Source of the DNA: Mesonia sp. K7
GTDB lineage: Bacteria > Bacteroidota > Bacteroidia > Flavobacteriales > Flavobacteriaceae
Length of the DNA: 64,000 bases
Reading direction: 5' to 3'
NCBI RefSeq assembly: GCF_003233725.1
Contig: NZ_QKQV01000002.1
Location: forward strand, 62,001-126,000
Positions within the stretch are counted from its first letter, which is position 1. Every line of letters starts with the position of its first letter. Of the stretch, positions 1-64,000 are shown in pieces. Under the pieces are notes generated by a model that had not been told where the DNA came from, made no database searches, and was given only the letters and a program-made list of their open reading frames with translations. A program made the position numbers and the translations under genes.

Positions 1-186
1 ACATGACATTTCACCGCATAGAGTTTACCTGATTTCACTACAGCATTACCTGTACATTCTTTCTGTTGCACTTGTCCTTACCTCACGGCAGACGGCCGTT
101 AGCCGCTATGCTTCTCTGTGGTGTCCGGACTTTCCTTCCCGAATCCCGATAGCTATCGAGACGGAACGATAAGGCCATCTGCTCGC
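1..186 (-). ncRNA. rnpB: RNase P RNA, 5' part (truncated by window edge)
   Basis: Catalytic RNA of ribonuclease P, which matures tRNA 5' ends. On the minus strand positions 137-123 read AAGGAAAGTCCGGAC, the hallmark conserved core of bacterial RNase P RNA. Further along the same strand a GGTAA motif and the AAACTCTATGCGGTGAAATG type segment agree with the conserved core of the family. The 5' end is set near 186 from a TAnnTTTG promoter box at 196-189. About half of the usual 350-400 nt is present; the rest lies before base 1. The plus-strand open frame across this region is not a gene. Confidence 0.88.
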
Positions 187-188
187 TG

Positions 189-196
189 CAAAGATA
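189..196 (-). promoter_or_regulatory. -7 promoter box for rnpB
   Basis: The minus strand reads TATCTTTG, a match to the Bacteroidetes -7 consensus TAnnTTTG, a few bases upstream of the RNase P RNA. No clear -33 TTG is visible at the usual spacing. Confidence 0.5.
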
Positions 197-238
197 AAGT
201 TTATTCATTTGTTTTTCCTAATTCATTTAAAATGGAAC

Positions 239-246
239 TAAATTTG
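239..246 (+). promoter_or_regulatory. Possible -7 box for the GH16 gene
   Basis: TAAATTTG matches TAnnTTTG and ends 19 nt before the ATG of the glucanase gene. The nearest upstream TTG is at 209-211, 27 nt away, which is longer than usual, so the call is tentative. Confidence 0.35.
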
Positions 247-265
247 CTTTCGTTTACACGGAATT

Positions 266-1099
266 ATGAGCCGCATTCAGAAAACCATATTGCTTATTTT
301 ATGTATCATGATAAATTTTACCAACGAGTCGACAGCCCAAAAATTTGAACTCGTTTGGGACGAAAGTTTTAATTATTCGGGTAAACCTGATCCGGCAAAA
401 TGGAATTACGAAACTGGCTATATCCGAAACCAAGAACACCAATATTATACCAAACGAAAAAAAAATGTACGCGTAAAAGATGGTAAACTCATCATTACTG
501 CTCGCAAAGAAGCATACAAAAACAAAGCCTTCGACAAAGATTCGACCAATTGGCGTCACAACAAAGAAATTGCCGAATACACTTCGGGAAGCATCAATAC
601 TTTTAAAAAATTTCATATTCAGTACGGAAAAATAGAAGTTCGAGCCAAATTACCCAAAGGCAATGGTATTTGGGCGGCCATTTGGATGATGAGTATCGAT
701 CTCGAAACTTTAGGTTGGCCCAATGCCGGTGAAATAGATATTATGGAATATGTCGGTAAAGAACCCAATACCATTCACAGCACGGTGCATTATCCTTGGG
801 AAAACTTTTTGGGTTACGCCTCTAAAGGAGGAAAAATAGACCTCGAAAATCTCACCGAAGATTTTCACACCTATACCATTGTTTGGGACGCAGAAAAAAT
901 AGATTTTATGGTCGATTCCAACAGCTATTTTTCGTTTAATTTAGCTGAAATTAGTGAAGAAAACCATCCTTTCCGTCGTCCATTTTATCTGATTATCAAC
1001 CTTGCTCTTGGCGGAAACTGGCCTGGAAAAATCGACAAAAGTATTTTCCCTCAGGAGTTTATCATCGATTATGTAAAAGTGTATAAAAAAGTAGATTAA
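266..1099 (+). CDS. Secreted GH16 family beta-glucanase (laminarinase-like)
   Basis: Predicted endo-acting beta-glucan hydrolase of glycoside hydrolase family 16, exported. Residues 1-24 form a signal peptide ending in STAQ. The GH16 catalytic signature EIDIMEYVG starts at E156: E156 is the expected nucleophile, D158 the assisting residue and E161 the acid/base. Around it are the typical GH16_3 strands (GKIEVRAKLPKG, GIWAAIWMM) and a C-terminal FIIDYVKVY strand. At 277 residues it is a catalytic domain alone, with no binding module or sorting domain. Laminarin or a related beta-1,3-glucan is the likely substrate by family; specificity cannot be fixed from sequence. It diverges from rnpB and ends 40 bp before dnaX. 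Confidence 0.87.
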   Translation: MSRIQKTILLILCIMINFTNESTAQKFELVWDESFNYSGKPDPAKWNYETGYIRNQEHQYYTKRKKNVRVKDGKLIITARKEAYKNKAFDKDSTNWRHNKEIAEYTSGSINTFKKFHIQYGKIEVRAKLPKGNGIWAAIWMMSIDLETLGWPNAGEIDIMEYVGKEPNTIHSTVHYPWENFLGYASKGGKIDLENLTEDFHTYTIVWDAEKIDFMVDSNSYFSFNLAEISEENHPFRRPFYLIINLALGGNWPGKIDKSIFPQEFIIDYVKVYKKVD

Positions 1100-1104
1100 G
1101 CTCC

Positions 1105-1133
1105 TTGTTTTTTGGTGGCAATTTTTATCTTTG
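1105..1133 (+). promoter_or_regulatory. dnaX promoter (TTG-N18-TATCTTTG)
   Basis: TTG at 1105-1107 and TATCTTTG at 1126-1133 are separated by 18 nt, a full match to the Bacteroidetes sigma-ABfr consensus. Transcription would be expected to start around 1138-1140, at or next to the dnaX ATG. Confidence 0.65.
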
Positions 1134-1139
1134 TTAACG

Positions 1140-2876
1140 ATGGAACACTTTATAGTATCAGCTCGCAAGTATCGCCCAAACACCTTTGAAGATGTGGTTG
1201 GACAACAGGCGATTACCAAAACTTTAGAGAATGCTATAAAAAATAATCACTTGGCTCAAGCATTACTGTTTACGGGTCCGCGTGGTGTTGGAAAAACAAC
1301 CTGCGCTAGAATTCTCGCTAAGAAAATTAACCAAGAAGCTTTAGAGGAAAAAACCGATAGTGACTTTGCCTTTAATATTTTTGAGCTGGATGCGGCTTCT
1401 AACAATTCGGTCGACGACATTAGAAATCTTATCGACCAGGTTCGCATACCACCACAAACCGGAAAATATAAAGTTTACATCATCGACGAGGTGCATATGC
1501 TTTCTTCTGCAGCTTTTAATGCCTTTTTAAAAACCTTAGAAGAACCACCAAAGCATGCTATTTTTATTTTAGCAACTACTGAAAAGCACAAAATCATCCC
1601 AACCATTTTATCGCGTTGCCAGATTTTTGATTTTAAACGTATTCGGGTAGCTGATGCAAAAGCTTACCTCGCAAGGATTGCCGAAAATGAAGGTGTGCAA
1701 GCCGAAGATGATGCTTTGCATATCATCGCACAAAAAGCAGACGGAGCGATGCGTGATGCGCTATCTATTTACGATCGTGTGATTAGTTATAGCGGGAAAA
1801 AACTTACTAAAGAAGCGGTTGCCGAGAATCTAAACGTGCTGGATTATGACGTTTATTTTACTTCAACAGCATATATGTTGGAAAATAAAATCCCGGAGCT
1901 TCTCCTCTACTTCAATGAGATTTTAGGCAAAGGTTTTGACGGACAACATTATATCGCTGGTTTGGCTTCACATTTTAGGGATTTGTGGGTTTGCAAAAAC
2001 CAATCGACCATCAGCTTGTTAGAAGTTGGTGAACAAACCAAAGCCAAATATTTTGAACAGTCACAAAAAACCGATGAAGCCTTTTTAACCGAAGCTTTAA
2101 AACTGGCCAACGATTGCGACTTACGCTACAAAACCAGTCATAATCAACGTTTACTTGTCGAACTTTGTTTGATGCAATTGGCCTCTATCACTTATGATGG
2201 AGAAAAAAAAAAGGATAAACCTTTCTTAATTCCTGCGAGTTTTTACCACAAAAAATCGGTGGCTACAACGCCACAAGTAAATCAGTCTAAGGTTCTTGAA
2301 AAAATACCTGAACTTGTTAGTGAAAAGCAAGAAACGTACGATACTCCCGATAAAAATTCCGCTACGACGGAAAACATAAAAACATCTACAATTGACAAAG
2401 TTGGAATGCAAAAGCCAAGTTCTGGACTTTCGCTAAAAAGTATTGCTAGAAAAAAAGAACTCACGCAGAAGCTCAACGAACAAAAAGCTAGGGAAATTGA
2501 GGTAAAACTTGATAGCGACTTTTCTGAAAACGACATGCAATTGGCTTGGAACGACTATGTCAAGATTCTGAAAAAGAATGGGGAAAAAATCTTGGCTTCT
2601 ATTTTGGAAACCGATACGCCTAAGTTGCATGACAAAACCATACAGATTGTTTTGCCAAACTCGACGATGAAAAGTGAGCTTAGTATGGCTAAAAATAAGC
2701 TCATTAAATTTTTACGGAAGAAATTACTTAATTCGTATATCGAACTGAAAATAGTCGTCAACGAAGAAACTTCTAAAAAATATGCGTTTACGAGCCGGGA
2801 AAAATACGAAAAGCTAAAAGAGAAAAATCCATTATTGGATAAACTCAGAAAAACTTTTGATTTAGATATAAAATGA
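1140..2876 (+). CDS. dnaX: DNA polymerase III subunit gamma/tau
   Basis: Clamp-loader ATPase that loads the beta clamp (dnaN lies at 14.4 kb). From the ATG at 1140 the protein has 578 residues: Walker A GPRGVGKT at 46-53, Walker B DEVH at 116-119, sensor 1 ATTE at 145-148 and SRC at 158-160, all diagnostic of DnaX. The zinc module that many DnaX proteins carry (four cysteines between the Walker motifs) is absent: residues 61-80 contain no cysteine. Residues about 375-465 are a low-complexity linker followed by a C-terminal tau-like region. An upstream TTG at 1131 is in frame, but the family starts MEHF, so the ATG is preferred. The stop overlaps miaE. Confidence 0.95.
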   Translation: MEHFIVSARKYRPNTFEDVVGQQAITKTLENAIKNNHLAQALLFTGPRGVGKTTCARILAKKINQEALEEKTDSDFAFNIFELDAASNNSVDDIRNLIDQVRIPPQTGKYKVYIIDEVHMLSSAAFNAFLKTLEEPPKHAIFILATTEKHKIIPTILSRCQIFDFKRIRVADAKAYLARIAENEGVQAEDDALHIIAQKADGAMRDALSIYDRVISYSGKKLTKEAVAENLNVLDYDVYFTSTAYMLENKIPELLLYFNEILGKGFDGQHYIAGLASHFRDLWVCKNQSTISLLEVGEQTKAKYFEQSQKTDEAFLTEALKLANDCDLRYKTSHNQRLLVELCLMQLASITYDGEKKKDKPFLIPASFYHKKSVATTPQVNQSKVLEKIPELVSEKQETYDTPDKNSATTENIKTSTIDKVGMQKPSSGLSLKSIARKKELTQKLNEQKAREIEVKLDSDFSENDMQLAWNDYVKILKKNGEKILASILETDTPKLHDKTIQIVLPNSTMKSELSMAKNKLIKFLRKKLLNSYIELKIVVNEETSKKYAFTSREKYEKLKEKNPLLDKLRKTFDLDIK

Positions 2877-3457
2877 TGCTAGGCCTCAAACTTCCTACCG
2901 ATCCGCGTTGGGCAAATATTGCCGAAAAGAATATCGAAGATATTTTGATCGATCACGCTTATTGCGAACAAAAAGCAGCTTCTACCGCGATTTCTTTGAT
3001 TGTGAGCTTCCCGGAATATACCGAGCTGGTACAAGAAATGATTGCTTTGGTGGAAGAAGAAATGAGCCATTTTAAAATGGTGCACGATCTTATTTTGGAG
3101 CGTGGTTACCAAATGGGACGAGACCGTAAAGACGAATACGTTATTGCGGTGACCAAATTTTTTCCGAAAGGCGGAAGCAGAACCACACAATTAGTACATC
3201 GTTTATTATACGCAGCCTTGATAGAAGCCCGAAGCTGCGAGCGTTTTAAGCTTTTATCAAACGAATTGGAAGATCCAAAATTACGCGTTTTCTACAAAAA
3301 GCTCATGATAAGTGAAGCCAATCATTATACCATGTTTCTGAATTTTGCTAGAAAATATGGTGATCGTGAGGAAGTCGATCAAAAATGGAAAGATTTACTC
3401 ACTTATGAAGGTGAATTGATGAAAAGCCTAAGCAAGGGTAAAAGCATACATGGGTAG
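2873..3457 (+). CDS. miaE: tRNA 2-methylthio-N6-isopentenyl adenosine hydroxylase
   Basis: Non-haem diiron monooxygenase that hydroxylates ms2i6A37 in tRNAs reading UNN codons. A ferritin-like helical bundle is visible with the expected carboxylate and histidine ligands: E32 in the CEQKA helix, E63 and H66 in EEEMSHF, E118 in EARSCE, and E148/H151 in SEANHY. The length of 194 residues is normal for the family. The start codon overlaps the dnaX stop by 4 bp (ATGA), so the two genes are probably co-transcribed and translationally coupled. A second ATG follows directly, so the exact start may be one codon later. The partner enzymes MiaA and MiaB are not in this window. Confidence 0.9.
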   Translation: MMLGLKLPTDPRWANIAEKNIEDILIDHAYCEQKAASTAISLIVSFPEYTELVQEMIALVEEEMSHFKMVHDLILERGYQMGRDRKDEYVIAVTKFFPKGGSRTTQLVHRLLYAALIEARSCERFKLLSNELEDPKLRVFYKKLMISEANHYTMFLNFARKYGDREEVDQKWKDLLTYEGELMKSLSKGKSIHG

Positions 3458-3458
3458 G

Positions 3459-3956
3459 TTATTTATACCTTTCAATAATTTGATGAATCACTTCGGAAGT
3501 CAACTCATGCCCTGGTAAACTAGGAAAACCTTCCCAACGTACAATTCCGTTAGGATCTATTATAATTACATGCGGAATTCCCCTCACTTGCAAGTAATTT
3601 TTCATTACCTCTTTTGTATCTATCGCGCTGTAATAATTAATTTTTGGTCGATGAAGTCTTTTTACTTTAAATTCTGGCTCATCACTTATGCCGATCACTA
3701 CCAAATTATCTTTAAATTCTTCTTGATAAGCATTCATTTCTGGAATAGCTTTTTTGCAAGGACCACACCAAGTTGCCCAAAAATCTATTAAAACAAATTT
3801 CCCTTCTGTGTTTGGCTCTTCTGTAAGCCACTTTTCAACCACTAATTCTGGTGCTGGTTGATTGATAATGGATTTTGCCCAAATCTTTTTTTCTTGTGCT
3901 TGTGAAATTCCAATAAAACAGAATAATAACAAAAATGTTAGGCGTATATTTTTCAT
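3459..3956 (-). CDS. Exported TlpA-like thioredoxin
   Basis: Periplasmic thiol-disulfide oxidoreductase of the TlpA/ResA type. The signal peptide covers residues 1-20 (hydrophobic core, then ISQAQ). The mature protein is one thioredoxin fold with active site C64-GP-C67 in FWATWCGPC and a cis-proline in RGIPHV. At 165 residues it has no extra domain. An in-frame GTG precedes the ATG by one codon; the ATG is used. It converges on miaE, one base apart, with no obvious terminator between them. The electron donor and substrate are unknown; cytochrome c maturation or envelope protein repair are family options. Confidence 0.85.
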   Translation of the reverse strand: MKNIRLTFLLLFCFIGISQAQEKKIWAKSIINQPAPELVVEKWLTEEPNTEGKFVLIDFWATWCGPCKKAIPEMNAYQEEFKDNLVVIGISDEPEFKVKRLHRPKINYYSAIDTKEVMKNYLQVRGIPHVIIIDPNGIVRWEGFPSLPGHELTSEVIHQIIERYK

Positions 3957-4030
3957 CACTTCTTGATTTAATTTTCAATATAAAAAATATTTGCTTAATG
4001 CTACTTTTTCAGCTTAATTAAAATTATGGT

Positions 4031-5116
4031 TTATCTCGCTAACCACAATTCAATAAGCTCTTCTATGGTGTCTGCACTACCATCTACTAATTTTTCTGGT
4101 TGATAAGTGTCGTACAATTCCCATTTTCCTTGGCGTTTAAAAGCAGAGCCGTACGTGTAATCTAAATGCACTCGCTTGTAATCATCAAAATTAGTATCGA
4201 AAACCATTTCTGAATTTCCGTTGTAATAACCTACTTTTCCATCTTTCCATACTTCATACCCCAATGGATGTCTATGTCTGGTAATACTGTCATATTTTGT
4301 AGGAATACTTTCCAGAACTTCTGCTTCGCCCATAAATACGCCCCATAATTTTGTTTGTTTATTCCGACCTTTAAAATAGTATCCAAATTCGTCTAAAGCA
4401 ATGAGTAAATCTACCTTATAATTTTCTCGAATGCTCTCCATCATCGCTAATTGGTAACTTTCAAAACCTCTAGTTTGAGGAACTTCTTCTATAGAATCAT
4501 ATAGAAAATCATGACTGAGGTAATACATATCCTCTCCGTAAACCACCTCAATCAAACCCCATTTCTTACCTGAACGCACCGCAATTTTATCGATTACTTT
4601 TCTTACACTTTCTTCTTCTTTATAATCAAAATTGCCATTTTCACTATAAGTTTGAATATAGTCGTACAAAGTATCTTTTTTGGTTTGTACTACTACTTCG
4701 TCAAACTTTATTTTAGCCTCAATTTTATTTTCGTCAAGATTTACCAAAAAGGTCTTTTCTTTGCTTTTTGCTATAGTAAACCTATTCTCTTCCATTAAAA
4801 CTGTAGGAAGTTCAAAACTATACCTATTTGTTTTTTTTTCTAAGAAAACCTGCTCCTCTTCTAGATCGTATAATACCCAATTTCCTTTTTTAAGCTTTAA
4901 ACGAAAGGGAAATTGACTACTTAAATTGGAATTAAACTCTATAGCGGTGGCTTTATAACTTTTCAGAAAAGCTTTGAGTTGCTTTTTAGGAGTATTTGGA
5001 TTAATCTCATATTCTACATCAGATTTTTCATCGTAGTACAACACTTGTGCGTTTAAACTAATTGTCCCAAGAACTAAAATACAACCTATCAATCCTATTT
5101 TTGATATTTTTTTCAT
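4031..5116 (-). CDS. Secreted WG-repeat-like protein, function unknown
   Basis: No specific function recognised. The protein (361 residues) has a clear signal peptide (residues 1-23, ending SLNAQ). It contains several short segments built around a glycine, lysine and tryptophan or tyrosine: GKKWGLIEV, TKLWGVF, GKVGYYN and GKWELYD. This pattern resembles the WG (KWG) repeat family, which forms beta-rich secreted or surface proteins in Bacteroidetes. No catalytic motif is apparent. The gene lies 74 bp upstream of the thioredoxin gene on the same strand and may share a transcript with it. Confidence 0.6.
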   Translation of the reverse strand: MKKISKIGLIGCILVLGTISLNAQVLYYDEKSDVEYEINPNTPKKQLKAFLKSYKATAIEFNSNLSSQFPFRLKLKKGNWVLYDLEEEQVFLEKKTNRYSFELPTVLMEENRFTIAKSKEKTFLVNLDENKIEAKIKFDEVVVQTKKDTLYDYIQTYSENGNFDYKEEESVRKVIDKIAVRSGKKWGLIEVVYGEDMYYLSHDFLYDSIEEVPQTRGFESYQLAMMESIRENYKVDLLIALDEFGYYFKGRNKQTKLWGVFMGEAEVLESIPTKYDSITRHRHPLGYEVWKDGKVGYYNGNSEMVFDTNFDDYKRVHLDYTYGSAFKRQGKWELYDTYQPEKLVDGSADTIEELIELWLAR

Positions 5117-5346
5117 CTGATTTATAATTTTGTAGTGGATCTCCTACAATAGTAACGATAAAAACAGCTTCATCAAATACCCTCTATAAGGGATATTGGC
5201 AAGTTGAAAGCAAGTTGATTTTCTATAACTAAAAGTCTTTTTGGGACAATCCCAACTCCAGAACCAAGGTTTTATATTTACTTCAAAACAATGGTTGATC
5301 TATTGATTATAGTATTGACAAGTTATCGAGAACTTATTTTTATCTT

Positions 5347-5796
5347 CTAATTTTCAGGTGGTGCGTAAGTAACGATATCAATCCCAATTCCGTTTGGGTC
5401 TACAATAGCAAAATGCCTATCGCCCCAAACTTCATCTCGAAGCTCTACTACCATAGGAACACCTTTTTTATGGAGTTCATTGTAAATTTCATCTACATTC
5501 TCAACTTCAATAGTGATATAAACTCCTTTTCCTTGAAATGCAGGTTGAAAAATCGATTTTTGGCTCGGGTGGTTCGGTTTTAGAAAACTAATTTCCGAAG
5601 AATGATCGGGCGTGTGTAACAATAAGTAAAATTCGTTTTCAAAGCTGACACCAAAACCTAAGGTTTCGGTATAAAATTTTTTGGTTTCTTCCAGCTTTTC
5701 AGTAATAATTCCTGCGTTTAGTTTCATGGTTTTTGTGTTTTGTGCCGCTGTCAATCCAAAGAAAAAACAACATGCAATGATGGTAAATGTTTTCAT
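5347..5796 (-). CDS. Glyoxalase/VOC-fold protein with signal peptide
   Basis: Vicinal-oxygen-chelate fold protein of the glyoxalase/bleomycin-resistance/dioxygenase superfamily. The family pattern is visible: MKLNAGIITEKLEETKKFYTETLGF at the N-terminus of the fold, a middle VYITIEVENVDEIY strand-helix and a C-terminal FAIVDPNGIGIDIV. Unusually, the fold is preceded in frame by about 23 residues that look like a Sec signal peptide (MKTFTIIACC then FFFGLTAAQN). The ATG at 5796 is therefore chosen over an upstream TTG at 5835, which only adds polar residues, and over the internal ATG at 5727, which would make a cytoplasmic protein. The substrate is unknown. An AraC regulator lies directly upstream on the same strand. 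Confidence 0.72.
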   Translation of the reverse strand: MKTFTIIACCFFFGLTAAQNTKTMKLNAGIITEKLEETKKFYTETLGFGVSFENEFYLLLHTPDHSSEISFLKPNHPSQKSIFQPAFQGKGVYITIEVENVDEIYNELHKKGVPMVVELRDEVWGDRHFAIVDPNGIGIDIVTYAPPEN

Positions 5797-5864
5797 TATA
5801 AATGTATTATACCCACAAATGTATTGTGAACACAAGTATGAATATTGTAAAAAACGGACAAAGT

Positions 5865-6677
5865 CTAGCGGAAGGCTTCTGAAGGTGTCACCCCATAAAA
5901 GGTTTTGAAATTTTTAATAAAATGCGCTTGGTCAAAAAAACCTACATCAAAATAAAGTTTACTTTCTTTAAGGCTCTGTTTAGATGGTTTTGATGACAAA
6001 ATATACTGAAATCGAACCACATTGGCAAAGGCTTTTGGTGTCGTTCCGATATAGTAATTGAAAATCCTGCGAAGTTGTCGCGAACTCAAACCCGTTTGTA
6101 AATCTTTTTCGGTATCTAAAAACCCATTGTTTTGAAAAATAAAGTGCAGTGCTTTAAAAAAACGATTATCATAATTTCGTTCTTTTTCAAGAATGATATT
6201 TTCTATTTTTTTACTGAAACGATTGACCATTTCTTGAAATGATAAGGAAGAGGAAAGCTTAGAGACTATCCAATCTGAAAATTCTGGTAAGACATTTTTG
6301 AGTTCTTGCGATTGGTTGCTTAGTTTTTTAGCATCTATTTCAAATAGTATAGGAAAAGCCGCAGGTAAAAACCTGATGCCGATGTAATCAAAACTTTTAC
6401 CTATGGGAAATTCTGTATATTTTCGACAAAAACCCATAACGAAGTTGTTCTTGGTTTGGTGAGGTTCAAAAAAAATATCGATGCAACAGTCTGAAACTAC
6501 CCGATAAACATAATCTTGTTTTAATTTTTTTGTGGTTTTTAACTGCCAAAAGCAATAAACAAATTTTTCTATTCTTTTGTTGGGTAATGTTTCTTGGTAG
6601 ATAATTTCTTTATCTCCCTGCTTGATTGTGGGCTGAATGGGGCGATAAAATTCTCTTATGTGGTACAGTTCTTTCAC
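5865..6677 (-). CDS. AraC-family transcriptional regulator
   Basis: DNA-binding regulator of 270 residues. The C-terminal third carries the AraC double helix-turn-helix: the first includes SSRQLRRIFNYYIGTTPKAF and the second is the family signature FFDQAHFIKNFKTFYGVTPSEAFR. The N-terminal 150 residues resemble the DUF6597-type sensor region found before such HTH domains (FVYCFWQL, CCIDIFFEP, GIRFLPAAF). Translation starts at GTG; a stop codon lies two codons upstream, so no earlier start exists. It sits just upstream of the exported glyoxalase-like gene and downstream of a DUF1801 gene on the same strand. Target and inducer are unknown. Confidence 0.85.
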   Translation of the reverse strand: MKELYHIREFYRPIQPTIKQGDKEIIYQETLPNKRIEKFVYCFWQLKTTKKLKQDYVYRVVSDCCIDIFFEPHQTKNNFVMGFCRKYTEFPIGKSFDYIGIRFLPAAFPILFEIDAKKLSNQSQELKNVLPEFSDWIVSKLSSSLSFQEMVNRFSKKIENIILEKERNYDNRFFKALHFIFQNNGFLDTEKDLQTGLSSRQLRRIFNYYIGTTPKAFANVVRFQYILSSKPSKQSLKESKLYFDVGFFDQAHFIKNFKTFYGVTPSEAFR

Positions 6678-6691
6678 GATTCACGATATCA

Positions 6692-7084
6692 CTATTTCAA
6701 TCGTTCCAACTTTCCTTTTCGTTTAACCAAATTTTTATAATCCCACTGAATTTCTTGTGACTTCTTCAGCCAGTATTTTAGTTCTTCGGTTTCTATTTCA
6801 TCAACAGCATTATAAAAAACAGACGCGTCTTTGAACTTTTCTCCTCTTACATTTAGCTTTTCTTCATCGAAATCGGCACCACTCCAAAACATCAGACGGA
6901 TGCCTTTTTTCTGTTTGCTGTACCCCACAATAGGATTGCCGTCTAAAAACCAAACCGGATGCGCATGCCAGATTTTACTTTCGGCTTCGGGAAGTTCAAG
7001 TCTAATGGTATTTGCCAACAGATCACAAATCTCTTGATCTATAGAAGTTTGTTGGTCGTTATAGGTTTGGATTTCTTGTTTCAT
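6692..7084 (-). CDS. DUF1801 domain protein
   Basis: Small cytoplasmic protein (130 residues) of the DUF1801/YdhG-like family. The matching core is the segment PEAESKIWHAHPVWFLDGNPIVGYSKQ, followed by a MFWSGADFDE strand and a lysine-rich C-terminus. These proteins have a small alpha-beta fold of unknown biochemical role. It lies 12 bp downstream of ppx on the same strand and may be the last gene of the polyphosphate transcript, or be read together with the AraC gene that follows. Confidence 0.7.
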   Translation of the reverse strand: MKQEIQTYNDQQTSIDQEICDLLANTIRLELPEAESKIWHAHPVWFLDGNPIVGYSKQKKGIRLMFWSGADFDEEKLNVRGEKFKDASVFYNAVDEIETEELKYWLKKSQEIQWDYKNLVKRKGKLERLK

Positions 7085-7096
7085 TTTTATATCATC

Positions 7097-7996
7097 TTAC
7101 TCTTCTGCTTTCGCATCGTTATACATCGATTTGACAATCCCGTCGACCAAACCAATTTTAGGTACAAAAATCTTGGTGGCTTTGCTCCAGCGCATTGCCG
7201 AAAGGTAGATTTTGGTTGCCGGTACAATTACATCGGCCCGATCGGTATTCAGAATGAGTTTTGAAATACGTTCTTCATAAGTCATCGAAGTGAGCAATTG
7301 GTAATAATCGTGAATGTATTTATATGATAGAGGTTTTCCTGGTTTACGCCCACTCGTTTTAAATATATTGTTGATGTTACCACCCGAACCTATCATCTGA
7401 ATGTGTTGGTATTTTTTGGTCACATTTTTTACCCAATCTTCTACTTCTTTCCAAGCATTTTTGTCCACCATATCATTGAGCAATCGCACTGTCCCCAGTT
7501 TAAACGACCGCGAAGTCACCGTTTTTCCTTCCGCAAAAAGCGTAAACTCGGTACTTCCGCCACCCACATCAACATACAAATAGGTTTGATCGTCTTTGAT
7601 GAGTTCGTGCAGATCGGTCGTGGCAATAATGGCAGCTTCGTGTTTTCCATCGATAATTTCGATTTCGATACCTGTTTCTTCCAGTATTTTTTTAGAAAGC
7701 TCCACCCCATTTTTGGCACTTCGCATTGCTGAAGTTGCACATGCTTTAAAACGCTCTATTTTGTGTACTTTCATCAGTAAATCGTATGCTTTCATCGCTT
7801 CCAACATACGATTGGCGTTGGCTTTGGAAATTCTTCCGCGTAAAAATACATCTTCTCCCAAACGAATTGGCACTCGCACTAAAGAAGTCTTTTTAAAAAT
7901 CGGTTCTTCACCTTTAGGTTCAATAATCGTCGAAACAAGTAACCTTACAGCATTTGATCCGACATCGATGGCGGCATATTTTTTTATTCCTAACAA
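7097..7996 (-). CDS. ppx: Exopolyphosphatase / pppGpp phosphohydrolase family protein
   Basis: Ppx/GppA-family phosphatase, hydrolysing terminal phosphates of polyphosphate and possibly pppGpp. The ASKHA-fold signatures are clear: AAIDVGSNAVRLL near the N-terminus, CATSAMRSAKN, and YVDVGGGSTEF for the second phosphate loop, then IGSGGNINNIF. At 299 residues it is the short form with only the two ASKHA domains and no C-terminal HD-like extension. The only suitable start is a TTG, 10 bp after the ppk1 stop, so translation probably depends on coupling to ppk1. Kinase and phosphatase of polyphosphate are thus made from one transcript. Confidence 0.88.
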   Translation of the reverse strand: MLGIKKYAAIDVGSNAVRLLVSTIIEPKGEEPIFKKTSLVRVPIRLGEDVFLRGRISKANANRMLEAMKAYDLLMKVHKIERFKACATSAMRSAKNGVELSKKILEETGIEIEIIDGKHEAAIIATTDLHELIKDDQTYLYVDVGGGSTEFTLFAEGKTVTSRSFKLGTVRLLNDMVDKNAWKEVEDWVKNVTKKYQHIQMIGSGGNINNIFKTSGRKPGKPLSYKYIHDYYQLLTSMTYEERISKLILNTDRADVIVPATKIYLSAMRWSKATKIFVPKIGLVDGIVKSMYNDAKAEE

Positions 7997-8006
7997 ATTG
8001 TTGGTT

Positions 8007-10106
8007 TTAGGTGGTTAATTTTAGTTTTTGGGTTTCGTCTTGAGTTTCGTCAAGTTTTTGTAAATAATATTGGTACGTTGCAAATTGACTACGCAATTTT
8101 GGGTTCTTGCTCTGTACATATTCGTTTTCACTGTTTTCTTTAAAAACACGTGCTTTTACATTGTCATTCCAACAGATATTAAAAGTATCTAACAGCTCTT
8201 GCTGAATGTCTTCTTGCAAAATCGGACATGTGATTTCTACTCGATAATCGAGGTTCCTGGTCATCCAGTCCGCAGAGGAAATGTAAGTTTTTCTATCACC
8301 GCCGTTTTCAAAAATAAACAACCTTGGATGCTCTAAGTATTTATCGACAATACTTATGGCTTCGATGTTTTCGCTCATTCCTTGTACTCCAGGAACCAAA
8401 CAGCAGATTCCTCTCACAATCAACTGAATTTTAACACCAGCTCTACTCGCTTCGTAAAGTTTATCAATCATTTTATAATCGGATAAGCTATTTAGCTTTA
8501 AGCGAATTCCTGAAGGTAAACCTTTGATCGCATTTTTGATTTCGACATCGATGAGTCGCTCAAAAGCATTTCTAGAATAATGCGGCGAAACAATCAGGTG
8601 TTTGTATTTTTTTACTTTGTAGTTGATTTCAAAAAAATCAAATACTTTTTCGACATCCTTTAAAATTGCCTGATTGGTGGTGAATAACGTATAATCTGTA
8701 TACACCTTTGCGGTGGTTTCATTAAAATTACCCGTACTGATAAACCCGTAACGTTTGACTTTGTGATCTTCTAAACGCTCAATTACGCAAGCTTTACAGT
8801 GAACTTTTAGTCCTGAAACACCAAAAATAAGTTTCACGCCTTCACGCTGCATTTGTTCGGCATAACGGATGTTATTTTCTTCGTCAAATCGCGCTCGTAA
8901 TTCTATCGAAACCGTGACTCTTTTCCCGTTTTTTACTGCATTAATCAACGAACTTGCGATGTGCGAAATTTCCGCTAGACGGTAAATGGTAATCTTAATG
9001 CTTTGTACTTTTGGGTCTAGAGCCGATTCGCGTAAAAACTTAACGGTATACGAAAAGGTATGGTAAGGTGTATATTGTAAATAATCTTTTTCGGCTATTT
9101 TCCCGAGCAAACTTCCTTGCAAACTCCAGTCCTGTACCGGTAACGGATTGTATTGCCTGTAAAACAATTCTTCTGGACCAATTCTAGGGAATTTCATGTA
9201 ATCTTTTCGATTGTGGTATCTTCCTCCTGGAATGATACTATCGGCATCGTCTATTCCCATCTTTTTCAACAAAAATTGCAAGGTGTCGTCATCTATATTT
9301 TTGTCGTAAACAAAACGAACGGGTTCGCCTTCTACTCGATCTTTGATGCTTGACAACAACTTTTCGATATAACTTTTATCGATATCTCCAGCCATATCGA
9401 GTTCTGCATCACGCGTGATTTTTATCATATGAGCAGAAAGACTTTTATAATCAAAAATATTGAAAATACTGTGTAGGTTAAAACGAATCAAATCATCCAA
9501 CAGAATGATATACTTTTCTTGCTCATCTTCTTCCGAAGGAATTTCTACAAAACGTTCGATACCACGAGGTATTTCAATTAAAATATATTGCTTGGACTTG
9601 CTTCCCTCTTCTTCATTTAAAATCATTTTTACTGCCAAATAAGCTGCACTGTCTTTAAGTCGAGGTATTTCTTCCAGGTCATTGAGAATAATCGTCACCA
9701 AAGCAGGACTTACTTTTTGTAAGTAATAATCTTTAACAAATTGTGCTTGTTTTTCGGATACTTCGTCTTCTTTAATAATGTAAATATGATGTTCTTCCAA
9801 TTGACGGTGAATATCATCTAAAATTTCCAAACTTCTTGCTTGCTGATCAATTACAATTTGCGTGATCTCTTTGAGTAAACTGCTCGCCTTAAAACCTCCG
9901 AGCACTTTTTTACCGCCTTTTCCAGCTTGAGCAATACGTCTAATGGTAGCATAACGCACACGAAAGAATTCGTCTAAGTTGTTAGAGAAAATTCCGAGAA
10001 ATCGCAAACGCTCGATAAGCGGAACGCTTTCGTCTGCTGCTTCTTGCAACACACGTGCATTAAATTGTAACCAACTGATTTCTCTATTGATATATTTGTT
10101 TTTCAC
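8007..10106 (-). CDS. ppk1: Polyphosphate kinase 1
   Basis: Makes long-chain polyphosphate from ATP, reversibly, at the inner membrane face. The 699-residue protein has the four-domain PPK1 layout: N-terminal NREISWLQFNARVLQEA, head domain, then two phospholipase-D-like domains. H436 in GLKVHCKA is the expected phospho-accepting histidine, and ISTGNFNETTAKVYTDY is the conserved motif that follows. Translation starts at a GTG that overlaps the sixA stop (GTGA), so the two genes are coupled. Downstream, ppx follows after 10 bp. The combination sixA-ppk1-ppx indicates a polyphosphate metabolism operon. Confidence 0.95.
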   Translation of the reverse strand: MKNKYINREISWLQFNARVLQEAADESVPLIERLRFLGIFSNNLDEFFRVRYATIRRIAQAGKGGKKVLGGFKASSLLKEITQIVIDQQARSLEILDDIHRQLEEHHIYIIKEDEVSEKQAQFVKDYYLQKVSPALVTIILNDLEEIPRLKDSAAYLAVKMILNEEEGSKSKQYILIEIPRGIERFVEIPSEEDEQEKYIILLDDLIRFNLHSIFNIFDYKSLSAHMIKITRDAELDMAGDIDKSYIEKLLSSIKDRVEGEPVRFVYDKNIDDDTLQFLLKKMGIDDADSIIPGGRYHNRKDYMKFPRIGPEELFYRQYNPLPVQDWSLQGSLLGKIAEKDYLQYTPYHTFSYTVKFLRESALDPKVQSIKITIYRLAEISHIASSLINAVKNGKRVTVSIELRARFDEENNIRYAEQMQREGVKLIFGVSGLKVHCKACVIERLEDHKVKRYGFISTGNFNETTAKVYTDYTLFTTNQAILKDVEKVFDFFEINYKVKKYKHLIVSPHYSRNAFERLIDVEIKNAIKGLPSGIRLKLNSLSDYKMIDKLYEASRAGVKIQLIVRGICCLVPGVQGMSENIEAISIVDKYLEHPRLFIFENGGDRKTYISSADWMTRNLDYRVEITCPILQEDIQQELLDTFNICWNDNVKARVFKENSENEYVQSKNPKLRSQFATYQYYLQKLDETQDETQKLKLTT

Positions 10107-10591
10107 GATCGAAACATTTTAGGGAAAAGTTTAAACAAGGTTTTTCCGTCGGAAATCTCTTTCCAGGACTTTTGCTGAAAAGAAATACAGACCAAACCTG
10201 TTGTCGGCACATTATCGATAAAATCATCACCTAAGTAATTAGCAACGCTAGTAAATGCTGGGTTGTGCCCAAAAATCATGATATTGTTCTCTCTATCATC
10301 AAAACCTTGGATAACTTGCATAAGATGCTGTACATTAAAGGCGTACAAATCTTCTAAAACAGTGAAATCACTATCTTTTACCTGAAGTTCTTTTTTAAAC
10401 ATTTTTGCGGTTTCTAATGCTCTCACGGCTTTGCTGCTATACATTTTCACCTCGTGTGTAAGATGTTTCTGCAAAGCACTAAGCACCAATTCTGCATCGT
10501 TATAAGCACGCTTTTCCAAAGGTCTTTTGTGATCTGGCAAATCATACTCCCAAGAGGATTTACCGTGTCTAACTAAATATAAAGTTTTCAT
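10103..10591 (-). CDS. SixA-type histidine phosphatase
   Basis: Histidine phosphatase superfamily (branch 1) of the short SixA type, 162 residues. The phospho-accepting motif LVRHGKS has its RHG at residues 8-10, and the second conserved histidine is in IFGHNPAF. SixA in enterobacteria dephosphorylates phospho-histidine on a phosphotransfer protein, but no histidine kinase is next to this copy, so its substrate is open. It overlaps ppk1 by 4 bp and follows pdxH by 11 bp, so it is part of the pdxH-sixA-ppk1-ppx run. A link to phosphate or polyphosphate control is inference from that context. Confidence 0.82.
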   Translation of the reverse strand: MKTLYLVRHGKSSWEYDLPDHKRPLEKRAYNDAELVLSALQKHLTHEVKMYSSKAVRALETAKMFKKELQVKDSDFTVLEDLYAFNVQHLMQVIQGFDDRENNIMIFGHNPAFTSVANYLGDDFIDNVPTTGLVCISFQQKSWKEISDGKTLFKLFPKMFRS

Positions 10592-10602
10592 AGTTTAAAA
10601 TT

Positions 10603-11241
10603 TTAGGGAGATAAACGGTCTATCATCCATTTACCTGCTTCCAAATGATACCGAAACCTATCGTGTAAACGATTGGTTCTCCCTTGCCAAAATTCATAAG
10701 AAATTGGCTTTACCAAATAGCCACCCCAAGACTCTGGTCTTTTTAAGTTTTCATTTAGATTATTTAATTCAACTAATTTATTTTCAATAATTTGCCTACT
10801 TTCAACAATCTGGCTTTGATTAGAAACAATCGCTCCTATCTGACTTCCCTTCGGGCGTGAATAAAAATACTCATCAGACTTTTGCTTTGAAACTTTTTTG
10901 GCATCACCTTGAATAATAATTTGGCGCTCAGCCTTTGGCCAGAAAAACGAAAGCGAAACTTTTGGATGTTTTTCTATTGCCTTTCCTTTTTGACTGTTAT
11001 AATTGGTATAAAAAATAAAGCCTTCTTCAGAAAATTCTTTTAACAGCACTACTCTACTTTGGGGATATCCGTTTTTGCCAAGGGTAGAAAGCGTCATCGC
11101 ATTTACTTCTTCCACCCATTTATTTTGCTCGGTTTCTTCAAACCAATTTTTAAATTGCACCAACGGATCATGGTGCAGCGCTTTCCGCGTAAGCTCTCCT
11201 TTCTGGTAAGATTTTCGGTAGTCTTGCAACTTTTTCTCCAT
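10603..11241 (-). CDS. pdxH: Pyridoxamine 5'-phosphate oxidase
   Basis: FMN enzyme that oxidises pyridoxine 5'-phosphate and pyridoxamine 5'-phosphate to pyridoxal phosphate. The 212-residue protein shows the family core: RVVLLKEFSEEGFIFYTNYNS, KAIEKHPKVSLSFFWP, QIIIQGDAKKVS, and the C-terminal signature EFWQGRTNRLHDR followed by the terminal RLSP. Length and ends match the family. It is the first gene of the minus-strand run leading to ppk1; the pairing with phosphate genes has no obvious metabolic meaning. Confidence 0.95.
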   Translation of the reverse strand: MEKKLQDYRKSYQKGELTRKALHHDPLVQFKNWFEETEQNKWVEEVNAMTLSTLGKNGYPQSRVVLLKEFSEEGFIFYTNYNSQKGKAIEKHPKVSLSFFWPKAERQIIIQGDAKKVSKQKSDEYFYSRPKGSQIGAIVSNQSQIVESRQIIENKLVELNNLNENLKRPESWGGYLVKPISYEFWQGRTNRLHDRFRYHLEAGKWMIDRLSP

Positions 11242-11300
11242 ACTGCAAGTTACAAGTTTCCTAAGGATTGGAAAATACTTTAAAGAAAGTTTATAAAATT

Positions 11301-12209
11301 TTATTCGATGCCAATCACCTTTCCGTCATCAGCCAACTCTACATGATCAAAAACAGTTTTTGCCTCCTCTTGAAAACTCTTAATGTTTCCGTAACGTGTA
11401 GAATAATGCCCTAAAATAAGCTTTTTAACCTTGGCTGCCTTGGCAATCATCGCGGCTTCTTTAGCCGTACTGTGCCGCGTGTCTTTACATAAATGTTTAT
11501 GGCTTTCTAAGAAAGTAGCTTCGTGATAAAGGGCATTCACACCGTTTATGAGCGGAATAATTTCTGGATGGTAAAACGTATCGCTGCAAAAAGCATAACT
11601 TTTCGTTGGTTTTGGCTCATCGGTCAATAAATGGTTAGGAACAACCGAACCATCGTCCAACACAACATCTTTTCCTTTTTTGATACTTCGGTAATAAGCC
11701 TTGTCAATATTATATTCTAACGCCTTACCGATGAGTAATTTTCTATCGCCTGGTTTTTCTTCAAACAAAAAACCATTGGTATACACTCGATGTTTTAACG
11801 GAATGGTTTTTACAGTAACGCGTTCGTCTTCAAAAATGAGTTCGCTAGTTTTACTGTTCAATTCCTTAAAAAAAAGGTTAAAGCTCGTCCATGATTTTGA
11901 AAGCTTGAGTTGCAGCGCAATGATCTCTTTAATGCCTTTTGGCCCGTAAATGGTCAAATCGGCTTGTCTTCCCAGAAGATTGAAGGTAGAAATCAATCCG
12001 ATAAGCCCAAAAAAATGATCGCCGTGTAAGTGCGAAATAAAAATATGTTTTATTTGGTTGAATTTGATGCGCTGTTTTCGTAATTGTACTTGCGTACCTT
12101 CGCCGCAATCGATAAGGAACAAATGGTTGGCTATATTTAAAACCTGAGCTGTTGGGTGATGATTGGTTTGTGGTGTTGCCGAGTAACAGCCAAGAATATG
12201 CACTTGCAT
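11301..12209 (-). CDS. rnz: Ribonuclease Z (tRNA 3' endonuclease)
   Basis: Zinc-dependent endonuclease that removes tRNA 3' trailers. It has the metallo-beta-lactamase core with motif HLHGDHFFGL, the preceding FLIDCGEGTQVQL characteristic of RNase Z, the later SDTFYHPEI and HEATF segments and the C-terminal ILGHYSTRY. The length of 303 residues is that of the short RNase Z. A GTG precedes the ATG by one codon; the ATG at 12209 is chosen because the family begins with a hydrophobic strand (MQVHILGC). It lies 10 bp after the STAS-like gene and is probably co-transcribed with it. Confidence 0.93.
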   Translation of the reverse strand: MQVHILGCYSATPQTNHHPTAQVLNIANHLFLIDCGEGTQVQLRKQRIKFNQIKHIFISHLHGDHFFGLIGLISTFNLLGRQADLTIYGPKGIKEIIALQLKLSKSWTSFNLFFKELNSKTSELIFEDERVTVKTIPLKHRVYTNGFLFEEKPGDRKLLIGKALEYNIDKAYYRSIKKGKDVVLDDGSVVPNHLLTDEPKPTKSYAFCSDTFYHPEIIPLINGVNALYHEATFLESHKHLCKDTRHSTAKEAAMIAKAAKVKKLILGHYSTRYGNIKSFQEEAKTVFDHVELADDGKVIGIE

Positions 12210-12219
12210 CACAAAAAGA

Positions 12220-12558
12220 TTAAAAAGCTTCTAAGTCGCGCTCAATTTCTTCCATTTGGATAACATCTTCTGCTTCTTGCAGTGTGGGAACAACCATCAA
12301 TTCGTCTGGAACTTGATCGATCATAATCGCATCGTTTGCAATCACAAAAGATTTTTTTTTCTCACGATGCTTATTCGAAAGTCTAAGAAATGAAAGCAGC
12401 TCTTCGAGCGAAAGTTCACCGTAGTTTAAAATATCAACTACTACATTCTTGCCTTCTATTTTACCGTACGCAACATTTTCCAAGTAATTGGCAAAACCCT
12501 TGATATCACTTTTTTCGTCTTGAACGATGATGTAAAAATCTTTATCGGTTATTTTCAT
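12220..12558 (-). CDS. Small STAS-like protein paired with rnz
   Basis: A 112-residue cytoplasmic protein. The alternating strand-helix pattern (FYIIVQDEK, NVVVDILNYGELSLEELLSFLRLSNKHR, KSFVIAND) looks like a STAS or anti-sigma-antagonist-like fold, but I do not see a conserved phosphorylatable serine motif. The C-terminus is acidic (EDVIQMEEIERDLEAF). Its placement right before rnz is, to my recollection, common in flavobacteria. Function unknown. Confidence 0.6.
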   Translation of the reverse strand: MKITDKDFYIIVQDEKSDIKGFANYLENVAYGKIEGKNVVVDILNYGELSLEELLSFLRLSNKHREKKKSFVIANDAIMIDQVPDELMVVPTLQEAEDVIQMEEIERDLEAF

Positions 12559-12680
12559 CTGTTTAAAATTTTATAGTTTACTGAAATTGAAAAAACTAAA
12601 AATTTTTTCACATTCAGGAATTCGCATGAAAAATTTAATCATATCGGTTGGTGCAATGATGAAATTTATTTATGCTCATT

Positions 12681-13613
12681 TCATTCCTGTTTAATTTTTG
12701 ATGCCAGAAGGTAAATTACTGCCATTCTAACGGCTACTCCGTTTTGCACTTGATCTAGAATAATGGCATTTTTAGAGTCTGCAATATCGCTCGTGATTTC
12801 TACACCTCGGTTGATTGGTCCTGGATGCATTATGACGATTTCTTTCTTTAAACTATCTAATATTTTTTTATTGAGTCCAAATTGTTGTACATATTCACGA
12901 GTTGATGGAAAATAACTGATTTCCATACGTTCGTTCTGCACGCGAAGCATATTTGCCACATCGCACCATTGTAGACCTTTTATTAAGTTATGCTCTACTT
13001 CTACTCCAAGACTTTCGATATATTTGGGCATTAAGGTGTTTGGTCCGCAAACTTTTACTTCTGCTCCTTGTAGTTTTAAAGCGAAAATATTGCTCAACGC
13101 AACTCGGCTATGTAAAATATCTCCTACAATCAGCACTTTTTTTCCTTTGACTTCCCCTAATTTTTCCCTAATGGAATAAGAATCCAACAATGCTTGTGTC
13201 GGATGTTCGTGTGCTCCATCACCAGCATTGATGATACTTGCATCGACATGTTGTGACAAAAACACTGAAGCTCCTGGATTTGGATGGCGCATCACCACCA
13301 TATCTACTTTCATCGCTAAGATATTGTTGACCGTGTCTATAAGGGTCTCTCCCTTTTTTACAGAAGATGAAGCCGCTGAGAAGTTGATCACATCGGCACT
13401 TAAACGTTTTTCAGCAAGTTCGAAAGAAAGTTTGGTGCGCGTACTGTTTTCAAAAAATAGATTGGCAATGGTAATATCTCGTAACGAAGGTACTTTTTTT
13501 ATCGGTCGGTTGATAACTTCTTTAAAGTGATCTGCAGTTTCAAAAATAAGTTCGATATCCTCTTTTTTGAGGTATTTTATTCCCAACAAGTGATTTACAC
13601 TTAGTTCTGCCAT
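12681..13613 (-). CDS. pyrB: Aspartate carbamoyltransferase catalytic subunit
   Basis: Second step of pyrimidine synthesis: carbamoyl phosphate plus aspartate to carbamoyl aspartate. The carbamoyl-phosphate motif FENSTRTKLSFE has S57-T58-R59-T60, and HPTQALLDSYSI is the second family motif; HPGPINRGVEI near the C-terminus is also typical. The 310-residue length matches a stand-alone catalytic subunit. No pyrI regulatory subunit is adjacent. It follows pyrR by 9 bp, so it is expected to be part of a PyrR-linked transcript; I did not recognise a PyrR attenuator in the leader. Confidence 0.95.
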   Translation of the reverse strand: MAELSVNHLLGIKYLKKEDIELIFETADHFKEVINRPIKKVPSLRDITIANLFFENSTRTKLSFELAEKRLSADVINFSAASSSVKKGETLIDTVNNILAMKVDMVVMRHPNPGASVFLSQHVDASIINAGDGAHEHPTQALLDSYSIREKLGEVKGKKVLIVGDILHSRVALSNIFALKLQGAEVKVCGPNTLMPKYIESLGVEVEHNLIKGLQWCDVANMLRVQNERMEISYFPSTREYVQQFGLNKKILDSLKKEIVIMHPGPINRGVEITSDIADSKNAIILDQVQNGVAVRMAVIYLLASKIKQE

Positions 13614-13622
13614 TTTCTAATT

Positions 13623-14162
13623 TTATTTTTTAACTAAATATACACTATCTTCTTTGGCATTTTCCAGCCAATTTACAATCACTTTTTCTTCGTTGATTGC
13701 ATCTACTTGTCTGCCGTTATAATCGGGCTGAATGGGTAAATGTCTGCTGAACCTTCTGTCGATAAGCGTTAGCAATTCGATACTTTTTGGTCTTCCGTAA
13801 GATTGTATAGCTGTAAGTGCCGAACGAATACTTCTTCCGGTAAACAATACATCATCGATAAATACTACTTTTTTATCTTCTACCAAAAAATCGATTTTGG
13901 TTTTGTTGGCTTCTAATGGTTTTTCGCTTCTTCTGAAATCGTCACGGTAAAAAGTAATGTCTAATTTCCCGTATTTTAGGTTTTGAATCTGGTAATCTTC
14001 AGAAAGTATTTTGATGATTCTATCGGCAAAAAAAACACCTCGGGGTTGAATTCCTATAAGAGCAGTTTCTGAAAAATCTTGGTGATTTTCTATTAGCTGA
14101 CAAGCCAAACGATGTAAAATAATCTCTATTTCTTTCGCATCAAGTAATCGTTTTTGGCTCAT
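13623..14162 (-). CDS. pyrR: PyrR regulator / uracil phosphoribosyltransferase
   Basis: Bifunctional family: RNA-binding attenuator of pyr genes in some bacteria and a weak uracil phosphoribosyltransferase. The PRPP-binding loop is FIDDVLFTGRSIRSAL, and the N-terminal IGIQPRGVFFADRI and the later LLTLIDRRFSRHLPIQPDY are diagnostic. The start is taken at the ATG of MSQKRLL (14162), giving 179 residues; the open frame extends 11 codons upstream but those residues do not fit the family. It is the first gene of a pyrR-pyrB pair. Whether it regulates by RNA binding in this lineage is not shown by the sequence. Confidence 0.92.
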   Translation of the reverse strand: MSQKRLLDAKEIEIILHRLACQLIENHQDFSETALIGIQPRGVFFADRIIKILSEDYQIQNLKYGKLDITFYRDDFRRSEKPLEANKTKIDFLVEDKKVVFIDDVLFTGRSIRSALTAIQSYGRPKSIELLTLIDRRFSRHLPIQPDYNGRQVDAINEEKVIVNWLENAKEDSVYLVKK

Positions 14163-14342
14163 TACAGAAGTAGTCAACTTTATATTTAAAAGCAAAAGTA
14201 AAGAATAATTGCATGATTACCTATACTTCACTCCTAATTTTTGTTTCGCGAAAGCTACCTAAAATCTCACAGCTATTAACAATTTACGGTTTTCTGTTAA
14301 CAAAAAAATATTTGCAAAATGCTATTTTTTGTGACAATCAGA

Positions 14343-14350
14343 TATATTTG
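14343..14350 (+). promoter_or_regulatory. -7 box for dnaN
   Basis: TATATTTG matches TAnnTTTG and ends 32 nt before the dnaN ATG. The closest TTG upstream (14329-14331) is only 11 nt away, so the -33 element is not clear. Confidence 0.45.
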
Positions 14351-14382
14351 TATTCCTTACACAAAAACAGAAATACGATTAT

Positions 14383-15501
14383 ATGAAATTTATTGTCTCG
14401 AGTTCATATCTATTAAAGCAATTACAGATTGTTGGCGGCGTCATCAACAACACCAACACCCTACCGATATTAGACAACTTTTTGTTTGAACTAAAACAAA
14501 ACGAACTAAAAGTTTCTGCTTCCGATTTAGAGTCGACCATTACCGCTACTTTAGAAGTAGAATCAGATTCTGAAGGAAGTATTGCTGTTCCTGCAAAGCT
14601 CTTGTTAGAAACCTTAAAAACTTTTCCGGAACAACCACTTACATTTATTGCCGAAGAGAACAATAAACTTGAGTTGAGTTCTAGTTATGGTAAATATGCC
14701 CTCGCTTACGCGGATGGTAACGAATTTCCGAATGCTGTAGAATTAGAAGACGCTGTTTCGACAACTATTTCGGCAGATGTTCTCTCTACGGCAATTGCTA
14801 AAACCATTTTTGCTTCGGGTAATGACGATTTACGTCCTGTAATGAGTGGTGTTTTCTTTCAGTTTTCACCAGAAGGCTTGACCTTTGTCGCTACCGATGC
14901 ACATAAACTGGTAAAATATACCCGAGAAGATGTGACTGCGAGCCAAGCTGCAGAATATATTATGCCAAAAAAACCGCTCAATCTTTTAAAAGGAATTTTA
15001 GCAGGAAGTGATAGTGATGTCATTATAGAATATAATGAGACGAACGCTAAATTTAGCTTTGAGCAAATACAGCTTACTTGCCGTTTGATCGACGGAAAGT
15101 ATCCTAATTATGAAGCGGTGATTCCAAGAGAAAACCCGAACAAATTGATGATTGATCGTTCTCAATTTTTAAACTCTGTAAAAAGGGTAGCTATTTTCTC
15201 GAACAAGACTACACACCAAGTTCGTTTAAAAATTGCTGGTGCAGAACTTAATATTTCTGCCGAGGACATCGATTATAGTAACAAAGCTGAAGAAAGACTT
15301 ACGTGCGACTATCAAGGAGACGATATGCAAATTGGGTTCAACTCTCGCTTTTTGGTAGAAATGCTCAACAACCTTAACGCAACTGATGTACAATTGGAAA
15401 TGAGTTTGCCCAACCGTGCTGGGATTCTAACTCCGAAAGACGGTTTAGACGACGGCGAAAAAGTAATGATGTTGGTCATGCCTGTGATGCTAAACAACTA
15501 A
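14383..15501 (+). CDS. dnaN: DNA polymerase III beta subunit (sliding clamp)
   Basis: Ring-forming processivity clamp of DNA polymerase III. The 372 residues cover the three repeated clamp domains; recognisable segments are ILDNFLFEL, the RPVMSGVFF and FVATDAHKL motifs of domain 2, and a C-terminal MLVMPVMLNN close to the usual MPMR ending. It is transcribed alone, ending in a strong hairpin terminator. dnaA and recF are not adjacent, so this is not the classical origin cluster. dnaX, which encodes its loader, is 11.5 kb away on the same strand. Confidence 0.96.
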   Translation: MKFIVSSSYLLKQLQIVGGVINNTNTLPILDNFLFELKQNELKVSASDLESTITATLEVESDSEGSIAVPAKLLLETLKTFPEQPLTFIAEENNKLELSSSYGKYALAYADGNEFPNAVELEDAVSTTISADVLSTAIAKTIFASGNDDLRPVMSGVFFQFSPEGLTFVATDAHKLVKYTREDVTASQAAEYIMPKKPLNLLKGILAGSDSDVIIEYNETNAKFSFEQIQLTCRLIDGKYPNYEAVIPRENPNKLMIDRSQFLNSVKRVAIFSNKTTHQVRLKIAGAELNISAEDIDYSNKAEERLTCDYQGDDMQIGFNSRFLVEMLNNLNATDVQLEMSLPNRAGILTPKDGLDDGEKVMMLVMPVMLNN

Positions 15502-15522
15502 GCTTATATATAAACCAAACCC

Positions 15523-15552
15523 AAAAGTCTGCTCATATAGCAGACTTTTTTT
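15523..15552 (+). terminator. Terminator after dnaN
   Basis: Perfect stem AAAAGTCTGCT / AGCAGACTTTT with a 5-nt CATAT loop, followed by a run of T. It lies 22 bp beyond the dnaN stop. Confidence 0.85.
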
Positions 15553-15647
15553 ATGTGTTCGCGAAAGCTCTATCAAAGTTTCTCCCGGAAAGGGTTAAAA
15601 AAATACTAAACCCTAATATGGTAGTCGAAAATCCGAAAAAATGATTA

Positions 15648-15655
15648 TATTTTTG
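15648..15655 (+). promoter_or_regulatory. -7 box for dps
   Basis: TATTTTTG matches TAnnTTTG and ends 25 nt before the dps ATG. No well-spaced TTG is evident upstream. Confidence 0.45.
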
Positions 15656-15680
15656 TGACAAATACAATAAAAAAACAACT

Positions 15681-16178
15681 ATGGAATATTTAAAACTAAA
15701 CGAAGAGAAAAATAAAAAAACCGTCGAACAGCTCAATATTTTGTTGGCAGACTATCATTTATACTATCAAAAGCTTAGAAATTTCCATTGGAATATTGTA
15801 GGAAAAAACTTTTTTGACCTTCACGAAAAGTTTGAGGAAATGTACGATGACGCGGTTTTAAAAATAGACGAAATTGCTGAGCGCATCTTAACCTTAAGAT
15901 TTCAACCCGTGAGCAATTATTCTGATTATTTAGACTTATCAAACCTTAGTGAGTCGAAAAGTGAACTCACCGATGTAAAAATGGTCAAAGATTTACTCAA
16001 AGACCACGGGAAGATTATTACCCAAATGCGTAAAGTTGTAGATGTTGCCGACAAAGCTAATGACGAAGGAACTATCGATTTAATTGGAGCATACATTAGA
16101 GAACTAGAAAAAGTAAGCTGGATGCTCGATGCATGGACGATGAAGTCTTCTGATACGCACAAAGAGCTTGATGAGTAA
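15681..16178 (+). CDS. dps: Dps-type mini-ferritin
   Basis: DNA-protection and iron-storage protein that forms 12-subunit cages. The inter-subunit ferroxidase ligands are in the Dps register: H36 (NFHWNI), H48 (DLHEKF), D63 and E67 (KIDEIAERI). The 165-residue length and the four-helix pattern match the family. The N-terminus is short and only moderately basic, so direct DNA binding is uncertain. mscS follows after 12 bp, so stress protection and osmotic safety genes share a transcript. Oxidative-stress control is common for the family, but no OxyR site was identified. Confidence 0.92.
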   Translation: MEYLKLNEEKNKKTVEQLNILLADYHLYYQKLRNFHWNIVGKNFFDLHEKFEEMYDDAVLKIDEIAERILTLRFQPVSNYSDYLDLSNLSESKSELTDVKMVKDLLKDHGKIITQMRKVVDVADKANDEGTIDLIGAYIRELEKVSWMLDAWTMKSSDTHKELDE

Positions 16179-16190
16179 AATATTATACCC

Positions 16191-17144
16191 ATGCAAAAAC
16201 TCACCGATAAGCTTCCTGAAGAAATGGAAGTAGTCACAACTCCTATCGAGAAAATTTACACCAAGTTAGATGGTTGGCTAGAAGCCCTTATAGTCAACCT
16301 TCCTAATATTGTGATGGCAATTATCGTTTTTGTCATATTTCTGATTTTTTCTAATTTCTTCAGTAAGTTTTTAAATCGACTGTTACAACGCCGAAATCTT
16401 CAGGTTTCGGTAAGGTCGATTATTGTAAAACTCAGCACCGTCATCATTATTTCTATTGGTTTTTTTGTAGCACTTAGTGCTTTAGGACTTAATAGTTTAT
16501 TGACCACTTTATTGACCGGTGCTGGATTATTGGCAATGGCGGTTGGTTTAGCTCTACAAGGTCCACTTAGCAATACTTTCTCGGGGGTAATTCTTAGTTT
16601 TTTGCCAGAAATACGCATTGGCGACTGGATAGAAACCCACGGTTTTGCTGGAGAAGTAACCGAAATTAATTTGCGCTCTATCGTACTGAAAGAGAACGAC
16701 AATAACTTGGTGATGATTCCTAACTCAAAAATCGCTGACGATACTTTTAAAAACTTTACCAGGACTTCGCGCTCACGCATCATTTTGTCTTGTGGTATTG
16801 GTTATGAAAGTGACCTAGAGTTTGTAGAAAAAGTGACCAAAGAAGCCATAGCACCTTTATTTGAGCAACGCGAAGATGAAGAAATCGAATTTGCTTATAC
16901 TGAATTTGGAGACAGTTCTATCAATTTTGTGGTTCGTTTCTGGACCAATGTTGGCAGGCAAAAAGATATCTTAATGGCTAAGCACCAAGCGATTTTAGCT
17001 GTCAAAAAAGCTTTTAATAAAAATGATATCAACATACCTTTCCCAATAAGAACACTGGATTTTGGAAAAAATAAATTTCGTTCTGATGTGATCACGATCG
17101 AGAACAAAATGCAAGCAAATAAATCCAGCGAAAGCGAAAATTAA
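16191..17144 (+). CDS. mscS: Small-conductance mechanosensitive channel
   Basis: Inner-membrane channel that opens under membrane tension on hypo-osmotic shock. Three hydrophobic segments occupy residues about 28-130; the third is the glycine/alanine-rich pore helix (GAGLLAMAVGLALQGPLSN). It is followed by the MscS beta domain motif FLPEIRIGDWIE and NSKIADDTFKNFTR. With 317 residues it is a little longer than the E. coli MscS and has a short charged C-terminal tail. It lies 12 bp after dps. An mscL gene for the large channel is present at 54.4 kb. Confidence 0.9.
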   Translation: MQKLTDKLPEEMEVVTTPIEKIYTKLDGWLEALIVNLPNIVMAIIVFVIFLIFSNFFSKFLNRLLQRRNLQVSVRSIIVKLSTVIIISIGFFVALSALGLNSLLTTLLTGAGLLAMAVGLALQGPLSNTFSGVILSFLPEIRIGDWIETHGFAGEVTEINLRSIVLKENDNNLVMIPNSKIADDTFKNFTRTSRSRIILSCGIGYESDLEFVEKVTKEAIAPLFEQREDEEIEFAYTEFGDSSINFVVRFWTNVGRQKDILMAKHQAILAVKKAFNKNDINIPFPIRTLDFGKNKFRSDVITIENKMQANKSSESEN

Positions 17145-17180
17145 GAGATTAGCTTACCTATACAAATAGGGTTTTGAAGT

Positions 17181-17705
17181 TTATTTCTTCGCTTCAATCA
17201 CATACAGCATCAATTCTTCTTCATCGCCAGGTATTCTAATGTTTTGTACAAAAGTCAAACCTAATTTTTCAATCAATTTTCGTGAGGAAAGGTTCTCTTT
17301 TATCGTGATGGCATTCAGCTTTTTTAAACCAAAATCTTCGAAAGCAGCTTGTTTAATCTGAAAAGCGGCTTCGTAAGCATAAACTTTTTTCTCGTAATCG
17401 GGTAAAAATGCAAAACCGATGTCAACCCCATCGATCCCCTTGCGATTGTACAAACCACAAGTACCCATTTTCTGCTGATCTTCTTTTCTAATCACTGTAT
17501 AGTTTGAAAACCCCATTTTTTCTAACTGTGGTATCATTTTTACTTTGATGTAATTTTCAGCTTCTTTTGGAGAATTGATATTGCGTTGACCAATATATTT
17601 AATCCATTTGGGTGAATTGAGCAAATCAAAAATAAACTGGGAATCTTCTATAGAAGTTGGCCTTAGAAAAAGCCGTTCGGTTTCAAAGGTTTTATAAATT
17701 TTCAA
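17181..17705 (-). CDS. GNAT N-acetyltransferase (RimJ/RimL type)
   Basis: Acetyl-CoA-dependent acyltransferase of 174 residues. The RimJ/RimL pattern is visible: TERLFLRPTSIEDSQFIFDLLNSP at the start, GTCGLYNRKGIDGVDIGFAFLPDYEKKVYAYEAA for strands 4-5 and the acetyl-CoA loop, and NLSSRKLIEKLGLTFV near the end. Translation appears to start at TTG; no in-frame ATG is available upstream. The substrate is unknown. It converges on mscS and is probably a single gene, just downstream of the large phosphatase-barrel gene on the same strand. Confidence 0.82.
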   Translation of the reverse strand: MKIYKTFETERLFLRPTSIEDSQFIFDLLNSPKWIKYIGQRNINSPKEAENYIKVKMIPQLEKMGFSNYTVIRKEDQQKMGTCGLYNRKGIDGVDIGFAFLPDYEKKVYAYEAAFQIKQAAFEDFGLKKLNAITIKENLSSRKLIEKLGLTFVQNIRIPGDEEELMLYVIEAKK

Positions 17706-17730
17706 TTTAACAAAAAAAGTTATGCATTAT

Positions 17731-20700
17731 TTAGAACCTAAATCCAAAATCAAAACTAAATCGCCACCCATCTTCTCCTCTGAACATATTAAACTTTCCG
17801 TTGATTGATTGTGCTCCGACTATGTATAGTCCGCCGCCAAAATCGTTGTGCCATCTTTTACTGTCTTCGTCACCTAACCAAACCCGACCTAAATCTGCCC
17901 CAGCAAAAAGACCAATTTTTATGGGGACAATTCGGGTTCTAAACTGGTTAAAGGTATAGCGAAGATCTGCTCCTGTTGCAAGAGAGGATTCACCCATAAA
18001 ACGTTCGTTTCGGTAGCCTCGCAAACCATTATCACCACCAATCCATGCGGCTTGGTAGATTTCAAAATCATCACTAAAGTTAAATTTAGAATCTGCATGC
18101 GTATTGATTACCCATTTTCTATTTCGGGAAATCGCATTATAAAATTCTAGTGAGGGCTCAAGATACCCATAAAATTTATTGGTATCTGCTGTGTTTATAT
18201 TTCCACCAAGAGTGACCTTAAAATCCATACCTCTTGTTGGGATAAGACGATTGTCATAGCTCTCATAACGATAAGTTCCTTCTACACCAGCAAAATACTT
18301 TCTATCGTAAAACTTGTCATCGGTTGTAAAAAACTGTTCGTCTAAAAACCTATCATGATCTTCTCTTATTCTCACCGATTCTAAAGTCAGTAAATATTCA
18401 AAATAGCTTCCAAAAGGAGTAGCCTTTTTCAAACCAGCTTTAAAACCATATTTATTGATTCGCATTCGGTTATAATCCATCGATTCACCATCTATTTCGT
18501 CATTATTGGTTTCGTTTCCATAACCAAAAAAGTTCATCGTATAACTCGGACTCGTATAATAAGCGTCTGCAGCGAAATTATAATTACCTATAAAGTTTGC
18601 AAATTGTGTTTCTAAATTTAAATCGAAAGCGTCTGTAGCAAAATAGTAACCTACTCCTAAGCGCAGCTGTGAGGTATAGGGATTTCTTTTGAATTTATAT
18701 TTATTGAAGGTTGTTTGTACCCCTAATCTAATACCATCGTCAGGATTGTATCCGAAACCAGGCAAATATGAAGTAGATTCGTAAATACGTTTATCTTTAT
18801 CATAGGTGTTGATATCGTATTGATCTGTTAATCTTAACTTGGCATCACCTATTTTGTCAAAAGTATTTGGCATCGATTGAAAGTCATAGATTTTTATACG
18901 TTCACCATTTTGAGCTTCATAGGTATCATTTTCTTTACCTCCTATTATTTTAATTGGGATATAATCTTTGGAGCTTCCTGTAATTAAAAACTGATCCTTA
19001 TCTCGTAAGCCGTAAATCCAAATATCATTCGTTTCCTCTAAAGAATAGATTTTATCACTCACCATAGATGAGCGTTTGCCTTCTATATTTCTATAAATTT
19101 TTACACGGGTTTTTCCCTCGGGAAGCCGCTCTATATCTATAAAATCATCTTTGTCTGTTGCGGTAATAATGGCCAGTTTTGCCATATGATTGTAATAACG
19201 CTCTGCTATTTCAACAATATTACCTCGGCGTTTCTTTAAGTTTTCGATAATTAGTTTGGTAGACTCTTGCTCATATATTTCTTGAGGCAATTTTAAGAAA
19301 GCTTCTTCGATTACTTGGTCTGTAATATTTTCTTGAATGTATTTTGCTTGCTGCATCCATTCTGTTTTACCCGTGTTTTGAAGGACAGACCTATCTAAAC
19401 CAGTTGCACTAAGGTTAAACCAAGCAATGTCATTGATGTTTTCACCGTAAGAACCAAATTGATTTCCAAAACCTACAACCCCGCGTAAAGTACCAAAAAA
19501 AGCACCATCAAAATTAGAAAAAACTTGGTCTCTATCTTGTGGAATTGGTTCAAAAATATGATCACCATTACTTTCTATATGTTCAGCCCAACGCCATTGG
19601 TCTTGATGCCTGTCCCAATCACCAATAAGCATATCAAAAATTCTAGCTTTGATATAAGTGGTTTCGTCTATTCTAAATTTTTCGTCACGACGAATATGTT
19701 CAAACATTGAGTTGGTGGTTTCTATGCTTATTAAATCTTCACCAAATGCTTTTGATGCCAACCAGTTGTCTTCTGCTCTTTTCTCCAAGGTAAAAAGTTC
19801 GTTACCAAACTCATCATTAAACCTTCCAAGCGATTCTTGTTTGGGAATATAATAAATTTTGATGTCGGTATTTTTTAGATTAATCGCATTCGAAAGATGC
19901 GGAATGGTAGAAAAAGCATAAGGGTGTGCTGCGGTATAAAAATCCTCTACAGCACTATCAACTAGGGTGTTCTCAAAATTTTCACCAATAGACTCATCTT
20001 TATAAGCTTGTGCTTTTAAAAAATCTATTGCACTCTTTTTTAATGCGGTAAGTGTATATTGCTTACCTTCTTTGTCTCGTAAACGTAAAGATCGTGACTG
20101 TCTTCCTCCACCACTTTCCATGACTTCCAAACCGCCATGAAGGGTATCTAAATAAGCCACCGGAACTTCAATTTTTACACCATATAAATCGTTGTAATGC
20201 GAACCAAAAAGACTTTTGTAAACTTTACTTTCTTGAGTACTGTCTCTATCATAAATAGAGGCTAAAATGGTTTGTTGTTGTATTTTATCTTTTGAATAAG
20301 GTGTTAAATCGTACTCTACTTTTGCTTCAAAAACCTCTTGTTGAAACATCAGTTTAGCTTTGTTGTTCTCATTTTTATAGAACTGCACCCAAGTAGAGCC
20401 GTCTTTAAAAACATCGTAAATGGCAAAACCTTGACCTGCATAACCAAAGATACCGTTCTTTCTTAAGCTTGTATAACTAACTTTAGAGCCAGAACCCGAA
20501 ACAATCTGATGAATATTTTCTTCGATATTGTACTGTAAATTATGTTCGTGCCCTGCTACAAACATGACGTGTGTATACCCAGAAGCCATGGCTTTAATAC
20601 GATCGACCATATTTTTATAGCGTTGGTTTTGTGCATCCTGTATAGAAACTCCGCCTGTTGTTCTTACAAGTGTTGCTAAGGAACCCAAAACGGGTAAAGG

Positions 20701-21480
20701 AATGCTTCTTGACGAAGGAAATAAGTGCCTTGAGATATGATAATTACCTCCATGAACACCGTTAGTCAATAAAGGATGGTGCATCGCAACTACCACGTTC
20801 TTGGTTTCGTATTTTCTTAAGGTATTATCTAGCTCTTGAAGCATAGCTTCACGTGTCTTTACTTTAGGACAATTATCATTGATGGTTGGATTATTATCCC
20901 AGTTTTCGAGATACCACTGCGTATCGATGACTACAAGCACCACTTCCTCTGATATTTCTCTAATTTCTATACCACATCCTGTTGGTGGAGACCAAACATC
21001 TTCTCTACCCATTTGTTCCCTGATAAAATCTCGCTGCTCATTTAGACTGTTTATTCTGTCTCCATACCAATCATGATTTCCCGGAACAAAAAGCACATTC
21101 CCTTTAAAGTTTTCTACCGTTTCTAATTGAGAATTCATAATATCCTCAGATTCTGATCTGGTTTTATCACCAGCAGGAGGCATTCCAACAGGGTAAATAT
21201 TATCTCCAAGAAAAAGTGCATGGGCGTTTTTTGTGGTAATTGAATCTACAGCACTCAAAGAATCGATAATATTTTTAAATGCGATTGTTCCGAAAGAAGA
21301 GCCATCTTTTGGCATATAACCAGCGTCACCTATCAAGAAAAAACGATGCTCTATTTTCTTATGAGTTGGGTAAACAACTGCTTTTTGAGCTTCTTTATCT
21401 TTATACTGCGGAAAATCGTATGTGGAACAACCCAACAGAACTAAGGTGAAAATTGTTAGAACAATGTTATTTTTTTTCAT
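17731..21480 (-). CDS. Lipoprotein metallophosphoesterase fused to an Omp85-like outer-membrane barrel
   Basis: A 1249-residue envelope protein. Residues 1-18 are a lipoprotein signal (LLGC, C18). Residues about 45-360 form a calcineurin-like phosphoesterase with all metal motifs: GDAG (51-54), GDN (92-94), GNHD (134-137), H234-H235 and GHEHN (310-314). Residues about 450-700 are not part of that fold; they contain a glycine-rich SGGGRQSRSLRLRD, then GDWDRHQDQW at 620-629 and PIPQDRDQVF, a spacing that recalls kinase-like (HipA/Fam20/CotH) catalytic loops. From about 940 to the end alternating aromatic strands form a surface-antigen/Omp85-type barrel, with motif GGDNGLRGYRNERF and a terminal phenylalanine. 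Substrate unknown; phosphatase activity is well supported, kinase activity only suggested. Confidence 0.82.
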   Translation of the reverse strand: MKKNNIVLTIFTLVLLGCSTYDFPQYKDKEAQKAVVYPTHKKIEHRFFLIGDAGYMPKDGSSFGTIAFKNIIDSLSAVDSITTKNAHALFLGDNIYPVGMPPAGDKTRSESEDIMNSQLETVENFKGNVLFVPGNHDWYGDRINSLNEQRDFIREQMGREDVWSPPTGCGIEIREISEEVVLVVIDTQWYLENWDNNPTINDNCPKVKTREAMLQELDNTLRKYETKNVVVAMHHPLLTNGVHGGNYHISRHLFPSSRSIPLPVLGSLATLVRTTGGVSIQDAQNQRYKNMVDRIKAMASGYTHVMFVAGHEHNLQYNIEENIHQIVSGSGSKVSYTSLRKNGIFGYAGQGFAIYDVFKDGSTWVQFYKNENNKAKLMFQQEVFEAKVEYDLTPYSKDKIQQQTILASIYDRDSTQESKVYKSLFGSHYNDLYGVKIEVPVAYLDTLHGGLEVMESGGGRQSRSLRLRDKEGKQYTLTALKKSAIDFLKAQAYKDESIGENFENTLVDSAVEDFYTAAHPYAFSTIPHLSNAINLKNTDIKIYYIPKQESLGRFNDEFGNELFTLEKRAEDNWLASKAFGEDLISIETTNSMFEHIRRDEKFRIDETTYIKARIFDMLIGDWDRHQDQWRWAEHIESNGDHIFEPIPQDRDQVFSNFDGAFFGTLRGVVGFGNQFGSYGENINDIAWFNLSATGLDRSVLQNTGKTEWMQQAKYIQENITDQVIEEAFLKLPQEIYEQESTKLIIENLKKRRGNIVEIAERYYNHMAKLAIITATDKDDFIDIERLPEGKTRVKIYRNIEGKRSSMVSDKIYSLEETNDIWIYGLRDKDQFLITGSSKDYIPIKIIGGKENDTYEAQNGERIKIYDFQSMPNTFDKIGDAKLRLTDQYDINTYDKDKRIYESTSYLPGFGYNPDDGIRLGVQTTFNKYKFKRNPYTSQLRLGVGYYFATDAFDLNLETQFANFIGNYNFAADAYYTSPSYTMNFFGYGNETNNDEIDGESMDYNRMRINKYGFKAGLKKATPFGSYFEYLLTLESVRIREDHDRFLDEQFFTTDDKFYDRKYFAGVEGTYRYESYDNRLIPTRGMDFKVTLGGNINTADTNKFYGYLEPSLEFYNAISRNRKWVINTHADSKFNFSDDFEIYQAAWIGGDNGLRGYRNERFMGESSLATGADLRYTFNQFRTRIVPIKIGLFAGADLGRVWLGDEDSKRWHNDFGGGLYIVGAQSINGKFNMFRGEDGWRFSFDFGFRF

Positions 21481-21534
21481 AAAATCTGAATAGACTTAGT
21501 TTTTTCGTAATTTGCATTTAAAATAGCCATAAAT

Positions 21535-22719
21535 ATGAGTAATCTTATTGAAAAAACAAACAAGTTTGTTCTAGATTTATTTACTGAAAAATTACCCAAC
21601 ACTTTTATCTATCACAATTATAACCATACGCAAAGGGTCGTTAAAAGTACTAAAGAATTAATTGAAAATTCTGAAATTAATGTTAAAGAAGCCGAGGCCT
21701 TAGTGCTTGCAGCCTGGCTTCATGACACAGGCTATACCGTAAGTGTAAAGGGGCACGAAGAAGAAAGTAAAAAAATTGCAGAGGAATTTTTAAAGAAAGA
21801 AGGAGCCGACCAAGAACTTATCGATATGGTGAAACAGTATATTGAAATCACCAAATTTTTAACCATTCCCGAAACACTTCCAGAAAAAATAATTAAAGAT
21901 GCCGACTCTTCTCATATCGGCAAAGATTATTTTGAAGAAACGACCGAATTTTTACGTCAAGAACTTAAAATTCAAAACCTAAAAAATTATTCTCCAAGCG
22001 AGTGGATAGAAGAAAACATCAAGCTTTTTACAGAATTGCACAGATTTTATACGCCTTATGCGGCTGAAAAATGGCGACCTGTAAAAGACAAGAATATGCT
22101 CACGCTTTTAGAAGCTCAGAAAAAATCGAAAGAAAAATTTGAGAAAGAAAAAACCAAGGCAAAACTTAAAGCAAAATATAAAAACGATAACCCAGAGAGA
22201 GGAATACAAACTTTGTATAGAACTGCTTTAAGAAATCATATTAAACTTAGTGATATTGCCGATACAAAAGCCAATATTTTACTTTCGGTAAATGCAATTA
22301 TTATCTCATTGGCATTAGCCAATATTATCCCTAAGCTCGATGCGGCTTCCAACCGACACCTCATGATGCCAACTTTGGTTTTGGTTTGTTTTAGTGTGGC
22401 TTCTATTATTTTATCGATTATGTCTACTCGACCTAATGTTACCAGCGGTGAATTTACCAAAGAACAAATCAAAAAACGAGAAGTAAATATTCTATTTTTC
22501 GGTAATTTCCATAAAATGAAGTTTGATCAATACAATTGGGGAATTCAAGAGATTTTAAAAGATAAAGACTATGTTTATGAGGCTTTAACCAAAGATTTGT
22601 GGCTACTGGGTATTGTCCTTAACCGAAAATATAAGCTCTTGCGATGGACTTATACAATTTTTATGACAGGAATTATTATTTCTGTGGTATTTTTTGTTAT
22701 TGCTTTTTGGACGATGTAA
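21535..22719 (+). CDS. HD-domain protein with C-terminal PycTM (DUF5706) membrane domain
   Basis: Two-part protein of 394 residues. The N-terminal half is an HD phosphohydrolase with H31, H63-D64 and D122/D124 as metal ligands, the set used for cyclic or other nucleotide hydrolysis. The C-terminal part, from about residue 235, carries SDIADTKANILLSVNAIIIS, a second helix (PTLVLVCFSVASIILS) and a third at the very end; this is the DUF5706 family, known as PycTM, the membrane effector module of Pycsar anti-phage systems. No pyrimidine cyclase is adjacent. It is transcribed alone, divergent from the phosphatase-barrel gene, and ends in a strong terminator. A housekeeping role is equally possible. 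Confidence 0.82.
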   Translation: MSNLIEKTNKFVLDLFTEKLPNTFIYHNYNHTQRVVKSTKELIENSEINVKEAEALVLAAWLHDTGYTVSVKGHEEESKKIAEEFLKKEGADQELIDMVKQYIEITKFLTIPETLPEKIIKDADSSHIGKDYFEETTEFLRQELKIQNLKNYSPSEWIEENIKLFTELHRFYTPYAAEKWRPVKDKNMLTLLEAQKKSKEKFEKEKTKAKLKAKYKNDNPERGIQTLYRTALRNHIKLSDIADTKANILLSVNAIIISLALANIIPKLDAASNRHLMMPTLVLVCFSVASIILSIMSTRPNVTSGEFTKEQIKKREVNILFFGNFHKMKFDQYNWGIQEILKDKDYVYEALTKDLWLLGIVLNRKYKLLRWTYTIFMTGIIISVVFFVIAFWTM

Positions 22720-22737
22720 GAAAACATTTTTACGTAT

Positions 22738-22770
22738 AAAAAACACCGAAGAAAATTCGGTGTTTTTTTT
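22738..22770. terminator. Bidirectional terminator between HD-PycTM and thioredoxin genes
   Basis: Stem AAACACCGAA / TTCGGTGTTT with a GAAAA loop, flanked by A and T runs on both sides, between convergent genes ending at 22719 and 22786. Confidence 0.85.
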
Positions 22771-22785
22771 GAAGATAATTTAGAA

Positions 22786-23427
22786 TTATTTCGTTTTTAT
22801 CGAACAACCAATCGCGACGGTTTTGGTGGTTTTAATACTTTCGCCTTTTAGCAACGCATCTACAGCAGCCTCTACATATCTTTCCGAGACATCGTTGGCA
22901 TCTTCGTAATTATTGTCAATAGTTCCGATATACTTGACTATATTTTTACCTTTTTCTTTTGCAAGAATAAAAACATGCGGTGTTTTTGTGGCTCCATATT
23001 GCGGGTATATTTTTTGACCTTCGTCTAACAAATAAGGAAAGCCGTAATCTTTTTCTATCGCTCTCTTTTGCATATTTTCAAAAGAATCTTGTGGTTGTAC
23101 ATCCGGATCGTTAGGGTTTATCGCAATTACGGGGTAACCCAATTCTTTATACTTTTTGTTGAGTGCGATGATACGATCTTCGTACATTTTTGCATACGGA
23201 CAATGATTGCAGGTAAAGACCACTATAAAGCCTTTTGCTTTTGTGAAATCTGCGAGCGAAACATACCTACCGTCGACATTTTTTAGTTTGAAATCTGTGG
23301 CTTCATCGCCAATCTCATAACCTTTTACTATTTTTTCTGTTTTAGGATTTATTCCCGAAAAGGATATAAAACCGTAAAAGCCAATGCTTACCAAAGCAAG
23401 CGTGAGAAATGCAATTGTCTTTTTCAT
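22786..23427 (-). CDS. Membrane-anchored or exported thioredoxin/peroxiredoxin-like protein
   Basis: Thioredoxin-fold protein of 213 residues with an N-terminal hydrophobic segment (residues 4-24) that acts as a signal peptide or anchor. The active-site region is VVFTCNHCPYAKMYEDR: a C-x-x-C with Asn-His between the cysteines, the hallmark of the AhpC/TSA-like redoxin subfamily rather than the CGPC of TlpA. KTPHVFIL supplies the cis-proline. It lies 18 bp after a TlpA-like gene on the same strand, so the two exported redoxins are likely co-expressed. Substrate unknown. Confidence 0.83.
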   Translation of the reverse strand: MKKTIAFLTLALVSIGFYGFISFSGINPKTEKIVKGYEIGDEATDFKLKNVDGRYVSLADFTKAKGFIVVFTCNHCPYAKMYEDRIIALNKKYKELGYPVIAINPNDPDVQPQDSFENMQKRAIEKDYGFPYLLDEGQKIYPQYGATKTPHVFILAKEKGKNIVKYIGTIDNNYEDANDVSERYVEAAVDALLKGESIKTTKTVAIGCSIKTK

Positions 23428-23445
23428 AGCTTATAGTTTTATAAT

Positions 23446-23940
23446 TTAATTTAAATATTTATTGATTTTGTTGGTCAATTCTTCTTTACTGATTACCCCG
23501 TTATGAAATTCTACTTTTTGACCTTTTTTATAAAAAACCGTTACCGGAATTTCTCCACCCCAATTTTCATCGTAACGTGGTATCCAAACATTCATTCGTT
23601 TGTTGTCGTTTAGTAAGACAACTTCTGTTTCTATATTTTTAGCTTTCATAAAGTTAAGCACGCGACTCATATCTTTTGTTCTATCTAAAGATACTAAAAG
23701 CATTTTATATTTCGGGTTCGATTTAAATCTCTGGTTCACTTCCATAAAGTGCGGAAGCTCTTTGATGCATGGCGCACAAGTCGTTGCCCAAAAATTTACT
23801 ACCAAAATTTTATCATCTTCTTGCTGAATGATCTGCTCTACTTCTTCGTAAGTTAAAACGGGTACTTCTTTTTGTATTTGTGCTTTTACACTTATAGAAA
23901 GGATGAAGAGCAATAGTAGTAAGTAAGAAAACTTAGGCAT
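23446..23940 (-). CDS. Exported TlpA-like thioredoxin
   Basis: Periplasmic thiol-disulfide oxidoreductase of 164 residues. Residues 1-20 form a signal peptide (hydrophobic run, then VKAQ). The active site is CAPC in VNFWATTCAPCIKELPHF, and GEIPVTVFY gives the cis-proline. It is the first gene of a two-gene run with the CNHC redoxin. The two differ in active-site dipeptide, so they may act in different redox directions. Confidence 0.85.
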   Translation of the reverse strand: MPKFSYLLLLLFILSISVKAQIQKEVPVLTYEEVEQIIQQEDDKILVVNFWATTCAPCIKELPHFMEVNQRFKSNPKYKMLLVSLDRTKDMSRVLNFMKAKNIETEVVLLNDNKRMNVWIPRYDENWGGEIPVTVFYKKGQKVEFHNGVISKEELTNKINKYLN

Positions 23941-23979
23941 GGAAAATAAAGTTTAGGATATGGTATTTAGACTAAATTT

Positions 23980-24582
23980 TTAGAATTTCGTTGCATGGCT
24001 TTCGTCAAAATAATTTACCAGTGTTGAGACTATTTTTTGCTCTCCTTTGGTGATTGCTTCAATTTTAGACCATGTTGCAGTGGGCATCACTTTTTTTAAA
24101 GGCTGATTTAACTGAGTTATAAGATGAAAAACTTCATTGATTTTTTCATCCCAAATCTGGTGGAAATTTAAAAGATCGTCTGGATAGACTATTTTTCTTT
24201 CGGTACCTTCATCAATTCCCTGAAAAGGCTCTGAAACATTTAGGTAACCATAATCGTCGGTAAGTTGTTCGCCTGGTTGTATATCTCTGATAGCAATTTC
24301 AAAATCGTAGGCCGTAGAAAGACAGTTGGACTTGAAGCTATGATTTACAAATCTGCCAATATCCCAGCATAAGACCAAATTTCCTTTGTTGTTGCGATAA
24401 GAATAAGTATCTAAAATAGATTGGTAAACCTCTTCTAAGTTTTGGTATTCTGAAAGCTTAAACTCCCTATCTAATTTATCTAACACCCAAGTAATTGTTC
24501 CCGCAGGAATAAATTTAGTGGCTACAACGCCGTAACCTATTTCTTTACTAATGAATTTTAGTTCTGTATCTGGATGAATCAT
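23980..24582 (-). CDS. SET-domain protein (putative protein lysine methyltransferase)
   Basis: A 200-residue protein with the main SET motifs in order: GYGVVATKFIPAGTITW (N-terminal SET strand), RFVNHSFKSNC with the N80-H81-S82 pseudoknot motif, and IQPGEQLTDDYGYL containing the conserved tyrosine (Y111). SET proteins use S-adenosylmethionine to methylate lysine side chains. There is no CXCXXXXC post-SET cluster, and the C-terminal 80 residues are a helical extension of unknown role. Bacterial SET proteins may come from eukaryotes or be native; base composition here looks like that of the neighbours. Its target is unknown. It stands alone between redoxin and GAF genes. Confidence 0.8.
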   Translation of the reverse strand: MIHPDTELKFISKEIGYGVVATKFIPAGTITWVLDKLDREFKLSEYQNLEEVYQSILDTYSYRNNKGNLVLCWDIGRFVNHSFKSNCLSTAYDFEIAIRDIQPGEQLTDDYGYLNVSEPFQGIDEGTERKIVYPDDLLNFHQIWDEKINEVFHLITQLNQPLKKVMPTATWSKIEAITKGEQKIVSTLVNYFDESHATKF

Positions 24583-24679
24583 ATGTTTTTATAGACAAAT
24601 ATTTTCATCCTAAGATAACAAGAAATTCAATATGAAATTAATTCTAAAAAAAATCTATTAAGAATTTTTACTACTGATT

Positions 24680-27067
24680 TTAGTGCAGTTCTTTCATCAA
24701 ATCATCATAGGTAAAAGTGTTATCCTCTTGGTTGTCTGAAGTATGGTATAAAACATTTACGCGTATCGCTTTCAGGCCTACCACACCTTGTACATCTTCG
24801 AGCTCGAGTAGCTCTACTTCTTCACCAAGGTAGTTTTTCTTCTGTAAATATTTGATGTATCGCAAATATTCAAGTTCGTCTTCTTTTTGCGAATACACAA
24901 TTACTATTTTACCTTTTTGGGTAATTCGTTCTTCTGTATCTTTTATAAAAGCCTTATCGATACGTTTTTTAATTATTTCGAAACGTGCATTGTAAGTGCC
25001 ATCTACATCAAATTTCTTTTCATCCATACGGTAACGGATAGAAAGTGTAGAGCTGAATACCAAAATAAGCGAAGCGCCATCTAATTGTAACGGAGCATTT
25101 TTTTGCACCATATAAAACTTGTTTTCCATCTCACACATTACTTGTAATTGCCACAATCTTAAGTTGTAGAGATATACTTTGTTAAATGGTCTATTTTTTA
25201 CCATTTCACCACCAATATACATGTTGTGGTCTACACCATCAGTTTTGTACCTTTCAAAATAATGTGGGTAAATCTTTTGTGCATCTACTTGCTTTCTATC
25301 GATATATCTAGCTAAGGTTCTATTGATACGCTGTACAGAATCATCAAAGTTTTTTCGGTAATTATACACCACTCCTGTTTCTTGATCAATAGATTCTTTG
25401 TATGCAGCTACCTTTTTTCTAAGTTTAGTACTATTGTCATTGATATGGTCTATAATAGGGTCTAATTCTGACTGTATAAACTGAATGATTTTTTGTTCAC
25501 TCGATGCATTCAGGTTTTCATGTAATTCTTCACTAAACTCTTCTATTCTAAACTTAATTTGCTCATAGATAGGTATGGCATCAATTTCGTAAGCTTCATC
25601 TATAATCTGAGTAATAGCACTTAATTGATTGAGCAAATCTTGCTGAATCGCATTATTTCTTTCATCAGAAGAACCTACAATATCTATTTGTCCGTAAAGC
25701 GGATAGATGTTATTGAACGAAATATCTCTAAATGAAGCAATTCCGTCAGCATCTAAATCGTTGATGTAACGATTGGCTTCTTCTTCAAAGACCCATAATA
25801 CACTTGGGTGAATTGAAGTACATTCACTTTGTATAACTGCCTTGATACGGTTTTCATGCTCGGTTTGGTAACGTTCTACTGCGGTCTCGATGTAAGGAAT
25901 TATATCTTCTAACTTTATTGCATTGATGTTGCTTAATTCATTTTTTCTTGTAGATGATAACTCCAAAACTCCTAAAAGTCGCTTGTTTTTATCTATCGGA
26001 GCCATGATATAACTTTTTACTCCGGCATTTACAAGGTGTTTTGCTAAAACAGATTTTTCATGTTTCTTTAAATAAACAGCTGTATTAGGAATCGATAAGT
26101 AGTTTGAATCTTCAAATATAATTTCTCTTTCGTCACGATTTAAAACCTTCTTGTAGTGAGCACTGTTTAAATCACCGAGCAAGTAGCTACTTATTTTACT
26201 TTTTGGAACTTTAAAAAATTCTTTGATGTTCTTATCAAAAAGTGTAAAACCAATCTCTAAATCCGGAATACGATAAATAGACCTAAAAATCTCTAACATG
26301 TCTTCCCCTAGATTTTCATTGTCCATTAAAATCTGATTGTTGAGCAGCTCTGTTTTTAAATCAGAAATACCATCATCTACGGTTACGTCGGTGAGATTGA
26401 TCAAAAAGAAGCCTCTAAATATCCAGCTATTTGGAGGAAATTTTTCTTTCCACATATCGATATCATCTAGATTCTGAATTAAATCATCGATATCTTCATC
26501 TTTTATTTCTTTCGCTTTTTTGGTTGGAAAAAACTCAATAAAATCGGCATTGATAGCCAAACGGTAATTTTTTACAATGCCATTTTCATCAGGAATATCA
26601 AAGTACAGCGGTCGAGAAGTATCTACATTAAAACCATAATAGCTGTTTAGAATCGCCAAGCATCCATTGATGTAATTATCTGCTTTGGTGTGGTTTCTGA
26701 GTTCTAATTTATAGTCTTCCCCTGCGTCTTTTAGAATATTGTCAAAACGTTTAGTAGTTTTTAAGAATATTTCCGGAAAAGGACCAGAAGGAATTGCCAT
26801 AGCAATTTTAATTTCGTTTTCGGTTAAGACCGAAGGAAATAAATCATCTAGCAATAAATCTATTGGCTCTTTATATTTGGGCAAGTCGTTCAAGTTTTTT
26901 ATTCCCGACTCTAAGGCGGGAAACTTATCTAAATATTTTAGAAGGTCTTCTATATATTCTTTAGATAATTGGTTTTCTTCAATTTTCAACCTTTCGCGAA
27001 AAGCATCGATCACCTTCTTAAAACCAAACTCTACACTAAAAACAAAATCATTATTTTTTGAATCCAT
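24680..27067 (-). CDS. Large GAF-domain protein of unknown function
   Basis: A 795-residue cytoplasmic protein with no signal peptide or membrane helix. A GAF-like domain is suggested between about residues 250 and 405, where the stretch AGVKSYIMAPIDKNKRLLGVLELSS has the typical GAF beta-strand pattern. The N-terminal 240 residues and the C-terminal 380 have no recognisable catalytic motif; parts of the latter (EELHENLNASSEQKIIQFI and after) look coiled-coil. No kinase, cyclase or HTH output domain is visible. Proteins of this kind are, to my knowledge, frequent in flavobacteria and annotated only as GAF-domain. It diverges from the DUF4369/TlpA lipoprotein gene. Confidence 0.65.
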   Translation of the reverse strand: MDSKNNDFVFSVEFGFKKVIDAFRERLKIEENQLSKEYIEDLLKYLDKFPALESGIKNLNDLPKYKEPIDLLLDDLFPSVLTENEIKIAMAIPSGPFPEIFLKTTKRFDNILKDAGEDYKLELRNHTKADNYINGCLAILNSYYGFNVDTSRPLYFDIPDENGIVKNYRLAINADFIEFFPTKKAKEIKDEDIDDLIQNLDDIDMWKEKFPPNSWIFRGFFLINLTDVTVDDGISDLKTELLNNQILMDNENLGEDMLEIFRSIYRIPDLEIGFTLFDKNIKEFFKVPKSKISSYLLGDLNSAHYKKVLNRDEREIIFEDSNYLSIPNTAVYLKKHEKSVLAKHLVNAGVKSYIMAPIDKNKRLLGVLELSSTRKNELSNINAIKLEDIIPYIETAVERYQTEHENRIKAVIQSECTSIHPSVLWVFEEEANRYINDLDADGIASFRDISFNNIYPLYGQIDIVGSSDERNNAIQQDLLNQLSAITQIIDEAYEIDAIPIYEQIKFRIEEFSEELHENLNASSEQKIIQFIQSELDPIIDHINDNSTKLRKKVAAYKESIDQETGVVYNYRKNFDDSVQRINRTLARYIDRKQVDAQKIYPHYFERYKTDGVDHNMYIGGEMVKNRPFNKVYLYNLRLWQLQVMCEMENKFYMVQKNAPLQLDGASLILVFSSTLSIRYRMDEKKFDVDGTYNARFEIIKKRIDKAFIKDTEERITQKGKIVIVYSQKEDELEYLRYIKYLQKKNYLGEEVELLELEDVQGVVGLKAIRVNVLYHTSDNQEDNTFTYDDLMKELH

Positions 27068-27183
27068 TTTCTATTTCATAAATTGACTTGACAAATTATA
27101 AATCTATACTTTCATAGGAAAATTTATAGTTTAAAATTAACAATATTTTAGTGTAAATAACTTCACATATCTAAACACTTGTG

Positions 27184-27191
27184 TATTTTTG
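27184..27191 (+). promoter_or_regulatory. -7 box for the TlpA lipoprotein gene
   Basis: TATTTTTG matches TAnnTTTG and ends 21 nt before the ATG at 27213. No TTG at suitable spacing was found. Confidence 0.45.
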
Positions 27192-27212
27192 TGGGAAATT
27201 AAATTTAAAATA

Positions 27213-28319
27213 ATGAGAAAAATTGCTTTTTTACTTGTGTTGGCTGCTGTTTTTGCTTGTAAAGACGACGCTAACAATGCAAATACTTTTACCGCAAAAA
27301 TTGATGTTGAGGATAACACCAAAATATTCATCTCCGAACTTGGTGAAAATGGCACTCCAAAGCCTATTGATACAGCTGTGGTTAAAGAAGGTAAGTTTAC
27401 TTTTGAATTACCAACGGTTGAAAATCAAACCTTGAATATTGCAACTATAGATCAAGTTCCTGGAAATGTGTTGTTCATTAACGAAAATGCTAAGATAGAC
27501 GGTACTTTCTATAAAGACAGTCTAAGAAGTTCACAATTAGATGGTGGTAAGAACCAAGAGTTATTAGATGATTATGTTTCACATATGATGACAAGCGGGA
27601 AAGAGCAAAACGAGTTAAACCAAAAAATGAGAACTGCTTTTTCACAACAAGATACACTCGGAATGAAAAGTTTGCAAGAAGAAGCAAAAAGTATGAGAGC
27701 TGAAGAGATCACTTTTAGAAAAGATTTTATATCAAAAAATTCTGAATCCATTGTTTCTGCACTTATCCTTTCTGATATGATTTCGATGCAATTAACAGAA
27801 AATTTTTCTGAACTTTATAACAAGCTATCTCCTGAAGTTCAAAACTCTGCTCCTGGTAAAAAAATTAAAGAGCATTTAAGCCTTAACCAATCCACAGCAA
27901 TTGGTTCTAAAGCACCTAGTTTTTCAGCTAAAACGCCAGAAGGTAAAGAACTAGCTTTAGAAAATGCTTTAGGAAAAGTAACTATTATCGATTTTTGGGC
28001 ATCTTGGTGTAAGCCCTGTAGAATAGAGAACCCAAATGTGGTAAGACTGTATAATAAATACCATGATAAAGGCTTAAATATTTTAGGGGTTTCTTTAGAT
28101 AAAGCTAACCAAAAAGATAGATGGATACAAGCTATAGAAGACGACAAACTTACTTGGCAACACGTTTCTAATTTACAATTCTGGAATGATCCTATCGCAA
28201 AACTATACAACGTTCGTTCTATTCCTGCTACCTTTATTCTGGATGAAAATGGTGTGATTATCGCCAAAAACCTCAGAGGTAAGGCTTTGGAAGATAAAAT
28301 TGCTGAATTGTTAGATTAA
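27213..28319 (+). CDS. DUF4369/TlpA lipoprotein thiol-disulfide oxidoreductase
   Basis: Envelope lipoprotein of 368 residues. The signal MRKIAFLLVLAAVFAC has its lipid-attachment cysteine at 16. Residues about 20-120 are a DUF4369-like beta domain (FTAKIDVEDNTKIFIS, PIDTAVVKEGKFTFELP), residues 120-220 a helical linker, and residues 230-368 a thioredoxin fold with FWASWCKPC active site and RSIPATFIL cis-proline. This arrangement is typical of Bacteroidetes. The ATG at 27213 is preferred to a TTG at 27189, which would disrupt the lipoprotein signal. The gene ends in its own terminator. Substrate unknown. Confidence 0.88.
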   Translation: MRKIAFLLVLAAVFACKDDANNANTFTAKIDVEDNTKIFISELGENGTPKPIDTAVVKEGKFTFELPTVENQTLNIATIDQVPGNVLFINENAKIDGTFYKDSLRSSQLDGGKNQELLDDYVSHMMTSGKEQNELNQKMRTAFSQQDTLGMKSLQEEAKSMRAEEITFRKDFISKNSESIVSALILSDMISMQLTENFSELYNKLSPEVQNSAPGKKIKEHLSLNQSTAIGSKAPSFSAKTPEGKELALENALGKVTIIDFWASWCKPCRIENPNVVRLYNKYHDKGLNILGVSLDKANQKDRWIQAIEDDKLTWQHVSNLQFWNDPIAKLYNVRSIPATFILDENGVIIAKNLRGKALEDKIAELLD

Positions 28320-28339
28320 GAATTCAAATTTTCACGCAT

Positions 28340-28370
28340 AAAAAAATCCGCATATAGCGGATTTTTGTTT
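28340..28370 (+). terminator. Terminator after the TlpA lipoprotein gene
   Basis: Stem AAAAATCCGC / GCGGATTTTT with a short ATATA loop and T-rich tail. The same stem is used by terminators at 32784 and 61314. Confidence 0.82.
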
Positions 28371-28388
28371 TTATAAGCTTGTTTATTT

Positions 28389-29081
28389 TTAATCTAAAAG
28401 GGCAAACTTTACATTTATTTTTGTAGAAATCTGCATTTCTCCCAAAGCTATTGTCGGGCCTCCTGCACCATCTGCTTCTGCATTCATCATCGAGGTTTTA
28501 TACATTGGGTAATGACCACCAGCGTTCATATCTTCATATATACTCACCGCTTTTCCTATCTTTTGTCCTAAAGCAGATGCGTATTCCGTTGCTTTTTGTT
28601 TGGCGTCAAGCATGGCTTTTTTTCTCGCTTCCGCTAACAATTCTTTCTCTTTAGAGGAGGTGAAACTAATACCGTCTAAACGATTTAGACCCGATTCCAT
28701 CAAACCAGCAATAATTTTCTCATAATCTTTAATATTTACCAATTTGATGCTTATCGATTGATTTGCATGGTAACGCGATTGCTTCGTTTGGTAATTATAT
28801 TGTTTGTTTAGATTGAGGTATTCTGTTTTTACATGTTTATCATCTATACCATTCTTTTTTAGGTATTGAAATATTTTTTGAACATCAGTATCTACCTGTT
28901 GTTTTACTTCTTGGGCGGTTGAACCTTCGTGTTCTACTCTTGCTCTTATGATTACTTGATCGGGAACTACATTTACAATTCCTTCTCCACTTACTGAAAC
29001 AGTTCCTACTTCTTGAGCACTAAGGTTGGTACTAGATAATCCTGTCATAATTACACTTAATAATACAATTAGTTTTTTCAT
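28389..29081 (-). CDS. SIMPL-domain (DUF541) exported protein
   Basis: Periplasmic or outer-membrane-associated protein of 230 residues with a signal peptide (residues 1-22, ending LSAQ). The SIMPL/DUF541 signature is clear: TVSVSGEGIVNVVPDQVIIRARVEHEG at the start, YHANQSISIKLVNI in the middle, and ARKKAMLDAKQKATEYASALGQKIGKAVSI. Members of this family form ring-like oligomers and have been linked to stress tolerance, but no enzymatic role is known. It lies 45 bp downstream of the rhomboid gene on the same strand. Confidence 0.85.
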   Translation of the reverse strand: MKKLIVLLSVIMTGLSSTNLSAQEVGTVSVSGEGIVNVVPDQVIIRARVEHEGSTAQEVKQQVDTDVQKIFQYLKKNGIDDKHVKTEYLNLNKQYNYQTKQSRYHANQSISIKLVNIKDYEKIIAGLMESGLNRLDGISFTSSKEKELLAEARKKAMLDAKQKATEYASALGQKIGKAVSIYEDMNAGGHYPMYKTSMMNAEADGAGGPTIALGEMQISTKINVKFALLD

Positions 29082-29126
29082 AGTTTTTTAAATTTTAGAG
29101 AAGTAATTCAATAAAAATACCAAAGT

Positions 29127-29774
29127 TTATATTTTATCGAATTTTTTAAGAAAAAATAAGACGACAATAGGTATTAATAATAAAAATACCATCATCAAAC
29201 TTTCGGTTAAAACTCTAGGTTGAAGCAGTATCGTCAATAAATAACCGCCCATCGCGCCACCAAAATGTGCATCATGCCCGATGTTATCTGTTCTGCTTTT
29301 CATGCCGTAAATGGTGTATAACAAGTAACCGACTCCGAATATATAAGCAGGAATTGGTATCACAAAAAACAAACCCAAAGTCATATCGGGTCGTAATAAA
29401 ATTGCCGAATATAAAATGCCCATCACAGCTCCACTTGCTCCAACAGCACTGTACTGTGGTTCGTCTTTATGAAAGAAATACGCAAAAAGATTACCTATCA
29501 GTAAACTGCCTACATATACCACCAAAAAACCCAAAACACTAATATCTCGAATCACCACATTTGCAAAAAAGTAAAGCGTAAGCATATTCACAAACAAATG
29601 TGAAATATCGACATGCAAAAAACCTGAACTTAAATACCTGATGTGTTCTTTGTTTTGAATTCCCCTAATGTTAAACTTAAATTTCTCGAAAAAGGATAAA
29701 TCCTGAAAGCCTTTGTAAGAAATGATACTTGTGATGGCGATAATGACGATGGTTACCATTGCGATGTTGCCCAT
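29127..29774 (-). CDS. Rhomboid-family intramembrane serine protease
   Basis: Six-helix inner-membrane protease of 215 residues. The catalytic dyad is S114 in GASGAVMG and H170 in HDAHFGG; the conserved H59/N63 of helix 2 appear in HLFVNMLTLYFF. There is no cytoplasmic domain. Its substrates are unknown. It diverges from the LpxL-like gene with 59 bp between them. Confidence 0.9.
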   Translation of the reverse strand: MGNIAMVTIVIIAITSIISYKGFQDLSFFEKFKFNIRGIQNKEHIRYLSSGFLHVDISHLFVNMLTLYFFANVVIRDISVLGFLVVYVGSLLIGNLFAYFFHKDEPQYSAVGASGAVMGILYSAILLRPDMTLGLFFVIPIPAYIFGVGYLLYTIYGMKSRTDNIGHDAHFGGAMGGYLLTILLQPRVLTESLMMVFLLLIPIVVLFFLKKFDKI

Positions 29775-29784
29775 TATTTTTACT

Positions 29785-29815
29785 TTGATTTACTTCCAAA
29801 TATACCTTATCTTTG
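29785..29815 (+). promoter_or_regulatory. Promoter for the LpxL-like gene (TTG-N20-TATCTTTG)
   Basis: TTG at 29785-29787 and TATCTTTG at 29808-29815 are spaced 20 nt, a full match to the Bacteroidetes promoter consensus, giving a leader of about 14 nt. Confidence 0.65.
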
Positions 29816-29833
29816 CGGAAATTTAGTCACTGA

Positions 29834-30709
29834 ATGCAGAAATTAATTTTTTACCTCGCTTACCCATTTTTATGGATAATCTCTAAACTTCCGTTTTCTA
29901 TACTCTACCTAATTTCTGATGTTGTCTATTTTTTAGTTTATCATATAGTCCGCTACAGAAGAGAGGTTGTACGCAACAATCTTAAATTGGCTTTTCCCGA
30001 AAAGTCCGAAAAAGAGATAAAAAGAATCGAAAAAAAGTCATATCAGCATTTTTGCGATATGTTTTTAGAAATGATCAAACCGATGTCGATAAGTGATACG
30101 GAATTTAAAAAGAGATTTTACTTTAAAAATCCGGAAGAAGCTCGAAGGCTAGAAAACTTAGATAGAAATTACATCGCTCTTTTTGCTCATTACGCGACTT
30201 ACGAATGGACAAACGCCATGAATTTCTATGATTTGTCTTATAGAAGTTATGCGGTTTATAAACCCATTAGCAATCCGTATTTTGACAAAATGATACGTGA
30301 TATACGGTCTAAAAATAACAGTGAAATGATTCCGATGAAAGAAGTGGCAAAAACCCTCTTACTTCACAAAAGAAACAACATCAAAGCAACTTATGCTTTT
30401 ATTGCCGACCAATCACCCAGACTTAAAGACAGCAAACATACTTATCCTTTTTTTGGGTATGAAGTGCCTGTTTTTGTAGGACCCGAGTTTTTGGCCAAAA
30501 AGTTTGATCTACCCGTTACTTACCTGAAAATTAATAAGATAAAGCGCGGTTACTACGAAGCCGAAATGATTACACTTACCGAACATCCGAAAGAGGTTGA
30601 AGATTTTAAGATTACCGATAAATATTACGAATTACTCGAAGCACAGATTAGAGCCAATCCTGAGTATTATTTATGGACACACAAACGTTGGAAGCATAAA
30701 AGAATTTAG
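29834..30709 (+). CDS. LpxL/HtrB-like lipid A acyltransferase
   Basis: Inner-membrane acyltransferase, probably adding a secondary acyl chain to lipid A. The 291 residues start with a hydrophobic anchor (residues 1-37). The catalytic HX4E motif is H119-YATY-E124, and the later ADQSPRLKDSKHTYPFFG and YYLWTHKRWKHKR are the conserved LpxL-family blocks. Whether it acts on lipid A or on an ornithine/aminolipid cannot be told from sequence. The stop overlaps the end of the convergent mutase gene by 4 bp. Confidence 0.86.
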   Translation: MQKLIFYLAYPFLWIISKLPFSILYLISDVVYFLVYHIVRYRREVVRNNLKLAFPEKSEKEIKRIEKKSYQHFCDMFLEMIKPMSISDTEFKKRFYFKNPEEARRLENLDRNYIALFAHYATYEWTNAMNFYDLSYRSYAVYKPISNPYFDKMIRDIRSKNNSEMIPMKEVAKTLLLHKRNNIKATYAFIADQSPRLKDSKHTYPFFGYEVPVFVGPEFLAKKFDLPVTYLKINKIKRGYYEAEMITLTEHPKEVEDFKITDKYYELLEAQIRANPEYYLWTHKRWKHKRI

Positions 30710-32094
30710 ATTCCTGCAATCGATTTTATTTCCTTTATCATTTCTTGTGCAAGATGGTCTGCTTCTTCTTGAGATTTAGCTTCGGTATAAATTCTAATAA
30801 TCGGTTCGGTATTCGATTTTCTTAAATGCACCCAATTTTCCAGGAAATCTATTTTTACACCGTCAACTGTTGATACTTCTTCGTTTTGGTACTTCTCTTC
30901 TACTCTTTTTAAAATCTCATCGACATTTAGTTCTGGAGTCAATTCTATTTTATTTTTACTCATAAAATAGCTTGGGTATTCGTCTCTTAATTGGGATACC
31001 AAAATGCTTTTTTCTGCTAAATGTGATAAAAATAAGGCAATCCCTACCAAACTATCTCTTCCGTAATGTAATTCAGGATAAATAATTCCGCCATTTCCTT
31101 CACCTCCAATCACAGCATTGGTATCTTTCATCAGTTGCACCACATTGACTTCACCTACCGCGCTCGCTTGGTAACTTCCGCCGTGTTTTTGGGTCACATC
31201 CCTTAAAGCTCTTGACGAAGAAAGATTACTGACTGTATTTCCTTTTCTTTTAGATAGCACATAATCGGCAACGGCGACTAAGGTATATTCTTCACCAAAC
31301 ATATTTCCGTTTTCGTCGATAAATGCCAAACGATCGACGTCGGGATCGACCACAATACCCAAGTCTGCATTTTCTGTTTTTACTTTTTCGCAAATGTCGG
31401 TTAGATGCTCCTTTAAAGGTTCTGGGTTGTGCGGAAAATGCCCTGTAGGTTCACAATACAATTTGATACAATCTACACCTAATCTTTGTAGAATTCTAGG
31501 TACTGCGATTCCTCCTGTAGAGTTGACACCATCAACAACCACTTTAAAGTTGGCGTTTTTTATTTTATCGGCTTCTACCAAATCGAGTTCCATAATCTCA
31601 TCGATATGTAAATCGATATAAGCGTCGTTTACTGTGATTTTTCCAAGATCATCTACTTCCGCAAAAGCGATAGCGTTACTACTGGCAATTTTGAGGATTT
31701 TTGCTCCATCTTCACCATTAAGAAACTCTCCCTTGGCATTAAGCAATTTTAAAGCGTTCCACTGTTTGGGATTGTGGCTTGCGGTAAGAATGATCCCGCC
31801 GTCAGCATGTTCTAGAGGCACGGCAACCTCAACCGTTGGGGTGGTTGACAAACCTAAATCGATGACGTGAATGCCCATTCCCACCAAAGTTTGCATCACC
31901 AGTTGTTGAATCATCTCTCCAGAAATACGGGCGTCACGGCCAACCACCACACGGTAGTTTTCTTTGTCACGCTGTTGCTTGAGCCAGGCTCCGTAAGCCG
32001 AAGCAAATTTCACAGCATCGATTGGCGTAAGATTGTCGCCTACTTTTCCGCCGATAGTTCCCCTGATTCCTGAAATAGATTTGATTAGTGTCAT
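30706..32094 (-). CDS. glmM: Phosphohexomutase, probably phosphoglucosamine mutase
   Basis: Alpha-D-phosphohexomutase of 462 residues, likely making glucosamine-1-phosphate for cell-wall UDP-GlcNAc. The catalytic phosphoserine is S106 in TASHNP, the metal loop is DPDVDR, the sugar loop is GEGNGG and the phosphate loop is RKSNTEPIIRI. The sugar loop differs from the GEQSGH of classical GlmM, so a phosphomannomutase role is not excluded. The start is placed at MTLIKS (32094); 23 upstream in-frame codons do not match the family and lie over the promoter. It has a full promoter and is probably a single gene. Confidence 0.85.
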   Translation of the reverse strand: MTLIKSISGIRGTIGGKVGDNLTPIDAVKFASAYGAWLKQQRDKENYRVVVGRDARISGEMIQQLVMQTLVGMGIHVIDLGLSTTPTVEVAVPLEHADGGIILTASHNPKQWNALKLLNAKGEFLNGEDGAKILKIASSNAIAFAEVDDLGKITVNDAYIDLHIDEIMELDLVEADKIKNANFKVVVDGVNSTGGIAVPRILQRLGVDCIKLYCEPTGHFPHNPEPLKEHLTDICEKVKTENADLGIVVDPDVDRLAFIDENGNMFGEEYTLVAVADYVLSKRKGNTVSNLSSSRALRDVTQKHGGSYQASAVGEVNVVQLMKDTNAVIGGEGNGGIIYPELHYGRDSLVGIALFLSHLAEKSILVSQLRDEYPSYFMSKNKIELTPELNVDEILKRVEEKYQNEEVSTVDGVKIDFLENWVHLRKSNTEPIIRIYTEAKSQEEADHLAQEMIKEIKSIAGI

Positions 32095-32113
32095 TGTTAG
32101 TCTGTTTTGATAA

Positions 32114-32143
32114 CAAAGATACACGCATTCGGTTTTGAAACAA
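32114..32143 (-). promoter_or_regulatory. glmM promoter (TTG-N19-TATCTTTG)
   Basis: On the minus strand TTG (32143-32141) and TATCTTTG (32121-32114) are separated by 19 nt, leaving a leader of about 15 nt before the ATG at 32094. This also supports the chosen start. Confidence 0.65.
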
Positions 32144-32185
32144 ATTTGTTGGAAAAACTTCACAGAAAGTTTAACTTCGTTGAAG

Positions 32186-32785
32186 ATGAATTACCTCGCA
32201 CACATTTACCTCTCTCAAGGAAGAAAACTGGTCGAAATTGGAAATTTTGCTGCCGATTCTATCAAAGGAAAGGACTTTAGTCGCTTTCCGCTGGAAATGC
32301 AAAAAGGTATTCTCTTGCATCGAAAAATAGATTATTATACCGACTCGCATCCGATAGTTTATAAAAGTGCTCATCGCCTCTTTGATGAGTTCAGACATTA
32401 CAGCACCGTGATTGTAGATATTTTTTACGATCATTTTTTAGCAAAAAATTGGAAAAACTATAGTGCTATTCCGCTTGACGCATATGTGCAAGAATTTTAC
32501 AGTTCATTAAAGCGTAATCATGACATTTTACCAAAACGTGTGCAACGGTTTTACCCGATTATGATGGAGTATAATTGGCTGTTGAGTTACGCTAAAATTG
32601 AAGGTATTGAGCATATTCTTTTTCAAATGAACAGTCGTGTAAAAGGTAGAACCCAATTGGATAAATCGGTAAATTCACTTCGGGAAAATTACGCCAAATA
32701 CGAAGAAGAGTTTATTGCTTTTTTTGAAGAGTTACAGGCTTTCTCGAAAGAGGAGTTGTACCAAATAGATATTGGTACAGTATAA
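32186..32785 (+). CDS. ACP phosphodiesterase-like protein (DUF479)
   Basis: Protein of 199 residues in the AcpH/YajB family, whose E. coli member removes phosphopantetheine from acyl carrier protein. It is an HD-like metal-dependent fold: MNYLAHIYLS at the start, GNFAADSIKG, GILLHRKIDYYTDSHP, and VDIFYDHFLAKNW. The ATG at 32186 is chosen because the family starts MNYLAH; the open frame extends 17 codons upstream into the spacer. It ends in a strong terminator. Activity on ACP is inferred from the family only. Confidence 0.85.
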   Translation: MNYLAHIYLSQGRKLVEIGNFAADSIKGKDFSRFPLEMQKGILLHRKIDYYTDSHPIVYKSAHRLFDEFRHYSTVIVDIFYDHFLAKNWKNYSAIPLDAYVQEFYSSLKRNHDILPKRVQRFYPIMMEYNWLLSYAKIEGIEHILFQMNSRVKGRTQLDKSVNSLRENYAKYEEEFIAFFEELQAFSKEELYQIDIGTV

Positions 32786-32811
32786 AAAATCCGCCTTTTA
32801 GCGGATTTTTT
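32784..32811. terminator. Terminator between the AcpH-like and TPR genes
   Basis: Stem AAAAAATCCGC / GCGGATTTTTT with a CTTTTA loop, between convergent genes. It can work in both directions. Confidence 0.85.
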
Positions 32812-32838
32812 ATGGGATATAATTTTCTTTTTTGATTT

Positions 32839-34077
32839 TTAATTTTTTAAAGCTTTGGCTTTTTCTTCCTCTCCTAAGAAACTATAAATTTGATATAAAG
32901 TTTGTACAACACCTTTATAGCTATCAGTTCCTTCCTTGCTTCTTTTCTTTGCAGCTTCCAGATATTCTAATGAAGATCGGTAGATTTCTTTTCTTTCATT
33001 TTGTAAAGCCTCATAACGTTTGTTATCAGCAGCAGACATCCCTAGATTATTCATCTCTTCTATAATTGGTTTTTCTTTTGCTAAAACAATAGAAGCTAAA
33101 TTAATGTATGCATCTGTGTGCTCTGGATTAATCTCTATAGCTTTTTTATAAAATTTTGCAGCGGCTTCATTATCTCCAGATTTTGAAGTAGAAATTCCTA
33201 AATTATAATATAAATCAGCATTATTAGGCTCTAATTTTATAATTTCTTGTAAGATTGAATTATACTTCTCTAAATCATTTGCTCTAGAGTAAATTTCAGC
33301 TTCAGCTAACATCAATCCAATATCTTTAGGGTTTTGTTTTCTTGCTTGCTGTATTGCATCAAATGCTTTATCATTATCTCCTTTTTGAAAATAGATGATT
33401 GCTATATTTTTTACAATTTCTGGACGTTTAGACTCCTCCCTTTCTACACTTGGGTTTGAGTGACTGCCTACTCTAATATACACATCGCGCTGATTAGCTG
33501 TCGCAAAACTTTCAACTTCTTGAGTTGTTTTATTAACAGCTGTGTAAACTAATTTTCTACCATCATACCCTAACCTATTTAACTCTTGATAATACTCCAA
33601 AGATTTATCATACTCTTTAGCGTTTAGAGCTGTTCCAGCAGCTAAAAACAATTTTAAAGTATCCTTTTTATCTAATTGGTATGATATATATAGTTCATCT
33701 GAAGCTTCTTTAAATCTTTTTGCTTTACTATTTTGTACTGCAGAATTATAGACATCAATAACTAAATCATCAATTTTATTCTGAGCTTCATCATGCCCTA
33801 AAGCGGCCGCTTTATTTAAAGCTTCTGCCCCCGCAATAATTTCTTGGTTGTTTTTATTGTTATTACCAACAAGGGCTATCCCTTTGACATAATAAAAATC
33901 TGCTTGTACTTTTTCTTTTTCTCCAGCAATCATACTTTCTACACTGTTGAGCAGCGCTTTGGCTTCTGCATAATTACCATCTTCAATAGCTTTTTCGGCA
34001 TTTTTAATTTCTTTTTTTTGAGCCATTGCAACAACTGAACTCAACGCAATAGCTATGGTAAAAAGTTTTGTTTTCAT
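32839..34077 (-). CDS. Exported TPR-repeat protein
   Basis: Exported protein of 412 residues, signal peptide MKTKLFTIAIALSSVVAMAQ. TPR helices follow: KNAEKAIEDGNYAEAKALLN, NIAIIYFQKGDNDKAFDAIQQARKQNPKDI, and the best repeat NADLYYNLGISTSKSGDNEAAAKFYKKAIEINPEHTDAYINLASI. There is no enzymatic motif; it is likely a periplasmic scaffold. It follows gyrA by 20 bp on the same strand and may be co-transcribed with it. Conserved next to gyrA in flavobacteria, as far as I recall. Confidence 0.82.
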   Translation of the reverse strand: MKTKLFTIAIALSSVVAMAQKKEIKNAEKAIEDGNYAEAKALLNSVESMIAGEKEKVQADFYYVKGIALVGNNNKNNQEIIAGAEALNKAAALGHDEAQNKIDDLVIDVYNSAVQNSKAKRFKEASDELYISYQLDKKDTLKLFLAAGTALNAKEYDKSLEYYQELNRLGYDGRKLVYTAVNKTTQEVESFATANQRDVYIRVGSHSNPSVEREESKRPEIVKNIAIIYFQKGDNDKAFDAIQQARKQNPKDIGLMLAEAEIYSRANDLEKYNSILQEIIKLEPNNADLYYNLGISTSKSGDNEAAAKFYKKAIEINPEHTDAYINLASIVLAKEKPIIEEMNNLGMSAADNKRYEALQNERKEIYRSSLEYLEAAKKRSKEGTDSYKGVVQTLYQIYSFLGEEEKAKALKN

Positions 34078-34097
34078 TTTTTATAAATGTTTAGTTT

Positions 34098-36596
34098 TTA
34101 TTCTTCCTCGTTTGAAACAACATCCGTGCCATCGTTAATCTGATCTTCAGCATCTTCATCTTCATTTAGAACTTTGGCTACAGCAGCTATAGAGTCGTCA
34201 CCTTTTAAATTAATTAATCGAACACCTTGCGTTGCTCTACCCATTACTCTAAGGTTTTCAACTGCAATTCTTATGGCGATACCCGATTTATTGATGATCA
34301 TTAAGTCGTCCTTATCGGAAACATTTTTAATGGCAACTAACTGCCCTGTTTTTGGAGTAATCGAAATGGTTTTTACACCTTTTCCACCACGGTTAGTAAT
34401 TCGATAATCATCTAAACTCGAACGTTTACCGTAACCGTTTTCTGATACTACCAATATATCTGTTTCGGTGTCATTCACAGAAACTAAGCCTATCACTTCA
34501 TCTTTTTCGCTGGCCAATGTTATCCCACGAACACCTGAGGCGTTTCTTCCCATAGGTCGTGTTTTGCTTTCTTCAAAACGAATACATTTTCCGCTTTTAA
34601 GCGCCAACATTACCTGACTATCTCCTGTCGTAAGTTTGGCAGACAACAACTCATCACCGTCTTTTATAGTAATTGCATTAATACCGTTTACACGCGGACG
34701 AGAATATCTTTCTAAAGAAGTTTTCTTTACCTGACCTTTTTTAGTTGCCATAATTACATAATGGCTATTGATATACTCTTCGTTTTTTAAATCTTCGGTA
34801 CAGATAAATGCTTTTACCTTATCGTTTGGATCTATATTTATCAAATTGATAATTGCCCTACCTTTAGAGGTTTTGGTTCCTTCAGGAATTTCGTACACAC
34901 GCATCCAATAGCACTTTCCTTCTTGGGTAAAGAACAACATGTATTGGTGATTGGTACCTACAAAAAGGTATTCTAAGAAATCTTCATTACGTGTCGTTGA
35001 TGCTTTTGAGCCAACTCCTCCTCTATTTTGTGTTTTATATTCGGTAAGAGGAGTTCTTTTGATATAACCTGCATGTGAAATAGAAATAACTACTTGCTCA
35101 TCTGGGATCATATCTTCAATACTTAAATCTCCTCCTGCAAAATTTATTTCTGAACGACGCTCATCACCGTATTTTTCTTTTACCTCGAGAAGCTCTTCTT
35201 TGATGATGGTCATTCTACGCTCTTTGCTTGCAAGAATATCCTTCAAGTCTTCAATCGTCTTCATTAGCTCTTCGTACTCTGCACGTAGTTTATCCTGCTC
35301 AAGACCTGTAAGCTGTCTTAAACGCATTTCTACAATGGCTTTCGACTGAACTTCAGAAAGCTCAAATCTATCGATAAGTTTTTGGCGAGCTTCATCAGCA
35401 TTACTCGAAGCTCTAATGAGCGCAATCACTTCATCGATATTATCGGAAGCAATAATTAAACCTTCTAGAATATGCGCTCTTTCTTCTGCTTTTTTAAGCT
35501 CGTATTCTGTTCTTCTAACTACAACTTCGTGACGGTGATCTACAAAATGCACAATCATATCTTTTAGATTGAGCATTTCTGGTCTACCTTTTACCAAAGC
35601 AATATTGTTGACACTAAAAGAAGATTGCAAAGCAGTATGCTTGTATAGCATGTTCAACACAATATTAGGAATCGCATCTCTTTTTAAGATATAAACAATA
35701 CGCATTCCATTTCTGTCAGATTCGTCACGGATAAGTGAAATTCCTTCAATTTTCTTTTCGTTCACCAAATCAGCCGTCTTCTTAATCATATCGGCTTTAT
35801 TCACCTGATAAGGAATTTCGGTAACGATAATACATTCTCTACCGTCTACTTCTTCAAAAGAAGCTTTAGCACGCATCACAACACGCCCACGACCCGTTTT
35901 AAAGGCTTCTCTTACGCCATCGTAACCATAAATAATTCCCCCTGTAGGGAAATCTGGTGCTTTTATATGCTGTATCAGTTCATCTACTTCGATATCATGA
36001 TTATCGATGTAAGCCACAGTTCCGTCTACTACTTCAGATAAATTATGTGGCGGCATATTGGTCGCCATACCTACCGCAATACCACTTGCCCCATTTACCA
36101 ATAAATTAGGAATTCGAGTAGGTAAAACCGTTGGCTCCTGAAGCGAATCGTCAAAATTAAGTTTATGGTCTACCGTTTCTTTATCAATATCAGCAAGCAT
36201 TTCTTCACTAAGCTTACGCATTCTTGCTTCGGTATAACGCATGGCTGCTGGACTATCTCCATCGATAGATCCAAAGTTACCTTGCCCATCAACCAACATA
36301 TACCTCAAACTCCATTCTTGGGCCATTCTTACCATCGTATCGTAAACCGAAGTATCACCATGCGGGTGATACTTACCAAGAACCTCTCCTACAATTCTTG
36401 CAGATTTTTTATACGCTCTATTAGATAAAACACCTAATTCGTACATACCGAATAAAACTCTACGGTGAACAGGCTTTAGACCATCACGCACATCGGGTAA
36501 GGCACGTGACACAATGACCGACATCGAATAATCGATATAAGCCGATTTCATCTCATCTTCTATATTGATAGGAATTAACTTTTCTCCTTCCGCCAT
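34098..36596 (-). CDS. gyrA: DNA gyrase subunit A
   Basis: Catalytic subunit of gyrase, introducing negative supercoils. The active-site tyrosine is Y121 in AMRYTEARM. The quinolone-determining region reads [17 protein letters not shown], with T82 and D86 at the places of E. coli S83 and D87. The C-terminal pinwheel carries the GyrA box region NRGGKGVKT, which separates it from ParC, and ends in an acidic tail. Length 832 residues. gyrB is not nearby. A separate topoisomerase IV (parC/parE) lies at 54.8-59.3 kb. Confidence 0.96.
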
Positions 36597-36788
36597 AAAT
36601 ATTTTTTTTATATAATAATTCTAACGTGGCAATTTAAGCATTTTGGGCTTATTTCACGGTTAGCTTCACGTTTTTTAGCTATATTTTTATTAACAATTTT
36701 TTACATTTATTTCGTTAACAAAATAAACCTCATAAATTTTGATTTTTCAGTATTATTTTGTCAATTAGCAAGGAGTAAAGAATAAGGT

Positions 36789-36815
36789 ATGGTTTTTGAA
36801 ACCTTTAATCCTTAA
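36789..36815 (+). other. Possible 8-codon leader ORF before clpC
   Basis: ATG at 36789 opens a frame of eight codons (MVFETFNP) that stops at 36813-36815, immediately before the clpC ribosome site. It overlaps a small GGTTT/AAACC inverted repeat. Only its position argues for a role; it may be chance. Confidence 0.2.
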
Positions 36816-36818
36816 AAA

Positions 36819-36824
36819 GAGGAG
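36819..36824 (+). promoter_or_regulatory. Strong Shine-Dalgarno before clpC
   Basis: GAGGAG with 6 nt to the ATG is a near-perfect Shine-Dalgarno, unlike nearly all other genes in this window, which lack one. It fixes the clpC start at 36831. Confidence 0.65.
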
Positions 36825-36830
36825 ATTTAT

Positions 36831-39404
36831 ATGGATGATAATTTTTCGCCAAGAGTAAAAGATGTCATAACCTACAGCAAGGAAGAAGCGCTTAGGTTGG
36901 GGCACGATTTTATTGGCACAGAACATTTAGTTTTAGGTCTTTTACGCGATGGTAGCGGAAAAGCTATAGATATATTAGAAACTTTAAATGTAGATTTGGA
37001 TCACTTGCGTAGGAAAGTCGAGATTTTAAGTCCGGCAAATCCTGAAAATGCGATGCAATCGAACACCAAAAAAAACCTACACCTTACAAGACAAGCTGAA
37101 AGAGCACTTAAAACTACTTTTTTAGAAGCAAAACTTTTTCAATCTTCGTCAATCAACACCGCACACTTACTGCTGTGTATTTTAAGAAATGAAAACGACC
37201 CTACCACTAAGCTCTTTCATAAACTTAAAGTAGATTATGACAATGTAAAAGACGAATTCAAATCGATGATTATACAAGATAACGACTATTTAGAGTCACC
37301 AACCTCAGAGTCTTCTTTTTCTGATGAAGATGCTACTGCTGGTGATAGTTCAAAAAACAACCCTTTCGGTGGAAATAAACCTGGTTCGGGAAAAGCAAAC
37401 AAAAAATCGAAAACACCTGTTTTAGATAACTTTGGTAGAGATCTTACAACATTGGCCGATGAAGGTAAGTTAGATCCTGTAGTTGGTCGTGAGAAGGAAA
37501 TTGAGCGGGTTTCACAAATTTTAAGCAGAAGGAAAAAAAACAACCCTTTGCTTATTGGTGAACCTGGCGTTGGGAAAAGTGCCATCGCCGAAGGCTTAGC
37601 CTTGAGAATTGTACAGCGCAAGGTTTCTCGAATTCTTTTCGATAAACGAGTCGTTACTCTTGACTTGGCTAGTTTGGTTGCAGGCACCAAGTATCGCGGC
37701 CAGTTTGAAGAACGCATGAAAGCGGTAATGAACGAACTCGAAAAAAATGATGATATCATTTTGTTCATCGACGAAATTCACACCATTGTTGGTGCAGGTG
37801 GAGCAACAGGCAGTTTAGACGCCAGCAATATGTTTAAGCCTGCGCTCGCTCGTGGCGAATTACAATGTATTGGCGCCACAACATTAGACGAGTACAGACA
37901 GCATATCGAAAAAGATGGTGCACTGGAAAGAAGATTTCAAAAAGTTATTGTTGAGCCGACAAGTGTTACCGAAACAATTGAAATCCTCAACAATATCAAA
38001 GAAAAATACGAAAATCATCACAACGTAGATTATACTGACGAAGCGATAGAAGCTTGTGTAAAGTTGACCAATCGTTATATGACCGAACGCTTTTTACCTG
38101 ATAAAGCCATTGACGCTTTAGACGAAGCTGGCTCGCGTGTACATATCACCAATATCAATGTTCCTAAAAAGATTTTAGATTTAGAGAAAAAACTGGAGGA
38201 AGTTCGCGAAACCAAAAACACGGTGGTTAAAAAACAGAAATACGAAGAAGCGGCTAAACTTCGCGATGATGAAAAAAATATTGAGAAAGAACTGAGCATT
38301 GCCCAAGAAAAATGGGAAGAAGAGTCTAAACAGCATAAAATTGTAGTAACCGATGATCATGTGGCCGATGTGGTTTCGATGATGACAGGTATTCCTGTTA
38401 ACCGAATTGCACAAACCGAAAGCAATAAGTTAGCCGAACTACCTACCAATATCAAAGGAAAGGTAATTGGGCAAGACGAAGCAGTAGGCAAGGTTGTGAA
38501 AGCAATTCAACGCAATAGAGCTGGATTAAAAGACCCAAATAAACCGATTGGTTCGTTTATATTTTTAGGTCAAACCGGTGTTGGTAAAACACAGTTAGCT
38601 AAAGTGTTAGCAAAAGAATTATTTGATAACGAAGATACACTCATTCGCATCGATATGAGTGAATATATGGAAAAGTTTGCCGTATCGAGATTGATTGGTG
38701 CGCCTCCAGGTTATGTAGGCTATGAAGAAGGCGGCCAACTGACCGAAAAAGTAAGACGCAAACCTTACGCAGTAGTTTTATTAGATGAGGTGGAAAAAGC
38801 ACATCCTGACGTTTTCAATATGTTGCTTCAGGTTTTAGATGATGGTTACTTAAACGATAGTTTAGGTCGTAAGATCGATTTTAGAAATACGATTATTATT
38901 ATGACTTCGAATATTGGTTCGCGTAAGCTAAAAGAGTTTGGTCAAGGTGTTGGTTTTGGAACACAAGCCAAAAAAACACAAGCTGACGAATACTCTAAGG
39001 GTGTGATTGAAAATGCTTTGAAAAAAGCTTTTGCTCCAGAATTCTTAAACCGTATAGACGATGTCGTAATATTCAATCCGCTTGATAAAGAGGATATTCA
39101 TAAAATTATTGATATCGAACTCGAAAAGCTTTTTGACAGAATTGATGATTTAGGTTACAACCTCACTTTAACCAAAGACGCAAAGGACTTTATTGCCGAT
39201 AAAGGTTTTGATGCTGAATATGGCGCAAGACCTCTCAAAAGAGCTATTCAGAAGTATATTGAGGACGCTTTAGCGGAAGAAATCATTACTTCTAAACTTG
39301 AAGAAGGTGATACCGTTAAAATGGATTTGAATAAAGACAGAACCGAATTGGTGGTGGAGATCAAAAAAGGAACACCTCCTAAAAAAGAGGAAGAAGAATC
39401 TTAG
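36831..39404 (+). CDS. clpC: ATP-dependent Clp protease ATPase subunit ClpC
   Basis: AAA+ unfoldase that feeds substrates to ClpP. The 857 residues contain an N-terminal Clp repeat domain (RVKDVITYSKEEALRLGHDFIGTEHL), a first ATPase with GEPGVGKSA and FIDEIHTIVGAG, a UVR-type middle domain (KQKYEEAAKLRDDEKNIEKEL) that distinguishes ClpC from ClpB and ClpA, a second ATPase with GQTGVGKTQ and LLDEVEKAHPD, and a GQGVGFGT segment holding the VGF ClpP-docking loop. Clp proteins help in heat and oxidative stress. No CIRCE or CtsR box was seen in the 233-bp spacer from gyrA. It ends in a strong terminator. Confidence 0.95.
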   Translation: MDDNFSPRVKDVITYSKEEALRLGHDFIGTEHLVLGLLRDGSGKAIDILETLNVDLDHLRRKVEILSPANPENAMQSNTKKNLHLTRQAERALKTTFLEAKLFQSSSINTAHLLLCILRNENDPTTKLFHKLKVDYDNVKDEFKSMIIQDNDYLESPTSESSFSDEDATAGDSSKNNPFGGNKPGSGKANKKSKTPVLDNFGRDLTTLADEGKLDPVVGREKEIERVSQILSRRKKNNPLLIGEPGVGKSAIAEGLALRIVQRKVSRILFDKRVVTLDLASLVAGTKYRGQFEERMKAVMNELEKNDDIILFIDEIHTIVGAGGATGSLDASNMFKPALARGELQCIGATTLDEYRQHIEKDGALERRFQKVIVEPTSVTETIEILNNIKEKYENHHNVDYTDEAIEACVKLTNRYMTERFLPDKAIDALDEAGSRVHITNINVPKKILDLEKKLEEVRETKNTVVKKQKYEEAAKLRDDEKNIEKELSIAQEKWEEESKQHKIVVTDDHVADVVSMMTGIPVNRIAQTESNKLAELPTNIKGKVIGQDEAVGKVVKAIQRNRAGLKDPNKPIGSFIFLGQTGVGKTQLAKVLAKELFDNEDTLIRIDMSEYMEKFAVSRLIGAPPGYVGYEEGGQLTEKVRRKPYAVVLLDEVEKAHPDVFNMLLQVLDDGYLNDSLGRKIDFRNTIIIMTSNIGSRKLKEFGQGVGFGTQAKKTQADEYSKGVIENALKKAFAPEFLNRIDDVVIFNPLDKEDIHKIIDIELEKLFDRIDDLGYNLTLTKDAKDFIADKGFDAEYGARPLKRAIQKYIEDALAEEIITSKLEEGDTVKMDLNKDRTELVVEIKKGTPPKKEEEES

Positions 39405-39436
39405 ATTTAGATAATTAAAAGTATAGATAGTTAGAT

Positions 39437-39470
39437 AAAAACCTCAGAAAATTTTCTGAGGTTTTTTTTT
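39437..39470. terminator. Terminator between clpC and hutH
   Basis: A long palindrome AAAACCTCAGAAAA / TTTTCTGAGGTTTT with a T run, between the convergent ends of clpC and hutH. Confidence 0.87.
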
Positions 39471-39478
39471 ATTATTTT

Positions 39479-40990
39479 CTACTCATACAAAAGCTCTTCG
39501 TCTATCGAAAAGCGATTAAGAAAATCAATGGCTTTGTGGATCTCATCAGCCATCAGTTTGTCTTTTTCGACAAATGGCACTTCTGCCCTAAAAGCATTAA
39601 CAAAACTCTCAATAAATTCAGAGGATTTTAAGGGCTCTCTGTATTTAATTGCTTGCGATGCGTTGAATAATTCTATTGCTAAAATAGATTTTAAATTTTC
39701 AACCACTTTTATGAGCTTGGTAGCTGCATTTGCACCCATACTCACGTGGTCTTCTTGCCCATTTGACGACACAATGGAGTCGACACTCGCGGGTGAACAC
39801 AACTGTTTGTTCTGACTCACAATACTTGCTGCGGTATATTGCGGAATCATAAATCCGCTATTTAAACCTGGGTTATCTACTAAAAACATAGGAAGTTTTC
39901 GTAATCCTGAGACCAATTGGAAAGTCCTTCTTTCTGAAATATTTCCTATTTCCGCGACAGCAATAGCTAAATAATCTAAGGCTAATGCCAAAGGTTGCCC
40001 GTGAAAGTTTCCTGCTGAAATAATTTTATCTTCATCTATAAAGATATTTGGATTGTCGGTCACACTATTAATTTCCGTTTTAACGGTTTTGCAAACAAAA
40101 TCCAAGGCATCTTTAGAAGCACCATGAACTTGCGGAATACACCTAAACGAGTACGGGTCTTGCACATGCTCTTTTACTTGTTTTGCAATTTCACTTCCTT
40201 GCAAAAATTCCATTATTCTTTGCGCCGTGCTTATTTGTCCGCGATGTGGTCTTATTTCGTGTACCAACGGGTCGAAAGGTGACAAATTGCAATCAAATGC
40301 ATCGACAGAAACTGCACCTATAGCATCTGCAAGATAAAATAATTTATAAGTTTCTATTAACGCAAAAACCGCATGAGCGCTCATAAATTGGGTTCCATTA
40401 AGTAGAGCTAAACCTTCTTTAGATTTTAAAGTTAGAGCCTCCCAGTTCCTCTCTTTTAAAACTTTTTTTGCCTCTACTCTTTTTCCTTTATAAATCACTT
40501 CCCCTCTACCTAAAAGCGGTAAAGACAAATGAGCTAACGGTGCCAAATCACCTGAAGCGCCTAGTGAACCTTGACTATAAACTACTGGTAAAATATCATG
40601 ATTAAAAAAATCGACCAACCGTTCTACCGTAGCTAAGTCAACTCCTGAATTTCCATAACTTAAAGATTGAATTTTCAGCAATAGCATAATTTTCACAATC
40701 GTATCATCAACTTTTTCGCCAACACCACAAGCATGGGAAATCACCAAATTCTCTTGTAATTGAGCTAACTCTTGTCTGTTGATTTTTACATTATATAGTG
40801 AGCCAAAACCTGTATTTATTCCGTAAAATGGCGTATCTGAGTTAGCAATTTTGTCGTCCAAATACTTTCTTGCACTATTGATGTTTACTCTAGCTTCTTC
40901 ACTTAATTCGATTGTATAATGGTTGGTTATAATCGTATTTATAGTTTGGATATCTAAAATATCTCGACTGATATAATGTATATTTTTCAT
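39479..40990 (-). CDS. hutH: Histidine ammonia-lyase
   Basis: Deaminates histidine to urocanate. The MIO-forming tripeptide is A145-S146-G147 in GSLGASGDLAPLAH. Other family blocks are FYGINTGFGSL near the N-terminus, LLNGTQFMSAHA and TDNPNIFI. The 503-residue length is normal. Tyrosine or phenylalanine ammonia-lyase activity is possible in the superfamily, but the histidine type fits best. The other hut genes (urocanase, imidazolonepropionase, HutG) are not adjacent, so this copy is outside a hut operon. It lies 15 bp after nnr on the same strand. Confidence 0.9.
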   Translation of the reverse strand: MKNIHYISRDILDIQTINTIITNHYTIELSEEARVNINSARKYLDDKIANSDTPFYGINTGFGSLYNVKINRQELAQLQENLVISHACGVGEKVDDTIVKIMLLLKIQSLSYGNSGVDLATVERLVDFFNHDILPVVYSQGSLGASGDLAPLAHLSLPLLGRGEVIYKGKRVEAKKVLKERNWEALTLKSKEGLALLNGTQFMSAHAVFALIETYKLFYLADAIGAVSVDAFDCNLSPFDPLVHEIRPHRGQISTAQRIMEFLQGSEIAKQVKEHVQDPYSFRCIPQVHGASKDALDFVCKTVKTEINSVTDNPNIFIDEDKIISAGNFHGQPLALALDYLAIAVAEIGNISERRTFQLVSGLRKLPMFLVDNPGLNSGFMIPQYTAASIVSQNKQLCSPASVDSIVSSNGQEDHVSMGANAATKLIKVVENLKSILAIELFNASQAIKYREPLKSSEFIESFVNAFRAEVPFVEKDKLMADEIHKAIDFLNRFSIDEELLYE

Positions 40991-41005
40991 TTAAATTAGC
41001 TTTTT

Positions 41006-42562
41006 TTAATTTTCTGATGGTTGTTGGGCTTGTTGAGGTTGTTGCTTTGGTTTTTCGAAAACGCTTCGTAGTGAAAGTCCTAAATAATCTATCAAATCAC
41101 TAGCAATCACATATTCTGGCATATGTTGGTTGATGATAATATCTGCAGTGTTGGCGTGGAGGTAAACTCCAAAAACAGCTGCAACTGTCGGGTCGTAATT
41201 TTGCGCCATTAGCCCTGCAATAATTCCCGAAAGTACATCGCCGCTTCCAGCGGTTGCTAAGCCAGGGTTTCCATTTACGTTGATAAATAAATTTTCGCCT
41301 GCAACAGTTATGGTGTAAGCATCTTTTATCACCACAACTAAATTGTATTTTGTAGAAAACTCTTTGGTTTTCATTATCTTTTCGAAATCATTTTTCCAGG
41401 GTCCGATAAGTTGTTCCAACTCTTTCGGGTGCGGCGTTAATACCGATTGATGTGGAATTTTCTGAATCAAATCTTTATTTATACCCAGCATATTAATCCC
41501 GTCTGCATCGATAAGCATCGACTTTTTGGTTTTTCCTAAAACTTCATCAAAAAATTGGATGGTTTTTGCATCAGTTCCTGCTCCTGGGCCAAAACAAACG
41601 GTTTGGTTTTGTTCAATTTCCAAATCCACGGAAGTGAGAATTTGCCCATCTTCTGAAGTTTTTACCAAGGCTTCCGGAACATTGGTCTGCACTATCTGAT
41701 AACCACATTTTGGAACAACCGCAGTAACTTTTCCTGTACCAATTCTATAACCAGCTTTGGTTGCTAAAGTGATACTTCCCATCATTCCGTAGCTTCCGCC
41801 AATCATTAGCAGATGACCAAAACTACCTTTGTGGCTAAATTTTGTTCTGGGCTGGTATAAATTAAGTACTTGCTCTTTGCCGATAATCGTTGCTTCGGGT
41901 TGGGTCTCGGCTATATATTGTTGATCGATACCAATATCGATGACTTGTACATTTCCGGCAAAAGGAGCTGTTTCTGGCAAGAAAAAAGCCAACTTTGGCG
42001 CCTGAAAAGTCAAGGTGTAATTAGCTTCTATTATCGATTGATTGTCCATTCTATCGTTTGCCATCATTCCTGAAGGCATATCGATAGCAACCACAAAAGC
42101 TTGTGATTTATTAATATGATCAATAAGATTGGAAACCCATTTAGGCAAAGGTCTGTTCAAGCCTATTCCAAAAATAGCATCCACTACAAAATCATTGGGT
42201 GTGATTTCGGGAAAATCATCTCCTTCTGCCAATAAAACCGGCCAATCTTTAGTAATATCTTTTATTGCACTATAGTTTTCTAAAAAACCTTTGCTACGTT
42301 TATCACTATAATTAACGATAAAAACCTTCACGTCTTTATAACCTTGATTGATGAGTTTTCGGGCAACTACCAACCCATCACCTCCATTATTTCCGATTCC
42401 GCAAAAAACTTTAATCGGAATCTGAGCCCCATTTAAACGGTGATTGATTTCTGAAAAAATCTTCTGAGAAGCACGCTCCATCAATTCTAAAGAAGTAATC
42501 TTCTGATTTTTTTGGGTAATCTTATCAGCTTCAAGTAATTGTTTGGCTGAAAATATTTTCAT
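41006..42562 (-). CDS. nnr: Bifunctional NAD(P)H-hydrate epimerase / dehydratase
   Basis: Repairs damaged NADH and NADPH hydrates. The N-terminal domain (about 1-215) is the epimerase, with GIGNNGGDGLVVAR and VDAIFGIGLNRPL. The C-terminal domain (about 225-500) is the ATP- or ADP-dependent dehydratase with GGSYGMMGSITLA, LTPHPKELEQL and TAGSGDVLSGIIAGL. The 518-residue fused form is common. The last 15 residues are glutamine- and proline-rich. hutH follows after 15 bp. A TATCTTTG box lies upstream at 42586-42579. Confidence 0.93.
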   Translation of the reverse strand: MKIFSAKQLLEADKITQKNQKITSLELMERASQKIFSEINHRLNGAQIPIKVFCGIGNNGGDGLVVARKLINQGYKDVKVFIVNYSDKRSKGFLENYSAIKDITKDWPVLLAEGDDFPEITPNDFVVDAIFGIGLNRPLPKWVSNLIDHINKSQAFVVAIDMPSGMMANDRMDNQSIIEANYTLTFQAPKLAFFLPETAPFAGNVQVIDIGIDQQYIAETQPEATIIGKEQVLNLYQPRTKFSHKGSFGHLLMIGGSYGMMGSITLATKAGYRIGTGKVTAVVPKCGYQIVQTNVPEALVKTSEDGQILTSVDLEIEQNQTVCFGPGAGTDAKTIQFFDEVLGKTKKSMLIDADGINMLGINKDLIQKIPHQSVLTPHPKELEQLIGPWKNDFEKIMKTKEFSTKYNLVVVIKDAYTITVAGENLFINVNGNPGLATAGSGDVLSGIIAGLMAQNYDPTVAAVFGVYLHANTADIIINQHMPEYVIASDLIDYLGLSLRSVFEKPKQQPQQAQQPSEN

Positions 42563-42578
42563 AAAAATTTGTTTTCCG

Positions 42579-42586
42579 CAAAGATA
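42579..42586 (-). promoter_or_regulatory. -7 box for nnr
   Basis: Minus-strand TATCTTTG matches TAnnTTTG, ending 16 nt before the ATG at 42562. No TTG at the usual distance was seen. Confidence 0.45.
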
Positions 42587-42625
42587 CTATTCTTTCATTA
42601 GAATTATTTTAAACTCGCATTCAAC

Positions 42626-42656
42626 TTGGCAAAATAGATTCAAAACTTTACCTTTG
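42626..42656 (+). promoter_or_regulatory. gcvT promoter (TTG-N20-TACCTTTG)
   Basis: TTG at 42626-42628 and TACCTTTG at 42649-42656 are separated by 20 nt; the leader would be about 15 nt. No glycine riboswitch fits in so short a leader. Confidence 0.65.
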
Positions 42657-42675
42657 GCAAAATTTAAAATCGACG

Positions 42676-43758
42676 ATGAAAAACACTCAACTTACAGCTA
42701 TTCATCAAGCCTTAGGAGCAAAGATGATACCTTTTGCAGGATTTCTAATGCCTGTTTCTTATGAAGGCGTAAATGCAGAACACGAAACCGTTAGAAATGG
42801 TGTTGGTGTTTTTGATGTTTCGCATATGGGCGAATTTTTAGTTTCGGGTCCCAAGGCTTTAGATTTAATTCAAAAAGTGACTTCTAATGACGCCTCTAAA
42901 TTGGTTGACGGTCAAGCACAATACACCTGTATGCCTAACCAAACCGATGGCATTGTAGACGATCTGATTGTTTACCGAATAAACAAAGAAAAATATCTTT
43001 TGGTTGTAAACGCTTCTAATATCGAAAAAGATTGGAACTGGATTTCTGAAAACAATACTTTTGGAGCCGATTTGAGGGATCTTTCAGACAACTATTCTCT
43101 TTTTGCAGTACAAGGCCCAAAAGCGGTTGAAGCTATGCAATCACTCACCGAGGTTGATTTATCGGCAATCAAATTTTATCATTTTGAAGTAGACAAGTTC
43201 GCTGACGCTGAAAAAGTAATTATTTCTGCAACGGGTTATACCGGAAGTGGAGGTTTTGAAATCTACTGTAAAAACGAAGATGCCGAACAAGTTTGGAACA
43301 AAATAATGAAAGCCGGAGAAAGTTTTGGCATCAAACCGATTGGTCTAGCCGCTAGAGATACCTTACGCTTGGAAATGGGTTATTGCCTCTACGGAAATGA
43401 TATAGATGACACTACCTCTCCTATCGAAGCTGGTTTGGGTTGGGTAACCAAGTTTACTAAAGACTTTATCAATTCAGAAAACCTGAAAAAGGAAAAAAAG
43501 GAAGGGCCAAAAAGAAAGTTGGTTGCTTTTGAACTCACCGAAAAAGGAATTCCCCGAAAGGATTATAAAATCAACAATGCTGAAGGTGAAGAAATTGGCC
43601 ACGTTACTTCGGGAACTATGTCACCAAGCACCGGAAAAGCAATTGGTTTAGGTTATGTAAAAACAGCGTATAAAGACATTGACACAGAAGTTTTTGTAGC
43701 CATAAGAAATAAGCAAATCGCTGCTAAAGTGGTGAAGTTGCCCTTTTACAAAAAGTGA
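42676..43758 (+). CDS. gcvT: Aminomethyltransferase (glycine cleavage T protein)
   Basis: T protein of the glycine cleavage system, moving the methylene group from lipoyl-H protein to tetrahydrofolate. The 360 residues show the family blocks [31 protein letters not shown], the [12 protein letters not shown] folate-site motif, and [17 protein letters not shown]. The C-terminal half ends with [16 protein letters not shown]. gcvH and gcvP are not adjacent. It has its own promoter and terminator. Confidence 0.95.
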
Positions 43759-43780
43759 AATTAATACGATAATTTGTTAT

Positions 43781-43813
43781 AAAACTAGTACTTTACCCGA
43801 GTACTAGTTTTTT
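43781..43813 (+). terminator. Terminator after gcvT
   Basis: Stem AAAACTAGTACT / AGTACTAGTTTT with a 7-nt TTACCCG loop and following T run. Confidence 0.87.
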
Positions 43814-43833
43814 GTTTTTAATAAAATAGAAAT

Positions 43834-44649
43834 TTGGCAAACAGAATTCTCATATTAGGCGGAAGCGGTTTTATAGGAAATGCTCTTTACAAAGAGCTGC
43901 TTCCCTATTTTGAGGTACACGCTACTTTTTGCCAAGACAACCAAATTTATGAGAAAAACCAGCAATTCCATCAATGGGATGCCGAAAGAGAAAACATTTC
44001 TATTTTATTAGAGCAACTCAAACCTAATGTCATCATTACGGCTATTCGCTGTGATTTTGATGCCGAACTTTTTGCGATGCAGCAAATCATTAAATATGTG
44101 AAGAAAAGAACCAGTAAAATCATTTATTTTTCTTCGGCCAATGTATTTGATGCCTTTACCAACTATCCTTCGTATGAATATGATAAAACTTTTTCGACCA
44201 GTAATTATGGAAAATTTAAAATTAAAATAGAAAATGCTTTATTAAGTCTTTCTGATGAAAAATATGTTTTAGTGAGACTACCGATGGTTTTCGGAAATAA
44301 TTCGCCGAGGTTTCAAGAAATCACAAGTTCTTACGAAGCTAAGTCGGCAATTGAAGTTTTCCCAAATGTGGTGATGAATTTTTGTGATATTTCGCGCTTG
44401 ACGCAACAAATACACTATATAATCAATCGTGCTAAAAGTGGGATTTTTCATCTCGGCAGCAATGATCTTACCCACCACAAAGATTTTATTTATGAAATCT
44501 GTAGAAAATTTGATTTGAATCATGTAATTTTCAAAAACGTATTTGATGCTAACGAAGACAGGTATATTGCTTTGTTGCCCAAATACAACAAATTACCGAA
44601 AAATTTACAGTATACTGTTCAAGAAATTATAGACGATTTAATTGTATGA
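43834..44649 (+). CDS. NAD-dependent epimerase/dehydratase (RmlD-like SDR)
   Basis: Rossmann-fold protein of 271 residues in the extended short-chain dehydrogenase family. The N-terminal nucleotide motif is LILGGSGFIGNAL. The usual SDR catalytic YxxxK is suggested by TSNYGKFKIK (Y-GKF-K). IIYFSSANVFDA and VLVRLPMVFGN are typical of sugar nucleotide-modifying RmlD-like members. Translation appears to start at TTG, close behind the gcvT terminator; there is no in-frame ATG. Substrate unknown. It runs into the pterin dehydratase gene one base later. Confidence 0.75.
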   Translation: MANRILILGGSGFIGNALYKELLPYFEVHATFCQDNQIYEKNQQFHQWDAERENISILLEQLKPNVIITAIRCDFDAELFAMQQIIKYVKKRTSKIIYFSSANVFDAFTNYPSYEYDKTFSTSNYGKFKIKIENALLSLSDEKYVLVRLPMVFGNNSPRFQEITSSYEAKSAIEVFPNVVMNFCDISRLTQQIHYIINRAKSGIFHLGSNDLTHHKDFIYEICRKFDLNHVIFKNVFDANEDRYIALLPKYNKLPKNLQYTVQEIIDDLIV

Positions 44650-44650
44650 T

Positions 44651-44938
44651 ATGAAAAAGCTAAGCGAAAAGGAAATTCTACAAAAACTGGAAAAGTTAGA
44701 AAATTGGGAATATAAAAACGAGGTACTTCACGCTAAGTTTAAGTTGAAAGATTTTAAAGAAGCCTTTGCGGTAATGACGCAAATTGCCATTGAAGCCGAA
44801 GCCTTAAATCATCATCCCGACTGGAAAAATGTGTTTAACGAAGTAGAAATTTCGCTCTCTACACACGATGCCAATGGTATTACCCAAAAAGATTTCGATT
44901 TGGCAAAAGCAATCGATAAAATTATCGACAACAAATAA
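44651..44938 (+). CDS. phhB: 4a-hydroxytetrahydrobiopterin dehydratase (PCD/DCoH)
   Basis: Recycles the pterin cofactor of aromatic amino-acid hydroxylases. The 95-residue protein carries the PCD motif EALNHHPDWKNVFNEVEISLSTHD with the catalytic histidines. The ATG at 44651 is used; an in-frame TTG lies 9 bp before. It is 1 bp after the SDR gene, so the two are in one transcript. A phenylalanine hydroxylase gene is not in the window, so a general pterin role is possible; the symbol is by family. Confidence 0.87.
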   Translation: MKKLSEKEILQKLEKLENWEYKNEVLHAKFKLKDFKEAFAVMTQIAIEAEALNHHPDWKNVFNEVEISLSTHDANGITQKDFDLAKAIDKIIDNK

Positions 44939-44949
44939 TTTGATTTTAT

Positions 44950-44957
44950 TATTTTTG
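44950..44957 (+). promoter_or_regulatory. -7 box for yebC
   Basis: TATTTTTG matches TAnnTTTG, 26 nt before the ATG. No well-placed TTG seen. Confidence 0.4.
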
Positions 44958-44983
44958 TTTATTAAAAAATTAAAAAACAACTA

Positions 44984-45694
44984 ATGGGAAGAGCTTTTGA
45001 ATTTAGAAAAGCAAGAAAGATGAAACGCTGGGCAGCAATGTCTAAAGCGTTTACGCGAATAGGAAAAGATATAGTAATGGCTGTAAAAGAAGGAGGTCCC
45101 GATCCCGATGCCAATTCTAAACTGCGAGCGGTGATACAAAACGCCAAAGCAGTAAATATGCCCAAAGACAACATCGAGAGAGCCATTAAAAGAGCGAGTG
45201 ATAAGTCTCAAGGTGATTATAAAGAAGTTTTGTTTGAAGGATATGCGCCACACGGCATCGCAATTCTAATTGAAACCGCTACCGATAACAATACGAGAAC
45301 CGTTGCCAACATCCGATCTTATTTTAACAAATGTGATGGTAGTTTAGGCACTTCAGGCTCCGTAGAGTTTATGTTTGACCATACCTGTAACTTTAAAATC
45401 AACGGCGAAGGCATAGATCCAGAAGAGTTAGAATTAGAAATGATAGATTTTGGTGCAGAAGAGGTTTTTGAAGACGAAGATGGTATTCTAATCTACGCTC
45501 CTTTCGAGAGTTTTGGTGCCATTCAGAAAGAGTTGGAAGACCGTAACATCGAAATTATTTCTTCTGGTTTTGAACGAATTCCTACCGTAACCAAAAAACT
45601 TTCTGAAGCTGAGAAAGAAGATGTAGAAAAGTTACTCGAAAAAATTGAAGATGATGATGACGTTCAAAATGTCTTTCACAATTTAGAGGATTAA
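44984..45694 (+). CDS. yebC: YebC/PmpR family protein
   Basis: Conserved cytoplasmic protein of 236 residues, in a family described as transcriptional regulators and more recently as helping ribosomes through difficult proline stretches. The N-terminal block GRAFEFRKARKMKRWAAMSKAFTRIGKDI and the DNIERAIKRAS and YEGYAPHG-like (LFEGYAPHGIAILIE) segments are diagnostic. Standard length; ends acidic. A strong terminator follows. Confidence 0.92.
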   Translation: MGRAFEFRKARKMKRWAAMSKAFTRIGKDIVMAVKEGGPDPDANSKLRAVIQNAKAVNMPKDNIERAIKRASDKSQGDYKEVLFEGYAPHGIAILIETATDNNTRTVANIRSYFNKCDGSLGTSGSVEFMFDHTCNFKINGEGIDPEELELEMIDFGAEEVFEDEDGILIYAPFESFGAIQKELEDRNIEIISSGFERIPTVTKKLSEAEKEDVEKLLEKIEDDDDVQNVFHNLED

Positions 45695-45782
45695 AAAAAC
45701 AGTTACTTATAGAAATTATGCCAACAATGGGTGAATTTCTGCATACCTGTTTCCATCAAATATTGACTTTCCAAAATAAGAC

Positions 45783-45813
45783 AAAAAAAGCCCGAATATC
45801 TCGGGCTTTTTTT
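45783..45813. terminator. Terminator between yebC and the Lrp gene
   Basis: Stem AAAAAAAGCCCGA / TCGGGCTTTTTTT with a 5-nt loop, symmetric A/T runs, between convergent genes. Confidence 0.88.
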
Positions 45814-45832
45814 GTTCATTATACTTATTTGA

Positions 45833-46312
45833 TTACATATCCTTAAAAATAGAATGCATCAGACGTTTTTTGTCGTTGAGCGACTCTTCTAAAGAAATCA
45901 TCGTTTCGGTACGGTAAACGCCTTCTATATCATCAATATCAAAAATGACCTGCTTGGCGTGATCGGTATCTTTTGCTCTAATTTTACAGAAAATATTGAA
46001 TTTTCCAGTTGTTACGTGTGCAACCGTTACATAAGGAATCTCATTGATGCGCTCTAAAACAAACTTGGTTTGTGAAGTTTTCTGTAAAAATATACCTACA
46101 TAAGCGATAAACGCATACCCTAATTTTTTATAATCTACCGAAAGTGTAGAACCGGTAATTATTCCCGCCTCTTCCATCTTCTTTACCCTAACGTGAACGG
46201 TTCCAGCAGAAATATTCAATTTTTTGGCGATGTCTGTAAACGGAGTTCTGGTGTTGTCTATTAAAATGTCTAAAATTTGGTGATCGATGTCATCTAATTT
46301 ATACTTTGCCAT
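45833..46312 (-). CDS. Lrp/AsnC-family transcriptional regulator
   Basis: DNA-binding regulator of 159 residues. The N-terminal HTH reads LDDIDHQILDILIDNTRTPFTDIAKKLNISAGTVHVRVKKMEEAGII, and the rest is the ligand-binding RAM domain (AYVGIFLQKT, VTTGKFNIFCKIRA, GVYRTETMISLEE). Targets usually concern amino-acid metabolism; the specific ligand is unknown. A TATTTTTG box lies at 46352-46345. It lies 72 bp downstream of the M14 gene on the same strand. Confidence 0.92.
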   Translation of the reverse strand: MAKYKLDDIDHQILDILIDNTRTPFTDIAKKLNISAGTVHVRVKKMEEAGIITGSTLSVDYKKLGYAFIAYVGIFLQKTSQTKFVLERINEIPYVTVAHVTTGKFNIFCKIRAKDTDHAKQVIFDIDDIEGVYRTETMISLEESLNDKKRLMHSIFKDM

Positions 46313-46344
46313 AGTGGTCTTTATGTTATTTATTGAAAATTATG

Positions 46345-46352
46345 CAAAAATA
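46345..46352 (-). promoter_or_regulatory. -7 box for the Lrp gene
   Basis: Minus-strand TATTTTTG matches TAnnTTTG, 32 nt before the ATG. Confidence 0.4.
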
Positions 46353-46384
46353 GTACAATCTTTCGCTATTTTGATTGAAATAAA

Positions 46385-47530
46385 TTAATAATTTGTTAAT
46401 TTTAAACTAAATATTTCAGTTTCTGTCTTCACCGAATTTAATAGGTTTCCAACCTTAAAATCTGCCACAGCATTTTCTATTTTTTTATGGGTAAAATCGA
46501 TTTCCCGGTGACCAAACAACGAGATATTAGTTTCTATCTTTTCAATAAACGGTAAAAATTCAATTCTATTGCCAACTAATTTTTCTTGATAAAGTACAGC
46601 AACATCCACTATTTTATTTCCAATAGCAAGATTTCTCAAAACAACATCTACAAAAGATTTCTCTATTTCAGGAATCAAGTAATAGTCTTCGATAGAAAAA
46701 TTATACTGTGTTTCACCCATAATTCCTTTTACACTATGGTAAAGTGCCATAAAAATGAGCTTTCTGGTTTCTTCCCGATCATAATCTTCTGGAAAATGTC
46801 CCGCTTCAAACAAAATGGTAGGAATGTTTAGGCTTTGCAACGTATCACCAACACAATTCAGGTTAAAACCATCGTCGTATCGACCAATTTGTTCAGGAAT
46901 GTATTTAGATAGTTTTTGGTTCATCAAGGCAATAATTTGCATTGCTTCTTCCCTATTTTTGTTGATTTCCCTATCAGAATTATACGCCGGAGCCAAAAAC
47001 GATAAACTCGAAGTTTTGTTATAATTCTTTGTTCCGTAAATCGTTCGCTGATCGTGTAAATTGAAGGCATATTCAGGTTGAAAGCCTTCATAAACTTGCT
47101 TAAAGAGTATACTCTCTGGCTGCGATAAATCCCGCGCATCACGGTTTAGATCGATAACGTTAGCATTTTCGCGGGTATACGCTTTTATACCATCAGGATT
47201 AAGGTAAGGAATGACCAAAAAAGTAGTGTGATCTAGGATTTCTTTTGCTTCCTCTGCATTTGCCAAAAAGTTGAAAAAATCGAAAACAGCTTTGGTGGTT
47301 GTCGATTCGTTTCCGTGCATTTGCGACCAGACTAAAATCTTGGTTTTACCAGAGCCAACTTTTACAGTATAAATATTTCTGCCCTCCACAGATTTTCCAA
47401 GCTCTCGAACTTCGAATACTGAAGGTAGGTTTATGACCAAACTTTCTAAAACTTCGATGGGTAAATACCTGCCAGCAAGCTGGGCTTCTTTAAAATTTTG
47501 ATGTAGTGAGATTTCTAATGAATGTTCCAT
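46385..47530 (-). CDS. M14-family zinc carboxypeptidase, no signal peptide
   Basis: Metallopeptidase of 381 residues with the M14 zinc ligands H72 and E75 (MHGNES) and H159 (LHDQR), and the catalytic glutamate in LFEAGHF. NPDGIKAY and VIDLNRDARD are the substrate-binding blocks of the family. The N-terminus is polar, so the enzyme appears cytoplasmic, unlike many M14 peptidases. A peptide or muropeptide substrate is possible but not shown. A palindrome array begins 3 bp upstream of its start codon, so repression by the divergent XRE regulator is likely. Confidence 0.85.
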   Translation of the reverse strand: MEHSLEISLHQNFKEAQLAGRYLPIEVLESLVINLPSVFEVRELGKSVEGRNIYTVKVGSGKTKILVWSQMHGNESTTTKAVFDFFNFLANAEEAKEILDHTTFLVIPYLNPDGIKAYTRENANVIDLNRDARDLSQPESILFKQVYEGFQPEYAFNLHDQRTIYGTKNYNKTSSLSFLAPAYNSDREINKNREEAMQIIALMNQKLSKYIPEQIGRYDDGFNLNCVGDTLQSLNIPTILFEAGHFPEDYDREETRKLIFMALYHSVKGIMGETQYNFSIEDYYLIPEIEKSFVDVVLRNLAIGNKIVDVAVLYQEKLVGNRIEFLPFIEKIETNISLFGHREIDFTHKKIENAVADFKVGNLLNSVKTETEIFSLKLTNY

Positions 47531-47532
47531 GT

Positions 47533-47804
47533 TTTACAAAAGTAAACAATCATAAAATTACATTTGTAAACAATATTTTTCAATCAAATGTTTACATCTG
47601 TAAATAATTGTTTTCAACTTGTGAACGTTTATTGCGGAATATTTCCATGCTTCAATTGTAAAATACTTAAATTATATGTTTTCAATATTTTAAATGTATT
47701 TATTTAAAGTGAAAGTTTGCTAATATATTGCTTTTTGGAATCTAAAATATTCTTTTTACATTTGTAAAATAGCAATAGTGCTTTAAATTGTTTACAATGT
47801 TAAA
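47533..47804. promoter_or_regulatory. Array of TTTAC-N4-GTAAA operators between M14 and XRE genes
   Basis: Palindromes of the form TTTAC-N4-GTAAA occur at 47533-47546, 47591-47604 and 47755-47768 (exact), with one-mismatch copies at 47557-47570 (ATTAC start) and 47791-47804 (TTAAA end). The last includes the ATG of the XRE gene, and the first sits 3 bp before the M14 start codon. A half site (TTGTAAA) is at 47655-47661. Such an arrangement is the usual sign of a dimeric HTH regulator controlling itself and the divergent gene. Confidence 0.75.
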
Positions 47805-48198
47805 CTCAAAAGATTTTACAAAACGAATCGACAAAATTTTAGATTATTATGAACTCAACGCTACCTCTTTTGCAGAAAAAATAGAGGTAGGTCGCTCTTC
47901 GATTTCGCATATTATTTCGGGAAGAAATAAACCGAGTTTAGATTTTATCATGAAAATATTAGAGCAATTTCCCGAAGTAAATTTTAACTGGTTGGTTTAC
48001 GGAAAAGGCAACTTCCCTACTTCAAATTTTCAGGAAGAGATAATTTCAGAAACTCCAATTCAGAATTCGGCAACTCCTAGTCGACCAACACCAGAAATTC
48101 AAATTCCGAAGGAGTCTTCCAAGGAAAATATTTCGCGAAAGCTAAAAAAAATCATTTTACTTTATGAAGATGGAAATTTTGAGGTGTATGACAACTAA
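47797..48198 (+). CDS. XRE-family HTH regulator
   Basis: DNA-binding protein of 133 residues. The Cro/CI-type HTH lies at residues about 5-60 (TSFAEKIEVGRSSISHIISGRNKPSLDFIMKILEQFP), followed by NFNWLVYGKGNFP, a block often seen in flavobacterial XRE regulators, a variable linker and a basic C-terminal helix (SRKLKKIILLYEDGNFEVYD). The ATG at 47797 is chosen; a TTG at 47788 is less likely. The start codon is inside an operator palindrome, which points to autorepression. Its divergent neighbour is the M14 peptidase. Confidence 0.85.
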   Translation: MLNSKDFTKRIDKILDYYELNATSFAEKIEVGRSSISHIISGRNKPSLDFIMKILEQFPEVNFNWLVYGKGNFPTSNFQEEIISETPIQNSATPSRPTPEIQIPKESSKENISRKLKKIILLYEDGNFEVYDN

Positions 48199-48205
48199 AC
48201 TTTCT

Positions 48206-48213
48206 TATTTTTG
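48206..48213 (+). promoter_or_regulatory. -7 box for the lipoprotein-terC pair
   Basis: TATTTTTG matches TAnnTTTG, 18 nt before the ATG at 48232. A TTG is found 24 nt upstream, slightly far. Confidence 0.45.
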
Positions 48214-48231
48214 TGTTTATATTTTTTACAG

Positions 48232-48600
48232 ATGAGAATTTTATACGCTGTTGTTTTTATCGCTTTTGTAAGTTGCTATGCCCCAGAACGCAATTGCGAA
48301 CATTTTAAAACAGGTACTTTTGAGTTCGAAACCTATTTGAATGGTGAATTGGCAAAAACCACTTTTGTCAGAAATGATAGTATCGAAATTGAATATTTTC
48401 AACAAAAAGTTGACACTTCTTCGATACGTTGGATCAACGAGTGTGAGTATATTTTGACGAATTTGAATCCAGAAAACAGAGCCGAAGAAAAACCCGTACA
48501 CATCAAAATATTAACCACCGAAAAAGAAACGTATACTTTTGAGTTTTCTATGGTTGGTGGAACAAAAAAACAAAAAGGAACTGCTAAAAAAACAAAATAA
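48232..48600 (+). CDS. Small lipoprotein, function unknown
   Basis: A 122-residue protein with a short lipoprotein signal: hydrophobic run then FVSC, lipid cysteine at 14. The mature part is a single small domain (CEHFKTGTFEFE, TTFVRNDSIEIEYFQ, SSIRWINECEYILTNLNP, HIKILTTEKETYTFEFSMVGG), beta-rich with a conserved cysteine pair. Proteins of this type are, to my recollection, often mislabelled as DNA topoisomerase IV in databases; nothing here supports that. Its stop overlaps the terC start (TAATG), so the pair is co-expressed. Confidence 0.72.
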   Translation: MRILYAVVFIAFVSCYAPERNCEHFKTGTFEFETYLNGELAKTTFVRNDSIEIEYFQQKVDTSSIRWINECEYILTNLNPENRAEEKPVHIKILTTEKETYTFEFSMVGGTKKQKGTAKKTK

Positions 48601-49391
48601 TGTTTGAAATTTTAACCTCTCCAGATGCTTGGGTAGCCTTACTCACCCTTACTTTTTTAGAAATCGTATTAGGTATCGATAATATTGTCTTTATCTCTAT
48701 AATTGCGAACAAACTACCTAAAGAACAACAAAAAAAAGCTACCAATTGGGGACTTCTTCTCGCCATGGTACAACGTATTATTCTGTTGTTTTTGGTATCT
48801 TGGTTGGTAAGTCTTAAAGAACCTTTTTGGGAAGTAAATAACTCATGGATTAGCTTTGCAATGAGTTGGCAAGCCTTGATTTTGTTTGCTGGAGGTCTTT
48901 TTCTCCTCTACAAGAGTACTTCTGAAATCAACCACAAAATAGATACGCCTGGACAAGAAGAAAAAGAACTCAAAAAAAACGCTTCTACTTCGTTGTCGAG
49001 TGCTATCGGGCAAATTATTTTGATCGATTTTATCTTCTCTATCGACTCTATTCTAACCGCAATAGGTATGACCAACGGAATTGGAGACAATCACAATGAT
49101 GCGCTTATTTTGATGATTATTGCCGTAGTGGTTTCGATTATTATTATGATGGCTTTTGCCAACCCGATTCGAGAGTTTATCAACAAACACCCATCGATGC
49201 AGTTATTGGCCTTATCTTTCTTGATTTTAATTGGTTTTATGCTCATTACCGAAGCCGCTCACTTGTCGGAAACGGTTATTTTTAACCAACATATCGGTGC
49301 GATTCCTAAGGGTTATTTATATTTTGCGATTGCGTTTTCGCTTCTTGTAGAATTCTTAAATATGAAATTAAGAAAGAAAGCGACGGTGTAA
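48600..49391 (+). CDS. TerC-family integral membrane protein
   Basis: Inner-membrane protein of 263 residues with seven or more hydrophobic segments. The acidic motifs in the helices are as in the TerC family: FLEIVLGIDNIVFI in the first helix and IDFIFSIDSILTAIGMT in the middle. Family members are implicated in metal (Mn, Ca) export or loading of secreted metalloenzymes, and some in tellurite resistance. No other ter genes are near. Start overlaps the preceding lipoprotein stop by one base. Confidence 0.87.
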   Translation: MFEILTSPDAWVALLTLTFLEIVLGIDNIVFISIIANKLPKEQQKKATNWGLLLAMVQRIILLFLVSWLVSLKEPFWEVNNSWISFAMSWQALILFAGGLFLLYKSTSEINHKIDTPGQEEKELKKNASTSLSSAIGQIILIDFIFSIDSILTAIGMTNGIGDNHNDALILMIIAVVVSIIIMMAFANPIREFINKHPSMQLLALSFLILIGFMLITEAAHLSETVIFNQHIGAIPKGYLYFAIAFSLLVEFLNMKLRKKATV

Positions 49392-49437
49392 AGAGGCTTT
49401 GATACTGAAGTTGTAGCCAAATAGAGAAAGCTAAAGA

Positions 49438-49881
49438 ATGACCGACGAGAGAAAAGAAAAATATTTTAAAAAAGTTAATACAAATATTGAAAAATTTGGA
49501 TTTCATATTACTTATGTATTGGAGGAAACTGGATTCACCCCTTTTGGATACTCAACAGGTATCTATAAAAGTTTTGGGATTCCTGAACTTTTCATTTCTG
49601 GACTTCCAAATGGACTCACTACTGAATTGATTGTGAATTATGCAGAGAGATTTAAATTTAAAAAAGTACCGCTGAATCAAAAAATAAATGATTTAATTGA
49701 CCGCTTTCCTGTTTACTTCATTGAAGTGGAAAATAATAAACTGACTGAACACACATTGAGTTCGTTTAAATTTTATGAGAATTCGGTATTTAAATATTTA
49801 CAGTTAATATTTCCTGACTTAAATGGTTTTTTTCCAAATGAATCGGAGTATAACTATGATCAAGAAATTTTAGGAGAATGA
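49438..49881 (+). CDS. DUF4262 family protein
   Basis: Cytoplasmic protein of 147 residues that resembles DUF4262: GFHITYVLEE, then FGYSTGIYKSFGIPELFISGLPNG with the typical sugar-like YSTG and P-E-L/F-I blocks, and a C-terminal YLQLIFPDLNGFFP. Biochemical role unknown; family members occur beside toxin and immunity-type genes and in cassettes. It is the first gene of the accessory block and is followed by a repeat with inverted ends. Confidence 0.7.
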   Translation: MTDERKEKYFKKVNTNIEKFGFHITYVLEETGFTPFGYSTGIYKSFGIPELFISGLPNGLTTELIVNYAERFKFKKVPLNQKINDLIDRFPVYFIEVENNKLTEHTLSSFKFYENSVFKYLQLIFPDLNGFFPNESEYNYDQEILGE

Positions 49882-49887
49882 AAAACT

Positions 49888-50010
49888 GCACACAACGATA
49901 TATAACCGCAATTACTGCGTCCTCCCTCAAGCTATCGGGGCAGAAGTACAAACGTCTTTAATTCACTAAAAAGCTCTATCTTTAAATTCGTAATTGACGG
50001 TTATAAAAGA
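49888..50010. repeat. Cassette-junction-like repeat, copy A
   Basis: Begins near GCACACAACG and is bounded by inverted ends TATAACCGCAATTAC (49901-49915) and GTAATTGACGGTTATA (49990-50005), complementary over 15 positions with one extra unpaired base. The interior (CTCAAGCTATC, CAAACGTCTTT, TATCTTTAAATT) is repeated in copy B. The unpaired base within long inverted ends resembles integron attC sites, but the classical core sequences are not matched, so identity is open. Confidence 0.65.
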
Positions 50011-50032
50011 TCATTTTACTGCTTTGAAAAAA

Positions 50033-50626
50033 ATGAATATTACTATTGGGGTTATTTTATTGGTTATTGGACTTATTTTAAAATCGCTTTTTAACCATAA
50101 TCTAGAATATTGGGAACTTATTAAATACTGTTCACTCTTTCTATTTTTACTCGGACTTTCAACCTTGTTATTTCCTCTATGGGAAAAATGGAACCGAAAG
50201 CCAATTAAAAACTTCAAGCAAAAGCCTATTAATCGGATTTTATACTATTTAAAGAATATTTTCTCATTAGGATTAATACTCTTAATGATGATTGGACTTG
50301 AAAAAAGTGGAAAATATTTAAATTACAATTTGAGAAATTACTTTATAAATTCTGACTCAAAAATAACAACAGGAATTATAATTGATTTCGTTAGAATTGA
50401 TTTGTCTAAAGCTGGAAAGGAAGACTTCTATCTCATTCAATTTAATAATGGGCAAAAATTAATTAATAAAGGCCTATTAATTGAGTATTCAGATTGGGAT
50501 AATAATAATCAGAGTAAAAACTTTAAAATAACAGGCAATGGAATTGTTGTGAATAAAATTAAAGGAAGAAAAATTAATATTGTGTATTCAGAAAAATTTC
50601 CTTCATTTATAAAAATAATAGAATAA
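50033..50626 (+). CDS. Membrane protein, function unknown
   Basis: Protein of 197 residues, not recognised. Three hydrophobic segments: residues 2-20 (ITIGVILLVIGLILKSL), about 27-48 (YCSLFLFLLGLSTLLFPL) and about 75-95 (IFSLGLILLMMIGL), followed by a soluble domain of about 100 residues with beta-strand pattern (TTGIIIDFVRID, DFYLIQFNNGQKL, GNGIVVNKIKGRKINIVYS). The last part may recall small DUF3592-type membrane proteins. The ATG at 50033 is used; a TTG at 49994 lies inside the repeat. AT-rich codon use, in keeping with recent acquisition. The lipoprotein gene follows after 12 bp. Confidence 0.6.
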   Translation: MNITIGVILLVIGLILKSLFNHNLEYWELIKYCSLFLFLLGLSTLLFPLWEKWNRKPIKNFKQKPINRILYYLKNIFSLGLILLMMIGLEKSGKYLNYNLRNYFINSDSKITTGIIIDFVRIDLSKAGKEDFYLIQFNNGQKLINKGLLIEYSDWDNNNQSKNFKITGNGIVVNKIKGRKINIVYSEKFPSFIKIIE

Positions 50627-50638
50627 AAAAGTAGCTTA

Positions 50639-51163
50639 ATGAGCTTAAATAATTTCAATCTAATTTTACCTCTTTTAGGAATATCCTTTTTATCATTATT
50701 TACGTCTTGTAACAACGGATATTATTTACAAGAATATAACAATTATAATGAATTCAGTAAGATTGAAAACACAAGATTGATGGGTTGGTTTCCAGTCGAA
50801 TTGATAAAAGCAGATGCTTATAACATCAAAAATGTATCATATTTAGGTACTAAATGCGTATTTGGAGTTTTTGATTACAAAGATGAAGAACGATATAAGT
50901 CTATTTTTAAAGCGGATCATTATATTGACAACACATACATTAAAATTTTTCACTCACAAATTGAATTAGTGAAAGATATTACCCCAGAATGGTTTCCAAA
51001 ATCGGAATATTGGCGGAATAAAAACAATGGAATAATCTTATTTGATAATTGCTATGTAATAAAAGATTCGAAAAAAAAGAAAATCTATTATTTTCATCCA
51101 GAAGAAGAAAGTACTATTTTCAATGGAAAAATGTACCCTGGAATACGAAAAACAATTAGATGA
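50639..51163 (+). CDS. Putative lipoprotein, function unknown
   Basis: Protein of 174 residues with a lipoprotein signal ending FTSC (cysteine 24). The mature part has no recognised domain; it is rich in aromatic and lysine residues and ends YFHPEEESTIFNGKMYPGIRK. Possibly acts with the membrane protein 12 bp upstream. It is followed by copy B of the repeat. Confidence 0.6.
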   Translation: MSLNNFNLILPLLGISFLSLFTSCNNGYYLQEYNNYNEFSKIENTRLMGWFPVELIKADAYNIKNVSYLGTKCVFGVFDYKDEERYKSIFKADHYIDNTYIKIFHSQIELVKDITPEWFPKSEYWRNKNNGIILFDNCYVIKDSKKKKIYYFHPEEESTIFNGKMYPGIRKTIR

Positions 51164-51175
51164 AGAAAAAAGTAC

Positions 51176-51316
51176 GAACACACTATAATATATAACTCCA
51201 ATTACCGTGTCGGAAACTACGCCCGCATCCTAGCTCAAGCTATCAGGCAGAATTGCAAACGTCTTTGATTTACTAAAAACATTATCTTTAAATTTGTAAT
51301 TGACGGTTATAGCAGA
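51176..51316. repeat. Cassette-junction-like repeat, copy B
   Basis: Aligns with copy A over most of its length, with an insertion of about 16 bases in the left half. Inverted ends TATAACTCCAATTAC (51191-51205) and GTAATTGACGGTTATA (51296-51311). The right end is identical to that of copy A over 16 bases. The copies are about 1.2 kb apart in the same orientation, each behind a short gene or gene pair. Confidence 0.65.
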
Positions 51317-51335
51317 CCATAAACCAACCAAATAG

Positions 51336-52040
51336 ATGATAGGGATTTTAGTAGCAATTGCCATTTCGTGGTTGCTTTTATTTCTGATTGAAAAAAAGAA
51401 TATTTTAGCATTAGGATTTCTTCCTATTAACAAAAGGTTAAAACAATTCTTAATCGGATTTTTAATCACTAGCGTACTTTGTATTCTTGTTCAATTTTTA
51501 GAATCATACCTCAAATCCTCTACTTGGACCTTAAATAATGATATTACCTGCAAAACGATACTGAAATCATTTTGGTGGGACTTTAAATCTGTATTGACAG
51601 AAGAGCTTATTTTTCGTGGAGCCTTGTTATATATCCTCATCCAGAAAATAGGTTCGAAAAAAAGTACCTTGATTTCTGCAATCGCATTCGGAATTTATCA
51701 TTGGTTCTCATACGGAGTTTTAGGTAACATAACGGCCATGATTTTAATATTTATCGGAACTGGCCTTATGGGTTATGCTTGGGCTTGGGCTTTTTCAAAA
51801 ACAAAATCAATCATGCTACCTTTTGGACTTCATTTGGGTTGGAATTTTGTTTACAACACCATATTTTCAAATGGTCCATTAGGCAATTTGTTACTAATTC
51901 AAAAAGACGGAAGCGAATTAACCGGTTGGGTTTCATCACTAAATTTTATGAGCGGATTAATTATTGTTCCTATTTTAGTGCTAATTTTCATTAGATATTT
52001 TGTAAACAAAGAAACCCAACTGAGAACAACAGCTGAATAA
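51336..52040 (+). CDS. CPBP-family intramembrane metalloprotease
   Basis: Inner-membrane protein of 234 residues with six or so hydrophobic helices and the CPBP (Abi/CAAX) motifs: LTEELIFRGALL for motif 1, FGIYHWFSY for motif 2 and PFGLHLGWNFVYN for motif 3. These glutamate and histidine residues bind zinc. Family members include CAAX proteases and bacteriocin self-immunity proteins; the specific role is not known. It begins 25 bp after repeat B. Confidence 0.87.
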   Translation: MIGILVAIAISWLLLFLIEKKNILALGFLPINKRLKQFLIGFLITSVLCILVQFLESYLKSSTWTLNNDITCKTILKSFWWDFKSVLTEELIFRGALLYILIQKIGSKKSTLISAIAFGIYHWFSYGVLGNITAMILIFIGTGLMGYAWAWAFSKTKSIMLPFGLHLGWNFVYNTIFSNGPLGNLLLIQKDGSELTGWVSSLNFMSGLIIVPILVLIFIRYFVNKETQLRTTAE

Positions 52041-52152
52041 AATCCTTGCTTAACATTATAAACACCTAAATAATAAGTGATTAGTTGCTTAGCTAAAGGA
52101 AATCACTAATTTGCAGCGCCTTTTGATGAAATATGTCTAAACAGAATTTAAA

Positions 52153-52653
52153 ATGACAAAGAGTAAACAACTAGCAAACCGTCTTCGAGAAGTAATATTA
52201 AACGGGACTTGGATTGCAAATACCAATTTTAAAAACCAATTGGAGGGTTTAGATTGGAAAATGGCAACCAAAAAATACCAATCGCTGAATACAATTTCAG
52301 TTCTAGCACAACATATCCATTATTATATTGCCGGGATAACAAACGTATTTACAACCGGAAAACTCGAAATTAAAGATAAATATAGTTTTGACTTTCCCTC
52401 TATTAACCCCCAAACAGAATGGGAGAAATTTCAAACCAGATTTTACAATGATACAGAAAAACTTGCCGAACTAATTGAAGGGCTGAGTGAGAAACAGCTT
52501 TATGAAGATTTCGTTGAGAAAAAATACGGAAGTTATTTGCGTAACATTGATGGAATGATAGAACACAGTTATTATCATTTAGGACAAATTGTATTGATAA
52601 AGAAATTTATGAACTATAATACCGTCACTAACGGTTTTACGAAACTGCTATAA
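52153..52653 (+). CDS. DinB-like (DUF1572-type) protein
   Basis: Four-helix-bundle protein of 166 residues of the DinB/YfiT-like superfamily. Histidines that bind metal in this superfamily are visible in AQHIHYYI and in HSYYHLGQIVLIKKF near the C-terminus. A thiol-S-transferase role is known for some members; here the substrate is unknown. It precedes a lipoprotein gene by 4 bp. Confidence 0.75.
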   Translation: MTKSKQLANRLREVILNGTWIANTNFKNQLEGLDWKMATKKYQSLNTISVLAQHIHYYIAGITNVFTTGKLEIKDKYSFDFPSINPQTEWEKFQTRFYNDTEKLAELIEGLSEKQLYEDFVEKKYGSYLRNIDGMIEHSYYHLGQIVLIKKFMNYNTVTNGFTKLL

Positions 52654-52657
52654 TAAT

Positions 52658-53116
52658 ATGAGAAAAACACTAAACATATTAATTGTATTAAGTTACGGGC
52701 TTATTTCCTGTAAATCTGAAAAGGAATATTCGGACTTTAATGAATCCGACTTTTATGAAGTTCAAGGAATTATTAATTATGCGAATCCGACAAATGACCC
52801 CTTCGACAGTCCGACTGAAAAAAATATCAGTTTCACCTACTTTTTAGACCGACCAAATCCAAAAACTGGAATTGAAAAAGACTTGGAAATGTTTGAAGCA
52901 AAAAAGGGATACCCATTAATCGTTTTAGTACATAAAGATGATGAAAATATAAGTTTTTATGGCAGAGTTGGAATTCTTGATAATCTGAATGATAAGGAAA
53001 AAGAGTTTTTAAAAAACCATTTCCAAAATGAGATAAATAAGACAAAGAAAAAAATACCTGATTACATTTACAATGCAATTAAAAAAGACACAATACCAGA
53101 AAATAAAATTAACTAG
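52658..53116 (+). CDS. Putative lipoprotein, function unknown
   Basis: Protein of 152 residues with a lipoprotein signal (YGLISC, cysteine 18). The mature part has no recognised domain; it is charged, with the C-terminal third lysine-rich (NEINKTKKKIPDYIYNAIKK). It starts 4 bp after the DinB-like gene and is probably read with it. Confidence 0.6.
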   Translation: MRKTLNILIVLSYGLISCKSEKEYSDFNESDFYEVQGIINYANPTNDPFDSPTEKNISFTYFLDRPNPKTGIEKDLEMFEAKKGYPLIVLVHKDDENISFYGRVGILDNLNDKEKEFLKNHFQNEINKTKKKIPDYIYNAIKKDTIPENKIN

Positions 53117-53126
53117 AAATAAAAAA

Positions 53127-53173
53127 TATTTATTGTTTTTTAATATTTATTTATTGTTTTTCAATAAATAAAT
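53127..53173. promoter_or_regulatory. Operator upstream of the DUF2975/XRE pair
   Basis: A perfect 12-bp inverted repeat, ATTTATTTATTG / CAATAAATAAAT with a TTTTT spacer (53145-53173), plus a less perfect copy (TATTG-T5-TAATA) at 53131-53145. The second copy covers the -33 region of the following promoter, so it is well placed for repression. Confidence 0.7.
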
Positions 53174-53181
53174 TATATTTG
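53154..53181 (+). promoter_or_regulatory. Promoter for the DUF2975/XRE pair (TTG-N17-TATATTTG)
   Basis: TTG at 53154-53156 and TATATTTG at 53174-53181, 17 nt apart, fit the Bacteroidetes promoter consensus. The TTG is inside the operator palindrome. Confidence 0.6.
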
Positions 53182-53205
53182 TAGAGTAATTTTAAAACCT
53201 ATCAA

Positions 53206-53691
53206 ATGAAGACAAATTCAAATTTAATCCGACGTGGATCTACCCTATTCTTGAAAGCTACTATTGTGTTGATCGCAATTGCGGCGATTGGTGTTTGTGG
53301 ACTATTATCCTACCTTATCATCACCTCTGATGATGTAGGTGCTTACAAACCTATTTTATTAGCAATAATATTATCTGTAATCCCTTTCTTTATGGGACTT
53401 TATCAAGCATTCAAACTATTGGAATATGTAGATAAAAATATTGCCTTTTCAGAATTATCAATTAAAGCTCTAAAAAAAATAAAGATATATGCGCTTGTTT
53501 TGAGTGTCTTTTATTTACTCTGTATGCCCTATATCTATTATGTGGCTGAAAAAGATGACGCTCCCGGAGGAATACTTATAGGGCTGGTACTCATTGCAGC
53601 ACCTACAGTTGTTACTGTTTTTGCAGCTACATTAGAAGAATTGCTCAAAAACGCTATAGAAATTAAATCTGAAAATGATTTAACTGTATAA
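53206..53691 (+). CDS. DUF2975 membrane protein
   Basis: Inner-membrane protein of 161 residues with four hydrophobic helices (about 14-38, 46-68, 88-110 and 121-143). The layout and the adjacent small XRE gene fit DUF2975. Function unknown; such proteins are always found near a small YozG-type HTH gene. The regulator begins 3 bp downstream. Confidence 0.78.
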   Translation: MKTNSNLIRRGSTLFLKATIVLIAIAAIGVCGLLSYLIITSDDVGAYKPILLAIILSVIPFFMGLYQAFKLLEYVDKNIAFSELSIKALKKIKIYALVLSVFYLLCMPYIYYVAEKDDAPGGILIGLVLIAAPTVVTVFAATLEELLKNAIEIKSENDLTV

Positions 53692-53694
53692 GCT

Positions 53695-53910
53695 ATGGGA
53701 ATAATTGTAAATTTAGACGTCGTGATGGCAAAACAAAAAATGTCTTTAAATGATTTATCTGAAAAAGTAGGCATCACATTATCCAATCTATCAATTCTTA
53801 AAACAGGAAAAGCAAAGGCTATTCGATTTAGTACACTAGAAGGAATTTGTAAAGCCTTAGACTGTCAACCTGGAGATATTTTTGAGTTTGTAGAAGATGA
53901 AAAAACTTAA
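53695..53910 (+). CDS. Small XRE-type HTH regulator (YozG-like)
   Basis: A 71-residue Cro/CI-type HTH, the whole protein being one DNA-binding domain: LDVVMAKQKMSLNDLSEKVGITLSNLSILKTGKAKAIRFSTLEGICKALDCQPGDIFEF. It is the second gene of the DUF2975 pair, probably repressing it through the palindromes at 53131-53173. No terminator was clear downstream. Confidence 0.85.
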   Translation: MGIIVNLDVVMAKQKMSLNDLSEKVGITLSNLSILKTGKAKAIRFSTLEGICKALDCQPGDIFEFVEDEKT

Positions 53911-54027
53911 AATGTTTATAATCTAATCAATTATTAATTAGCGCTCAAAAATTAACTTCTATTTTCGGAAGCATAAGAAAATATATAAAGTCTGTTTTGA
54001 TAAATAAATTTTATAATGCCATACAAA

Positions 54028-54354
54028 TCAATTCGAGACTATTTTTAAACCTACAATGGAGGCTATTAAAGTAGTAATAAAAAATAGCCTCCAAAAAGTA
54101 GCGGGTTCTTTAAAAACAAAAATCCCTATCAAAACGGTTCCTACTGCACCAATACCTGTCCAAACCGCATAAGCTGTACCTATTGGTAATTCTTGTGTGG
54201 CTTTTACCAACAAAAACATACTTATGGCCAAACAGACCAAAAAACCAACATACCAATACGTTGTTGTAGTACCTGTAGCTTCTTTGGCTTTCCCTAAGCA
54301 AGCTGCAAATGCCACTTCAAACAAGCCTGCGATGATTAATAATATCCAGTTCAC
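54028..54354 (-). CDS. SMR-family small multidrug/guanidinium exporter
   Basis: Four-helix inner-membrane protein of 108 residues. The active-site glutamate of SMR proteins is in the first helix (LLIIAGLFEVAFAACLG, E13), and the third-helix pattern LPIGTAYAVWTGIGAVGTVLIG is diagnostic. GTG is the only suitable start. Whether it exports drugs or guanidinium (Gdx) is not decided; single-gene SMRs of the SugE kind are often Gdx. It follows mscL by 10 bp. Confidence 0.87.
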   Translation of the reverse strand: MNWILLIIAGLFEVAFAACLGKAKEATGTTTTYWYVGFLVCLAISMFLLVKATQELPIGTAYAVWTGIGAVGTVLIGIFVFKEPATFWRLFFITTLIASIVGLKIVSN

Positions 54355-54364
54355 TTCAGAAGTT

Positions 54365-54814
54365 TTATTTATTCTTATTTTTCAACAGTTCATTTTGCTC
54401 TTTCATCAGCAACTTTAAATCATTTAGCAGCTGAATATCCTTGGGAGTTTCTACGTCTTTATTGTTGGTATCTTCTGCTTTTTTTCTAAGTCTATTGAAA
54501 ATTTTTACCACCATAAAAACCGTACAGGCAATGATAAAAAAATCGATAAGCACGGTGATGAAATCCCCATAATAAATCGCAATTTCTTCGGTGGTGATCA
54601 CTTCTTTTACACGCACTTCTTCCCGCAACACATATTTACGTGAGTCAAAATTTATTCCATCGGTAATATACGACAAAGGTGGCATCAAAACCCGCTTTAC
54701 CAATACGTCGATTACTTTGTTGAAAGCTGCACCAATAATCACCCCAACAGCAATATCGAGCATATTACCTTTGATGGCAAATTCTTTAAATTCTTTAAAA
54801 AAATTTCTAATCAT
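54365..54814 (-). CDS. mscL: Large-conductance mechanosensitive channel
   Basis: Pentameric inner-membrane channel that opens near lytic tension. The 149 residues match the family: N-terminal FFKEFKEFAIKGNMLDIAVGVIIGAAFNKVIDVLV, a periplasmic loop, second helix ITVLIDFFIIACTVFMVVKIFNRL, and a C-terminal charged helix. It lies 3 bp after parC, so parC, mscL and the SMR gene form one run. Confidence 0.92.
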   Translation of the reverse strand: MIRNFFKEFKEFAIKGNMLDIAVGVIIGAAFNKVIDVLVKRVLMPPLSYITDGINFDSRKYVLREEVRVKEVITTEEIAIYYGDFITVLIDFFIIACTVFMVVKIFNRLRKKAEDTNNKDVETPKDIQLLNDLKLLMKEQNELLKNKNK

Positions 54815-54817
54815 CGT

Positions 54818-57460
54818 TTAATCAAATAATGAGCCTTGCGTGCCTTTCTGACCATCATTTTCTGTTGTAGAAGAATTATTTTCACTTTCGTTGAAATCAC
54901 TTTTATTCTCTTCCTCTTCTGTTTCAACTACTTGTTCCTCTTCTATTTCAGGTTCTATGGGCTCTAAAAGATTAAGTTGAGTAACCGACTCTGTCGTCAA
55001 CTGATTTCCTTGCGCTTTTATTCCTTTTACACTTATAAACGTCTCTAAATTTATAATATCGTTTGGTTTTTGTTCTTTATTACGCTGTTTACGGTAAACT
55101 ATTTCTAGTTGCGGAATAAAATCGGTAGAAAAAAGTTCTAGATATGATTTTGGGTGTTCGGTAATAATCAATTCTTCTTTTTCCGGGTTTTCGATCAAAA
55201 AGCGTTTCACATAATAACGTTCTTTCTCACCTTCCCAATAAACTGCTGTCAATGGTTTTTTAGGGTTCCATTGTTCTATAACGATATATTCGTCATCAAA
55301 ACGCTTGGTAAGTTCAGGTTTTATGGTAGTTGTCAATCCTTCTTGGGTTACCAACAATAAGCGATCGTTGGCTTTAAATTCTCCTAAAAGTTCACCTCTT
55401 CCTTCTACATTAAGTCTTCTTACCGTATCGTCAAACCAAATCTTTCGAGGCTTAAGCGTAGAAACACCTTCTTCTTTTAATTCTATTTTTTTGATCGCGT
55501 GTTTGGTCACTAAATTTCCTTTGGCATTTCTTCCTTTAATCATTTGATCTGCAAAATCTAGATCAAACTTTAGTTTTTTGATATTTCCGATTTGGCGCAA
55601 ATAAACGCTCACAATTTCTGCTTCACCATTTGGGTTTTCAGAAAAATAAAAAACCTTGGTTCCTGCTTTTCCTTTTCCTACACTGTATTCACGGTCTCTT
55701 GTGATAGAAGTCACCGCAAAACGTTTGATGTAAGACTTTCCGCCATTTCCGTCACGATAAATCAGGTTATAAATGGTACGTTTATCTTTCTTCTTGAAAA
55801 CGGCAACGTGAATGATGTTTTTCCCGATAAAAACCTTCGAATCTACTTTTACCACCTTCATCATTCCGTCTTCCGTAAAGCAAATAATATCATCGATATC
55901 ACTACAATCGGTTACATACTCGTCTTTTTTGAGCGAAGTCCCGATAAAACCTTCTTTCCGATTCACATAAAGCTTTGTGTTTCTAATCACTACCTTCGTC
56001 GCTTCGATATCATCAAAAATTCTAATTTCTGTAAGGCGCTCTTTTCCTTTCGAATGGTTTTCCTTGATGGTTTTAAAATAATCTATCGCATATTCTATGA
56101 GGTGTTCTAAGTGATGTTTTACCTGAGCAATATCGCCTTCGAGTGCTTCTATTTTCTGTTGGGCTTTATCGATATCGAATTTAGAAATACGCTTAATTCT
56201 AATTTCCGTCAAGCGGACAATATCTTCTTCGGTTATCGCCCGTTTTAAATGTTTGATATGTGGTTTTAGACCTTTATCAATTGCCTTGATCACGCCTTCC
56301 CAAGTTTCTTCTTCTTCGATATCGCGATAAATCCTATTTTCGATAAAAATGCGTTCTAACGAAGCAAAATGCCATTGTTCTTGTAGTTCGTTGAGCTTTA
56401 TTTCCAATTCTTTTTTGAGCAATTCTACGGTGTGGTCGGTGCTCAATCTTAAGATTTCGGAAATACCCAAGAAGTGGGGTTTGTTATCGATAATTACACA
56501 GCTCAGAGGCGAAATAGAAACTTCACAGTTGGTAAACGCATATAAGGCATCAATCGTTTTGTCGGGAGAAATATTTCCCGGAAGGTGAACCAGTATCTCT
56601 ACATTTTCTGCCGTATTGTCTTCGATACTCTTGATTTTTATCTTGCCTTTATCGTTGGCTTTCAAAATAGAATCTATTAAAGTAGAGGTTGTAGTAGAGA
56701 ACGGTATCTCATTTATAACCAGTGTGTTTTTATTTAATTGATTTATTTTTGCACGAACTCTGATTTTTCCACCACGAAGGCCATCATTATAATTGCTTAC
56801 ATCCATAATCCCTGCTGTAGGAAAGTCTGGATATAGCTTAAATCTTTTTCCTTGAAGGTGTTTGATAGAAGCCTCTATAAGTTCTATAAAATTATGCGGA
56901 AGGATTTTAGTGCTTAAACCAACGGCAATTCCTTCGACGCCTTGTGCCAACAATAGCGGGAACTTTACAGGAAGCGTAATTGGTTCTTTTCTTCTTCCGT
57001 CGTAAGACGCTTGCCAATGGGTTACTTTTGGGTTGAAAACCACCTCCAAAGCAAATTTTGACAGTCTCGCCTCGATATAACGCGAAGCTGCAGCTCTATC
57101 TCCTGTTAAGATATTCCCCCAGTTTCCTTGCGTATCGATCAGCAAATCTTTTTGGCCCAGTTGCACCATCGCATCGGCAATACTTGCATCTCCGTGCGGA
57201 TGATATTGCATCGTATGTCCGACAATATTGGCAACTTTATTGTAGCGACCGTCATCTAAGTCTTTCATGGCTTGCATGATACGACGATGAACAGGTTTAA
57301 AGCCATCTTCGATATTAGGAACAGCCCTTTCTAAAATTACGTAAGAAGCATAATCTAAAAACCAGTCTTTGTACATTCCGGTGACCTTGGTCACTACTTC
57401 TTGTTCTTGGTTCTCTTCGCGATTTCCGGGTTGATGATTCTGATTTTCTTCTATATCCAT
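54818..57460 (-). CDS. parC: DNA topoisomerase IV subunit A
   Basis: Decatenating type II topoisomerase subunit, 880 residues. The active-site tyrosine is Y128 in ASRYIEARL, and the region HPHGDASIADAMVQLGQ is the quinolone-determining region. It lacks a GyrA-box of the kind seen in the 34-kb gyrA, has an extended N-terminus with glutamine and glutamate, and a long acidic C-terminal tail. It is 27 bp after parE, as usual. Confidence 0.94.
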   Translation of the reverse strand: MDIEENQNHQPGNREENQEQEVVTKVTGMYKDWFLDYASYVILERAVPNIEDGFKPVHRRIMQAMKDLDDGRYNKVANIVGHTMQYHPHGDASIADAMVQLGQKDLLIDTQGNWGNILTGDRAAASRYIEARLSKFALEVVFNPKVTHWQASYDGRRKEPITLPVKFPLLLAQGVEGIAVGLSTKILPHNFIELIEASIKHLQGKRFKLYPDFPTAGIMDVSNYNDGLRGGKIRVRAKINQLNKNTLVINEIPFSTTTSTLIDSILKANDKGKIKIKSIEDNTAENVEILVHLPGNISPDKTIDALYAFTNCEVSISPLSCVIIDNKPHFLGISEILRLSTDHTVELLKKELEIKLNELQEQWHFASLERIFIENRIYRDIEEEETWEGVIKAIDKGLKPHIKHLKRAITEEDIVRLTEIRIKRISKFDIDKAQQKIEALEGDIAQVKHHLEHLIEYAIDYFKTIKENHSKGKERLTEIRIFDDIEATKVVIRNTKLYVNRKEGFIGTSLKKDEYVTDCSDIDDIICFTEDGMMKVVKVDSKVFIGKNIIHVAVFKKKDKRTIYNLIYRDGNGGKSYIKRFAVTSITRDREYSVGKGKAGTKVFYFSENPNGEAEIVSVYLRQIGNIKKLKFDLDFADQMIKGRNAKGNLVTKHAIKKIELKEEGVSTLKPRKIWFDDTVRRLNVEGRGELLGEFKANDRLLLVTQEGLTTTIKPELTKRFDDEYIVIEQWNPKKPLTAVYWEGEKERYYVKRFLIENPEKEELIITEHPKSYLELFSTDFIPQLEIVYRKQRNKEQKPNDIINLETFISVKGIKAQGNQLTTESVTQLNLLEPIEPEIEEEQVVETEEEENKSDFNESENNSSTTENDGQKGTQGSLFD

Positions 57461-57487
57461 TGAATATATTAGGTCTATTTCTAAAAA

Positions 57488-59344
57488 TTAAACTTCTTCT
57501 TCGACAACATCCAACTCTACTTTTAGGTTTTCGATGATAAAATCCTGTCTTTCTGAGGTATTTTTTCCCATATAAAAATCGAGTAATTCTTCAATACCAG
57601 TTTCTTTGTCTAACATCACAGGGTCTAAACGAATATCATCACCTATAAAATGTTTGAATTCGTCTGGCGAAATCTCACCCAGACCTTTAAATCGAGTTAT
57701 TTCTGGCTTTGCTCCTAACTTTTTGATGGCGTTTTGCTTTTCGGTTTCTGAGTAACAATAAATGGTTTCTTTTTTATTTCGCACTCTAAAGAGTGGGGTT
57801 TGCAAAATGTATAAATGCCCTTCTTTAATGACTTCGGGGAAAAACTGTAGAAAGAACGTGATTAATAATAAACGAATGTGCATTCCGTCGACATCGGCAT
57901 CGGTAGCAATCACAATATTGTTGTAACGCAAATCCTCGATGGAATCCTCGATATTTAAAGCCGCTTGTAACAGGTTAAACTCTTCGTTTTCATAAACAAT
58001 TTTTTTGGTTAACCCATAAGAGTTTAAAGGCTTACCCTTTAAGGAAAAAACTGCTTGGGTATTTACATCACGAGATTTAGTGATACTTCCACTTGCAGAA
58101 TCACCCTCAGTAATAAATAAGGTCGATTCGAGATTTCTTTCTTTTTTGATGTCTCCCAAATGAATACGACAATCCCTAAGTTTTTTGTTATGTAAACTCG
58201 CTTTTTTAGCTCGTTCCCGGGCAAGCTTTCTTATTCCGGAAAGATCTTTACGCTCTCTTTCTGCTTGGAGTATTTTTCGTTGTATTTTTTCTGCTACCTC
58301 GGTATTTTTATGCAGGTAATTGTCTAATTCTTTTTTTATAAAATCATTGATGTAAGTTCTTACCGTTGGCAAATCACCTCCCATATCTGTCGAACCCAAT
58401 TTAGTTTTGGTTTGACTCTCAAAAACAGGTTCCATCACTTTAATACTAATCGCAGAAACAATAGACTTTCTAATATCACTTGCATCGTAATTCTTACCAA
58501 AATAATCCCGAATGGTTTTTACCAAGGCTTCTCGAAAAGCATTGAGATGTGTTCCGCCTTGAGTCGTATGCTGTCCATTAACAAACGAATGGTACTCTTC
58601 ACTATATTGTGCTTTACTGTAGGTGATGGCTGCTTCGATGTCGTTGCCACGCAAGTGAATTACTGGAAAAAGCTGCTCTTCGTCGTTGATGTTTTCATTG
58701 AGTAAATCTTTTAATCCATCTTCAGAGTAGAATTTTTCACCGTTGTACATGATTGTCAATCCCGGATTGAGATAGACATAGTTTTTCAACATTTTTTCTA
58801 CATATTCGTTGATGAACTTGTAGTTTTTAAAGATTTTTTCGTCTGGAACAAATGTCACCTTGGTCCCTTTTCTACGAGAGGTTTCTTCGAGCAATTCTTG
58901 GTTGGTCAGCTCTCCTATTTCAAATTCCGCGGAAGCTGATTTCCCATCTCTGGTAGATTCTACCCTAAAATACGCAGAAAGTGCATTCACCGCTTTGGTT
59001 CCCACACCATTCAATCCGACCGATTTTTTAAAGGCTTTGGTGTCGTATTTTCCACCAGTATTCATTTTAGAAACTACATCTACGACTTTCCCTAGTGGAA
59101 TACCACGACCAAAATCACGTACAATCACGCGTTGACCTTGTATAGAAACTTCGATGGTTTTACCTGCTCCCATCACAAACTCATCGATAGAGTTGTCTAA
59201 CACTTCTTTCAATAAGATGTAAATACCGTCGTCTGCACTCGAACCGTCACCCAATTTCCCGATGTACATTCCTGGCCGCATACGAATATGCTCTTTCCAG
59301 TCTAACGAACGGATGTTTTCTTCGGTGTACTTTGTTTCTCCCAT
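57488..59344 (-). CDS. parE: DNA topoisomerase IV subunit B
   Basis: ATPase subunit of topoisomerase IV, 618 residues. The GHKL ATP site is shown by [28 protein letters not shown] and [14 protein letters not shown]; the TOPRIM domain has [11 protein letters not shown] and [12 protein letters not shown]. The length fits the ParE type in Bacteroidetes and excludes the longer GyrB. It leads a parE-parC-mscL-SMR run. Confidence 0.95.
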
Positions 59345-59444
59345 AAAATTAGCGATATGGGCTAATATAGCGTGTTTTCAAGGAATTTGAAACTTAAAAA
59401 CCGGAAAGTAATTAACAATAGCATCAACGATTTTGTTTAAAACC

Positions 59445-59479
59445 AAAAAAGCCGATTTTATCACAAAATCGGCTTTTTT
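59445..59479 (-). terminator. Terminator after ychF
   Basis: Stem AAAAAAGCCGATTTT / AAAATCGGCTTTTTT with a 5-nt loop, 18 bp beyond the ychF stop on the minus strand. Confidence 0.87.
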
Positions 59480-59496
59480 GATACTCTAATAAGTTT

Positions 59497-60591
59497 TTAG
59501 ACATTAAACCTAAAGTGCATTACATCGCCATCTTTTACAATGTATTCTTTTCCTTCTACACTTAGTTTTCCTGCTTCTTTTACTTTGGCTTCGCTGCCTA
59601 AGTTGACATAATCGTCATACTTGATAACTTCGGCGCGAATAAAACCTTTTTCAAAATCGGTGTGAATTACGCCTGCTGCTTGTGGAGCTGTTGCTCCCAC
59701 AGGAATTGTCCAAGCCCTCACTTCTTTCTCACCTGCAGTAAAATAGGTCTGTCTGTCTAAAAGTTTATAGGCTGCTCGTATCAGTTTAGATGCCCCTGCT
59801 TCCTCTAAACCTAAATCCTCTAAAAACAGTTGACGCTCTTCGTAATCTTCCAGTTCGGTAATATCGGCTTCGGTACCTACGGCTAAAACCAATACTTCTG
59901 CATTTTCGTCTTTTACGGTTTCTTTTACCTTTTCCACATAAGTGTTACCGCTAACAGCCGATTTTTCATCTACATTACAGACATATAGCACAGGCTTATC
60001 GGTAATAAATTGTAAAGGTCTCACAAATTCTTTTCGGTCTTCTTCACCAATTTCGATAGCTCTTACCGATTTTCCTTCCTCTAAACCTGCTTTTAGTTTC
60101 AATAAAACCGCTTCTTCTTTTTGAGCTTCCTTATTCCCCGTTTTGGCGGCTCTTTTTACTTTATCTAATTTTTTTTCTACCGTTTCTAAATCTTTCAACT
60201 GCAACTCGATATCAATGGTTTCTTTGTCACGAATTGGATCTACACTTCCATCTACGTGTACGACGTTATCGTTATCAAAGCACCTTAATACGTGCAAAAT
60301 AGCATCGGTTTCCCGAATATTTCCAAGAAATTGATTTCCTAAACCTTCCCCTTTACTCGCTCCTTTTACTAAACCAGCAATATCTACAATTTCTACGGTT
60401 GCCGGAACCACACGCTCTGGGTTGACTAAAGTTTCTAAAGTTTCGAGTCTTTTATCAGGTACATTTACTACACCAATATTGGGTTCTATCGTACAAAATG
60501 GGAAATTTGCACTTTGGGCTTTAGCATTCGACAAACAGTTAAAAAGTGTTGATTTTCCTACGTTAGGCAATCCTACTATTCCAGCTTTCAT
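59497..60591 (-). CDS. ychF: Ribosome-binding ATPase YchF
   Basis: Obg-family P-loop ATPase of 364 residues. The G1 loop is GLPNVGKST, G3 DIAGL and G4 the NVDE that makes it prefer ATP. The C-terminal TGS domain is marked by RAWTIPVGATAPQAAGVIHTDFEKGFIRAEVI. It acts on the ribosome and in oxidative-stress control in other bacteria. It stands alone, with its own terminator. Confidence 0.95.
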   Translation of the reverse strand: MKAGIVGLPNVGKSTLFNCLSNAKAQSANFPFCTIEPNIGVVNVPDKRLETLETLVNPERVVPATVEIVDIAGLVKGASKGEGLGNQFLGNIRETDAILHVLRCFDNDNVVHVDGSVDPIRDKETIDIELQLKDLETVEKKLDKVKRAAKTGNKEAQKEEAVLLKLKAGLEEGKSVRAIEIGEEDRKEFVRPLQFITDKPVLYVCNVDEKSAVSGNTYVEKVKETVKDENAEVLVLAVGTEADITELEDYEERQLFLEDLGLEEAGASKLIRAAYKLLDRQTYFTAGEKEVRAWTIPVGATAPQAAGVIHTDFEKGFIRAEVIKYDDYVNLGSEAKVKEAGKLSVEGKEYIVKDGDVMHFRFNV

Positions 60592-60746
60592 AGTTGTATT
60601 TTCTAAAAAATTGGTTGCAAATTTAGTGAAAAACCAAGATTTTTCTACGATTTGTTAAATTACTTTTTAAGTAAAAATTAGATTTATCTTATTACTTTTT
60701 AACAAGTAAGTAGTTTAACTTTATCAAAACAAAAAAATCTTTATCC

Positions 60747-61289
60747 ATGAAAAAATTATTTTTATTAGCATTAGCTTCTACTTTTACGTTTTTTAGCTAT
60801 GCACAAAATACCGATACTGTAAAGAAAACTGTTACTACCAAAACCAAAGTAAAGTCTAACTTAGGAGAAGAGGTAGATGTAAAACAACAAACCCAAGTTG
60901 AGAAAGAAAAACTTGAAGTTGAAAATTCTGGTGAAACTAATCAAGCAGTAACCCGTAAAAAAGAAATGCAAATTACTACTTCTACGAATTTCTATATAGA
61001 TGACGAAGGCTATTCTATTGTACCGACAGAAAAAGGTTATGTAATGACCAGACTAAATGTAAAAAACAAAGAAAAAGCTCAATACGGTATCATCAGACAG
61101 ATTCCAAACACAAATGTTTATGTTTTACACACTGCCAATTATGATTCTGCAGGTTATTTTGACGAAGATGGAAACTTTGTGGTGGGCACTTATGACCCTA
61201 AAGCAGACGATGTAATTTTAAAGAAATATATGATTCGTCGCAACGACGGAACAACAAAAACTAGAGAAGTAAAAGTTATGAAACAATAA
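60747..61289 (+). CDS. Secreted protein, function unknown
   Basis: Exported protein of 180 residues; signal peptide residues 1-19 (FSYAQ). The first half of the mature protein is lysine-, threonine- and glutamate-rich and has few hydrophobic residues, probably extended or coiled (TVKKTVTTKTKVKS, QTQVEKEKLEVEN). The second half (FYIDDEGYSIVPTEKGYVMTRL, SAGYFDEDGNFVVGTYDP) is a beta-type domain. No catalytic motif. It ends in a strong terminator. Confidence 0.65.
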   Translation: MKKLFLLALASTFTFFSYAQNTDTVKKTVTTKTKVKSNLGEEVDVKQQTQVEKEKLEVENSGETNQAVTRKKEMQITTSTNFYIDDEGYSIVPTEKGYVMTRLNVKNKEKAQYGIIRQIPNTNVYVLHTANYDSAGYFDEDGNFVVGTYDPKADDVILKKYMIRRNDGTTKTREVKVMKQ

Positions 61290-61313
61290 CTTTAGTTAGG
61301 TTACCCCTAATGG

Positions 61314-61342
61314 AAAAATCCGCTTTCGAGCGGATTTTTTTA
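61314..61342. terminator. Terminator between secreted protein and ferredoxin genes
   Basis: Stem AAAAATCCGC / GCGGATTTTT with a TTTCGA loop, followed by T, between convergent genes. It shares its stem with hairpins at 28340 and 32784. Confidence 0.85.
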
Positions 61343-61690
61343 TTCGTGATGCATAAAAGATTGCTTCTTCAGCAATTCTTCTTCGCTCTCGACATGGTCA
61401 TCATCAGGCACACAACAATCTACAGGGCAAACTGCAGCACATTGTGGCTCTTCGTGAAAACCTTTACATTCGGTACATTTATCAGGAACAATGTAGTAAT
61501 ACTCGTCACTTATAGGTTCTTGCGCTTCTTCTGAGTTGGCAGATTTCCCATTAGGCAAAATAATATCGCCTTCCAAGTCGGTTCCGTCTGCATAACGCCA
61601 ATCGTCTGCCCCTTCGTAAATTGCGGTATTCGGACATTCTGGTTCGCAAGCTCCGCAGTTAATACATTCATCTGTGATTATAATTGCCAT
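61340..61690 (-). CDS. 2[4Fe-4S] ferredoxin (YfhL-like)
   Basis: Electron carrier of 116 residues with two clusters: [16 protein letters not shown] for the first and [22 protein letters not shown] for the second, the latter with an eight-residue insertion typical of the YfhL type. An acidic insert separates the clusters and an acidic tail with histidines ends it. It is divergent from the acyl-CoA reductase gene with 150 bp between, which holds both promoters. Its redox partner is unknown. Confidence 0.9.
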
Positions 61691-61712
61691 AACTCTTTTT
61701 TCTAATCTTACG

Positions 61713-61720
61713 CAAAAATA
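61713..61720 (-). promoter_or_regulatory. -7 box for the ferredoxin gene
   Basis: Minus-strand TATTTTTG matches TAnnTTTG, 22 nt before the ATG. A TTG lies about 14 nt upstream, a little close. Confidence 0.45.
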
Positions 61721-61781
61721 CAGTCAATTGCAAACAATACCAAATAAGATTTTAATTTGTTAATGCTTCTAATTTACCTTT

Positions 61782-61808
61782 TTGTTTAGGTTAATATCAT
61801 TAAATTTG
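61782..61808 (+). promoter_or_regulatory. Promoter for acyl-CoA reductase-serC-serA
   Basis: TTG (61782-61784) and TAAATTTG (61801-61808) are 16 nt apart, close to the Bacteroidetes consensus spacing. Confidence 0.5.
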
Positions 61809-61839
61809 TAGCTGTAAATAATTTATCAATTTTGTAAAG

Positions 61840-62883
61840 ATGACCGTAAAAGAAAGAATTATTGCTTTCTCAAAATTAGGCGACTTTCTAACTGCTTTTT
61901 TAAATAAAAACACTTCTTACGCTTACGCGGAATTTTTTCCGGAACTCAGCCAAAAAATCGAAACGCATCATTTACAAAATGGTTGGTTTACGCCAGAGAA
62001 CATCAGCTTTTCGATACAGCAATGGGCAAATGCGCTAACAGAAGAAAACTTAACTCATTGGCTTTCTAATTATTCTATTTCTGAGAAATTATCTTCTAAA
62101 AAGGTGGCCATCATTATGGCGGGAAATATTCCTTTAGTAGGTTTTCACGATTTGCTTTCGGTTTTAATCAGTGGTCATCAAACACTTATCAAGCAATCTT
62201 CCAATGCTCAAATTTTGTTGCCTTTTTTGATAAAAGTCTTACAAACTATCGAACCGCGTTTTAAAAATCGCATCACTTTCACCAAAGAAAAATTAGAAGA
62301 TTTTGATGTGGTGATCGCCACAGGAAGTGATAATACCGCTCGTTATTTCGAGTATTATTTTAGTAAAAAGCCCAATATCATTCGCAAAAACAGAAACTCT
62401 GTTGCCATTATTTCTGAAAACGATTCAACAGAAGATTTAGAAAAATTGAGTGACGATATTTTTAGATATTTTGGTTTGGGTTGTCGTAATGTTTCTAAAA
62501 TTTACCTTCCAAAAGGCTATGACATACAAAAAATCTTCCAAGCACTATACAACTGGAAAGAAGTTATTAATCATCACAAATATGCCAATAATTACGACTA
62601 TAACAAAGCGGTGTACCTGATGAGCAAGTTTCAGATTCTCGATAACGATTTTATTGTTTTAAAAGAAGATGAAAATTTTGCCTCTCCTATTGCTTCTCTC
62701 TTTTATGAATATTACGATAACCAAAAAGAGTTAAACGAAAAATTGGACTTACAACAAGAAAAAATACAATGCATCGTTTCTAACCTAGATACCAATCACA
62801 TTAAATTTGGGGAAACCCAACAACCAAAACTCAACGATTATGCCGACGGAGTAGATACCGTCAACTTTTTAACACAACTATAA
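61840..62883 (+). CDS. LuxC-like acyl-CoA reductase
   Basis: Aldehyde-dehydrogenase-fold protein of 347 residues in the LuxC/acyl-CoA reductase family, which forms fatty aldehydes from acyl-CoA or acyl thioesters. The NAD region is VAIIMAGNIPLVGFHD and VVIATGSDNTARYFEYYF, and the catalytic cysteine is C215 in FGLGCRNVSK. The gene is 9 bp before serC and divergent from the ferredoxin. No luxA, luxB, luxD or luxE is present, so a role in luminescence is not suggested. Its link with serine synthesis is unexplained. Confidence 0.83.
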   Translation: MTVKERIIAFSKLGDFLTAFLNKNTSYAYAEFFPELSQKIETHHLQNGWFTPENISFSIQQWANALTEENLTHWLSNYSISEKLSSKKVAIIMAGNIPLVGFHDLLSVLISGHQTLIKQSSNAQILLPFLIKVLQTIEPRFKNRITFTKEKLEDFDVVIATGSDNTARYFEYYFSKKPNIIRKNRNSVAIISENDSTEDLEKLSDDIFRYFGLGCRNVSKIYLPKGYDIQKIFQALYNWKEVINHHKYANNYDYNKAVYLMSKFQILDNDFIVLKEDENFASPIASLFYEYYDNQKELNEKLDLQQEKIQCIVSNLDTNHIKFGETQQPKLNDYADGVDTVNFLTQL

Positions 62884-62892
62884 ACACCAACC

Positions 62893-63957
62893 ATGAAAAA
62901 ACATAATTATAGTGCTGGACCTTGTATTTTACCACAAGAAGTTTTTCAAGAAGCCTCAAAGGCTATTTTAGATTTCAACAATTCCGGACTTTCAATTCTT
63001 GAGATTTCACACCGAAGCAAAGATTTTGTTGCCGTGGTTGAAGAAGCCAGAAACCTAGCTTTAGAGTTATTAAATCTCGAAAACAAAGGTTACACGGCAC
63101 TATTTCTACACGGTGGAGCAAGTACACAGTTTTTGATGGTGGCTTACAATCTTTTACAGAAAAAAGCGGCTTATCTCAATACCGGAACTTGGTCTAGCAA
63201 GGCCTTAAAAGAAGCAAAATTGTTTGGTGAAGTGATTGAAGTAGCTTCTTCTGCCGATAAAAACTTCAATTATATCCCGAAGAATTACCAAATCCCTGCA
63301 GATGCAGATTATTTTCACTGCACCAGTAATAATACCATTTTTGGTACACAGATGAAGAGTTTTCCGCAAACCGATGTTCGCATGGTTTGTGATATGAGTA
63401 GTGATATTTTCTCGCGACAGTTCGACTTTTCTCAGTTTGATCTTATTTATGCTGGAGCACAGAAAAATATGGGTCCCGCCGGAACAACTTTAGTTGTCAT
63501 CAAGAACGATATTCTCGGAAAAGTAGAACGTCAAATTCCATCGATGCTCAATTACCAAGTTCATATCGATAAAGACACGATGTTCAACACACCTTCGGTT
63601 TATGCCATTTATGTGAGTTTGCTTAATTTACGCTGGTTAAAAGCTCAAGGCGGAATTTCAGCCATCGAAAAAGTGAATACCAAAAAGGCAGATTTACTTT
63701 ATAACGAAATCGACAGAAACCCACTTTTTACAGGTTTTGCAGCCAAAGAAGACCGTTCGCCAATGAATGCTACTTTTAACCTTTCCGACGAAAGTCTAAA
63801 AGAAAAATTCAACACCTTGTGGCAAGAAGCCGGCATAAATGGTTTAAATGGTCACCGAAGTGTTGGTGGTTATCGCGCCTCGATGTATAATGCCTTGCCA
63901 TTAGAAAGTGTACACGTTTTGGTAGAAGTGATGAAAAATTTAGAACAAAAAGCATAA
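62893..63957 (+). CDS. serC: Phosphoserine aminotransferase
   Basis: PLP enzyme converting 3-phosphohydroxypyruvate to phosphoserine (and possibly acting in PLP synthesis). The 354 residues show the N-terminal [13 protein letters not shown], the [16 protein letters not shown] phosphate loop and the PLP lysine in [13 protein letters not shown]. Ends [21 protein letters not shown]. It is followed after 3 bp by serA, which would supply its substrate. Confidence 0.95.
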
Positions 63958-63960
63958 CTT

Positions 63961-64000
63961 ATGAAGATATTAGCCAACGACGGAATTTCCCAAAGCGGAG
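63961..64000 (+). CDS. serA: Start of D-3-phosphoglycerate dehydrogenase (truncated)
   Basis: Only 13 codons (MKILANDGISQSG) before the window ends. The sequence matches the beginning of SerA-type D-2-hydroxyacid dehydrogenases in flavobacteria, and its place 3 bp after serC supports that. Extent and domains cannot be judged here. Confidence 0.6.
   Translation, partial: MKILANDGISQSG

Follow-up and report, generated by a model that had tools for sequence, protein, structure and literature searches.

Mesonia sp. K7 encodes a 1249-residue lipoprotein in which a calcineurin-like phosphatase and a domain of predicted kinase-like (PKL) fold precede an Omp85 beta-barrel, and our preferred reading, to which we give a probability of about 0.6, is of a two-enzyme outer-membrane device whose phosphatase and kinase-type phosphotransferase would together set a phosphorylation level. 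The gene lies in a 64,000-nucleotide stretch of contig NZ_QKQV01000002.1 (the window), where its open reading frame fills exactly 17731-21480 of the minus strand and the plus strand of the same interval carries stops throughout. The N-terminus of the protein, MKKNNIVLTIFTLVLLGC, contains a lipobox with Cys18, and the parts are arranged as follows.

17731..21480, minus strand: whole gene, 1249-residue phosphatase, kinase-like and Omp85-barrel lipoprotein (ORF; of 148 sampled genera of Flavobacteriaceae, 110 yielded relatives in a whole-protein search)
21427..21480, minus strand: signal peptide and lipobox (LVLLGC18), residues 1-18 (sequence; N-termini of relatives)
20311..21345, minus strand: calcineurin-like metallophosphoesterase domain, about residues 46-390 (PF00149, E 1.9e-7; PDB; ligand conservation)
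19156..20223, minus strand: predicted kinase-like (PKL) domain, about residues 420-775 (AF2; VIA-align; hhalign to CotH and HipA)
20089..20112, minus strand: glycine-rich loop GGGRQSRS, residues 457-464 (conservation in kinase-intact copies)
19588..19635, minus strand: catalytic loop region DMLIGDWDRHQDQWRW, residues 616-631 (aligned to CtkA LLGNFDRHNGNW, CotH GNWD and HipA NCDDHTKN)
19519..19548, minus strand: putative metal-binding motif PIPQDRDQVF, residues 645-654, with D649 and D651 (hhalign; aligned with CotH IPYDYD)
18811..19155, minus strand: beta-rich linker from kinase-like domain to barrel, about residues 776-890 (AF2 full-length model)
17734..18783, minus strand: 16-strand Omp85 beta-barrel without POTRA domains, residues 900-1249 (PF01103; model; Foldseek)

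Towards its two ends the protein matches Pfam families above their curated cut-offs (Metallophos PF00149 at residues 46-250, Omp85 PF01103 at 965-1212), bearing out the first-pass annotation, which had described a complete calcineurin-like phosphoesterase joined to a C-terminal Omp85 barrel. No Pfam domain falls between residues 250 and 965, and NCBIfam added nothing specific. All eight metal ligands of the phosphatase (D52, D93, N94, N135, H136, H234, H311 and H313) and all five PF00149 metal-ligand motifs (GDxG, GDN, GNHD, HH and GHxH) are present, and a sequence search of the PDB with this domain returned purple acid phosphatases (E ~8e-5). The 16-strand C-terminal barrel of the Omp85 superfamily is seen in the PF01103 match, in the full-length AF2 model (residues 50-1249; pLDDT 88, pTM 0.86) and in Foldseek, whose best matches for the barrel were BamA/TamA. 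The N-terminal POTRA domains of BamA/TamA-type proteins are absent from that model: it contains no POTRA-like unit, and what stands ahead of the barrel is the kinase-like domain followed by the beta-rich linker.

Fusion of a phosphoesterase to an Omp85 barrel was catalogued in 2014 as the Omp85 'Metallo' subfamily (Heinz and Lithgow, PMC4104836), in which PF00149 likewise stands N-terminal to the barrel and to which the window protein very probably belongs. That study read PF00149 as a metalloprotease domain; the words 'kinase' and 'phosphatase' are both absent from its text and, since 'kinase' appears nowhere, the middle domain is undescribed there. None of the papers searched describes this domain, and the F. 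johnsoniae BAM paper mentions neither phosphatase nor kinase. PlpD-type patatin-Omp85 fusions also place an enzyme N-terminal to an Omp85 barrel, but theirs is a lipase accompanied by a POTRA domain, whereas here it is a phosphatase accompanied by a kinase-like domain. As a candidate relative we considered a Riemerella metallophosphoesterase, cited as a T9SS effector in PMC10202324. The phosphatase-Omp85 fusion has been known since 2014; what is new is a kinase-like family and an architecture built from known parts.

Single-sequence searches with the middle domain (Pfam, NCBIfam and PDB) gave no match, and it is revealed only by profiles, structure and profile-profile comparison. An AF2 model of residues 392-800, run with an alignment of 87 sequences, is confident (pLDDT 86, pTM 0.88), and on re-alignment with VIA-align all of the best 50 solved structures listed were kinase-like folds or complexes containing one. 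First among them stood CotH of Bacillus cereus (Z 14.4 over 257 residues, 4.1 A), followed by PI4K-II (Z ~13-14), CtkA (12.4) and PI3K/VPS34 and HipA (~11), with PI4K-III/PI3K-type kinases also in the ranking; the top Foldseek matches were HipA and PI4KII-alpha, at low TM-scores. The model has the two-lobe fold of the PKL superfamily with a catalytic-loop Asp and a metal Asp, and its predicted order of helix, DWDRHxDQ loop, strand, turn, strand and DRD matches the kinase catalytic loop, beta7-beta8 and metal Asp. The first-pass annotation had proposed a kinase-like reading of this region, against which a different fold for residues 440-760 would have told; AF2 and VIA-align gave a kinase-like fold, and Foldseek matches and profile-profile scores lend the reading further support.

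The profile comparison, which that annotation had suggested as a check, links the middle domain to both CotH and HipA. Bacteroidota genomes supplied the sequences for the CotH and HipA alignments, against which hhalign scored the middle-domain family at 41.0 (CotH) and 29.4 (HipA); 20 column shuffles reached at most 24.8 and 20.4, respectively, the phosphatase, barrel and linker segments scored 15-18, and unrelated domains and the 20 shuffles together spanned 11-25. CotH and HipA, accepted relatives, score 42.3 with one another, and by this measure the middle domain is as near to CotH as CotH is to HipA. The register brings GDWD over CotH GNWD, PQDRD over CotH PYDYD and DRHQDQ over HipA DDHTKN. 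Family models gave weak matches in single members, which point the same way: neither CotH (PF08757; best member E 0.013, no match for the window protein) nor HipA_C (PF07804; best E 0.24 among family members) reached its curated cut-off, Fam20C (PF06702) matched weakly in one of 31 members (E 0.00087), and no CotH match was found in the organism's own genome. Fam20 chains were missing among the structural matches listed, which is not evidence against kinship. It might be argued that the kinase likeness is fortuitous and the fold an unrelated one, as the middle domain of the window protein has no Pfam or NCBIfam family, the single-sequence PDB search was empty and one PDB profile (A2) recovered unrelated weak matches without CtkA; the best match of the other (A1) was CtkA at the catalytic loop, at a marginal E of 0.029 on which we do not lean. 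Given a confident model, the unbroken run of kinase-like folds in the VIA-align ranking, the profile-profile controls and the motif register, this view is very improbable and largely refuted.

The best structural match is CotH (PDB 5jd9), a Bacillus spore-coat kinase, its GxWD catalytic loop and xDxD metal motif lying in register with those of the middle domain; a further likeness is that CotH does most of its work at a surface, that of the spore. It differs in sharing only 13% identity and in retaining the Asn for which the middle domain has Gln, and no fusion of CotH with a phosphatase or barrel is described. PI4K-II and CtkA/HipA have the same fold (Z 11-14; ~10-14% identity), and CtkA has the stretch LLGNFDRHxxxW in common with the middle domain, but these proteins are cytoplasmic or eukaryotic and without an envelope barrel. 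Fam20 kinases act in a secretory compartment, though in animals and not bacteria.

The motifs on which the kinase reading was first based (SGGGRQSRSLRLRD, GDWDRHQDQW at 620-629 and PIPQDRDQVF at 645-654) were all found where they had been reported. In an alignment of 54 relatives, reaching down to ~24-30% identity, G457/G458, K482, D616, D621, W622, D623, R624, H625, Q628, D649 and D651 are conserved at 93-100%, and the near-invariant set further includes GG(L), GGGxQ and W629; judged by this conservation, the motifs are no chance feature. The loop had been placed correctly, although D621, originally put forward as the catalytic Asp, gives way to D623, the Asp of 'DRH', as the more likely candidate because GDWD meets CotH GNWD and DRHQDQ meets HipA DDHTKN. 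In CotH, D228 is catalytic and D228Q is inactive (PMC7821199). D623 and D649, both aligned to CotH, HipA and CtkA, are conserved in all 189 kinase-intact full-length copies. The PKL catalytic-loop Asn (PKA N171) is replaced by Gln628 in nearly all members, with Asn at this position in at least one relative (L048); as fold and both Asp residues are in place, we do not take Gln628 as excluding PKL membership. The putative helix-C Glu (E566) is frequently Val among relatives, which, like Gln628, counts against an active kinase. R478 lies within the predicted third strand of the AF2 model and would sit where the usual ATP-binding Lys stands. Every kinase-only copy has this Arg, as do 128 of the 129 copies whose two sites are both intact. 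The one exception is the window copy with Thr478 (20047-20049), so its kinase site could be impaired or weak, or K482 may take over.

Relatives of the middle region (380 residues as query) occur in 111 of 296 Bacteroidota genomes, and matching plasmid records come from Bacteroidota only, annotated as hypothetical or not at all. Open-frame lengths in the phylum sample (at least 1150 residues in 82 of 138 matches, 780-1100 in 41, below 600 in 15) accompany three architectures: phosphatase, kinase-like domain and barrel; kinase-like domain and barrel without phosphatase; and kinase-like domain alone, then bearing a signal peptide, anchor or lipobox. The middle domain is thus an independent unit. 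At two loci (L036 3936-7275 and L037 2629-7648) two or three kinase-domain-only proteins adjoin, one member of each set having a changed catalytic Asp (GDWSRR), which may mean that a pseudokinase is paired with a kinase, as Fam20A is with Fam20C. Elsewhere (L042 3058-5628) a protein of 857 residues, the size of middle domain plus barrel, has a degenerate Gly loop and catalytic loop (GDWNETTENW) and appears from its sequence to be the clearest pseudokinase of the set.

Evidence on the workings of the two sites comes from their reciprocal loss. Eight phosphatase ligands and six kinase residues were scored over 206 distinct full-length copies: both sites were intact in 129, the phosphatase was lost and the kinase intact in 60, the phosphatase was intact and the kinase altered in 15, with one more carrying H625D alone, none had lost both, and one was incomplete. 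Phosphatase ligands vary widely in the phosphatase-dead copies, yet none of the 60 has a change in the six kinase residues; the same six are kept in most copies without any phosphatase domain, and of 10 free-standing kinase-like proteins that have no barrel, 7 keep the catalytic set. Fourteen of the 15 kinase-altered copies directly adjoin a phosphatase-dead, kinase-intact copy, several pairs lying a few tens of bases apart on the same strand, and at some loci (L270, L271 and L273) three copies stand in a row as kinase, phosphatase, kinase; the fifteenth (L307) has such a partner elsewhere in its genome (L283). The organism's own genome holds a second copy (L034 3068-6655, contig C9) with decayed phosphatase site and intact kinase site, adjoining genes that look EgtD/EgtB-like in sequence. 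Reciprocal loss has a Fisher p of 0.004, which is descriptive only, as it ignores kinship and the copies are not independent; testing by independent pairs had no power.

A tree of linker and barrel only distinguishes the two kinds of loss. Loss of the phosphatase takes 7-8 changes, at least seven of them on starred branches, and alteration of the kinase comes down essentially to one ancient event, seen in a clade of 14, and to one or two isolated copies, a pattern that led us to reject many independent events. The sister group of the 14 (support 89) is a clade of 10 kinase-only copies, so the core is explained by one duplication after which the two copies divided the labour; further kinase-only partners come from two other clades. 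G457-G459, present in nearly all kinase-intact copies, are gone or eroded in most kinase-altered ones, and D649 has become Asn in 12 of 16. Within the clade H625E, Q628H and D649N are fairly uniform and D623 and D651 survive, the latter a point against the two-enzyme reading, and because the changed set is so uniform 'altered' is a safer term than 'dead'. Reciprocal loss points to two working sites that can be separated. A pseudokinase acting as a binding or docking module in place of the missing POTRA domains, with the phosphatase as the only enzyme, would fit a model devoid of POTRA, the barrel that accompanies the domain in two of the three architectures and the persistence of the domain where its site is altered. 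A pure scaffold, however, has no need of catalytic residues, and their retention in every phosphatase-dead copy and most barrel-free proteins makes this explanation decidedly unlikely.

Where the protein would act bears on what it could do. Omp85 proteins have a periplasmic N-terminus, and the surface-export signal of Bacteroidota consists of acidic residues following the lipobox Cys. No such signal stands directly behind Cys18 of the window protein, and among the 117 copies whose lipobox can be recognised, 92 have no acidic residue at the four positions past the Cys; for these reasons the catalytic domains most likely lie on the periplasmic face. The periplasm is thought to contain little ATP, the main difficulty for the kinase reading, and neither there nor at the outer membrane is ATP-dependent phosphorylation thought possible. 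An active enzyme of a less conventional kind could avoid this difficulty by moving AMP, glutamate or phosphoryl from a donor other than ATP (e.g. polyprenyl pyrophosphate), its phosphatase having an unrelated substrate. Other kinase-like families perform such chemistry, SelO AMPylation and SidJ glutamylation, and besides scarce ATP, Gln in place of the catalytic-loop Asn and the clade's uniform H625E, Q628H and D649N, unlike random decay, would suit it. SelO and SidJ are both among the PKL families of a published survey (PMC9758233). The conserved D623 and D649, which define phosphotransfer, and best structural matches that are mostly known phosphotransferases (CotH, CtkA, PI4K-II and HipA among them) weigh against it, and we regard it as unlikely.

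No conserved dedicated partner or substrate was found for the window protein. Its divergently transcribed neighbour (21535-22719, plus strand) encodes a protein that joins an HD domain to a membrane domain of the PycTM (Pycsar effector) type. Of 81 related loci, 47 have a homologue of this protein close by, which in 40 lies upstream on the opposite strand; a functional link is possible. A SET-domain protein is encoded close by (23980-24582, minus strand), and a look-alike (L035 2218-2802) adjoins a kinase-only gene in another genus.

As we picture the two-enzyme device, an N-terminal lipid anchor and the C-terminal barrel would hold both catalytic domains at the outer membrane. The kinase-like domain, belonging to the atypical CotH/PI4K/HipA branch of the fold, would use the GGGxQ loop, K482/R478, D623, Q628 and D649/D651 to bind nucleotide and metal, and would phosphorylate an envelope molecule, either a protein or a lipid or glycan. 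Closeness to PI4-kinases makes a lipid or glycan target thinkable, and a lipid substrate is possible because the phosphoinositide kinases LepB and AnkK fall into one cluster with several members of the FAM20/CotH group (PMC9758233). The phosphatase would dephosphorylate that target or one related to it, the two sites thereby setting its phosphorylation level, and the two activities could also work from separate neighbouring genes. More broadly, and at somewhat less than even odds, we may be looking at a new and widespread family of Bacteroidota envelope kinases, most of which would share one outer-membrane polypeptide with a phosphatase of opposite action and so provide the periplasm or outer membrane with a self-contained switch for reversible phosphorylation; in one flavobacterial lineage, duplication would have split it into kinase copy and phosphatase copy.

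An unstudied and widespread outer-membrane protein of flavobacteria may attach phosphate groups in the envelope and also take them off, and in one lineage the opposing modules, elsewhere fused in a single chain, have been separated into neighbouring genes, an unusual natural experiment. If the domain is active, many Bacteroidota would own an envelope phosphorylation system absent from current family models, and the origin of the phosphoryl donor outside the inner membrane would become a testable question.
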